Shown here: positions 1 to 37,902 of the stretch, piece after piece
Layout of the letters: every line of letters starts with the position of its first letter
Numbering within the stretch: the stretch's first letter is position 1
NCBI GenBank assembly: GCA_022072255.1
Contig: JAJVHZ010000108.1
Location: forward strand, 1 to 37,902
Length of the DNA: 37,902 nt
Source: Gammaproteobacteria bacterium
Lineage (GTDB): Bacteria; Pseudomonadota; Gammaproteobacteria; JAJPIJ01
Direction: 5' to 3'
Notes under the pieces: model-generated
Seen by the model: the letters and a program-made list of their open reading frames with translations, nothing else
Told to the model about the DNA's origin: nothing
Databases searched by the model: none
Program-made: the position numbers and the translations under genes

Positions 1-180
1 CGTCATGCCTCATCGCGCGCGGACTGCCGGCGGCGCCCTCGCGCCGGCGCGAGCCGGGGCCCGTGCAGCGGGCGGTGGCGCGCACCAAATCCGCTGTCCG
101 TCCAATGCCTTGCAGATGTCTTGTGCAGATCGTTGGCAGCCAGTACCTTATCCACCCCACCACGTCCGAACCGGTGCCGG
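1..180. other. Non-coding region upstream of accA
   Basis: No credible gene is visible in the first 180 bases. A perfect 16-bp GC palindrome lies at 38-53 (CTCGCGCC/GGCGCGAG). It has no T-run after it, so it is at best a weak end-of-transcript hairpin for a gene left of the window. A poor sigma70-like pair, TTGTGC at 121-126 and TACCTT at 144-149 with a 17-bp spacer, is correctly placed to drive accA but matches the consensus only partly. Confidence 0.35.
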
Positions 181-1140
181 ATGAACCTTAACTTCCTGGA
201 TTTTGAACAGCCGATCGCCGAACTTGAGGCCAAGATCGAGGAGTTGCGCTACATCGGCAACGACGCCGACCTCAACATCACCGACGAGATCACCCGGCTG
301 CGGGCGCGCTCGCAGGAACTCACGCGCACCATCTTCGCCAGCCTGAACGCCCACCAGATCTCGCGGCTGGCGCGGCATCCGCAGCGTCCCTACACGCTCG
401 ACTACGTGCAGCGGGTGCTCACGGAGTTCGAGGAACTGCACGGCGACCGCGCCTTCGGAGACGACCCCGCGATCGTCTGCGGCCTGGCGCGTCTGGAGGG
501 CATGCCGGTGGCGGTCATCGGCCACCAGAAGGGCCGCAACACCCAGGAGAACATCCAGCGCAACTACGGCATGGCGAAGCCCGAGGGCTACCGCAAGGCG
601 CTGCGCGTGATGAAGCTCGCCGAGCGCTTCGGGTTGCCGCTCGTGACGCTCATCGACACCCCGGGCGCCTATCCCGGCATCGACGCCGAGGAGCGGGGGC
701 AGAGCGAGGCCATCGCCCGCAATCTCTATGAAATGTCGGGACTGCGCATGCCGATCATCGCGTGCGTGATCGGCGAGGGCGGCTCTGGCGGCGCGCTGGC
801 CATCGGGGTCGCCGATCGCCTCATCATGCTGGAGTACAGCACCTATTCGGTGATCTCGCCGGAGGGCTGCGCCGCCATCCTGTGGAAGAGCGCGGAGAAG
901 GCCGGCGAGGCCGCCGACGCCCTCGGACTGACGTCTTCCCGGCTGCTCGAGCTGCGGCTGGTCGACCAGGTGATCCCCGAGCCGCTCGGCGGTGCGCATC
1001 GCGATGTCGACGATACCGCGTCGCGGCTGAAGGCGGCCCTGCTCGAGAACATCGCCGCGCTGCAGGGGATCCCGGCGCAGCAACTCGTCGAGCAGCGCTA
1101 CGCCCGCCTGATGCGGTACGGGCAGTTCGGCCGCGGTTAA
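181..1140 (+). CDS. accA: Acetyl-CoA carboxylase carboxyltransferase subunit alpha
   Basis: Cytoplasmic subunit that, with AccD, transfers the carboxyl group from biotin-carried CO2 to acetyl-CoA, forming malonyl-CoA for fatty acid synthesis. The 319-residue product has the usual family length. The N-terminus [19 protein letters not shown] is the conserved AccA start, so the ATG at 181 is preferred over the open frame extending upstream to about 121, although the ribosome site before it is weak. The glycine-rich stretch [15 protein letters not shown] (around residues 198-212) and the segment before it ending [10 protein letters not shown] are typical of the crotonase-like carboxyltransferase fold. 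The gene is followed 11 bases later by tilS, an order common in gammaproteobacteria and consistent with co-transcription. Confidence 0.97.
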
Positions 1141-1151
1141 GGCCCGGGGAC

Positions 1152-2510
1152 GTGCCCGCACAGGACGCGAGCGTGTCGCTGTGCAGCCTGGTTCGCGAGG
1201 CGCTCGCCAGCCTGCCGCCCCCCTGCCACTCGGCCCTGGCCGTGGCCTACAGCGGTGGGCGGGACTCCACCGTGCTGCTGCACGTCCTGCGGGAGATCGC
1301 CGCACCCGGCACCATCCGCGCAATCCACGTCCACCACAACCTCCATCCCCTGGCCGAGCGCTGGGCGGATCTCTGCGCCCGACAGTGCGCGGAGTGGAAT
1401 ATTCCTCTCGAGCTGCTGCGCATCGACGCGCGCCCGCCGCGCGGGGAGAGCCCGGAGGCGTGGGCGCGCCGTGCCCGCTACGAGGCCCTGGGCGCGGCGT
1501 TGAGGCAGGGGGAGGCGTTGCTCACCGCCCATCACCAGCAGGATCAGGCCGAGACGCTGTTGCTGCAGCTCGTGCGCGGGGCCGGGCCGGCGGGCCTGTC
1601 CGCGATGCCGCGGCTGACGGGATTGGGCGGGCGTCCTCACCTGCGGCCGCTGATCGACGCGCCGGCGAGCCTGATCGCCGATTACGCCGGCGAGCGACGC
1701 CTCACCTGGGTCGAGGATCCCAGCAACGCGGAGACCCGCTATGACCGCAACTTCGTGCGCCGCCGCGTCCTGCCGGTGCTGGAGGAACGATGGCCGCGCG
1801 CGGCCGCGACGGTGGCGCGTGCCGCGACCTGGCAGGCGGAGGCCGCGGACCTGCTGCACACGCTCGCCGGGGTCGATCTCGCCGCCGCCGCCGGCGCCAC
1901 GCCGCACCGCCTGAGGCTGGAGGCGCTGACGGCATTGCCGGCGTCCCGGCGCCACAATCTGCTGCGTGGCTGGCTGAAGGGGCTGGCCTTGCCGCTGCCT
2001 TCGGCGGCGCAGTTGCGGGAGGTCGACCGCATGCTTGCCGCGCGCCGCGATGGCGCCGGCTGCACGCGCTGGCGCGGCGTGGAGCTGCGGCGCTTCCACG
2101 ACGAGCTCATCGCGATGTCGCCCCTGCCGCGCTTCACGCCGGGCGGTCCCATCCCCTGGCGCCCGGGCGAGCAGGGCCTGTGGCTTCCCGCCGGCACGCT
2201 GACCGCCAGCCGGCGCCGCGGTGGAGGACTGGCCCAGTCGGCGCTGGCGGGGCGGCGGACCTCGGTACGCTACCGCGCCGGGGGGGAGAGGCTGCGGCTG
2301 CGCGCCGCAGGGCCGGCGCGGCCGCTGAAGCTGCTGCTGCAGGAGTGGCGGGTCCCGCCGTGGCTGCGCGATCGGCTGCCGCTGCTGTACCTCGAGGATG
2401 CGCTGGCGGCGGTGGCCGACCGGGCGATTGCCGCGGAATTCCAGGCGGGGCCAGGCGCGGAGGGCTGGGAGCTGGAGTGGGCCTGGAACGCGGCGCACGC
2501 GCCGCCGTGA
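1152..2510 (+). CDS. tilS: tRNA(Ile)-lysidine synthetase
   Basis: Modifies C34 of the CAU-anticodon isoleucine tRNA to lysidine using ATP and lysine, changing both its codon reading (AUA) and its charging. The PP-loop ATP-binding motif SGGRDST lies at residues 34-40, followed by the TilS segment THHQQDQAET-like (AHHQQDQAETLLL) and the DPSNAETRYDRNFVRR region that contacts tRNA. The product is about 452 residues, close to the 430-450 usual in gammaproteobacteria, including the C-terminal substrate-binding domain. The start is uncertain: GTG at 1152 is used here, but GTG at 1173 is in frame with CAGGA seven bases before it. The gene converges with the FHA gene, with only seven bases between the stop codons. 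Confidence 0.94.
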   Translation: MPAQDASVSLCSLVREALASLPPPCHSALAVAYSGGRDSTVLLHVLREIAAPGTIRAIHVHHNLHPLAERWADLCARQCAEWNIPLELLRIDARPPRGESPEAWARRARYEALGAALRQGEALLTAHHQQDQAETLLLQLVRGAGPAGLSAMPRLTGLGGRPHLRPLIDAPASLIADYAGERRLTWVEDPSNAETRYDRNFVRRRVLPVLEERWPRAAATVARAATWQAEAADLLHTLAGVDLAAAAGATPHRLRLEALTALPASRRHNLLRGWLKGLALPLPSAAQLREVDRMLAARRDGAGCTRWRGVELRRFHDELIAMSPLPRFTPGGPIPWRPGEQGLWLPAGTLTASRRRGGGLAQSALAGRRTSVRYRAGGERLRLRAAGPARPLKLLLQEWRVPPWLRDRLPLLYLEDALAAVADRAIAAEFQAGPGAEGWELEWAWNAAHAPP

Positions 2511-2517
2511 AGGGCGG

Positions 2518-3087
2518 CTATTCGCCGCGGGTGGTGAATTTGAAGGTCAGATCGCCGACGTCGATGATGTCGCCATCGGCGAGCGGCGCGTTCTTGACCT
2601 TGCGATCGTTGACGAACACGCCATTCAGCGACTCCATGTCCGTGATCTCGTACAGGCCATCCTTGCGCAGGGTGATCTGGGCATGCCGGCGCGAGATCGA
2701 TGGATGCTTCAGGACGACCTCGTTGCGCTCGGTGCCGCGTCCGATGCGGCAGGGGGTATGCAGGATCTCGTGACGGATTCCATCGCCGCCCTGTTGCAGC
2801 AGATAGACGTGGCTGGAGACCGTCGGGGCGCCGGGTATCGCCACGGCTGCCGCGGCATTCAGCGGCGCCGAGCCGCGGCGGCGGCGCTGCAGCCGGCTGT
2901 AGATGATCAGCGCCGCCAGTACCCCCAGCAGGAAGGCAGCCGGGATGGCATACCAGACTCCCTCGGCCGCGCCGGAGGCCGGGCCCGTGCCCATGTCCCC
3001 GGCCCATCCCACGGTCGCGAGCGCCACCGCTGCCAGCGCGGCGGCGGGCGCGAACTGCCGGGTGAGGCGGTAATGCGTTGATATCAT
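2518..3087 (-). CDS. Membrane-anchored FHA-domain protein
   Basis: A 189-residue protein with an N-terminal hydrophobic segment (about residues 10-28), a second clear membrane span around residues 45-65 (YAIPAAFLLGVLAALIIYS), and a C-terminal forkhead-associated domain from about residue 90. The FHA signature is complete: CRIGRGTERNEV, then HPSISRRHAQI, then SLNGVFVND. FHA domains bind phosphothreonine peptides, so the protein probably senses or recruits a phosphorylated partner at the inner membrane; no kinase is encoded nearby. ATG at 3087 is chosen because GGAG precedes it by nine bases; an in-frame TTG lies at 3108. It sits 93 bases downstream of the ExbB/ExbD-like block on the same strand and may be its last gene. 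Confidence 0.85.
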   Translation of the reverse strand: MISTHYRLTRQFAPAAALAAVALATVGWAGDMGTGPASGAAEGVWYAIPAAFLLGVLAALIIYSRLQRRRRGSAPLNAAAAVAIPGAPTVSSHVYLLQQGGDGIRHEILHTPCRIGRGTERNEVVLKHPSISRRHAQITLRKDGLYEITDMESLNGVFVNDRKVKNAPLADGDIIDVGDLTFKFTTRGE

Positions 3088-3179
3088 CGCTGAAAACTCC
3101 GACGCCAAGCATAACAGAGACGGCGCGCCGCGCGACGGCGTCTGCCGCGCGGCCGGACCCGCAGCCCTTCCGCGACCCG

Positions 3180-3671
3180 CTACTTCTCCGGGAACAGCGG
3201 GTCAGGCATGTCGAAAAACTGCAGATCGACCTCGAGCCTGCCCGTTACCACGTTGCGGACGAAATCCGTCTCCCCGAGCTGCGGCAGATTCTTGCGCAGC
3301 TTCTTGCTTGCCTCGTTGAGCTTGTTGTGCAGAGCCGGCGTGTAGGGGACCTTGTACGCGCGGGGAATGTTCTTGCCGATCTGCTGCTCCATGTCGGTCA
3401 GCCAGAGATAGATTATGCCCTTGGCCTGCGTGTTCTTGTTCGGCTCATCGACGTGGATGCCGATCAGGTTGAAACGCTTCGGCAGCCGGATCCCGGTCGG
3501 CCAGCCGATGAGCGGCGAGTAGGAGATGGCGGTCGAATACGTGAGCGCCGCGACGCCGACGATCGCCAGCCCCTTGATCGTCCAGTTCCAGCGCGTGCGC
3601 GTCAGCAGCACGAGGAGCAGCAGTGCGAGCACGAGGTAGGCGAAGATGATCCCGGTCATTCCCCAGTTCAT
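3180..3671 (-). CDS. Two-span membrane protein, copy 2 of a tandem paralogous pair
   Basis: Unrecognised family. The 163-residue product starts with two hydrophobic segments (about residues 5-25 and 32-52), then a soluble domain containing GWPTGIRLPKRFNLIGIHV, a stretch ending IIYLWLTD, and a basic, helical part (PRAYKVPYTPALHNKLNEA) ending in VDLQFFDMPDPLFPEK. The core aligns with the gene immediately upstream (4317-3739) over the GWP...LPKRF.LI...V.EP and WLTD...PRAY segments, so the two arose by duplication. The start at 3671 has GGGAAG about 12 bases upstream; an in-frame ATG lies at 3659. It probably belongs to the same operon as the ExbB/ExbD-like genes and acts at the inner membrane; function unknown. 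Confidence 0.8.
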   Translation of the reverse strand: MNWGMTGIIFAYLVLALLLLVLLTRTRWNWTIKGLAIVGVAALTYSTAISYSPLIGWPTGIRLPKRFNLIGIHVDEPNKNTQAKGIIYLWLTDMEQQIGKNIPRAYKVPYTPALHNKLNEASKKLRKNLPQLGETDFVRNVVTGRLEVDLQFFDMPDPLFPEK

Positions 3672-3738
3672 GGTTTGGTGTCTTCCCGTGAAAGCGTTTG
3701 CGCGCGCGGCAGGTCGTCTCGTCGTTCTCCGGCCGATC

Positions 3739-4317
3739 CTAGGGCGCCGGCGGCGGCGGAGCGTCGTCACCCGTGGGCGCCGGCATCTCGGCGGTCTTCG
3801 ACGGCGGCGCCTCGGGCGCGGCGTCGAAGAACTTCACCGTGTACTTGTGCGACTTCGCGCCCTGGCGCTCCTCACCGGGTTTGCCCATCTTCTTCAGATC
3901 CAGCTCGTCCCCCGAGACCGCCTCGCCGACCTGTGGCACGTTCTTCTGCAGCTTGGCGCGCGCCTCCTTGGCACGGGCGTGCAGCTCCGGCTCGTAATCG
4001 AGCCGGTAGGCGCGCGGCACGACGCTGTTGCCGGTCTTGTCCGTCACCCAGAAGAAGACGTTGCCCCTGGCGCCGGTGATCCTGTCGGGCTCCTGCACGT
4101 AGAGCGCGATGAGACCGAAGCGCTTCGGCAGATCGTCGCTGGAGGGCCATCCGAGCAGCGGCGGAAAGGCGAAGTAGAGCACAAGGTAGGCCGCGGAGGC
4201 GGCCACGAGGAGCAGGGCCTTCATCAGCCAGGACAGCGTGGAGAAGATGTTGAGCCCGGCGAGCACCGCCGTCAGCACGACGTATGCGGCTATCAGTTGC
4301 GCTATTCCCAGAGTCAT
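3739..4317 (-). CDS. Two-span membrane protein, copy 1 of a tandem paralogous pair
   Basis: Unrecognised family, 192 residues. Two hydrophobic segments lie at about 5-25 and 32-55, followed by GWPSSDDLPKRFGLIALYV, a stretch ending NVFFWVTD, PRAYRLDYEPELHARAKEA and KLQKNVPQVGEAV. These match the downstream paralogue in the same order. This copy has an extra proline- and alanine-rich C-terminal tail (ending PAPTGDDAPPPPAP) after the shared VKFFDA element. It begins only seven bases after the stop of the ExbD-like gene, so the two are almost certainly co-transcribed. The repeated pairing with channel-type genes suggests the two paralogues form a hetero-oligomer or an accessory ring; this is inference. 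Confidence 0.82.
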   Translation of the reverse strand: MTLGIAQLIAAYVVLTAVLAGLNIFSTLSWLMKALLLVAASAAYLVLYFAFPPLLGWPSSDDLPKRFGLIALYVQEPDRITGARGNVFFWVTDKTGNSVVPRAYRLDYEPELHARAKEARAKLQKNVPQVGEAVSGDELDLKKMGKPGEERQGAKSHKYTVKFFDAAPEAPPSKTAEMPAPTGDDAPPPPAP

Positions 4318-4324
4318 GCCGGCC

Positions 4325-4948
4325 TCAGCTCCTGTGGAAGATGCGGGTGGTGAGCGACTTCTCGATGCGGTTGATGTTCGACAGTTTCCCGTCCTGATCG
4401 ATGGTGAAGCGCACGGCGGTCTTCTCGTCGCCCGGCTTCTCGAGCTTGATGGTGCCGTAGTAGATCACCTCGAGCTGCGGATTCACCTTGTCGACGCGGA
4501 CGTTGACGTCCACGGGCTTGTTGTCCTCGGAACCGTAGTAAAAGATGTTGACGACGTACTCGCCCACGACGGTTCCGCGTATGGTCACCACCTCCTGGTT
4601 CAGCGGATTCTGCACCGTCTGCCCGTTGATCGTCAGCGTGTCGTTGACGTTGCCGCGATCGTCGCGGTCCAGGTGGATCAGCCCGGCCTCCTTGCTCTGG
4701 AACCAGACCAGGTTGCCGTCGGGCTCCTCCACCCAGGTGTCGATGTCGTTCGGATTGTTGTCCGGCCACTGCACCGTGATGATGTACTCGGCCTTCGGGT
4801 CGATGATGCCCTTCTTCGCCACCGGGTTCATGAAGATGACCGAGAGGATGAAGAAGAAGGTCAGCGCCTGGATGATCTTGAACAGCACCGCCGTTATCGG
4901 GTCGAACGGCTGCTGAAACTTCGACTTGGAGCTGAGGCGGAGCGGCAT
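4325..4948 (-). CDS. ExbD-like single-span protein with a DUF2135-like periplasmic domain
   Basis: A 207-residue protein with a short basic cytoplasmic N-terminus, one membrane span (about residues 18-41, AVLFKIIQALTFFFILSVIF) and a periplasmic region. The topology matches ExbD/TolR/MotB partners of proton channels, and the gene directly follows an ExbB/TolQ-like gene. The periplasmic part contains DIDTWVEEPDGNLVWF followed by an Asp-rich stretch (HLDRDDRGN), resembling the Asp-rich beta-sandwich of YfaP/DUF2135 proteins and not the peptidoglycan-binding fold of MotB. The usual membrane Asp of ExbD/TolR is absent: Lys24 occupies roughly that position and Asp16 lies outside the span. Role in energy coupling is inferred only from context. 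Confidence 0.75.
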   Translation of the reverse strand: MPLRLSSKSKFQQPFDPITAVLFKIIQALTFFFILSVIFMNPVAKKGIIDPKAEYIITVQWPDNNPNDIDTWVEEPDGNLVWFQSKEAGLIHLDRDDRGNVNDTLTINGQTVQNPLNQEVVTIRGTVVGEYVVNIFYYGSEDNKPVDVNVRVDKVNPQLEVIYYGTIKLEKPGDEKTAVRFTIDQDGKLSNINRIEKSLTTRIFHRS

Positions 4949-4968
4949 ATCGCAGGGCGACGCGGGTA

Positions 4969-5715
4969 CTACGAATCTGCTTTCAGCCGTGGCCAGAGGC
5001 GCACTTCAGTCAGGTCGATGGTGTTTTCAAGAAGTTCATCCAGCCCGCGGCCGAGGAGGTAGTACGGCACCGAGAGCAGAATGCCGCACACCAGGCTGAC
5101 CAGCGTCGTGTTCAGCGCGGTGCTCATGCCGTGACTCATCTGCTTGAGCACCCGCTGCATCATGCTGGCGTCGAGCAGCTCCTGCTGCGACACCGAGCCC
5201 AGCATCCAGATGAAGCCGATCAGGGTGCCCAGGAACCCGACCTTCAGGTTGAAATCGATCAGGAACCAGCCGAACTCGTTGGCGCCCCGGATCTTGGAGG
5301 CATAGGCCTCGAGGATGTCGTTGCGCGACTCCGCGGGCTTGCCGGCCTCCGCGCTCAGCTGCTTGGTGCGCACCAGGTCGAGCAGATAGCGCGAGATGAA
5401 GCCGTCTGGCAGAATGCCGCCGCCGATCTGCACGCGTCCGTGCGCGACGCTGACCGGGGCCTCGGCGCTCTGGCTGTCCAGCACCTGGCGCGACCGTGCG
5501 AGCAGATTGAGCTCACCCGACAGTATCCAGGTGCGCCACATGGAGTGGATCACGCCTACGGCGTAGATGGCGATGACGGCGACGCAGATGAAGCTGTGAT
5601 CGTTCTCGACCATCTCCTGTATCAGGCCGTTGTCCCAACTGACGACGATGCCGAAGGCAATCAGGCCGGTGGTCAGCAACCACACGAGAAACAGGAAATG
5701 TTCGGTCTTGTACAT
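4969..5715 (-). CDS. MotA/TolQ/ExbB-family channel-like membrane protein
   Basis: A 248-residue inner-membrane protein. Predicted spans lie at about 5-27, 40-60, 150-175 and 195-222, separated by a cytoplasmic loop of roughly 85 residues, the layout of the MotA/TolQ/ExbB family. The conserved third span (LKVGFLGTLIGFIWMLGSV) and fourth span (MSTALNTTLVSLVCGILLSV) keep the Thr residues that line the proton path in ExbB/TolQ. It is the first gene of a leftward block with an ExbD-like protein 20 bases downstream. Members of this family use proton flow to drive a periplasmic or outer-membrane partner. Neither a TonB-like nor an OmpA-like partner is encoded here, so the output of the complex is unknown. 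Confidence 0.85.
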   Translation of the reverse strand: MYKTEHFLFLVWLLTTGLIAFGIVVSWDNGLIQEMVENDHSFICVAVIAIYAVGVIHSMWRTWILSGELNLLARSRQVLDSQSAEAPVSVAHGRVQIGGGILPDGFISRYLLDLVRTKQLSAEAGKPAESRNDILEAYASKIRGANEFGWFLIDFNLKVGFLGTLIGFIWMLGSVSQQELLDASMMQRVLKQMSHGMSTALNTTLVSLVCGILLSVPYYLLGRGLDELLENTIDLTEVRLWPRLKADS

Positions 5716-5891
5716 GGTGCGTCCGGCTCTTCTGGACTGTTCGATGTCGCCAGCGCATCGGGGCTGGACTTACGGTTCGCGACGGGGTCGGCTGCGGAGT
5801 ATACACGCACAGTTACGGTACGCCGCAAGTCGGACTCCGGCGCCCGGCCGGGGCCCGTGCCCGGCGTCCCGGGGCGCTACGGGCCGGCCGG

Positions 5892-6398
5892 CTACGGCGC
5901 GGGTGCGGTCGCCGGCACCGCCGTCACGGGGGCGTCTTTCTCCAGCGCGAAGGCGGCGATCTCCCGCAGTGTCGAGTTCATTCGTCGCGCGAAGGCCACC
6001 ACGCGCGCATCCGGATGATTTTCGGGCAGAAGAATGACGCTGATGACGGTCTGGCCGGCGCCGGCGTGGACGGTTATGCGGCAGGGCATCATGGCGATGT
6101 AGCCGGGGTCGTACTCCAGCACCTCGCGGGCCACCGCGAGGCTGCAGAAGTGGATGACCTCCATGTCCGGGAAGTTCTCGTAGCCGCGCTCACGCATCGC
6201 GGAACCGACCTTGTTGTACCCGGTGATGCGGAAATTGCGCTCGGTGATCGCGAACTCCAGCTCCTCGACCACATCGGCAAAGGGCTTGTCCGTGACATAA
6301 CGGACCACCGTGCCGGTGCTCTCCGCAGCGCCCGCGGGCGGAGACTTGGAGCATGCCGCCCCCAGCAGGAGCAGCAGCACGAGCAGCGCGAGGCGCAT
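5892..6398 (-). CDS. DUF302-domain lipoprotein
   Basis: A 168-residue protein with a lipoprotein signal peptide (hydrophobic run then LLGAAC, Cys16), so it is probably anchored in the outer membrane facing the periplasm. From about residue 33 it carries a DUF302 domain: VVRYVTDKPFADVVEELEFA, the conserved IxGYN (RITGYNKVG) and FCSLAVAREVLEYDPGY, ending with the PCRITVHAGAGQTVIS strand. DUF302 proteins have no firmly established reaction; some occur with sulfur- or redox-linked genes. The tail is Ala/Pro-rich. It lies 21 bases after the L,D-transpeptidase-like gene on the same strand, suggesting one transcript. Confidence 0.88.
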   Translation of the reverse strand: MRLALLVLLLLLGAACSKSPPAGAAESTGTVVRYVTDKPFADVVEELEFAITERNFRITGYNKVGSAMRERGYENFPDMEVIHFCSLAVAREVLEYDPGYIAMMPCRITVHAGAGQTVISVILLPENHPDARVVAFARRMNSTLREIAAFALEKDAPVTAVPATAPAP

Positions 6399-6419
6399 GG
6401 GCGCGGGCGCGGGCGCGGG

Positions 6420-7013
6420 TTACTCGCTGATGACGACCCGGGTGCCCACGTCCACGTACCGCATGACCTCCTCGACCTGTTCGTTGGTGAGCGCGATGCA
6501 GCCCTCCGTCCAGTCGCTGCCGAGGTGCAGGTAGAGCCGATCCCCGCTCTCGTCGCCCAGCCCATGGATGCCGATGGCCCCGCCCAACGGGGTGTCCTGC
6601 GGCGGGATCTGGCCGCTGTTGGCGGCCGCCACGATCGCGTCGAACTCCGCGCGGGTGATGATCTTGTGCTTCAGGCCGTAGAAGGCGTCCTTGATGTTCG
6701 GATAGCTCAGCCGCAGGAAGCGGTGAAACTTCTCGCTGTCCTTCAACTCGACGATCCGGTAGATTCCCACCGGCGTCTTGCGGTCGCCCATCATTCTCTT
6801 GTCGCCCTTGCCGCCCTTGCCGGAGGCGACGCGAAACTGCTTCTCGACCTTGCCGTCGTGCTTGATGAGCAGCAGGCGCTGCGACTTGATGACCTGGATC
6901 TCGTAGGCGTCGCGCGGGGCGGCGGCGACGGCCCGGATCGGCGCCGGCATCAGGACGGCCAGAGCGATGGCCAGCAGCGCGGCGGTTAGGTGTGTGGAGG
7001 TCCGGTCCGGCAT
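6420..7013 (-). CDS. L,D-transpeptidase (YkuD-domain) exported protein
   Basis: A 197-residue protein with a signal peptide (hydrophobic run then PAPIRAVAA) and a YkuD catalytic domain. The hallmark His-Gly (IGIHGLGDESG) and the active-site Cys motif (DWTEGCIALTNEQVEEV, Cys about residue 172) are intact. Such enzymes form 3-3 peptidoglycan crosslinks or attach lipoproteins to peptidoglycan in the periplasm. It lacks a separate LysM or PG-binding domain. ATG at 7013 is preferred because it places the signal peptide at the N-terminus; the frame stays open upstream to about 7070. It is the first gene of a pair with the DUF302 lipoprotein and is divergent from the cytochrome b561 gene. Confidence 0.9.
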   Translation of the reverse strand: MPDRTSTHLTAALLAIALAVLMPAPIRAVAAAPRDAYEIQVIKSQRLLLIKHDGKVEKQFRVASGKGGKGDKRMMGDRKTPVGIYRIVELKDSEKFHRFLRLSYPNIKDAFYGLKHKIITRAEFDAIVAAANSGQIPPQDTPLGGAIGIHGLGDESGDRLYLHLGSDWTEGCIALTNEQVEEVMRYVDVGTRVVISE

Positions 7014-7157
7014 GCGATTGTGGTGATTTGAAATCTTAAAATGCAGCGTTAACTGTGTGCCTGGCGGCATATTATCGCAAAAAAAGAACGCGACGAAGCC
7101 CCCTCGCGCACCGGCCCATGGTCGCCCTGAAATCCTCTAGCAAGCGGAGTTCCAAGG

Positions 7158-7730
7158 ATGCAAACCCGGATTGATCGCGGGATCCCCCGCAGCGAGGACG
7201 CGGAAGTCCTGGTCCGCTACACCGCCCCTGCGATGCTGCTGCACTGGGTCACGGCCGTGCTCGTCCTCTTTCTTTTCGGCCTGGGGTGGTACATGGTCGA
7301 CCTGCCGAAGGGCCCGGAGCGGGGCGCGAATTTCGCGCTGCACAAGTCGGTGGGGATCCTGGTGTTCCTGCTGACCATAGGCCGCCTGTACTGGCGTCTG
7401 CACCATCCTGCGCCGTCGCTGCCCGCGCGGATTCCCGCCTGGCAGCAGCGTCTGGTGCGCATCGTGCACCGGTCGTTCTACGTGATGCTCTTCGTGCATC
7501 CGTCCTTCGGATACCTCTCGGCCGAGTTCGCCGGCTACGGCACCAAGTTCTTCGGCATTCCGCTGTACAACTGGGGCTGGAAGGATCAGGCGATCAACGA
7601 GTTCTTCACCGAATGCCACGAGGTGACCGGTATCCTGCTGCTCATCCTCGTCATCTGCCATCTGGCCGGCGCCATCTCGCATCTGCTGAAGAAGGGCGAC
7701 CGGCTTGCCCGGCGCATGTTGCCCTGGTGA
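7158..7730 (+). CDS. Cytochrome b561-family dihaem membrane protein
   Basis: A 190-residue inner-membrane protein with four predicted spans. Histidines sit where CybB-like proteins bind two b haems: MLLHWVTAV in span 1, ALHKSVGILVFL in span 2, IVHRSFYVMLFVHPSFGY in span 3, and ECHEVTGILL with VICHLAGAISH in span 4. These proteins pass electrons between the quinone pool and periplasmic partners or superoxide. The start has GGAG eight bases before ATG at 7158. It stands alone between a divergent L,D-transpeptidase gene and a convergent ankyrin gene, so its partner is not obvious; the PQQ dehydrogenase and cytochrome c4 lie 1-3 kb to the right. Confidence 0.92.
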   Translation: MQTRIDRGIPRSEDAEVLVRYTAPAMLLHWVTAVLVLFLFGLGWYMVDLPKGPERGANFALHKSVGILVFLLTIGRLYWRLHHPAPSLPARIPAWQQRLVRIVHRSFYVMLFVHPSFGYLSAEFAGYGTKFFGIPLYNWGWKDQAINEFFTECHEVTGILLLILVICHLAGAISHLLKKGDRLARRMLPW

Positions 7731-7778
7731 GGGGCGGCATGCCCGTCCGAGTCCGCTGAGGATCCCCCCGCTGCGCCG

Positions 7779-8444
7779 CTAGGGCCGGGTGGGTCGCAGG
7801 AGTTCCGCCACCTCGGGATGCGCCGCATCGGTGGCGATGTCGGCGGCGGTCTTGCCGCGATCGTCGCGCAGCGCCGGGTCCGCGCCGCGGTTCAGCAGCA
7901 GCCCGGCGGTTGCGGCCTGGCCCTGGCCGGCGGCCCACATCAGCGCCGTGAGGTCGTGCCGGCCGCGGGCGTTCACCTCGACGCCGTGGTCAAGCAGCGA
8001 ACGCACGCACTCCGTGCATCCCTCGCCGGCCGCGTACACCATCGCGGTCTTCTCGAGCTGATCCCGCGCCGCCGGATCCGCGCCGTGGGCGAGCAGGTAT
8101 TCGACGATCTCGGCCTTCGCCCCGTAACAGGCCGCCATCAGCGGCGTGGTCTTGTCGAGGGCGGCGAGATTCACGTCGGCGCCCTTCTCGACCAGGAATT
8201 CGACCACCGGGGCATTGCCGGCCGCGGCGAACATGTGCAGCGGCGTCCTGCCGACGCGGTTGCGCGAGTTCGGACTGGCGCCGTTGTTCACCAGCAGTTG
8301 TACCCGCTCGCCATCGCCCTGGCGGGCATAGTCGAGCAGCTGCGCGTTCAGCGTCTTTTCCGAGACCTGGGCGGTCCCGCCCGACGGCAACGCGGCCGCC
8401 AGGATCGACAGCAGCAGCAGGCGGCTTGGCAAGGCTCTCCTCAC
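7779..8444 (-). CDS. Exported ankyrin-repeat protein
   Basis: A 221-residue protein with a signal peptide (LLLLSILAAALPSGGTAQ) and then about five ankyrin repeats, each with the TPLHxAA or equivalent helix start and GADxN turn: ARQGDGERVQLLVNNGASPN, GRTPLHMFAAAGNAPVVEFL, TTPLMAACYGAKAEIVEYLL, a degenerate Cys-containing repeat (TAMVYAAGEGCTECVRSLL), and TALMWAAGQGQAATAGLLLN. Ankyrin repeats bind proteins; the export signal implies a periplasmic partner, not a host target. The start is ambiguous: GTG at 8444 is used, but a TTG at 8432 with GAGGAG just upstream gives a cleaner signal peptide. It is divergent from the PQQ dehydrogenase gene. Confidence 0.88.
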   Translation of the reverse strand: MRRALPSRLLLLSILAAALPSGGTAQVSEKTLNAQLLDYARQGDGERVQLLVNNGASPNSRNRVGRTPLHMFAAAGNAPVVEFLVEKGADVNLAALDKTTPLMAACYGAKAEIVEYLLAHGADPAARDQLEKTAMVYAAGEGCTECVRSLLDHGVEVNARGRHDLTALMWAAGQGQAATAGLLLNRGADPALRDDRGKTAADIATDAAHPEVAELLRPTRP

Positions 8445-8515
8445 GGCATTTTCACGATGCGGTGCAGCACTTGCGGGATCTCACGACCGATAGGAATCTC
8501 TTAACAAGTCTGCCA

Positions 8516-8572
8516 GGAAGTCTTCCCTTGTACTAGTATGACAAGAGCGCCGCCCTGTAGTGAAATTTTCAC
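8516..8572. promoter_or_regulatory. Cluster of small dyads upstream of the PQQ dehydrogenase
   Basis: Three short inverted repeats lie close together between the divergent ankyrin and dehydrogenase genes: GGAAG-T-CTTCC at 8516-8526, CTTGT-9 nt-ACAAG at 8527-8545, and GTGAAA-T-TTTCAC at 8560-8572. A TAGTAT hexamer at 8534-8539 could be a -10 element, but no good -35 is in register. They may be operator half-sites for dehydrogenase control; this is read only from symmetry and position. Confidence 0.35.
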
Positions 8573-8638
8573 AGTTTCGCTGACGCGGCGCTACAGGCCA
8601 TACGCAGTCAGACACCCATAAACTCGAGCGGAGGTCTT

Positions 8639-10360
8639 ATGCAATACAAGAAAATGCGATTGGCAATCCTGACGGCGCTGCTGACGGGCGGCATGGGAGC
8701 CGCCTATGCCGGCGGTGCGGAAACCGAGGCTGCCACGCGCGTGACGCAGCCGGTGCCCAAGGACATCAACATTTCACAGGACATGCTCGACAAGGCGGAC
8801 GCGGATTCCAGCAACTGGATCCACTCGAACATGTCCTACGCCAACAGCCGCTACTATCCGGCCGATCAGATCAATACCGGCAACGTCGCGCAGCTGAAGC
8901 CCGCGTTCGTCTTCCAGACGGCGGTCCTGGAGTCCATGGAGACCTCGCCGATCGTCGTCGACGGCGTCATGTTCCTGACCACCTCGTTCAACCACGTGTA
9001 TGCGGTCAACGCGACGACGGGCGAGGAGTACTGGCACTACAAGCACAAGATGGGCCCGGTCACCACCTTCTGCTGCGGCCCGAACAACCGCGGCGTGGCG
9101 GTCTCCGGCGGGACGCTGTACATGGGTACCCTGGACGCGAAGCTGGTCGCGCTCGATGCCAAGACCGGCAAGCCGCTGTGGGAGACCCAGATCGCCGATC
9201 CCGAGCTCGGTTATTCCGAGACCATGGCGCCGGTGGTCGCCGACGGCAAGGTGCTCATCGGCACCAACGGCGGCGAATACGGAATACGCGGATTCGTGAA
9301 GGCCTTCAACGCCGCCGACGGCAAGGAGCTGTGGACCTTCCACACCATACCCGAGAAGGGGCAGGAGGGCGTGTGGGCCAAGAACGATGCCACCGGCCGC
9401 GACATGCTGCGCAACATCGAGAAGGAGAAGGCGGATCTCGCGGCCAAGGGCGGAGATTTCTACAAGACCCTGGGCGGCGGCGTGTGGATGACCCCGGCGG
9501 TGGATCGCGCCACCAAGACGGTCTATTTCGTGGTCGGCAATCCCTCGCCCGATCTCTACGGCGAGATCCGTCCGGGCGACAATCTCTACACCGACTCCAT
9601 CGTCGCGGTCGATCTCGAGACCGGCGCCTACAAGGCCCACTTCCAGTACATCGCGCACGACGTCTGGGATCTCGACGCGGTGAGCCCGGTCATCCTCACC
9701 GAGGCGGCGGACAAGGACGGCAAGATGGTCCCGGTCGCCATCCATGGCGGCAAGACGGGTCACATCTACGTGCACAACCGCAATGATCTCAGCCTGGTGC
9801 GATTCTCCGAGGCGATGGTGCCGCAGGAGAACATGTGGGTGCTGCCGACGCCGGAGGGCGCGCGCATGCTGCCAGGCGCCAACGGCGGCGTGGAGTGGAA
9901 TCCGCTGGCGATCAACCCCAAGCTGCGGATGGCATACGCGGCCAACCTGCATCAGCCGATGACCTACCACGTGGAGGCCTCCGAGTATCCCGGCGGCAAG
10001 CTGTGGCTGGGCGGCGCCTTCAAGGTCATCCCGGGCGAGGAGCAGGCCGGGTACCTGGTCGCCGTGAATCTCGACACCGGCAAGGTGGCCTGGAAGGTCA
10101 AGACGCCGCAGCCGCTGATGGGCGGTGTGCTGGCCACGGGTGGCAACCTGGTGTTCAACGGCGAGGGCAACGGCTGGTTCAAGGCCTTCGACGCGAGCAA
10201 CGGCACCGAGCTGTGGAAGTTCCAGTGCGGCGCGGGCGTGAACGCCCCGGCGGTGTCCTACACGGCGGACGGCAAGCAGTACATCGCAGTCGCGGCGGGC
10301 GGCAACACCCAGCTCGACTTCAAGCGCGGCAACAGCGTGTTCGTCTTCGCTCTGCCCTGA
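8639..10360 (+). CDS. PQQ-dependent alcohol dehydrogenase, predicted lanthanide type
   Basis: A periplasmic quinoprotein of 573 residues that oxidises a primary alcohol or aldehyde using PQQ and a metal, passing electrons to a cytochrome c. It has a signal peptide (cleavage near AAYA-GG), the eight-bladed tryptophan-docking beta-propeller pattern, and the adjacent Cys145-Cys146 pair that stacks on PQQ (TTFCCGPNN). Metal ligands are Glu213 (GGEYGIRG), Asn301 (VGNPSPD) and catalytic Asp344 in HDVWDLD. Asp346, two residues on, is the extra carboxylate found in lanthanide-using XoxF and ExaF/PedH enzymes; calcium enzymes have Ala or Ser there. There is no C-terminal haem domain, so a separate cytochrome must accept electrons; the dihaem cytochrome 86 bases downstream is the obvious candidate. 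ATG at 8639 has GGAGG upstream. Substrate cannot be read. Confidence 0.92.
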
Positions 10361-10386
10361 GATACTGTAGTCCGTTCCGGAACCGC

Positions 10387-10421
10387 GCCACGCCGGGTGG
10401 GTCTTACCCGGCGTGGCTTTT
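10387..10421 (+). terminator. Rho-independent terminator between dehydrogenase and cytochrome genes
   Basis: A perfect 12-bp stem, GCCACGCCGGGT (10387-10398) with ACCCGGCGTGGC (10406-10417), closes a 7-base loop and is followed by TTTT (10418-10421). It starts 26 bases after the dehydrogenase stop codon. It should end or attenuate transcription before the cytochrome c4 gene. Confidence 0.85.
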
Positions 10422-10446
10422 CTGCGTCGGGGAGAGGGTTTTTCTG

Positions 10447-11022
10447 ATGACGAGATTCACCATGCTGGCAGCGGCCGGCCTGAGTCTGCTGGCCTTCAAC
10501 GCGCAGGCGGGCACCACCGCGGGGCCGGACAAGGCGGCCGTCTGCGCCGCGTGCCACGGCCCGGATGGCAACTCCACGAACCCGCAGTATCCGAAGCTCG
10601 CCGGGCAGACCGCCCGCTACCTGTATCTGCAGCTGAAGGATTTCAAGGAGGGCCGGCGCAGCGATCCGCAGATGTCGCCGATGGCGGCCAACCTCTCGAA
10701 GGAGGACATGCACGCGCTTGCCGACTATTTCGCAGCGCAGAAGCAGGCGCCCAGCACCTACAGCGTGGACGCGACGAAGGTCAACGAGGGCAAGGCGATC
10801 GCGGATGCCGCGCTGTGCACCATGTGCCATCTCGGCGGCTTCTCCGGACAGAACGAGGTCCCGCGCGTGGCCGGCCAGCACTACGAGTACATCGTCAAGC
10901 AGCTCACGGACTTTCGCGAGAAGCGGCGTACCAACGACGCCGGCAACATGACCAGCGTCGCGCGCGGGCTCAGCGACGAGGACATCGTCAAGCTCGCGCA
11001 GTACATCACCAACCTGAACTGA
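10447..11022 (+). CDS. Dihaem cytochrome c4-type periplasmic protein
   Basis: A 191-residue exported protein (signal peptide ending FNAQA-G) made of two similar cytochrome c domains. Haem-binding motifs are CAACH at 33-37 and CTMCH at 124-128. Axial-methionine candidates are PQMSPMA in domain 1 and AGNMTSVA in domain 2, each followed by the LSxEDxxxLAxY helix typical of cytochrome c4 and c553 families. It probably carries electrons from a periplasmic dehydrogenase to a terminal oxidase, and its place behind the PQQ dehydrogenase suggests it serves that enzyme. A purine-rich GGAGAGGG stretch precedes ATG at 10447. The strong terminator upstream means expression depends on read-through or an unseen promoter. 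Confidence 0.93.
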   Translation: MTRFTMLAAAGLSLLAFNAQAGTTAGPDKAAVCAACHGPDGNSTNPQYPKLAGQTARYLYLQLKDFKEGRRSDPQMSPMAANLSKEDMHALADYFAAQKQAPSTYSVDATKVNEGKAIADAALCTMCHLGGFSGQNEVPRVAGQHYEYIVKQLTDFREKRRTNDAGNMTSVARGLSDEDIVKLAQYITNLN

Positions 11023-11243
11023 CGCGCACGTGGCAGCGCCGAAATGACGCAGGAGCCGGCCGGCCAGTATGCCGCAAAAACAAGGAGTTGATGGCCAGAT
11101 GACGCGGTCTGCGGGCACGCAGTGAGGGCACCGGGCCGCACCGGTGGCTGATGTCGGCCGGCCGCGCGGCTGCTGGCGGCGCCGCGGTGCGCTCCGACTC
11201 CCGGGCGCAATCGCTTGCGAAACGCGGGTTTATACTGGCACAC

Positions 11244-12737
11244 ATGCCGCTCGCCCGATTGCGTTCCCTGCGCAGCCTGCTTCTCGCCCATGAGCTCGCC
11301 TTCCTGTTTCTGGTCATCGTGACCGGGGCACTGGGCGGTGCGTGGGCGTATTTCTGGCAGAAGACCTCCGCGGAGTCGGTGCGGATCAACCAGCTCACCT
11401 ATTCCTCGCTGCAGATACGCAGCGAGCTGTTCCGCCAGATCAAGGAGGTCACCTACGCGCGGCTTTCCGGCAATGCCAACGCCCTGACCTTGTACGGCGA
11501 GTACTCCCGCCGGATCGACAAGCACTTCAACATGCTGCGACAGCTCTCGGAGTCCGCGGAGGAGGACGCGGCGGTCCAGGGCATGCAGCGCAGCTATCGG
11601 GTGTTGCAGAACGACATGAACAATATCTTCTCCGACCCCTACTTCATTAGCCGCGTGGTGCCGATCAAGATCCTGGATCTGCAATACGAGCAGATCATGG
11701 TGGGGGATTTCGAGAAGTCACAGAGCCAGTTCGAACAGCTCCTGCGCGACAAGCAGCAGAACCTGGACGCCACGCTGGCGACCTGGACCCGCTACGCGCC
11801 GCTCATCCTGCCGTTGCCCATCGTCGTGGCGATCGGACTCATCGTCATGGCGCGGCGCTGGCTGAAGCGCGGATTCCTCGAGCCGATGAAGGAGATTACA
11901 CAGGGCGCGCGCCTCATCAGCATCGGCGACGTCGGGTACGTGATCCCGCAGACCGGCGTGACGGAGATGACCGAACTTTCTCGCGCGATCAACCAGATGG
12001 CCGTCGATCTCTCGCGCTCGCGCGATGCGCTGGTGGAGAGCGAGAAGAGCGGAGCGCTCGGCGCCCTGGTGCCGGTGGTCGCGCACAACATCCGCAACCC
12101 GCTGGCCAGCATCCGCGCCAGCGCGCAACTGCTCGACCATGTCGACGACAAGGCCGAGATCCCCGAGATCAAGAACGCCATCATCGACACCGTCGATCGG
12201 CTCGGACGCTGGGTCAGCGCCCTGGTCTCCTACCTGCACCCGCTGAAACCTCATCCCGTGCCGCGCAGTCCAACGGTGATCGTCGACGCCGCGGTCAAGC
12301 TGCTCGACAACCGCCTGCGGGAGCGGAGGATTGCCGTCGCGCACCCGCAGTGGGACGCCGACGCCGTGGCGCTGGTCGACCCGGATCTGATGGAGCAGGC
12401 TGTCTACGGACTGCTGTCGAACGCCGTGGACGCCTCGCCGCCGGGCGCGAGCCTGACGTTGTCCGCTGTGCGCGAGGGCGATGCGTTGCGGATCACCATC
12501 GATGACGAGGGTCCCGGTATGCCGTTCGAGCCCCAGCCATCCTCGGGATTCACGCCCGGGCCGACGACGAAGCGCTTCGGCACCGGCCTGGGCATCCCCG
12601 TGGCATTCAAGGTGTGCAAGGCGCACGGCTGGAAACTGCAGTTCGGCCGGAGCGAACGCGGCGGCACGCGGGTGACCGTCACCGCGCCCCTGCACGTAGA
12701 GGAAGAGGACGAGGAAAGCGAGAAGAGCCATGCCTGA
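11244..12737 (+). CDS. Membrane sensor histidine kinase
   Basis: A 497-residue sensor. Membrane spans at about 17-38 and 184-203 flank a periplasmic helical sensor region of roughly 145 residues. A HAMP-like linker follows (about 204-258), then the dimerisation domain with phospho-accepting His281 in VVAHNIRNPLASI (an Asn replaces the usual Glu after His). The ATPase domain keeps the N box (LLSNAVDAS), G1 (DDEGPGMP) and G2 (GTGLGIPVAF) motifs. The ligand is unknown. ATG at 11244 gives a normal N-terminus but has no ribosome-binding sequence; TATACT at 11231-11236 lies just ahead, so a leaderless transcript is possible. Its end overlaps the next gene in ATGCCTGA, a coupled sensor/regulator arrangement. 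Confidence 0.9.
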   Translation: MPLARLRSLRSLLLAHELAFLFLVIVTGALGGAWAYFWQKTSAESVRINQLTYSSLQIRSELFRQIKEVTYARLSGNANALTLYGEYSRRIDKHFNMLRQLSESAEEDAAVQGMQRSYRVLQNDMNNIFSDPYFISRVVPIKILDLQYEQIMVGDFEKSQSQFEQLLRDKQQNLDATLATWTRYAPLILPLPIVVAIGLIVMARRWLKRGFLEPMKEITQGARLISIGDVGYVIPQTGVTEMTELSRAINQMAVDLSRSRDALVESEKSGALGALVPVVAHNIRNPLASIRASAQLLDHVDDKAEIPEIKNAIIDTVDRLGRWVSALVSYLHPLKPHPVPRSPTVIVDAAVKLLDNRLRERRIAVAHPQWDADAVALVDPDLMEQAVYGLLSNAVDASPPGASLTLSAVREGDALRITIDDEGPGMPFEPQPSSGFTPGPTTKRFGTGLGIPVAFKVCKAHGWKLQFGRSERGGTRVTVTAPLHVEEEDEESEKSHA

Positions 12738-14163
12738 GAGCAGCACGATATCCGGCGGCGAGGCCGTCGCACCCCAGCGCACGCTGATGGTGCTCATCGT
12801 CGAGGACGAGGAACTGTTCGGCAAGGCGCTGGCCAAGCGACTCACCAAGGCCGGCTATCACTGCCAGCATGCGACCACGCTCGCCAGGGCCGAGCAATCC
12901 CTGCGCGAGCTGACCCCCGATCTCGTCCTGCTCGACATGCGGCTGCCGGACGGCTCGGGACTGGACTTTCTCGCCAGGCTGCGCGGCGGTGCGGGCGCGG
13001 ACATCCCGGTGCTGGTCATGTCGGCCTACGGCGAGCTCGAGGACGCGGTCAGCGCGATGAAGCTCAACGCGGCGGACTACCTTAAAAAGCCCTTCGATCT
13101 CGAGGAGTTGCTGATCAACGTCGAGAAGGTGCTCGCCAAGGCGGAGCTGGCGCGCAGCCTCGCGTATTCGCGCAAGCGCGAGCAGCGCAGCGCCAAGGTC
13201 GAAGGCGTGCAGATGCTGGGCCAGTGCGAGGCCGTGCGCGCCATACGCGAGCAGGCCGAGCGCATCGGCCGGCTGGTGACTGCCCCCGACGTGGTGCCGC
13301 CGACGGTGCTCATCCTCGGCGAGACGGGCACCGGCAAGGACGTGACCGCGCGCCTGATGCACGGCGTCAGTGCCCGCCGCGAACGCCCTTTCGTGCACGT
13401 GGACTGCGCCGCGCTGCCGAAGGATCTGATAGAGGCGGAGCTCTTCGGTCACGAGAAGGGTGCGTTCACCAGTGCCCACGTCGAGCGCACCGGCCTCATC
13501 GAGGCCGCCGAGGACGGCACGCTGTTCCTGGACGAGATCGGCGAGCTGCCCCTGGAGCTGCAGGCCAAGCTGCTGGCGGTGCTCGAGCGGCGCACGCTGC
13601 GGCGCATCGGCAGCAGCCAGGAGCGGCCGGTGCGCTGCTGGTTCATCGCCGCGACCAATCGCGGCATGGAGCAGATGGTCAAGGAGGGCCGGCTGCGCCC
13701 GGACCTTTACTTCCGCCTGAACGTGCTCACGGTGCGCACGCCGCCGCTCAGGGATCGGGGCGAGGACATCGTGCTGCTGGCGCAGGAGTTCGCGCGCCAG
13801 GTGGCGAACCGCTACGGGCAGATGCCGCCGCAGTTCGACAGCGGCGGCATCGCGGCGCTGCGCCGCTATCCCTGGCCGGGGAACGTGCGCGAGCTGCGCC
13901 ACGTCATCGAGCGGGTGGTGCTGCTCTCCGGGGGCGGCCCGATCACGGCCGATGCGCTGATGCTGACGACCCCGCAGGCTGCATCGTCCGCGAGCGACGG
14001 GCTGGCCCCGCTCGACGAGATGACGCTCGACCAGGTCGAGAAGCTCCTGATCGAGCGCGCGCTGAAGCGCACCGACAACAACGTCTCGGAGGCCGCGCGC
14101 CAGCTCGGCGTGACGCGCATGGTCATGCGCTATCGCATGAAGAAGTACAACCTCGGCGGCTGA
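12730..14163 (+). CDS. NtrC-family response regulator with GAFTSA loop
   Basis: A 477-residue regulator partnered with the preceding kinase (8-base gene overlap). The receiver domain (about 20-135) has the acidic pair VEDEE, phospho-acceptor Asp69 (LLDM) and Lys120 (YLKKPF). The AAA+ domain (about 160-395) has Walker A GETGTGKD at 197-204, Walker B LFLDE near 265-269 and the arginine-finger region ([12 protein letters not shown]). The sigma54-contact loop reads GAFTSA at 244-249, where almost all sigma54 activators have GAFTGA. A Fis-type DNA-binding helix pair is at the C-terminus ([20 protein letters not shown]). Target genes are unknown; the adjacent dehydrogenase/cytochrome genes are candidates. 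It converges with the NADH dehydrogenase gene, two bases apart. Confidence 0.93.
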
Positions 14164-14165
14164 CC

Positions 14166-15500
14166 TCAGTGCAGCTTCAGCCGCGGCTTGATGCCGCGGG
14201 TGAGCAGGTTCGCAAAGGTGGTCAGTGCCACGCGCCACCAGCCCTGGATCGCCAGCAGGTGCATCTTGTAGAGCGACAGGTAGGCCATGCGCGCGAAGAA
14301 TCCCTCCATGAACACCATGCCGGTCTGCCGGCCCATCAGGTTGCCCATCAGGCTGCCAACGGTGCTGTGGTCGCTCAGGTTGATGAGCGATCCGAAATCC
14401 CTGTAGACGTACAGCGGCAGGTTGGCATTGCCGCGCACGCGCTTCTCCATGGCGGTCACCAGCAGGTCGGCCTGCTGGTGCGCGGCCTGGGCGCGCGGGG
14501 GCACGTAGCTCCGGCCGTCGGGCATCGGGCAGGCGGCGCAATCGCCGAAGGCGAAGATGCTGTCGTCGACGGTGGTCTGGAGCGTTGGCCGTACCAGCAG
14601 CTGGTTGATGGGGTTGACCTCCAGCCCGTCCAGGCTGCGCAGCAGGTCCGGGGCCTTGATGCCGGCCGCCCAGACCTTGATCTCCGCCGGGATGGCGCGG
14701 CCGGACTGGGTCAGGAAGGCCGTCGGCGTCGCCTCCGTGATGCGCTCACCGGTGATGATCTGCACGTCGATGCGCTCGAGCACGCGCGCCGTGCGCTCCG
14801 AGATCTCCGGCGACAGGCCGGGCAGTATCCGATCGGCGCTGTCGATGAGGTAGATCTTCACGTCGCGCTCAGGATCCACCTTGTCCAGACCGTAGGCCTT
14901 CATGGTGTACAGCGCCGCGTGCAGCTCGGCCGCGAGCTCGACACCGGTGGCGCCGGCGCCGGCGATCGCGATGTGCAGTTGGCCCTCCCGCAGGGGTTCG
15001 GACTGGACGTTGGCCGCATACATGTCGCGCAGCAGGTCGCGATGGAACTGGTCGGCCTGCTCACGGGTGTCGAGAAATGCGCATTCCCGGCGAACACCCG
15101 GCACGCCGAAGTCGTTGGCGACGCTGCCGATGCAGATGACCAGCGTGTCGTAGGCGAAGGTGCGGCGCGGAATGAATTCCACGCCCCGATCGTCCAGCGA
15201 GGGCGAGACCGTCAGCGTCCTGTTCCTGCGATCGACGGCCTCGAGCGCCCCGAGGCGGAACTTGAAATGGTTCTCGGAGGCGTAATAGAGGTAATTGAGC
15301 TCGTCCTCGTGCGCGTTCATGGTGCCGGCGGCGATCTCGTGCAGCAGCGGCTTCCAGATGTGCGAGAGCATCAAGTCGACGAGCACGACCTCGGCGAGGC
15401 CGGGTTTGCCCAGCCGCTTGCCGAGCCGGGTGACGAGTTCGAAGCCGCCGGCACCGCCGCCGATGACGAATATCCGGTGTGGTCGGGGGGTAGCGCTCAT
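14166..15500 (-). CDS. ndh: Type II NADH:quinone oxidoreductase
   Basis: A 444-residue single-subunit, non-proton-pumping NADH dehydrogenase that reduces quinone at the cytoplasmic face of the inner membrane. Two Rossmann motifs are present: FAD-binding FVIGGGAGGFEL near residues 11-22 and NADH-binding IAGAGATGVELAAEL in the middle. Other family marks are SHIWKPLLHEIAAG, the KVWAAGIKAPDLL segment, FGDCAACPMPDGRSYVPPRA (FAD contact) and an amphipathic C-terminal membrane anchor (QGWWRVALTTFANLLTRG). ATG at 15500 is used since the FAD motif follows at the standard distance; the frame stays open to 15611. It offers a route for NADH from oxidation of C1 or alcohol products. Confidence 0.94.
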   Translation of the reverse strand: MSATPRPHRIFVIGGGAGGFELVTRLGKRLGKPGLAEVVLVDLMLSHIWKPLLHEIAAGTMNAHEDELNYLYYASENHFKFRLGALEAVDRRNRTLTVSPSLDDRGVEFIPRRTFAYDTLVICIGSVANDFGVPGVRRECAFLDTREQADQFHRDLLRDMYAANVQSEPLREGQLHIAIAGAGATGVELAAELHAALYTMKAYGLDKVDPERDVKIYLIDSADRILPGLSPEISERTARVLERIDVQIITGERITEATPTAFLTQSGRAIPAEIKVWAAGIKAPDLLRSLDGLEVNPINQLLVRPTLQTTVDDSIFAFGDCAACPMPDGRSYVPPRAQAAHQQADLLVTAMEKRVRGNANLPLYVYRDFGSLINLSDHSTVGSLMGNLMGRQTGMVFMEGFFARMAYLSLYKMHLLAIQGWWRVALTTFANLLTRGIKPRLKLH

Positions 15501-15597
15501 GCCGTGTTCGTTGCTCGATCGGTCCGGTGGAAGGCGAATCCAAAAACGGTGATCATACCGAACCAGCGCCCGATAACCCAATACGACAGGAAGGACC

Positions 15598-15897
15598 ATG
15601 GACGAGAACACGCGTATCGAACTGGAGGCCGCGGCGTTCCGCGCCCTGGCGGATCACCTGCGCGCGCGGACCGACGTGCAGAACATCGATCTGATGAACC
15701 TCGCCGGCTTCTGCCGCAACTGCCTCTCGAAGTGGTACCAGGCGGCCGCCGAGGAGCGCGGCATCGCCATGAGTGCGGATGCGGCGAAGGAGATCATCTA
15801 CGGCATGCCCTACGCGGAGTGGAAGGCCAGGTACCAGACGGAGGCGACGGCGGAGCAGAAGGCCGCCTACGCGCACAGCCACCCCGCCGGCCATTGA
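15598..15897 (+). CDS. DUF1244 family protein
   Basis: A 99-residue cytoplasmic protein matching the DUF1244 family over nearly its full length, recognised by the conserved core NLAGFCRNCLSKWY with its CxxC pair, and the following KEIIYGMPYAEWKARYQ. The family is widespread in proteobacteria and lacks an assigned function; the paired cysteines could bind metal or be redox active. AGGAAGGA lies six bases before ATG at 15598. It is divergent from ndh with about 97 bases between the starts. Confidence 0.92.
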   Translation: MDENTRIELEAAAFRALADHLRARTDVQNIDLMNLAGFCRNCLSKWYQAAAEERGIAMSADAAKEIIYGMPYAEWKARYQTEATAEQKAAYAHSHPAGH

Positions 15898-15950
15898 TAC
15901 CGCCCGCGGAGAGGTGCCCGGGTCGATGGACCGGTACAGCCGCCGAAGCA

Positions 15951-16082
15951 GCGTGGTCGGCCGATCCTCGCGCGGCTACCGCTGCGCGGTACATCCTGTA
16001 CCGCTTGCTACCGCGGCGTCGTGCTCGCTGTCCTGCTGCGCTCGCCGCCGAGGCGCGCCGCGCGAGGATCGGCCAACCGCGC
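15951..16082. repeat. Large imperfect inverted repeat between convergent genes
   Basis: The arms GGCCGATCCTCGCGCGGC (15959-15976) and GCCGCGCGAGGATCGGCC (16057-16074) are perfect 18-bp complements; pairing extends outward to about 15951/16082 with one mismatch and one G-U. The 80-base interior holds a second perfect dyad, GCGGTAC-ATCCT-GTACCGC (15986-16004), and another copy of TACCGC. It fills most of the space between the convergent DUF1244 and TraB/GumN genes and has no T-run. It could be a BIME/REP-like or MITE-like repeat, or a bidirectional transcription end. Confidence 0.75.
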
Positions 16083-16115
16083 GTGACGACCGTACTGACA
16101 CTGGCCAGCGCGCAT

Positions 16116-17048
16116 TCAGAACACGCGGGTGATGGTGTAGCCCTGTTTTTCCAGCAGCCGCAGGATCCCGCGCTCACCGGCCAGGTGCAGCGCACCCACT
16201 GCGATCAGAGCGCCGCCGGCCTGCAGATGCTCCTGCATCCGCGCCACCATCTGCTCGCTGCGCTCGTACAGCATCCGCTCGTTCATCCGCTGGAACAGCG
16301 GGTCGCTCTCGTGGCCGCTCTCGTTCCGGTGCGCGATGGCCGCGAGATCGCCGCGCCCGTACAACTCCATGAGCGTCACGGTGTCCGCCATGATGCGGGC
16401 GTGGTTGCAGACGGTGTCCACGAGCACTGCGACCTGCTCCCCGACGGGTTGTTCCTCCTGCGCGGCGATCAACTCCTCGATGGTCTCCAGGCCGTACACC
16501 GGCCGGCCCATCTGCTGCGCGGTCTCGCGCAGCACGTCCTCCATCGTCCGGCCGCTGCCGGGACGAGGCCGGTCGACCACGCCCGTGGCGGCCCAGGGTT
16601 TCAGCCTGCGTGCCTGCGACACCGGGATCCCGTAGTGCACGGCCAGCCGATCGTAGCGGGCGAGGACGTCGCCGCCCAGCCAGTCTGCCAGCGACCGTCC
16701 CTCAGGCAGGATCATCAGGCGTGTGAAGGTCGCCTGCGCCGCCTCGTCGATGAGCGTCTCGAGCACCAGCCGGCTCCCCTGCAGCAGCGCCAGGTTCACC
16801 TGCGGGGGCAGGCGGTGCAGATGCGGATCGTCCAGATGCAGGGTGCCGAAGACATGGCTGGCCGCCGCGCCCGGCCGCTCGATGCGGTACAGCAACCCCT
16901 GCCCGTACGGGATGCGGGGGGACTCCCCGGTCGCTCCGCCCGCAGGCTCCTCGGGCCCGCGTGGGCACTGGCTGGTGACGGCAGGCACCGCCACGGCGTT
17001 CAGGCATGCCGTCGACAGCATCAGGGCGGCGAGCAGCAGGCGTGGCAT
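16116..17048 (-). CDS. TraB/GumN family protein
   Basis: A 310-residue protein with a signal peptide (LLLAALMLSTACLNAVAVPA; the embedded Cys could make it a lipoprotein, but the lipobox is poor). The two GxLH-type motifs that define the TraB/GumN (Tiki-like) fold are present: HVFGTLHLDDPH near residue 66 and the C-terminal VGALHLAGERGILRLLEKQGY. GLETIEELI in the middle is also typical. Related eukaryotic proteins are metal-dependent proteases; bacterial members are mostly uncharacterised. The C-terminal RVF follows the family end closely. The gene is divergent from the PepSY-RND operon, 128 bases apart. Confidence 0.9.
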   Translation of the reverse strand: MPRLLLAALMLSTACLNAVAVPAVTSQCPRGPEEPAGGATGESPRIPYGQGLLYRIERPGAAASHVFGTLHLDDPHLHRLPPQVNLALLQGSRLVLETLIDEAAQATFTRLMILPEGRSLADWLGGDVLARYDRLAVHYGIPVSQARRLKPWAATGVVDRPRPGSGRTMEDVLRETAQQMGRPVYGLETIEELIAAQEEQPVGEQVAVLVDTVCNHARIMADTVTLMELYGRGDLAAIAHRNESGHESDPLFQRMNERMLYERSEQMVARMQEHLQAGGALIAVGALHLAGERGILRLLEKQGYTITRVF

Positions 17049-17086
17049 GCCGGCCAGTATACGTCCCCGGCCGGCGCACGCCGGTG

Positions 17087-17115
17087 CTGACGCGGCAGCG
17101 GTCTGCCCGTAGAAT
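17087..17115 (+). promoter_or_regulatory. Sigma70-type promoter for the PepSY-RND operon
   Basis: CTGACG (17087-17092) and TAGAAT (17110-17115) are separated by exactly 17 bases, matching four and five of six consensus positions. The predicted start near 17122 leaves a leader of about 55 bases before the PepSY gene. Confidence 0.5.
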
Positions 17116-17176
17116 CACGGACTTCCCGCCGCCACCGCACAAGAAGCGGGATACCGCCCAACGGAGTCATCCCATC

Positions 17177-17695
17177 GTGATCAGGAAATCGATCTTTGTT
17201 GTCGCCCTCATCGCCGGCGTCCGGCCGATTGCCGCCGCCGAGTTCGCTCGCGGTGCCAGGCCCTTCGAGGATTGCCTCGGCGCATCGCTGTCGCGCCAGC
17301 CGGGGCGCGTAGTGAAGGTGGAGTTCAAGCACACCGCGGCCGGCAGCAGTGTCTACGAGTTCGACATCCAGGGTGCGGACGGGCGCAGCTGGGATCTCGA
17401 ATGCGACGCGGACACCGGCGCGGTCATCGGCGTGGAACGCGAGGTCGAGAGTGCCGCCGACCCGCAGTTCGCGGCCCAGGTGAAGGTCACCGAGGCCGAG
17501 GCAAGGGCCACGGTGGCAGCGACCTATCCCGGGGAGATCCAGGAGATCGAATACGAGATCGAGGAGGATGGCGGGGCCACCTACGAGTTCGACGTCGCCG
17601 GCACGAACGGGGAGCAGACCAAGGTGGAGGTGAACGCGGCGAACGGCGAGATCATCGAGGTCGATCAGGAGCGCTGGCAGGTCGGGTTCGAATAA
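17177..17695 (+). CDS. Exported PepSY-domain protein
   Basis: A 172-residue protein with a signal peptide (KSIFVVALIAGVRPIAAA) and two PepSY-like units. The first spans about residues 40-95 (VVKVEFKHTAAGSSVYEFDI, then DADTGAVIGVE) and the second about 100-165 (EAEARATVAATYPGEIQEIE, then YEFDV and VNAANGEIIEVD). PepSY modules occur in protease inhibitors and in periplasmic sensors and metal-linked proteins. The start is GTG at 17177 with GGAG ten bases ahead. It is the first gene of an operon with an outer-membrane factor seven bases downstream, so it may sense or buffer the exported substrate; this is inference. Confidence 0.85.
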   Translation: MIRKSIFVVALIAGVRPIAAAEFARGARPFEDCLGASLSRQPGRVVKVEFKHTAAGSSVYEFDIQGADGRSWDLECDADTGAVIGVEREVESAADPQFAAQVKVTEAEARATVAATYPGEIQEIEYEIEEDGGATYEFDVAGTNGEQTKVEVNAANGEIIEVDQERWQVGFE

Positions 17696-17702
17696 CACGG
17701 TC

Positions 17703-19115
17703 ATGTCGGCGCGCGTCTACTCCTCACGGGTCCCGTGGCTGTTGCCGGCGCTGCTGCTGGGCGGCTGCATGTTCCAGGAGTACAAGCCCAAGCCGATCGA
17801 GCCGCAGGTCTTCGTCAGCGCGTACGAACAGCGGGACCTGGCCGCGCCGGGCCTGCGCGCGTTCATGGTGCAGTGCGGCCTGCCGGATCTGCCCTGGCCG
17901 CGGGAGCGTTGGGACGTGGCGGGGCTGGAGTGCGCCGCGCTCTATTTCAACCCGGCGCTGGCGCGGGCGCGGGCGCGGATCGAGGTCGCGAAGTCCGCGG
18001 AGATCAGCGCCGGGCAGCGGCCGAATCCGCAGCTCGGCGTCGACCTCGAGCACCACAGCGACACCTCCGAGGGGCGCACGCCGTGGAGCATCGGCCCCAG
18101 GTTCGAATTCACCATCGAGCAGCCGTCCCGGCGCCGCGCGCGGATCGAAGGCGCCGTGGCGCGCACCGCCGCCACGGAGATCGATCTGGACGCGGCGATC
18201 TGGGAGGCGCGGCGCGGCGCGCGCGACCGGGCGCTCGACTACCTCGCGGCCCGTCGGCAGCGGGACCTGCTGATCGCGCAGTCCGAGCCGCTGCAGGAGG
18301 GCGTGCAGCTCCTGGCGCGCCGGGAAGAGGTGGGACTCACCAGCAGCTTCGAGGTGAGCGCGATGCGCATCGACGCGCAGCGGACCGGGCTCGCGCGCAG
18401 CACGGCCGAGGCGAAGCTCGAAACGGCGGCGGCGGCCCTGGCGGCCGCCATCGGAATTCCGGCCGTGGCCATGCGGAACGTGAAAATCGAGTCCCCGGGA
18501 TCGCCTGCGGAAGGCCTGCCCGTCGCCGCGCCGCCGGCCGGAATGCTGCAGCGGCAGGCTCTCACCGGGCGCGCGGACATACGCCGCGCCCTGCAGGATT
18601 ACGCGATCGCCGAGGCCGGGCTGCGCGAGCAGATCGCACGGCAGTATCCGGACCTCACGCTCTCGCCGGGCTATTTCTTCGACCAGGGCGACAACATCTG
18701 GAGCCTGGGCGCGGCGCTGGTGCTGCCGCTGCTCAACCGCAACGAGGGGCCGATCGCCGAGGCCGCCGCCACCCGCGAGCTCGCGGCGCGTGCCGTGGAG
18801 GCGACCCAGGCCGCGATCATCGGCGAGGTCGCCACCGCCCACGCCGGCTACACGGCGCTCAGGCAGTCCGCGCTCGACTCGGCCAGGATCATCCAGGGCC
18901 TGGAGCAGCAGGAGGCGCGGGTGCAGAGGCAGTTCGAGGCCGGCGAGATCGACCGGCTGGCGGTGGTCCGCGCCCACATCGAGACCATGAGCGCACGTGT
19001 GCTGCGCGAGGAGCTGCTGACGGAGACCTGGCGCGGCCTGTTCAGACTCGAGGACGCCGTACAGAGCTCGCTGCGCGGCGATCTGCCCCGGACCGGCGAG
19101 GAGCACGTGCCGTGA
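17703..19115 (+). CDS. TolC/CusC-type outer-membrane efflux lipoprotein
   Basis: A 470-residue outer-membrane factor. The lipobox LLGGC (Cys22) predicts an outer-membrane lipoprotein as in CusC/OprM. Two outer-membrane-efflux repeats with long Ala/Glu/Arg-rich coiled-coil helices follow (LARARARIEVAKSAEISAGQ, GLTSSFEVSAMRIDAQRTG, then RADIRRALQDYAIAEAGLRE and RQFEAGEIDRLAVVRAHIE), the canonical duplicated alpha-barrel architecture. PNPQLGVDLEH and YPDLTLSPGYFF are beta-barrel strand signatures. It forms the exit duct of the tripartite pump encoded with the next two genes; the adaptor gene overlaps its stop in GTGA. Confidence 0.92.
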   Translation: MSARVYSSRVPWLLPALLLGGCMFQEYKPKPIEPQVFVSAYEQRDLAAPGLRAFMVQCGLPDLPWPRERWDVAGLECAALYFNPALARARARIEVAKSAEISAGQRPNPQLGVDLEHHSDTSEGRTPWSIGPRFEFTIEQPSRRRARIEGAVARTAATEIDLDAAIWEARRGARDRALDYLAARRQRDLLIAQSEPLQEGVQLLARREEVGLTSSFEVSAMRIDAQRTGLARSTAEAKLETAAAALAAAIGIPAVAMRNVKIESPGSPAEGLPVAAPPAGMLQRQALTGRADIRRALQDYAIAEAGLREQIARQYPDLTLSPGYFFDQGDNIWSLGAALVLPLLNRNEGPIAEAAATRELAARAVEATQAAIIGEVATAHAGYTALRQSALDSARIIQGLEQQEARVQRQFEAGEIDRLAVVRAHIETMSARVLREELLTETWRGLFRLEDAVQSSLRGDLPRTGEEHVP

Positions 19116-20257
19116 GATCGACCTTCAGGTGGGGCCTCACCCTGGTCTTCCTTGCGGCGCTGGCCGCGATCGCGCTCAGTATCCCGCCGGCGACCTGGCG
19201 CGCGTGGACGGGCGAGCTGCGCGCGCGCATCGCCGGGACGGGCGATGGCGGACCGGCCGCGGCAAGCGGCGGGGCCGGGCCGGCGGCGGGCGAGGGTGCG
19301 GAGGATGACGACGTCGTCGTCCCCTCGCGCGTCGTGAAGGTCGGGGGACTGAACGCCGTGCGCATGTCCGCCGAGGAGCAGCGACAAACGGGGGTGCGGG
19401 TACTGGCGCTCACCGCGACGACCTACCAGTCCGAGACGCTCGCCTCCGGACGCGTGCTGGACATCCAGCCGCTGGTGAACCTGCGGGCTGAGTTCAACGC
19501 GGCGCGCGGCGAGCAGGAGATCGCACGGGCCGCCGTCGCAGCCTCCGCGCGGGCCGCCGAGCGCATGCGCGTGCTGAACCGCGAGGACGGTAACGTCTCC
19601 GACCGGCAGTTGCAGGAGGCCGTCGCGCTGGCGGCCTCGGACAACGCGCGCCTCACGGCGGCGGACCGCAGGCTGCAGGACATCCGCAACCAGGCCACCG
19701 TGCAATGGGGCCCGACGCTGGTGGAAATGGCGCTGGCCGAGACCTCGGCGCTGTTCGATCAACTCGTCGCGCATCAGGACGTGCTGGTGCTGGTGACGCT
19801 GCGCCCGGGAGAGGAACTGCCGGATGCGACCAGCTTCATCTACGTCGGACCGACCGGTGAGCGCACTCGCGCGCGCAAGGCCTACCTGGTCTCGCCGGCC
19901 CTGCAGACCGACCCGGCGGCGCAGGGAGAGACCTATTTCTTCCGCACCCACGGCAGCAAGCTGCGCATCGGCATGCACATGGACGCATGGATCCCGCGGC
20001 CGGGGCCGGCGCGCGAGGGCGTGGAGGTGCCCGGCGCCGCCGTCATCTGGTATGCCAACAAGCTCTGGGTCTATGCGCGTGACGGCGAGGACCTGTTCGT
20101 GCGCCGGCCGCTGCGCGAGTACGAGGAGACCCGCGACGGCTGGTTCGTGACCGATGGGGTGGTCGCTGGCGAGGCGGTGGTGGTGAGCGGCGCGCAGATG
20201 CTGTTCTCGGAGGAGTTCCGCTCGGCCATCCCCAGCGAAGACGAAGCGCGCGAATGA
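19112..20257 (+). CDS. RND periplasmic adaptor (membrane fusion protein)
   Basis: A 381-residue adaptor with an N-terminal membrane anchor (about residues 6-25), an unusually long Gly/Ala/Glu-rich linker (about 38-70), and then the adaptor core: a beta strand region (SETLASGRVLDIQPLVNLRA), a helical hairpin rich in Ala/Arg (about 128-190), and C-terminal barrel and membrane-proximal segments (VEVPGAAVIWYANKLWVYA, then TDGVVAGEAVVVSGAQML). GTG at 19112 overlaps the preceding stop by four bases, implying translational coupling. It links the inner-membrane pump to the outer-membrane duct. No His- or Met-rich metal-binding stretch is evident. Confidence 0.88.
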   Translation: MRSTFRWGLTLVFLAALAAIALSIPPATWRAWTGELRARIAGTGDGGPAAASGGAGPAAGEGAEDDDVVVPSRVVKVGGLNAVRMSAEEQRQTGVRVLALTATTYQSETLASGRVLDIQPLVNLRAEFNAARGEQEIARAAVAASARAAERMRVLNREDGNVSDRQLQEAVALAASDNARLTAADRRLQDIRNQATVQWGPTLVEMALAETSALFDQLVAHQDVLVLVTLRPGEELPDATSFIYVGPTGERTRARKAYLVSPALQTDPAAQGETYFFRTHGSKLRIGMHMDAWIPRPGPAREGVEVPGAAVIWYANKLWVYARDGEDLFVRRPLREYEETRDGWFVTDGVVAGEAVVVSGAQMLFSEEFRSAIPSEDEARE

Positions 20258-20300
20258 GGCCAGAACCGCAGACGTCGATGGGCGCCGCTGGTACCCGGCC

Positions 20301-23300
20301 ATGCTAGCGGCGCTGGTGCGGTTCTCGGTGCGCTTTCACGGCGTGGTGCTGAGCCTCGCCGTGCTGCTCATGGGGTACGGCGCCTACGACCTCTCGCGCG
20401 CCGGCCTCGACATCTTCCCGGAGTTCTCGCCGAAGCTGGTCATCATCCAGACCGAGGCGCCGGGTCTGTCCGCCGAGCAGGTGGAGATCCTGGTGACGCA
20501 GCCGGTCGAGAATGCCGCCAGTGGCCTGGTCGGACTGAATTACGTGCGGTCCGAGTCCATCCAGGGCCTCTCCGTGGTCACGGCGATCTTCGACGACGAC
20601 ACGGATCGCTACCTCAGTCGCCAGCAGGTGGCCGAGCGCCTCGCCGCCATCACCGGCAGGCTGCCGCCGGGCGCCGGTCCGCCGGTGGTGGTGCCGCTCG
20701 CCTCCTCCTCGGCCACCATCCTGACCATGGGCGTGACCTCGCCCAGCCGCAGCCTCATGGACCTGCGCGCCATCGTCGACTACACCATCGTGCCGCGCGT
20801 GATGAGCGTGCCCGGCGTGGCCGATGTCAACGTCTTCGGCGGCGAGGAGAAGGAGCTGCAGATCCAGGTGCGGCCGGAGGATCTGCGCCGCTACGGTGTG
20901 GGGCTCGAGGACGTGGCGCAGGCCGCGCAGCAGGCCACCGGCATCGGCGGCGGCGGCTTCATCGAGAACGAGAACCAGCGCCTGACCCTGCGCACCGTCG
21001 GTCAGCCGGCCACGGTCGAGGATCTGCGCAAGGTGGTGCTGCGGCGGCAGTCCGGCTACAACGTCACCCTCGGCGACGTGGCCACCGTGCAGTACGGCCC
21101 GGCGCCGCCGATCGGCATGGCGGCGGTCGACGGCGAGCCCGGCATCGTGATGATGGTGATCGGCCAGTTCGGCGCCAACACGCTCACGGTCTCTCGGCGC
21201 GTGGAGCAGGCGCTAAGGGAGATCGGCCACACGCTGGCGCAGGACGACGTGCAGCTCTACCCGGCCATGTTCCGGCCGGCGAACTACATAGAGACCTCGG
21301 TGCACAATCTCTCCGGCCACCTGCTGGTGGGCGGCGCGTTCGTGGTCATCGTGCTGTTCCTGTTCCTGTTCAACCTGCGCACCGCGTTCATCTCCACGGT
21401 GGCGATCCCGCTGTCGCTGCTGACGGCGGTGATCATCCTGCGCCGCTACGGCGTGAACCTGAACATCATGGTGCTCGGCGGGCTGGCCATCGCACTCGGC
21501 GAGGTGGTGGACGACGCCATCATCGACACCGAGAACATCTTCCGGCGCCTGCGCGAAAACCGCTCGCTGCCGGCGCCGCGGCCGATCGGCGAGGTGGTCT
21601 ACGAGGCCTCCATGGAGGTGCGCGGCTCGGTGGTCTACGCGAGCTTCATCGTCGCGCTGGTGTTCGTGCCGCTGCTCACCCTGGGCGGCGTGGCCGGCAG
21701 GCTGTTCGCGCCGCTCGGCATCTCCTACATCCTCGCCATCCTCGCCTCGCTCGCCACCGCGCTCACCGTCACGCCGGCGCTGTGCTACGTCATGCTCGGC
21801 CACGCGCGCCTGCACAGCGAGGACCCGCCGCTCATACGCTGGCTGAAGCCGGCTTACGGGCTCATCCTGCGCGTGCTGGCGAGGATCCCGCTGCTGACCC
21901 TGCTCGCGAGCCTGGGCGTGTGCGTGCTCGGCGTGATGATGCTGCCGGCGCTGGGCGGGCGCTTCCTGCCGGAGCTGCGCGAGGGCCACTACATCGTCCA
22001 CACCACCAGCATGCCGGGCACCGCGCTGCACGAGACCATACGCCTGGGCAACGAGCTGCAGCGCCGTTTCCGCGAGGTCGACGGCGTGGTGTCGGTGTCG
22101 CAGTTCGCGGGTCGCGCCGAGCGCAGCGCCGACACCTTCGGCAGCCACTACGCGGAGTACGAGGTGGATCTGAAGCCGCTTTCCGGTACGCAGCAGCAGC
22201 ACGTGCTCGATCGGCTGCGCGCGATCCTCGCCTCCTTCCCCGGCATCCTGTTCGAGGTGAACACCTTTCTCACCGAGCGCGTGGACGAGACGGTCTCCGG
22301 CTACACCTCGCCGGTGGTGGTGAACCTCTTCGGCAAGGACCTCGACGTGCTCGACGGCAAGGCCGAGGAGGTGGCCGCGATCATGCGCGGGATCCCGGGC
22401 GCGGCCGACGTGCAGATCCGCTCGCCCGCGGGCATGCCGGCGCTGCAGGTGCGCCTGCGGCTGGACGAGCTCGCCAATTGGGGCCTGCAGCCGCTGCAGG
22501 TGATCGAGGCGATGCAGACGGCCTTCGAGGGCCGTGTCGTCGGCCGCGTCTACGAGGGCAACCGCTCCTACGAGATCACGGTGATCCTCGATCGCGAGGC
22601 GCGCGACGACCCGGAGGACATCGCGCACATGCCGCTGCGCACGCCCGACGGCATGGTGGTGACGCTCGAGCAGGTGGCCGACATCCGGCAGACCGGCGGC
22701 CGCTACAACATCCTGCATCGTAATGCGCAGCGCCTGCAGACGGTGACCTGCAGCGCCACCGGGCGCGACTACGAGGGTTTCACCGCGGAGCTGCGCGCGC
22801 GCATACTGGCGGAGGTGAAGTTCGACGCGGAGACCTATCCTGAATTCACCGGTTCGGCGGTGGAGCAGGCGGCGGCGCGCGAGGATCTGATCCTGCACTC
22901 CCTGTTCGCCGGTGTGGGCGTGCTGGTGCTGGTGTACGTGGCGATCGCGAGCTTCCGGCACATGCTGATCGTGCTCCTGAATTTGCCGTTCTCGCTGCTC
23001 GGCGGCGTGGCCGCGGCCGTCATGGCCGGCGCGTCACTCTCGGTGGGGTCGATGGTGGGTTTCGTGACGCTGTTCGGCATCACCGTGCGCAACTCCATCA
23101 TGCTGGTGTCGCACTACCGCCATCTGGTCGAGATGGAAGGGCAGACCTGGGGACTACAGACCGCGATCCGCGGCGCCCAGGAACGCCTGCCCTCGATCCT
23201 GATGACCGCGCTCGTGACCGCGCTCGCCATGCTGCCCATCGCCTTCGACAGCGACAACCCGGGCCGCGAGATCATGGGCCCGATGGCCGCCATCATCATC

Positions 23301-23390
23301 GGCGGCCTGGTCTCCTCGACGATCCTGAACCTGCTGATCCTGCCGACCGTGCTGCTCCGCTGGGGCAAGTTTTCCAGGGGGTCGGAGTGA
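20301..23390 (+). CDS. RND efflux permease, CusA/CzcA-like
   Basis: A 1029-residue proton-driven inner-membrane pump with the RND layout: span 1, a large periplasmic loop, spans 2-7, a second loop, and spans 8-12. Visible landmarks are [19 protein letters not shown] at the N-terminus, span 4 with the proton-relay acidic pair in [20 protein letters not shown], and the second-half [20 protein letters not shown]. The heavy-metal-efflux (HME) subgroup is the closest match, but the Met triad of CusA is not obvious, so the substrate is left open. It is the last gene of the PepSY-OMF-adaptor-pump operon, 43 bases after the adaptor. The ribosome site before ATG at 20301 is weak. Confidence 0.92.
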
Positions 23391-23391
23391 A

Positions 23392-23764
23392 TTATTTTGG
23401 TGCATCCGTGCCCGGGACTGGTCTGCCGTGCCGCTGCATGCCGACTTTCCGTCCCAGCACCTGCTCGATCTCCTGCCGGAACCGGTCGTTCCCCAGCGGA
23501 CGATTGTAGTCGGGGCAGTTGCGGGTCTGCTGCGCAGCCTCCGTGGAAAGCTGCGAGTGAAACAGCCCCCCGGTAAGCCGCCTGCCGGTCCGTCGCCGAA
23601 GTTCCCAAACCCAGGCAGATGCCGTGCGATGTCAGCACACGGCTCGGTTCACCGCAGGCATTCACCCGATATGACGACCTTCGGTACAGGTCCGGCCATG
23701 CCGCCATGCCGGCGGTCACCGGGTTGAGCTCGATGTAGCGCATGCAGGCGAGCAGGTAGTCGTC
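23392..23764 (-). pseudogene. Remnant of a REP-associated tyrosine transposase (RAYT)
   Basis: Read leftward, DDYLLACMRYIELNPVTAGM then PDLYRRSSYRVNACGEP and LGLGTSATDRQAAYRG match the C-terminal half of RAYT/IS200-like Y1 transposases. The N-terminal half with the His-x-His catalytic site is missing: a stop codon lies directly before this segment at 23765-23767. A +1 frameshift occurs in a run of six G (complement of C6 at 23566-23571). With one G removed, the frame continues through LFHSQLSTEAAQQTRN and PLGNDRFRQEIEQVLGRKVG to a TAA at 23394-23392. The gene is therefore doubly broken. It fills most of the 459-base gap between the RND pump and the DHH gene. Confidence 0.85.
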
Positions 23765-23849
23765 TCAAAGAAACTTTCGTGAGAGCGGAGTGTCGCAATG
23801 TCTAGGCACAGCGATCGGCGGAGGCGGAGCATCCGCGAGAGGAGGCGAC

Positions 23850-24818
23850 ATGACCACGAGGTGCTTCGATGTCTTTCCCGGCGGCGCGGACGGGCTTTGC
23901 GCGGCACATCAACTGCGCATGGTCTATCCCGCCGATGCCCGGCCGGTGACCGGCGTGCGGCGCGACACGCACCTCCTCGACCGTGTCGAGGCCGGCTACG
24001 GCGACGCCATCACCGTTTTCAACCTGCCCATGGGTGAGAACCGCGCGGCGCTGACGCATCTGCTGCGACTCGGCGCGACGATCCGGTACTTCGACCATCA
24101 CTACGTCGGTGTGGAGAGCAAGCAGCCGGGACTGCAGGCCATGGTCAACGGCGATCCGAGCACCTGCACCAGTGCGCTCGTCGATCGCTTCCTGGGTGGG
24201 CAGCATCGGGCCTGGGCGGTCGTCGGCGCCTTCGGCGTCGGCCGCGATCACCTGGCCAGGCAACTGGCAACGCCGCTGGGCCTGAAAGACTCCATGCTCG
24301 GGGAGCTGCGCGATCTGGGCCTGTGCCTGAGCTATAACGCCTACGGGGAGCGGGCGGAGGACACGATTGTCCACCCGGCCGAGATGTACGCCCTGCTGCG
24401 CAATTACTTCGATCCCCTGCGTTTCGCCGCCCGCGAACCCGTGTACAGGCAGATCCGGGAGGCGCGCGAGGCGGACGTGCGCGCGGTTGCCGACCTCACG
24501 CCTCAGGCGGTCACGGATGACGCGGCGGTGTACGTGCTGCCGGACACGCCCGGCAGCCGGCGCGTACGCGGCGACAAGGCCCGCGATCTCACGCGCGAGC
24601 ATCCGCATCGGGCGCACGCGGTGCTGGCGCCGAACTGCCGCGGTGGGTACGCGGTGAGCGTGCGCACCCGGATGGACCGGCCGCGCCACACCAGCGCGGA
24701 TGCCTTCTGCCGCCGATTCGGCGGCGGCGGGGCGGAGATCGCCGCGGGCATCGCCGATCTGCCGGCCGCGGACCTCTCGCGGTTCACTGGTGCGTTCATG
24801 GTGGAGTACTCGCACTGA
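23850..24818 (+). CDS. DHH-family phosphoesterase
   Basis: A 322-residue cytoplasmic protein of the DHH superfamily (RecJ, NrnA, exopolyphosphatase relatives). The N-terminal motif DVFPGGADGLCAA corresponds to the family's metal-binding Asp-x-Asp region but reads GGADG, so one of the usual acidic ligands is changed. The eponymous Asp82-His83-His84 lies in IRYFDHHYVG. The C-terminal DHHA1-like end carries RRFGGGGAEIAAGIADLP, the substrate-binding glycine motif. GAGAGGAGG just ahead of ATG at 23850 decides the start. Substrate could be a short oligonucleotide, cyclic-dinucleotide product or phosphoanhydride; no neighbour settles it. Confidence 0.85.
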   Translation: MTTRCFDVFPGGADGLCAAHQLRMVYPADARPVTGVRRDTHLLDRVEAGYGDAITVFNLPMGENRAALTHLLRLGATIRYFDHHYVGVESKQPGLQAMVNGDPSTCTSALVDRFLGGQHRAWAVVGAFGVGRDHLARQLATPLGLKDSMLGELRDLGLCLSYNAYGERAEDTIVHPAEMYALLRNYFDPLRFAAREPVYRQIREAREADVRAVADLTPQAVTDDAAVYVLPDTPGSRRVRGDKARDLTREHPHRAHAVLAPNCRGGYAVSVRTRMDRPRHTSADAFCRRFGGGGAEIAAGIADLPAADLSRFTGAFMVEYSH

Positions 24819-24822
24819 GCGG

Positions 24823-24840
24823 CAGCGTCATCGGACGCTG
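24823..24840. terminator. Possible hairpin terminator after the DHH gene
   Basis: CAGCGTC-ATCG-GACGCTG forms a perfect 7-bp stem with a four-base loop four bases after the DHH stop. No T-run follows, so it may act only with Rho or as an mRNA 3' stabiliser. Confidence 0.35.
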
Positions 24841-24988
24841 ACACGCCTGTCGCGCGCACCGCGCGGTTCCAACGGCGTTGGTGCCGGGGACTCGTAGCAT
24901 TGCGATGCAGCCGGCGATCTCGGCGAAGCGGGGATGGCAGTGTGACCACAGCGGGCAGGAGGCCCCGCTCGCTGCGGGTGTCAGGTGT

Positions 24989-26002
24989 TCAGATGTCCTT
25001 GAGGATATCCTGGCGGCGGGATTCGTATTCCTCCGGGGATATCAGTCCCTTCTTCTTCAGATCGTCCAGCGTGGCCAGGCGATCTTCGACGGACGCGCTC
25101 GCGGTGCCGCCACCGGCCTCCAGTTCCTTGCGCATGCGCGCCATCTCCTCGCGCATCTGGCGGCGCTCAGCGGCGGCGCGCGCTGCCTCGAGCTTCGCCG
25201 CGCGCCGCTCCTTTTCCAGTGCCGGCGGCAGCCGGTTCTTCTGCCTCTCGACGTTGGCGATGATGGTCGGCACGTCGAGAACCAGCCAGTCGCCACGAAC
25301 CTTGTTGCCCTGTTTCTTGAAGTCGATGCCCGCGATGGTGGAAATGGGTTCCGGCAGCTTGCCGGTCTTGTTGCGCGATGCGGGGCGGAAATAGATCACG
25401 CGTTCGTCCATGGGACAGTCACCGCAGCCGGCGGCGAGGGCCCGCTCCTTCTGCTGTTTGTCTACCAGCGGCTTGTGCACCTCGCCCAGGATCAGATTGA
25501 GCTTGCCGTCGGCGTAGAACACCCGGCCCGTGCTGCCCATTACCTCCTTGGTGATTGCGCCGGGATGCCGGCCGGCCACCATGAAGATGATCTCCTCGTC
25601 GGGCTGCGCACGCGCCAGTCCACGCGAGATATGGGGGGCGAGCGTCTGGATCTCGCGCTCGCTGAACACCGGCAATGCCTCGGTCTTCTCGACGATGACG
25701 CCGCCGGTGTGCTGCATGGTGATCGTTCCCAGGACGGTCGCAACCTGGTCCGCACCGAGCTCGACCGGGTGTTCGTTGACGGCGTCCCTGGCGGCGCCGT
25801 CCTCCTGCTCGCGCTTGACCAGCTTCACGTACTGCTTGCCGCCCTGGAAGAGGTAAGTGCCCTCCGGCTCCTCGCCTCCGAACAGGTCGGGCAGGAGATC
25901 GATGCCATGGCTGGGCGCCGGGTGGCCGAGGAACGCGGCGAACAGGGCCACGGCGGCGACGGGACTGCTGTACCACTTACGAATGCTTGAAACTCGGGTC
26001 AT
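24989..26002 (-). CDS. Exported protein with C-terminal SHOCT domain
   Basis: A 337-residue protein with a signal peptide (SPVAAVALFAAFLGHPAPSHG). The body (about 40-250) matches no family I recognise; it includes GTYLFQGGKQYVKLVKREQ, EEIIFMVAGRHPGAITKEVM and a Cys pair in AAGCGDCPMDERVIYF. A charged coiled coil (about 255-300, rich in Arg/Glu/Ala) leads to a C-terminal SHOCT motif (DRLATLDDLKKKGLISPEEY). SHOCT modules are short helical oligomerisation elements usually at protein ends. It is likely periplasmic or surface-associated. A consensus TATAAT lies about 40 bases upstream of ATG at 26002. Confidence 0.78.
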   Translation of the reverse strand: MTRVSSIRKWYSSPVAAVALFAAFLGHPAPSHGIDLLPDLFGGEEPEGTYLFQGGKQYVKLVKREQEDGAARDAVNEHPVELGADQVATVLGTITMQHTGGVIVEKTEALPVFSEREIQTLAPHISRGLARAQPDEEIIFMVAGRHPGAITKEVMGSTGRVFYADGKLNLILGEVHKPLVDKQQKERALAAGCGDCPMDERVIYFRPASRNKTGKLPEPISTIAGIDFKKQGNKVRGDWLVLDVPTIIANVERQKNRLPPALEKERRAAKLEAARAAAERRQMREEMARMRKELEAGGGTASASVEDRLATLDDLKKKGLISPEEYESRRQDILKDI

Positions 26003-26043
26003 TTATTTACAGTTCCCCGGAGGTGAACGGTTATGGGTTGCGG

Positions 26044-26049
26044 ATTATA
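26044..26049 (-). promoter_or_regulatory. -10 element upstream of the SHOCT-domain gene
   Basis: On the minus strand this is a perfect TATAAT, about 42 bases before the ATG at 26002. No convincing -35 hexamer lies 16-18 bases upstream, where a G-rich stretch is found. An activator-dependent promoter is possible. Confidence 0.45.
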
Positions 26050-26212
26050 AACCTCAAATCCCCCCGGGAGTTAGTGTGGCGGTGGCCCATCAAGTTCCTG
26101 GATTCCCTGGGACTTTTTCGCCGATCCACCCGGCCGCCGGGACGCCGGAGGGCACCGTGGGAGAGATTTCACCCTTTCGCTGCGCGCGCGGCCATGACGC
26201 TGACCGCCGCGC

Positions 26213-28147
26213 CTATTCGATCCCCAGGGTCTCCCGCAGCGGCCGCAGGTGCCGCTCGTAGTTCCTCCACCGCTGCGCCGAGCGGGTGTAGATGGGCTGC
26301 CGCACCTGCGCGATGCTGGCCGTACGCACGTCGCGCTTCTGCTGGTGGAAGGCGAGGCAGCGCTCGTCCCAGGGCAGGCCACAGGCGGCGACGAGTGCGC
26401 GCGCCTTCTCCCCGGGGCTGGCCACCAGCTCTTCGTAGTTGCTGGTGTATATCCTGCCCGGCAATACGCGGTCCCAGTGCTGCATCAGGCGCAGGTACCG
26501 GTTGTACGTCTCGCCGATCTCCCGCAGGTCGTAGGAGTACTCATGCCCCTTCTCGAAGGACTGGAAGTAGATCGACAGGCAGGTATCCATGGCATCGCGC
26601 GTGCAGTGGATGACGGTGGCACGGGGGAACAGCGTGGCGATGAGGCCGAGATAGCGATAGTTGGTCGGCATCTTGTCGGTGATCCGCGGCGCCGTCGCGG
26701 AGTGCCAGCGCAGCAGCTGCAGATACGGATCCACGAGCAGGCCGGCATTGCTCCTGTCGATCGCCGCGCAACAGCGGGGAAAGCGCTCCGGCGTCTTCAG
26801 CAGCGCGTGCAGGCCGTGCGCAATGCGGGCGAAGTACGCGAGCTCGCCAGCCCCGTGCACCGCGGGGTGGCTGGAGATGATCTGCTCGGTCAGCGTGGTG
26901 CCCGAGCGCGGCATGCCGACGATGAAGACGGGCACATCGGAGTCCGAGCCGAGGTCCCGGTGGGTGTCGAAATAGCGCCGGGTGAAGAAGCCGATGATGT
27001 CGTCGGTCAGCGCCGCCAGGTCGGGCACGCTGCCGGTCAGCGTACGCCGGCGGATCTCGTTGCCGAGGTGGTAGTGGCGGAACGCCTCGTCATATCGGCG
27101 GCAGTCGTCATAGGCCTTTCCCAGCGAGAAGTGCAGCGCGGACCTGGCCGCATCGTCGAGGCCCTCGCACGCCGCCAGGCGCTCCATGGCGGCGATGTCC
27201 TGCGTATCGTTCTCGCGGAATTTCTTCGCCGAGCTCAGTCCGTACCAGGCGCCCGCTGAGTCCGGATGTGTCTTCAACAGGGTCCTGTAGGTGGCCTCGG
27301 CGTCTTCGAGCCGGCCCGCCACCTCGAGCGCGCGCCCGAGGAGCAGGTGTGCCGCGGTGCTGTGGGCCGGGATCGACGTCAGCTCGCGCAACAGAGGTAT
27401 GGCCGCCTCGGCCTGCCAGGTGTCCACGAGGGCAGTGGCCAGCCCGAGCTTGGCGTCGGGATATTCCGGTGCAAGGTCAAGGGCGCGGCGAAAACTGGCG
27501 ACGGCCGCCTCGTTGCGCTCCAGCGCCAGCCGAACCTGGCCCAGCATCAGGTGGCCCATCGCCAGGTCGGGCCTGATGCGCAGGGCGTTCTCGAAGGCGA
27601 TGGATGCCTGTTCCAGCGCGCCCACGGCGCGCAGCACGATGCCGAGGTTGTAATGGGCATCGCCGAAATCGGGCGCGAGCCGCACGGCCTCCCGAAGGGC
27701 GTGCAGTGCCTCCTCGGACCTCCCCGCCCGGAACAGGACCTGACCGAGATTGGCCCACACCTGCGCGTAGGCCGGCGCCAGCTCCAGCGCCTTGCGGAAG
27801 CATCGCTCCGCGGCGGCGAGGTTGCCGCTCGCGAGGTGCATGCCGCCGAGGTCGTTCTGATAGTCGGCATTGCCCGGCACGAGACTGGCGGCCCTGGCGA
27901 AGTAGCGCTGCGCCGAGGCGAGATCGCCCAGTTGCAGGTATACGCCGGCGACGGTGTGCGAGGCCTCCGCATCGGCGGGATGCGACTTCAGATGCTCGAG
28001 ATAGGCCTTCAGCGCCGGCTGCAGCGCGCCCTGCCGGTGCGCCAACACCGCGCGCTCCAGGTGTGAAGCTCCCGCCCCGGCCGTCGGCCCGGACGGCGAG
28101 AGTGCCGAAGCTCCCGGGTTGTTTCGATCTCGCCTCTTCTTGGACAT
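26213..28147 (-). CDS. TPR-repeat sulfotransferase (copy 2)
   Basis: A 644-residue two-part protein. Residues from about 28 to 370 are at least nine tetratricopeptide repeats (for example AHYNLGIVLRAVGALEQAS). The C-terminal ~260 residues form a Sulfotransfer_3-type domain: PAPS 5'-phosphate loop FIVGMPRSGTTLTEQIISSH and 3'-phosphate motif CTRDAMDTCLSIYFQSF. It would transfer sulfate from PAPS to a protein or glycan held by the TPR array; no signal peptide is present. ATG at 28147 is used; an in-frame GTG lies at 28168. The basic start (MSKKRRDRN) precedes a Ser/Gly/Ala-rich linker. It is a paralogue of the gene 127 bases upstream. No PAPS synthesis gene is in the window. Confidence 0.9.
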   Translation of the reverse strand: MSKKRRDRNNPGASALSPSGPTAGAGASHLERAVLAHRQGALQPALKAYLEHLKSHPADAEASHTVAGVYLQLGDLASAQRYFARAASLVPGNADYQNDLGGMHLASGNLAAAERCFRKALELAPAYAQVWANLGQVLFRAGRSEEALHALREAVRLAPDFGDAHYNLGIVLRAVGALEQASIAFENALRIRPDLAMGHLMLGQVRLALERNEAAVASFRRALDLAPEYPDAKLGLATALVDTWQAEAAIPLLRELTSIPAHSTAAHLLLGRALEVAGRLEDAEATYRTLLKTHPDSAGAWYGLSSAKKFRENDTQDIAAMERLAACEGLDDAARSALHFSLGKAYDDCRRYDEAFRHYHLGNEIRRRTLTGSVPDLAALTDDIIGFFTRRYFDTHRDLGSDSDVPVFIVGMPRSGTTLTEQIISSHPAVHGAGELAYFARIAHGLHALLKTPERFPRCCAAIDRSNAGLLVDPYLQLLRWHSATAPRITDKMPTNYRYLGLIATLFPRATVIHCTRDAMDTCLSIYFQSFEKGHEYSYDLREIGETYNRYLRLMQHWDRVLPGRIYTSNYEELVASPGEKARALVAACGLPWDERCLAFHQQKRDVRTASIAQVRQPIYTRSAQRWRNYERHLRPLRETLGIE

Positions 28148-28274
28148 GTATCGTGTTTGCCTGGCCACCGGACCGCGGGCGGCTGGTGCGTCGGGTCGTG
28201 TCGTCTTGTCTCGGGCTGCCGATTCTGCGCCGTGCCTTCCCGCTGCCGGCTACCCGTGCCGGTGCGTCGCGGGT

Positions 28275-30155
28275 CTATCCCTGCAATGCTTCAAGCAGGG
28301 GAGAGAGGTGCCGCTCGTAGTGCTTCCATCGTTGCAGCGACGTCCTGTAGATGGGCTGACGCACCTGCCAATGGCTGGCCGTTCTGACCGCGCCCCTGTT
28401 TCGGTCGAACTGCAGACATCGGTCATCCCACTCCAGGCCGCAGTGATCGATAAGGCGGCGGCTGACCGACTCCGGATCTTCGACGAGCTCCGAATATTGC
28501 ACCTCGAACAAACGGTCTCCCAGGACGGCGCGCCAGTGCGCCATCAGGCGTTCGTACTGTCGGTAGTAGTGTCCGAGATTGCCGAGATCGAACGCGTAGG
28601 GGTGCGCCCTGGAGAATGGCTGGAAGAAGATGGAGAGGCACACATCCATCGGGTCGCGCCGGCAATGGATGATGCGAGCCTTGCTGAACAGGATCGCAAT
28701 CAGGCCGGCATGGAAGAAATTCGACGGCATCTTGTCGGTGACGCGGATCTCGCCGTTCGTCCGCGCCGGAAGCTTCTCGAGATAGCTCTGCGCAAGCCGA
28801 TGCGCGGCACCCGCATTCAAAGTCTCGACGCAGGCGGGATAGGAACGGTCGTCCCCGGCCCGTGCTGCGAGCGATCGGACGGCCCGGCGCAGAAGAGGCA
28901 GCTCTCCACCGGCCTTCACCGACGGATGGCTGGCGATGATCTGCTCGACCAGGGTGGTCCCGGAACGCGGCATTCCGACTATGAATATCGGCAGTTCTTC
29001 ATCCATGGATACCTCGCGGACCTTCTTCTCGATGAGCCCTCGCGAAAATGTGTCTATGAGGCTGTCCACGTAACGGATGTGCTGTTCGCGGTCGAACTGC
29101 ACCTGCTCCTTCCTGAGCGCGTTTGCCGCGGCATAATGGCCGAAGGCGCGATCGTACAGCCGGCAGTCGTCATGAATCTTGCCCAGCGCAAAATGCAGTT
29201 TGATGCTGTCGCGCGGCGGAATGTGAGCACGCCGAAGCAGCTGTTCGAATCGGTCGATCTCCTCACTGTCGTCGCCTGTGAACTTGCGTGCAGCGGAAAG
29301 GCCGAGCACGGCAGGGGCGAATGCGGGATCGAGTTCGAGCGCCTGCCTGAAATGATTCATGGCTCCCGAGTGATCGCCCGCGGCCTGGGCCACGGTACCC
29401 ATGCCGAAACAGACGTCGGGATCCGCCGGACTGCGCTGCAGCAACTGGTCGCAGACGGTTCTGGCCTCATCCAGGCGGCCCAGTGCGGTCAACGCATTGG
29501 CCAGTGCGAGCAGCAGCTGCGGATCGTCCGGAGTGCGCTGCAATGCCTCCCGCAACGTGAGTTCCGCCCGATCCGGTTCGCCCATTTCGGTGAGTGCGCG
29601 TCCGAGTATGAGGTTGGCCTGCGATATGTTCGGCTGCAGTTTCAACGCGGATTCGCACGCGCCCACCGCATCGCCGTATCTCCCGAGCTCGACAAAGGCA
29701 CCGGCAAGATTGACCAGCGTCTTGTAATGTTCGGGTCGCAGGGTGGCGGCCTGCGTATAGCTTGCTGCCGCGTCCTGCAGCCTGCCGCGTTCCTCAAGTA
29801 CGATTCCAAGGTTGTACCACGCCTCGGCGAAATCTGGCTGCAGGCGCGTCGCGTCGCGACAATGTGCCTCCGATTGCTCGAGTAGACCCGCCGACATCAG
29901 GACGAACCCGAGATTGTTGTGGAAGACGGCATTGCCCGGTTGACGCGCCACCGCCTTGCGCAGGAAGCGGATGCCCTCGGCGGTCCTGCCCATCTGATGC
30001 AGAGCGAGGCCGAGAAAGTGCAGGGCGTCCGGAAGGTCGGGAAACGCCTTTAGCACGGTTCGGTAGAGGGGCTCGGCCTGCTGCGGTCGTCCGGCCTGCT
30101 GGTATTGCAGGGCGGTGGCCATGAGACGGGGAATATCCGCGTTTCGCGCACGCAT
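28275..30155 (-). CDS. TPR-repeat sulfotransferase (copy 1)
   Basis: A 626-residue paralogue of the downstream gene with the same architecture: about nine TPR units (for example AWYNLGIVLEERGRLQDAAA) from the N-terminus to about residue 340, then a sulfotransferase domain with FIVGMPRSGTTLVEQIIASH and CRRDPMDVCLSIFFQPF. Both copies end in the same RQPIYRTS-QRWKHYERHL type tail, probably a catalytic-domain signature. Linker wording (LHFALGKIHDDCRLYDRAF) is also shared. ATG at 30155 is used, with TGAGG 12 bases upstream; an in-frame TTG exists at 30176. Together the two genes suggest separate substrates for one sulfation function at the cell envelope or in secreted glycans. Confidence 0.9.
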   Translation of the reverse strand: MRARNADIPRLMATALQYQQAGRPQQAEPLYRTVLKAFPDLPDALHFLGLALHQMGRTAEGIRFLRKAVARQPGNAVFHNNLGFVLMSAGLLEQSEAHCRDATRLQPDFAEAWYNLGIVLEERGRLQDAAASYTQAATLRPEHYKTLVNLAGAFVELGRYGDAVGACESALKLQPNISQANLILGRALTEMGEPDRAELTLREALQRTPDDPQLLLALANALTALGRLDEARTVCDQLLQRSPADPDVCFGMGTVAQAAGDHSGAMNHFRQALELDPAFAPAVLGLSAARKFTGDDSEEIDRFEQLLRRAHIPPRDSIKLHFALGKIHDDCRLYDRAFGHYAAANALRKEQVQFDREQHIRYVDSLIDTFSRGLIEKKVREVSMDEELPIFIVGMPRSGTTLVEQIIASHPSVKAGGELPLLRRAVRSLAARAGDDRSYPACVETLNAGAAHRLAQSYLEKLPARTNGEIRVTDKMPSNFFHAGLIAILFSKARIIHCRRDPMDVCLSIFFQPFSRAHPYAFDLGNLGHYYRQYERLMAHWRAVLGDRLFEVQYSELVEDPESVSRRLIDHCGLEWDDRCLQFDRNRGAVRTASHWQVRQPIYRTSLQRWKHYERHLSPLLEALQG

Positions 30156-30218
30156 GCCGCAATGATACCTCAGCAAGTGTTACGCAAGCGGACGCCGGCA
30201 TGCACGCGCAGGGCGGAC

Positions 30219-30250
30219 AAAAGGAAAGGCGCATCCGAGGATGCGCCTTT
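30219..30250 (-). terminator. Rho-independent terminator of the porin gene
   Basis: On the minus strand AAAGGCGCATC (30250-30240) pairs with GATGCGCCTTT (30235-30225) around a CTCG tetraloop, an 11-bp perfect stem, followed by CCTTTTG. It starts 43 bases after the porin stop codon and isolates the porin from the sulfotransferase genes downstream. Confidence 0.8.
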
Positions 30251-30292
30251 CAATTCTACTGCTCGTTTCAGCCCTTGCGGGCCGTCACGACA

Positions 30293-31564
30293 TTACCAGG
30301 TCATGAACGCGCCAACGCTGAACGCATCGGCCTCGATTTCGGTCGAGCTCTGGTCGCCAGCGATCGGGCTGTTCACTTCCTTGTCGATGTTGTTGTACTC
30401 GGCAACCAGCTTCAGCCACGAGGTGAGGTCGTGATACACACCGACGGTCCACATCTCGTTGGTGACGTCGTTGAACACGTCGACGAGACCGGTAGAGTCG
30501 GTCTGGCCATCCTGGCTGGACTCGCCGTACGACATGGCGACCTTGGTGCCCTGACCGAAGTTGTAGGCACCCTGGACGTAGAAGCCATCGTTGTCCGCGG
30601 TTTCGCAGGTATTGGCGATGGCACCGCAATTGACGCCCATGGACAGAATGCCGCCGGCGCTACGGCCGTTTCCGGCATTCTTCAGGCCGATACCGATGCC
30701 CTCACCGGTGTAGTAGTAGCCGGTCAGCGCGAAGCCCATGTAGCCGACCTCGCCGCCGACGTCCACGCCCCAGGCGGTGAAGCTGTCGCTGGTGACGGTG
30801 TCGTCGGTTTCCTGCCAGGTACCGCCGCCCCACAGCAGCAGGCTGCCGTTGGTGAAGCTGGTGGCATAGGAGACCTCACCCTCGAACTTCGGCGTGCTGG
30901 TCTCGAAGCCCGTGCCGCCCGTCGGCTCCTGAGGATCGAACAGGCCGACCTCCGCCTTGAAGCCGTTGATGCTAGGCGTGGCGTAGGAGAAGCGCGTACG
31001 GAACTCAGGATAGACGTAACCGATACCGATACGGCCCAGGGTCGTGCCGCCGTTGTCGACGCCCAGCGGGTCACCGACACCGAACAGGGTCTGGTCGTGC
31101 AGGATCGCCTGACGGCCGAAGAGGCCCAGCGTACGGCCGAAGCTCACGGTACCGAAGCTGCCAGCGACGTTGGCGACGACTTCACGCATATCGATCGCGG
31201 AGCCGCCCTTGTCGTTGAAGGTGTTCTTCGCGCTGGAGGAGTCCGGAGCGAAGCTGATGCGCGCCGTGCCGGTCAGACCATTGACCGTCGGGCTCTTGAT
31301 GTTGGTCGAGAAGAACGCCGGCAACAGGCCTTCCTGCAGGTGCGAGGAGGTGCCGTTGGCGCCGTTGTCGGGCACCGTGGTGCTGACGCCACCCGCGGTC
31401 GTGGTGGTGGTCTCGAAGTCGTAGTAGTTGTAGAAAAGATTGATGTTACCGTCGAAGCTCACTTCCCAACCGTTGTCACCACCGACAACGACGACAGCCC
31501 CGGCCGAGGACGCCATCGTTGCAGCGGCGATAGCGGCTGCAATCTTGCTCATACGAAATTTCAT
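30293..31564 (-). CDS. Outer-membrane porin (general porin family)
   Basis: A 423-residue beta-barrel porin. The N-terminal signal peptide (KIAAAIAAATMASSAGA) is followed by the porin first strand (GWEVSFDGNINLFYNYYDF), a long Thr-rich loop, and repeating strand/turn segments such as EVVANVAGSFGTVSFGRTLG. It contains one Cys pair (VNCGAIANTCETADNDG) likely in an extracellular loop, and ends in the aromatic residue Trp (VGAFMTW), the usual BAM-recognised end. AGGAGG lies six bases before ATG at 31564, predicting strong expression. Codon use is biased to common codons, consistent with an abundant protein. The diffused solute is not known. Confidence 0.92.
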   Translation of the reverse strand: MKFRMSKIAAAIAAATMASSAGAVVVVGGDNGWEVSFDGNINLFYNYYDFETTTTTAGGVSTTVPDNGANGTSSHLQEGLLPAFFSTNIKSPTVNGLTGTARISFAPDSSSAKNTFNDKGGSAIDMREVVANVAGSFGTVSFGRTLGLFGRQAILHDQTLFGVGDPLGVDNGGTTLGRIGIGYVYPEFRTRFSYATPSINGFKAEVGLFDPQEPTGGTGFETSTPKFEGEVSYATSFTNGSLLLWGGGTWQETDDTVTSDSFTAWGVDVGGEVGYMGFALTGYYYTGEGIGIGLKNAGNGRSAGGILSMGVNCGAIANTCETADNDGFYVQGAYNFGQGTKVAMSYGESSQDGQTDSTGLVDVFNDVTNEMWTVGVYHDLTSWLKLVAEYNNIDKEVNSPIAGDQSSTEIEADAFSVGAFMTW

Positions 31565-31599
31565 TGTTGTTCCTCCTAACGGAAGTTAACCCAGTAACG

Positions 31600-31617
31600 T
31601 TAAAGCTTAAGCTTTAA
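31600..31617. promoter_or_regulatory. 18-bp perfect palindrome in the porin leader
   Basis: TTAAAGCTTAAGCTTTAA is fully self-complementary with no spacer and lies 36-53 bases upstream of the porin ATG, within its probable transcript. It may be an operator or an RNA hairpin that tunes porin expression. Confidence 0.5.
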
Positions 31618-31699
31618 GCGCTTCCCCCTAACCTGCCCCGCGGGCTTCCCCCCGAGCCGCTAGAGGTTCATACGCATATCCCTTGTGAGGACATCCGCG

Positions 31700-31728
31700 A
31701 ATTTAGTGCATCGGCCGGATGAAAGCAA
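31700..31728 (-). promoter_or_regulatory. Probable sigma70 promoter of the porin gene
   Basis: On the minus strand TTGCTT (31728-31723) and TAAATT (31705-31700) are separated by exactly 17 bases, each matching four of six consensus positions. The start of transcription would be near 31693, giving a leader of about 130 bases that contains the 18-bp palindrome. Confidence 0.45.
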
Positions 31729-31970
31729 GCTTTAGCGCAACATATTTTAGGCTGGAATGGGGCTGAAAGTTGCGGCGATGCCACATATGAAGGCCAAAAC
31801 TAGCCCGGCCCTGGCACGACAGCGATGGGTCGGCATGGGGTCGGGATTCGCAGGGGCTCGACTCCCCGGATCGAAAATTCGGTGCGGCGCGAGCGGCGGG
31901 GACGGGCCGACGGCGCGAGATACCGGCCAGGAGGTACCGGGGTGGGGAATTCAACCTGAACGGACCGGGC

Positions 31971-31994
31971 CGTATTGCCTCTAATGGCAATACG
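31971..31994. promoter_or_regulatory. Inverted repeat, putative operator upstream of the binding-protein gene
   Basis: CGTATTGCC-TCTAAT-GGCAATACG has perfect 9-bp arms around a 6-base spacer. It lies about 135 bases upstream of the GTG at 32129 and 50 bases upstream of the AT-rich possible -10. The shape fits a dimeric regulator site. No T-run follows, so a terminator is unlikely. Confidence 0.5.
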
Positions 31995-32128
31995 CGGCGG
32001 TGCCGCACCTGCGGGAAAAAATCCCGAACTGGCCCCGCCACCTTATATATGCTCTGGGTGATCCATTAAAGTCCCTGCCTCTGCGGGCGGCAGTGACCAT
32101 GACAGTCTCAGCGGGAAAGGAGGGCACG

Positions 32129-32953
32129 GTGAGGAAAAACAATCGGGCAGTGGGTGCGCTGTTCTCGGCATGGCTGACCGCGTGGGCAGCCTGGCTCCCG
32201 GCCGCCCACGCCGCGGATGCCGACGAGGTCGAGATCCTGTTCGTCGGCGATCAGGGCCGCTCCGCCTGGGAGGGTGCCTCCCAGGGCCTGACCGAGGCCA
32301 ACCTGCAGGGCAAGTTCCTGGGCAAGACCTTCAAGCTCACCCAACTCCCGGGGGCCGGGGAGATCCTCAAGGAATCGCATCCCGCCGCCGTCGTGGTGGC
32401 CGGCGATGCCGCCACGCTGCGCCAGGTGGCCGGCACGCTGCCCGGCGTACCCGTGTTCAACGTCAGCCTCGACGATGACGAGATCCGCCGGCAGTGCGGC
32501 GGCAACATCCTGCACGTCCTGCCGAGCCAGGCGATGAAGCGCGACGCGCTCTCGCAGTGGAAGACCAAGCATCCGGAGTCCGACGCCCGCGCCCTCGCGT
32601 GGCACAGCAGCGCGAAGAAGTACTCGGGCGTGCAGTTGAACGATCGCTACACGAAGTCCTTCGGCAAGCCGATGGATGACGAGGCCTGGGCCGGCTGGGC
32701 GGCGGTGAAGATGCTGTCCGACACGGTGGTCCGGACGCAGAGCAGCGATCCGGGCAAGCTGCTCGATTTCCTGCGCAACGACCTGGAATTCGACGGCCAG
32801 AAGGGCGCGGACATGAGCTACCGCAAGAACGGCCAACTGCGACAGCCCATCCTGATCGTGGAGGGCGACAAGGTGGTCGGCGAGGCGCCTGTGGTCGGGG
32901 TCGCGCAGGGCATCGAGGACCTGGACAGCCTCGGCAACGTCGAGTGCGATTAG
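32129..32953 (+). CDS. Periplasmic binding protein of the PQQ/alcohol-dehydrogenase-associated ABC family
   Basis: A 274-residue exported protein (signal peptide ending PAAHAAD) resembling the substrate-binding protein family named for PQQ-dependent alcohol dehydrogenase systems (TIGR03863-like). Shared marks are RRQCGGNILHVLPSQAMKRD, DDEAWAGWAAVKMLSDTVVR, and the end NGQLRQPILIVEGD followed by LDSLGN. It is shorter than I recall for the family, the central part of the fold being reduced. GTG at 32129 is chosen for AAGGAGG six bases ahead and the clean signal peptide; upstream frame to 32000 is disregarded. It is followed by the beta-propeller gene 52 bases on. No ATPase or permease is adjacent. 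Counterparts in methylotrophs sit in lanthanide-utilisation clusters (recalled, not checked). Confidence 0.82.
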   Translation: MRKNNRAVGALFSAWLTAWAAWLPAAHAADADEVEILFVGDQGRSAWEGASQGLTEANLQGKFLGKTFKLTQLPGAGEILKESHPAAVVVAGDAATLRQVAGTLPGVPVFNVSLDDDEIRRQCGGNILHVLPSQAMKRDALSQWKTKHPESDARALAWHSSAKKYSGVQLNDRYTKSFGKPMDDEAWAGWAAVKMLSDTVVRTQSSDPGKLLDFLRNDLEFDGQKGADMSYRKNGQLRQPILIVEGDKVVGEAPVVGVAQGIEDLDSLGNVECD

Positions 32954-33005
32954 GCGCGGCGCCGCTTTCGAACAAAAAATCCAGTCAACGAGGAGTACAA
33001 CAGTG

Positions 33006-34136
33006 ATGAAGAGACTCACCCTGGCAGTCCTGATGCTCGCCGCGCTCTCGGCGTGCTCCGAGAAGAAGCAACCGGAAACGGCGGCCACCGAGCCGGCCGA
33101 GGCCCAGCAGGCCGCGCCCGCGGCAACGGAGTCGGCCACGGCGGCAGCGACGCCGCAGACGGCTCCCGCCGCTGTGCCTGCCGCCGCCCCGGAGACGCCC
33201 GCGGCGGAAGCACAGGCCGCCGCTGCGCCGGCAGCCGCGGGCGCGCCCACGGGCCGGGTCTTCGTGTCGAACGAGAAAGGGAATTCCGTCTCCGTCATCG
33301 ACCCGGCGACCGATACCGTGATCGGCACCATCGAGGTCGGCAACCAGCCGCGCGGCATCGGCAAGTCGCCCGACGGGAGCGAGATCTACGTGGCGCTCGG
33401 CGAGGAGGGGAAGATCGCGGTCATCGATCCGAAGGAGATGAAGCTCACGCGCAAGTTCGACTCCGGGCCGGATCCGGAGGCGTTCGGCGTGCATCCCGAC
33501 GGCAACATCTACATCTCGATGGAGAACGATGCCAAGGCGGCGGTGTACAACCCGAAGACCGGCGAGCAGATCGCGCTGGTGGACGTCGGTCTGGAGCCGG
33601 AGGGCGTGGCGGTGTCGCCGGACGGCAGCAAGGTCATAGTCACCAGCGAGTCGACCAACATGCTGCACGTGATCTCCGTGCCGGATCACAAACTCGTCGC
33701 CAACATCCTGGTCGGCTCGCGGCCGCGCGCGGCGACCTTCTCCAGCGACGGCAAGTGGGCCTACGCCTCGGCGGAGATCGGCGGTGAGGTCAAGCGCGTG
33801 GACATGACCACGTACAAGGTGGACAAGGTCACCTCGATCGGCGAGGCGGATGCCAAGCCCAAGGACGTGCTGCTGAGCAAGGATGAGAAGACGCTTTACG
33901 TGGCCGGCGGGCGCGCGAACAAGATCTTCCTCTTCGATGCGCAGAGCATGGAGCCGAAGGGGAACATCCCGGTGGGCAACCGCGTGTGGGGTCTGGCGCT
34001 GAGCAAGGACGGCAGCCGTCTCTACACCACCGACGGCGGCAGCGATCAGGTCTCCGTGATCGATACCGCGAAAAACGAGGTCGTGGCCACGATCGCGGTC
34101 GGCAAGGCCCCGTGGGGCGTGGTCGTCGACGACTGA
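33006..34136 (+). CDS. YVTN beta-propeller lipoprotein of the PQQ-catabolism type
   Basis: A 376-residue lipoprotein (lipobox LSAC, Cys about residue 17) with an 60-residue Ala/Pro/Glu-rich linker, then a seven-bladed YVTN propeller. Blades read for example VFVSNEKGNSVSVIDPATD, then VGNQPRGIGKSPDGSEIYVA and VGLEPEGVAVSPDGSKVIVT, ending VGKAPWGVVVDD. The order and wording match the PQQ-dependent-catabolism beta-propeller family (TIGR03866-like). It is probably held at the membrane facing the periplasm. Function unproven; partner genes suggest metal or substrate handling for PQQ enzymes. GAGGAG lies ten bases before ATG at 33006; GTG at 33003 is equally well placed. Confidence 0.87.
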   Translation: MKRLTLAVLMLAALSACSEKKQPETAATEPAEAQQAAPAATESATAAATPQTAPAAVPAAAPETPAAEAQAAAAPAAAGAPTGRVFVSNEKGNSVSVIDPATDTVIGTIEVGNQPRGIGKSPDGSEIYVALGEEGKIAVIDPKEMKLTRKFDSGPDPEAFGVHPDGNIYISMENDAKAAVYNPKTGEQIALVDVGLEPEGVAVSPDGSKVIVTSESTNMLHVISVPDHKLVANILVGSRPRAATFSSDGKWAYASAEIGGEVKRVDMTTYKVDKVTSIGEADAKPKDVLLSKDEKTLYVAGGRANKIFLFDAQSMEPKGNIPVGNRVWGLALSKDGSRLYTTDGGSDQVSVIDTAKNEVVATIAVGKAPWGVVVDD

Positions 34137-34228
34137 GCGGGTTCCCAGCCCTGCTGCCGGCAGTGATGTCGCGGGCGGCACGGACGGCCGCAGGCCGGCG
34201 AGGGCGTAGCGGTGGCAGATGAAGATAC

Positions 34229-34257
34229 GGAGGGCGCCATCGGCGCCCTCCTCTTTT
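34229..34257 (+). terminator. Rho-independent terminator after the beta-propeller gene
   Basis: GGAGGGCGCC (34229-34238) and GGCGCCCTCC (34242-34251) form a perfect 10-bp stem with loop ATC, followed by TCTTTT. It lies 93 bases after the stop codon, before the convergent TonB receptor gene. Confidence 0.85.
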
Positions 34258-34304
34258 GCGAAAGAACTTTGGTTTTCCCGATAATTCCTTCGCGGCCCAG
34301 ACCG

Positions 34305-36680
34305 CTACATCGAGATCCTGATGCCGACCCAGCCGCCGATCGGCGCCCCCGGGCCGAAGAAGCGGTTGTCGGTGAAGTTGGGGAATACCTCGTTGGCCTC
34401 GCCCAGCAGACCGAAGGTCTCGTAGTCGGTGTCGAACAGGTTCTCGATGACCGCGAAGGCGGAGACGTGCCTGCCGAAGCGGTACTCGCCGCGGATGTTC
34501 ACGATCGCGTACGCATCCGTGGTGTCGAGCAGGTTGGCCTCGTCACCGCGCAGGTACTGCCCGGAGTTGAACACCAGGTCGCCACCGAAGGAAAACGCCT
34601 GCGTGAGATGATAGTCCGCGCCGAGCTTCAGACTGTGCTGCGGAATGCCGGGGATGCGGTCGCCTTCCTCCACCGGCAGAGTACCGTCCGGACTCGCCAG
34701 CGGATGATTCGGCGTGCTGGAGAGGAAAGCGTCCTCGAAGGTCGCGTGCACGAAGCTGTAGTTGGCGAACCACGATAATCTATTCCACAATCCGCTCAGT
34801 CCCAGCTCCATGCCGGTGCGGCGGGTGTCGCCGACGTTGTCGAAGTAGCCCTGGTTGCCGGTCACGCCGCCGGTGGAGAGGAAGATGATGTCGTTGACGT
34901 TGGTGGTGTAGAAGCCGCCCAGGTTCCAGTTGATATTGCCGAAGACCTGACCGCGCGCGCCACCCTCGAAGCTCTTCGCGACCACCTGCTCGAGCGGCGG
35001 ATCCGCGAGGAAGGCGTTGGGCAGCAGGCACGGCGCGTCGGGATCGGCGCAGGAGAGCTCCACCGGCGTGGGTGCGCGCGCCGACTCGCTGTAGCTGCCA
35101 TACACGTTGACGGCCGGCATCGCCTGCCAGGTGATGCCCACCGCGGGATTGAAGCGCGTGTAGACGTGATCGCCGCTCAGGTCGTCCACCCCGTCGCCGT
35201 CCTCATCCAGCGGATCGCCGACGTTGGTGGTCTGGATGCGGGTGTTGTTGTAGCGGCCCGCCAGCGTCAGCGCGATCTCCGGGGTGATCGAGAAGGTGTC
35301 GGTCAGGTACAGCGACCAGGTGCGGGTGTTGGCATTGAGCAGCGTGTCCTCGCCGTCGATGACGATCCCGGTGCGGGTGGTGACCCGGTTGGCATCGAGC
35401 TGGGCGGCCTCCACCAGCGAGCGATATTCCACCAGCCCCTGGGTGTAGGCGGTGCCGGCGATGAGCTGGTTCTCGCGGCCGAAGATGTCATTGAGGAAGG
35501 TCGTCTGCGCGCTGCCGCCGTAGCCGCGCTGGTCGCGCTCGCTCTTGTTGTTGACGGCGTCGAAGTCTCCGTCGATGAGGTTCCCGGCCTCGTCGCGGAC
35601 CAGTTCTTCCTGCTGATCGGGCGTCAGGGCGGCGATGGATTCCGTGCCGTCGCAGGCGAAGGCGTCCTCCTCGGCGACCAGGAATTCGCCCTCGATGAAC
35701 TCGCACTCCTCGAACGGCGTGCCGTCACCGTTGAAGGAGTCGGTCCTGTTGTAGCGGTAGTAGGCGTTGCCCGAGAACTGCACGGTGTCCGTGAACCAGT
35801 GGGTGCCCTCCAGGTTGAGCATGCGCAGGTGGTTCTTGGTGATGTCGGGCGCGGTGAAGAACGACTCGCGGTCGATCTCGAGCTGCTGGATGGGCAGCGC
35901 CCCGTTGCCCGTGAGATCCGTATTGGCATGGAAGTACTGCAGGTCGAGCGTGCTCGCCGCCGTGTGCCATCCGACGGTCCCGTAGATGTTGAACGCATCG
36001 GAGGGCTGGTCTTCGCGCCAGCCGTCCTCCACGAAATTGTGCAGGTTGAGAAAGTAGCCCAGCGTGCCGTTGTTGCCGCCGGATTCGATATTGGTGACGA
36101 TGCGCCCGAACGCCCCGCCGTAGGCCTCGCCCATGAGGCCGGGATTGGTGAAGCCGTTCTTGGTCTGGATCGACAGCGCGCCGCCGAGCGTGTTGAGACC
36201 GAAGACGGGGTTGGCGCCGCCGATGAGATTGATGCTGTTGATCATCGATTCCGGCAACAGGTCCCAGTTGATCGTGTCGCCGAACACCTCGTTGACGCGC
36301 ACCCCGTTGACGTAGACCGACATCCCCTGCGGCAGACCGAGCAGCGGCGAGACGGTGAAGCCGCGGTACTGCAGGTCGGACTGCAGGACGTTGGTCTGCG
36401 CCGCGTTCAGGCTGACGCTGCCCATGTTGCGGTTCATGTAATCGCTGAGGTCGAGGTTGTGCTGCCGATCCAGGTCCTCGGCCGTGGCCGACTGCACGTT
36501 GACGGGTACCTTCTCCTTCGGCAGGCCCACGCCGTGCGTCGGTGTCACGCCGATGACGTCCACCTGCTCGAGAGTCTCCGCCTCCTCGGCCACTGCCGCG
36601 CTCGACAGCGCGGCGGCAAGCGCCATGGTGATGGTGCGCACCTCGTATCGAGGACGGCGATTACGGATGTTGACGATCAT
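34305..36680 (-). CDS. TonB-dependent outer-membrane receptor, candidate lanthanide/metallophore receptor
   Basis: A 791-residue receptor. Signal peptide (MALAAALSSAAVAEE), TonB-box-like EQVDVIGVTP, plug domain (LDRQHNLDLSDYMNRNMGSV, then GMSVYVNGVRVNEVFGDT and LNTLGGALSIQTKNGF), then a 22-strand barrel. The barrel includes the motif SARAPTPVELSCADPDAPC. It ends GGWVGIRISM, with Met where an aromatic is usual. Residues 489-500 read DPLDEDGDGVDD, an EF-hand/TSP3-like acidic loop in a predicted extracellular segment. ATG at 36680 follows GGGGAGAG closely. It imports a chelated metal or other scarce nutrient by TonB. It is divergent from xoxF and convergent with the binding-protein/propeller pair, like LutH-type receptors of methylotrophs (inference). 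Confidence 0.9.
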   Translation of the reverse strand: MIVNIRNRRPRYEVRTITMALAAALSSAAVAEEAETLEQVDVIGVTPTHGVGLPKEKVPVNVQSATAEDLDRQHNLDLSDYMNRNMGSVSLNAAQTNVLQSDLQYRGFTVSPLLGLPQGMSVYVNGVRVNEVFGDTINWDLLPESMINSINLIGGANPVFGLNTLGGALSIQTKNGFTNPGLMGEAYGGAFGRIVTNIESGGNNGTLGYFLNLHNFVEDGWREDQPSDAFNIYGTVGWHTAASTLDLQYFHANTDLTGNGALPIQQLEIDRESFFTAPDITKNHLRMLNLEGTHWFTDTVQFSGNAYYRYNRTDSFNGDGTPFEECEFIEGEFLVAEEDAFACDGTESIAALTPDQQEELVRDEAGNLIDGDFDAVNNKSERDQRGYGGSAQTTFLNDIFGRENQLIAGTAYTQGLVEYRSLVEAAQLDANRVTTRTGIVIDGEDTLLNANTRTWSLYLTDTFSITPEIALTLAGRYNNTRIQTTNVGDPLDEDGDGVDDLSGDHVYTRFNPAVGITWQAMPAVNVYGSYSESARAPTPVELSCADPDAPCLLPNAFLADPPLEQVVAKSFEGGARGQVFGNINWNLGGFYTTNVNDIIFLSTGGVTGNQGYFDNVGDTRRTGMELGLSGLWNRLSWFANYSFVHATFEDAFLSSTPNHPLASPDGTLPVEEGDRIPGIPQHSLKLGADYHLTQAFSFGGDLVFNSGQYLRGDEANLLDTTDAYAIVNIRGEYRFGRHVSAFAVIENLFDTDYETFGLLGEANEVFPNFTDNRFFGPGAPIGGWVGIRISM

Positions 36681-37145
36681 TATTCTCTCCCCCGTACGGC
36701 GTTTTCTGATTGCGGCGGTAGCAACGCCTGGCATGCATGCCGAAGGCGCCGTGCTCTTGTAGTCGTATCGTAAAGGAAAAGCAGGAAAGAACTGGCAGGA
36801 ATAATTCCTGAAATATATAGGACCAATGCGGCCGGCGAACCGACAGCGCGGCATCGTACGACCGACCCGGCCAGGAGCGGCGCGTCGGCTCTGGGGCAGG
36901 GATCCGCCGGATCCGGGAGAAACCGGAAGCCGTTGCGGAGAAAGAGACTCGACACGAGCAGGAAAACATCCCAATCCGCGCTGTGCATATTGAATAGTCC
37001 TCCCGCCTGAATTTTCATACGCGCTCGCGGGAAATTGCCCGCGTGTCTCGCCTGATCTCCGGGGCGCGTCGGGTCTGCAAGCGCATTTCGAGATCAATCC
37101 AGGTTGACTGTTAGCGATACCTACGAAAAATCAGAGGAGGAGGTC
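36681..37145. other. Intergenic region between divergent TonB receptor and xoxF
   Basis: 465 bases that should hold both promoters. It contains a 7-1-7 palindrome at 36796-36810 next to AT-rich DNA, a TTGACT hexamer at 37104-37109 without a matching -10 at 17 bases, and a strong GAGGAGGAGG ribosome site just before xoxF. An open frame of about 102 codons runs leftward from ATG 36988 (GGGAGGA nine bases ahead) to a TAA that overlaps the receptor ATG in TAATG. It has no recognised domain, and its second half loses the high GC third-position bias, so it is not called as a gene. Confidence 0.6.
36796..36810. promoter_or_regulatory. Palindromic putative operator upstream of the TonB receptor
   Basis: CAGGAAT-A-ATTCCTG is a perfect 7-1-7 palindrome, followed by AAATATATAGG, 116 bases upstream of the receptor ATG. 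Position and symmetry suit a repressor or activator site controlling receptor uptake; no consensus is matched. Confidence 0.45.
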
Positions 37146-37902
37146 ATGCTGAAACTCAAGAACAAATGGGTCTTCGCGGCCCTTTCGCTGGCGATGCCGG
37201 GAGCGGCATTCGCCAACGAGAGCGTCGAGAAGCTCATGAAGGATCCCAATTACTGGGCGTTCCCGGGCCTGAACTACTGGAACTGGCGTTATTCCGCCCT
37301 GGACCAGATCAACACCTCCAACGTCGACAAGCTGCAGGTCGCGTGGACGTTCTCCACCGGCCGTCTGCAGGGTCACGAGGGTGGCCCGCTGGTGCTGCCG
37401 CCGGAGGCGACCGGCCGTAAGAACAACACCCTCTACATCCACTCGGCGTTCCCGAACGACGTGTTCGCCATCGATCTGGACACCCTCGAGATCGTGTGGG
37501 AATACAATCCGATTCAGGAGGAGAGCGTGCAGGGCGTGCTGTGCTGCGACAACGTCAGCCGCGGGCTGGGCTACGGCGACGGCAAGATCTTCCTGCAGCA
37601 GAACGACACCACGCTGGTGGCGCTGAAGGCCGATACCGGTGAGAAGGTGTGGGAAACAAAGAATGGCGATCCGAAGCTGGGTCAGACCAACACCAACGCC
37701 CCGCATGTGATGAAGGACAAGGTGATCACCGGCATGTCGGGTGCGGAGTTCGGCGTGCGCTGCTGGCTGGCGGCGTACGACATCAACACCGGCAAGCAGG
37801 TATGGCGCGGCTACTCGATGGGTCCGGACAGCGACATTCTCGTCGACGGCGAGAAGACCACCTCGATGCTGAAGCCGGTCGGCAAGGACTCCTCGCTGAA
37901 GA
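37146..37902 (+). CDS. xoxF: XoxF-type methanol dehydrogenase, 5' part (cut by window edge)
   Basis: The first 252 residues of a PQQ-dependent methanol dehydrogenase large subunit, open to the right end of the window. Signal peptide ending AAFA-NE, then the typical [33 protein letters not shown], the vicinal Cys133-Cys134 ([10 protein letters not shown]) and metal ligand Glu201 (SGAEFGVR). The segment [13 protein letters not shown] followed by [10 protein letters not shown] is XoxF wording and differs from calcium-type MxaF. Cys206 in GVRCWL is unusual; family members normally have Gly-His or Gly-Tyr there. The diagnostic Asp-x-Asp lies beyond the window. SD GAGGAGGAGG before ATG at 37146 predicts strong translation. 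The enzyme oxidises methanol in the periplasm with a lanthanide. Confidence 0.9.

Follow-up and report, generated by a model that had tools for sequence, protein, structure and literature searches.

A compact ExbB/ExbD-like gene unit with a two-span partner, shared by Proteobacteria and phages, is a candidate relative of 5:2 ion-driven motors

What is encoded by a leftward block of five genes that joins an ExbB-like channel subunit to an ExbD-like protein, two similar membrane proteins and an FHA protein? The block lies in a window of 37,902 nucleotides, by which we mean the whole stretch of DNA analysed. The original prediction had read it as a possible proton-driven envelope device with a phospho-dependent regulator, and its placement of all five genes on the minus strand proved exact, with every frame open. 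From the ExbB-like gene to the FHA gene, the gaps measure 20, 7, 67 and 92 bases; the first three are as predicted, while the last had been put at 93. The block and two probable accessory genes are laid out as follows.

4969..5715, minus strand: ExbB/TolQ/MotA-like channel subunit, 248 aa; PF01618 at 31.7 bits; Thr164 and Thr204 kept
4325..4948, minus strand: ExbD-like single-span protein, 207 aa; periplasmic domain at about residues 53-200, DUF2135-like and TerD-fold-like
4877..4891, minus strand: residues 20-24 of the ExbD-like helix, with Ala20 and Lys24
3739..4317, minus strand: twin A, the upstream copy, two-span, 192 aa; lacks the C-terminal PDPLFPEK motif kept in relatives
3180..3671, minus strand: twin B, two-span with a small beta-barrel (OB-like) soluble domain, 163 aa; C-terminal DMPDPLFPEK present
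2518..3087, minus strand: membrane FHA protein, 189 aa; FHA at 70.5 bits (Pfam)
5892..6398, minus strand: DUF302-domain protein with a lipoprotein-like N-terminus, probable accessory; PF03625 at 44.2 bits
6420..7070, minus strand: L,D-transpeptidase (YkuD), probable accessory; PF03734 at 83.9 bits

No RNA family of Rfam was detected in the window; over positions 2400-6000, a promoter scan found none and terminator predictions stayed at chance level.

Comparison across genomes revealed that the ExbB-like, ExbD-like and two-span twin genes form a tight minimal unit, common to many Proteobacteria and dozens of phages. About 95 of 100 cellular loci show this gene order; in viruses, the three genes occur together at 85/85 loci, a count that leaves out loci cut by contig ends and in which some contigs were entered twice. 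Such recurrence is far beyond chance. Spacing in related loci is operon-like (median gaps of 4, 15 and 14 nt). The twin is patchily distributed, being found in 14 of 398 genomes, yet the ExbD-like gene adjoins it in all 14, and no twin stood apart from the ExbB/ExbD-like pair among the 398, as the original prediction required of a true association. The linkage that it proposed is supported; the second twin is a late duplication confined to the window's clade, most relatives having a single copy. Likewise, the FHA gene belongs to the block in the window and is an accessory overall, the minimal unit being the three genes seen in phages. Literature searches on the ExbB-like/ExbD-like/twin combination found no description of it, the nearest papers being PMC12204202, PMC12505986, PMC12905483 and PMC3169522. 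For nearly 200 loci in bacteria and dozens in phages, a testable hypothesis now stands where there was only "hypothetical protein".

The channel subunit (P0001) belongs to the known MotA/TolQ/ExbB family, as predicted, with a Pfam MotA_ExbB match (PF01618) of 31.7 bits against a cut-off of 22.9. Its pore-type Thr164 and Thr204 columns are conserved in cells and phages, Thr204 being present in every ungapped row, cellular and viral. The ExbD-like protein (P0002) has one helix, at residues 17-40. It gave no match to PF02472 (ExbD) at E values up to 1, and the three PF02472 loci of the window's genome all lie elsewhere; because this family misses the protein, we base its kinship with ExbD on its topology, its motif and the gene that partners it. 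The transpore aspartate is required in ExbD, TolR, MotB and PomB (PMC12905483). The corresponding Asp20, in a PF-T-D context resembling that of ExbD, is present in 105/134 relatives and in all phage rows.

The periplasmic domain was rightly called non-standard: its sequence is DUF2135-like, and its predicted structure comes closest to TerD. DUF2135 (PF09906) matched 15 of 47 ExbD-like members (best E value 6e-5) with P0002 itself unmatched, a close relative (L191) scored 22.3, just over the Pfam cut-off of 22, and profile comparison with hhalign gave an E value of 3.5e-6. In the VIA-align comparison of the shaft domain model, the four best PDB matches were TerD-type proteins, with Z scores of 8.2-9.9 over 127-139 residues, followed by two others at 7.8 and a remainder at 5.6 or less; values below 10 can reflect a common arrangement. 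TerD (PF02342) was rejected as a sequence relative, since hhalign with TerD proteins failed (probabilities of 1.6 and 0.4), which leaves it as a fold match only. TerD is a calcium-binding fold. The predicted beta-sandwich possibly binds calcium; Asp68, Asp70 and Asp96 are invariant and Asp94, Asp97 and Asp103 nearly invariant in the alignment of relatives.

The two twins are paralogous, as first supposed (38% identity over 157 columns, E 2e-32), and the predicted two-span topology is borne out by the AlphaFold2 model of twin B (mean pLDDT 89), which places membrane helices at residues 3-25 and 30-55. No Pfam family matched the twins, the PDB sequence search with ExbD-like and twin profiles returned nothing useful, and Foldseek gave no significant match to the PDB for either model. 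VIA-align of the twin model against the PDB reached Z 7.2, with the OB-folds of eIF5A and SSB, a modelled likeness that may be just that of a common barrel. Among 53 aligned twins, no histidine is invariant or near-invariant, and the SHLS-type transmembrane motif of TonB/TolA-type transducers was not encountered.

Based on these features, we give about an even chance to the reading in which the products of the three core genes form a small motor, related to the ion-driven 5:2 type, that acts on the cell envelope. We infer the stoichiometry and assembly, as well as ion flow and force: five ExbB-like chains would form the ring, and two ExbD-like chains the shaft, each threading a single helix through the ring and extending its DUF2135/TerD-like domain into the periplasm. 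The twin, with two helices and a small periplasmic barrel, would act as partner or transmission in place of TonB or TolA. At the cell wall or outer membrane, the motor would most likely deliver mechanical work or else a conformational signal.

In many hosts, the motor may be tied to peptidoglycan cross-linking and to phospho-signalling. A same-strand L,D-transpeptidase gene occurs in 47 related loci, and a DUF302 gene lies upstream in 41, with a median gap to the ExbB-like gene of 18 nt (176 nt in the window), so that the unit probably extends upstream to these two genes. This adjacency could be partly inherited synteny, because a tilS, accA and dnaE neighbourhood on the other side is also stable, in about 50 loci from many gamma hosts. 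As for the phospho-dependent link, the original prediction gained support: 42 cellular loci carry an FHA gene, mostly as vWA-span-FHA, and six loci of another class carry a Ser/Thr kinase and a metallophosphoesterase. The window's FHA protein has a hydrophobic N-terminus, a second span and an FHA domain with GR, SRRH and NG motifs, and no vWA domain, whereas its relatives L018 and L019 are vWA-FHA proteins of 505-509 aa.

ZorAB is thought to sense envelope damage or tension in Zorya. In the same way the pair could be a sensor rather than a motor, the signal of such damage or tension reaching the cytoplasm through the twin together with either the vWA-span-FHA protein or the kinase and phosphatase. 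We regard this as rather unlikely. It would suit the rank of FHA or kinase/phosphatase genes as the commonest downstream accessories, the weak PADLOC similarity of the ExbB-like protein to ZorA (2.9e-4), the loss of Asp20 in two kinds of clade and the 25 kinase-domain matches in the window's genome, but phage loci retain the three genes with Asp20, usually with no FHA or kinase beside them. Nor did PADLOC recognise a Zorya effector among the window's five proteins: P0002 did not match ZorB, and the others did not match ZorC, ZorD or ZorE.

The ExbD-like gene was found in 27 Rhizobium/Sinorhizobium phage records and the unit in about 60 IMG/VR contigs, annotated as hypothetical wherever inspected, with very small ExbB-like proteins of about 150 aa. 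These phages would carry a bare three-gene motor, plausibly altering the host envelope during infection. A lytic function is not claimed, since the lysozyme, M15 peptidase or holin-like gene near some copies is missing at most of them. A superinfection-exclusion or anti-phage device, with which phages would block rivals and which bacteria would keep for defence, appears improbable: phage presence and patchy hosts (6/54 genera among relatives; 17/398 genomes) recall exclusion genes, but PADLOC gave no matching system besides the weak ZorA hit, and many gamma copies occupy the stable tilS/accA/dnaE neighbourhood, not defence islands. The function is testable at once, as isolated Rhizobium phages carry the unit.

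The claim of proton drive is doubtful for the window copy, because the ExbD-type Asp is here an alanine. Residue 20 is Ala (GCG, 4889-4891) and residue 24, Asn in most relatives, is Lys (AAG, 4877-4879), while Asp16 (4901-4903) is kept. By its sequence, the copy is a derived variant in which Asp20 became Ala, Asn24 became Lys and the twin was duplicated. An alanine at the Asp20 site is always paired with a new lysine one turn later, and Lys24 and Gln27 accompany Asp loss in 27/27 cases. Ser207 and Pro217 of the ExbB-like subunit, present in 16/16 members of the window clade, changed in step. This clade of 16 is well supported in the tree, its proteins are conserved and it has two twins. The tree requires two A/K changes and one V/K clade; independent origins of A/K were not retained, as the outlying A/K row L034 also has Ser207 and Pro217, which makes recombination and convergence equally likely. 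That decay or repurposing has left the window copy with no ion-driven function seems very improbable: the alanine and the missing vWA domain would fit, but the open frames, the co-changes in both subunits and the conserved clade go against it, and the variant looks more like re-engineering. With the motor Asp replaced and the twin duplicated, coupling must differ; it might proceed via Asp16 or a Lys-based switch, or the copy might be a gated sensor instead of a motor. Such natural variants bear on whether the transpore Asp is the sole way to couple ion flow to a 5:2 motor. A bolder reading, which we think somewhat less likely than not, is that phages encode complete ion-driven membrane motors, a machine that they share with bacteria, with an ExbB-like ring, ExbD-like shaft and dedicated partner acting on the host envelope, and that some bacteria swapped the motor Asp for a Lys-containing helix, another way to run or gate the motor.

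The known 5:2 motors are a short list (Mot/Pom, Exb, Tol, Gld, Agl and Zor), and further ones await discovery according to recent papers. In line with the original prediction, the module's layout matches none of the named 5:2 systems, and it can be assigned neither to Tol, Ton or Mot nor to Agl/Glt or Zorya. It resembles ExbB-ExbD and TolQ-TolR in its MotA/TolQ/ExbB-family subunit with pore-type threonines, the adjacent genes and a partner that spans the membrane once, in most members by a PFxD-type helix, but lacks PF02472, has a DUF2135/TerD-like periplasmic part and has lost the Asp in the window clade. Unlike Ton and Tol, it has a two-span partner for TonB/TolA, with no conserved histidine. 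ZorAB shares a remote MotA/ExbB-family A subunit and a B subunit made of a span and a periplasmic part, but the long tail of ZorA is absent from the ExbB-like protein, which is short. In Myxococcus gliding, GltG with AglRQS is a precedent for a membrane FHA protein partnering a TolQ-type motor (PMC3169522); however, GltG has a TonB-like C-terminus, and the Agl motor has two PF02472 ExbD/TolR proteins and no twin-type protein. The window's FHA protein (P0005) scored 39 bits against the GltG model (cut-off 650), with the FHA part alone matched, and there is only one ExbD-like gene, so the module falls outside Agl/Glt gliding systems. In Proteobacteria, vWA force transducers and TPH-vWA pairs adjoin tolQ-like motor genes and are predicted to be driven by the PMF (PMC12204202, 2025); the module likewise has vWA proteins near such genes, but as accessories only, in vWA-span-FHA form, with a DUF2135-like rather than vWA shaft. 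With TerD tellurite-resistance proteins it shares the predicted fold of the periplasmic domain and Asp-rich loops, whereas the TerD proteins examined have no membrane helix and no sequence-profile match. The module is a candidate small 5:2-type motor whose shaft domain and partner are both new.

The five genes of the original prediction were found to be real and correctly placed, all on the minus strand. The ExbB-like protein belongs to the MotA/TolQ/ExbB family (PF01618, 31.7 bits), the ExbD-like protein is predicted to combine a single helix (residues 17-40) with a beta-rich domain, the two two-span partner proteins, hereafter twins, are paralogous as proposed (38% identity), and the fifth, a membrane protein, carries an FHA domain that is intact. 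Intergenic gaps from the ExbB-like to the FHA gene are 20, 7, 67 and 92 nt. The ExbD-like protein and both twins gave no noteworthy match in Pfam, NCBIfam, PADLOC or PHROGs.

The ExbD-like protein is present in 8 of 56 relatives (6 of 54 genera), and its profile matched 17 of 398 genomes spanning the phylum. A scan of GTDB species genomes revealed 192 stretches encoding it; the 80 retained are nearly all gammaproteobacterial MAGs, two being alphaproteobacterial. Across these 80 and about 20 further loci, an ExbB-like gene lies immediately upstream of the ExbD-like gene on the same strand in 97 loci and a twin immediately downstream in 95, with median gaps in cellular loci of 4 and 15 nt, respectively. 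Conversely, the twin profile matched 14 of the same 398 genomes, with the ExbD-like gene adjacent in 14/14; the twins therefore do not occur mostly away from ExbB-like genes, and the predicted grouping is not refuted. The module is also present in two MAG records titled Klebsiella pneumoniae; these cluster with uncultured gammaproteobacteria, and their titles look wrong. Azospirillum megaplasmids (L184, hits H21-H27) have two widely separated ExbD-like places per plasmid, where the records list no gene; in the one place examined, an ExbB-like gene lies upstream.

A tblastn search with the ExbD-like protein matched 27 records of Rhizobium and Sinorhizobium phages, at 33-41% identity among the matches listed. 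In the four phage records examined, the match has a small 'hypothetical protein' directly on either side and is itself annotated that way; the three, in order about 145, 200 and 150 aa long, are recognised by the ExbB, ExbD and twin profiles. IMG/VR scans gave overlapping sets of 28 and 58 contigs, and the three genes occurred in order in 85/85 listed viral loci with the module uncut by a contig end, some contigs being counted in both scans. The minimal unit is thus ExbB, ExbD and twin. One tested phage ExbB-like protein scored above the Pfam cut-off (35.9 bits) and that of a Rhizobium phage slightly below (20.1 bits); nearly all retain both pore-type threonines (Thr164, Thr204).

Several viral surroundings were also recorded. 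A divergent set (L135:8711-10702, G246) lies near genes assigned by eye, with no Pfam match, as holin-like and endolysin-like, in what looks like a prophage. About 1.8 kb past the module of Rhizobium phage RHph_I1_18, with five clustered tRNA genes between, lies a protein of DUF2828/DUF7788 type that is annotated as vWA (L183:9817-11250). One viral contig has a radical-SAM-looking gene between the ExbD-like and twin genes (L155:8672-9451).

The commonest full order, L,D-transpeptidase, DUF302, ExbB, ExbD, twin and FHA, was found in 24 loci, while 28 hold the core three genes without L,D-transpeptidase, DUF302 or FHA. The window carries both upstream genes:
5892-6398, minus strand, DUF302 gene, upstream of the module, 176 nt before ExbB
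6420-7070, minus strand, L,D-transpeptidase gene, upstream of the module
The FHA protein is usually a chain of about 500 aa in which a vWA domain precedes a span and the FHA domain, a form present in the window's relatives G002 and G003; that of the window is without vWA. A single genus from a different class of the phylum, with genomes of 6-9 Mb and probably alphaproteobacterial, has genes for a metallophosphoesterase and a Ser/Thr kinase in place of FHA downstream, in six loci. In L125:6673-8853 and five similar loci, the kinase after the module has a universal-stress-protein domain and the phosphoesterase is calcineurin-like. The window genome has 25 kinase-domain matches. About 11 loci carry a lipoprotein-like gene 3' of the twin as an alternative accessory to FHA (L022:5200-5916, DUF3108-like; L123:10172-10885).

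By sequence comparison, the periplasmic domain of the ExbD-like protein is probably related to DUF2135, and its predicted fold comes closest to that of TerD proteins, with Z of 8.2-9.9 across 127-139 residues. Invariance of Asp68, Asp70 and Asp96 across 134 relatives suggests putative metal binding. The twin is predicted to comprise two helices and a small barrel, the barrel probably periplasmic given the TRTRWNWTIK stretch between the helices (positive-inside rule). In two-twin loci, downstream twins keep the C-terminal PDPLFPEK motif in 12/13 cases and upstream twins have lost it in 13/13; judged by this motif, the two copies have therefore diverged.

In most relatives, position 20 of the ExbD-like helix is an Asp in a PFTD context resembling the PLVD motif of an ExbD protein that the window genome encodes at a separate site; an Asp here is reported to be strictly essential in ExbD, TolR, MotB and PomB (PMC12905483). 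Among the 134 relatives, 105 have Asp at this position (all phage rows included) and 17 have Ala (window included); the 10 with Val come exclusively from the other-class genus and a neighbour. Lys24 and Gln27 accompany Ala or Val in 27/27 cases. Asp16, which precedes it by one turn, does not vary among the 47 cellular sequences of alignment A2 and is missing from most phage rows. In the Ala20/Lys24 (A/K) type, ExbB has shifted in step (Ser207 and Pro217 in 16/16), and the clade of 16 has support of 100/99. Two twins occur in 13/17 A/K loci versus 0/71 cellular loci of the D/N type, an association that is not independent evidence since it is essentially one clade. Locus L034 combines an ExbD-like helix and ExbB of A/K type with a whole ExbD-like protein grouping with D/N types, a mosaic that suggests recombination inside the ExbD-like gene.

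Everything from gene order up to the folds is shown by the analysis; assembly, ion flow, force and role are inferred. The ExbB/ExbD-like pair would best be accounted for as a 5:2-type motor or gated channel, whose shaft head may bind calcium and whose partner would be the twin. In hosts it may be coupled to cell-wall cross-linking and phospho-signalling; phages carry a bare three-gene version. The window copy cannot run a proton cycle through the usual Asp, whose part may be taken over by Asp16 or Lys24; this copy may instead act as a sensor.

No phage-borne motor of this type was found described in the open-licence literature. Many unexplained appendages are reported on ExbB/ExbD-type proteins, and the part of that source consulted does not mention a DUF2135/TerD-like one (PMC12505986). 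The A-subunit family of the module is that of Exb, Tol, Mot, Agl, Gld and Zor; tests for PF02472 (ExbD/TolR), an SHLS-type transducer (TonB/TolA) and Zorya came out negative. The nearest published idea is a 2025 study tying vWA proteins to tolQ-like motors (PMC12204202), whose architecture differs from that of the module.
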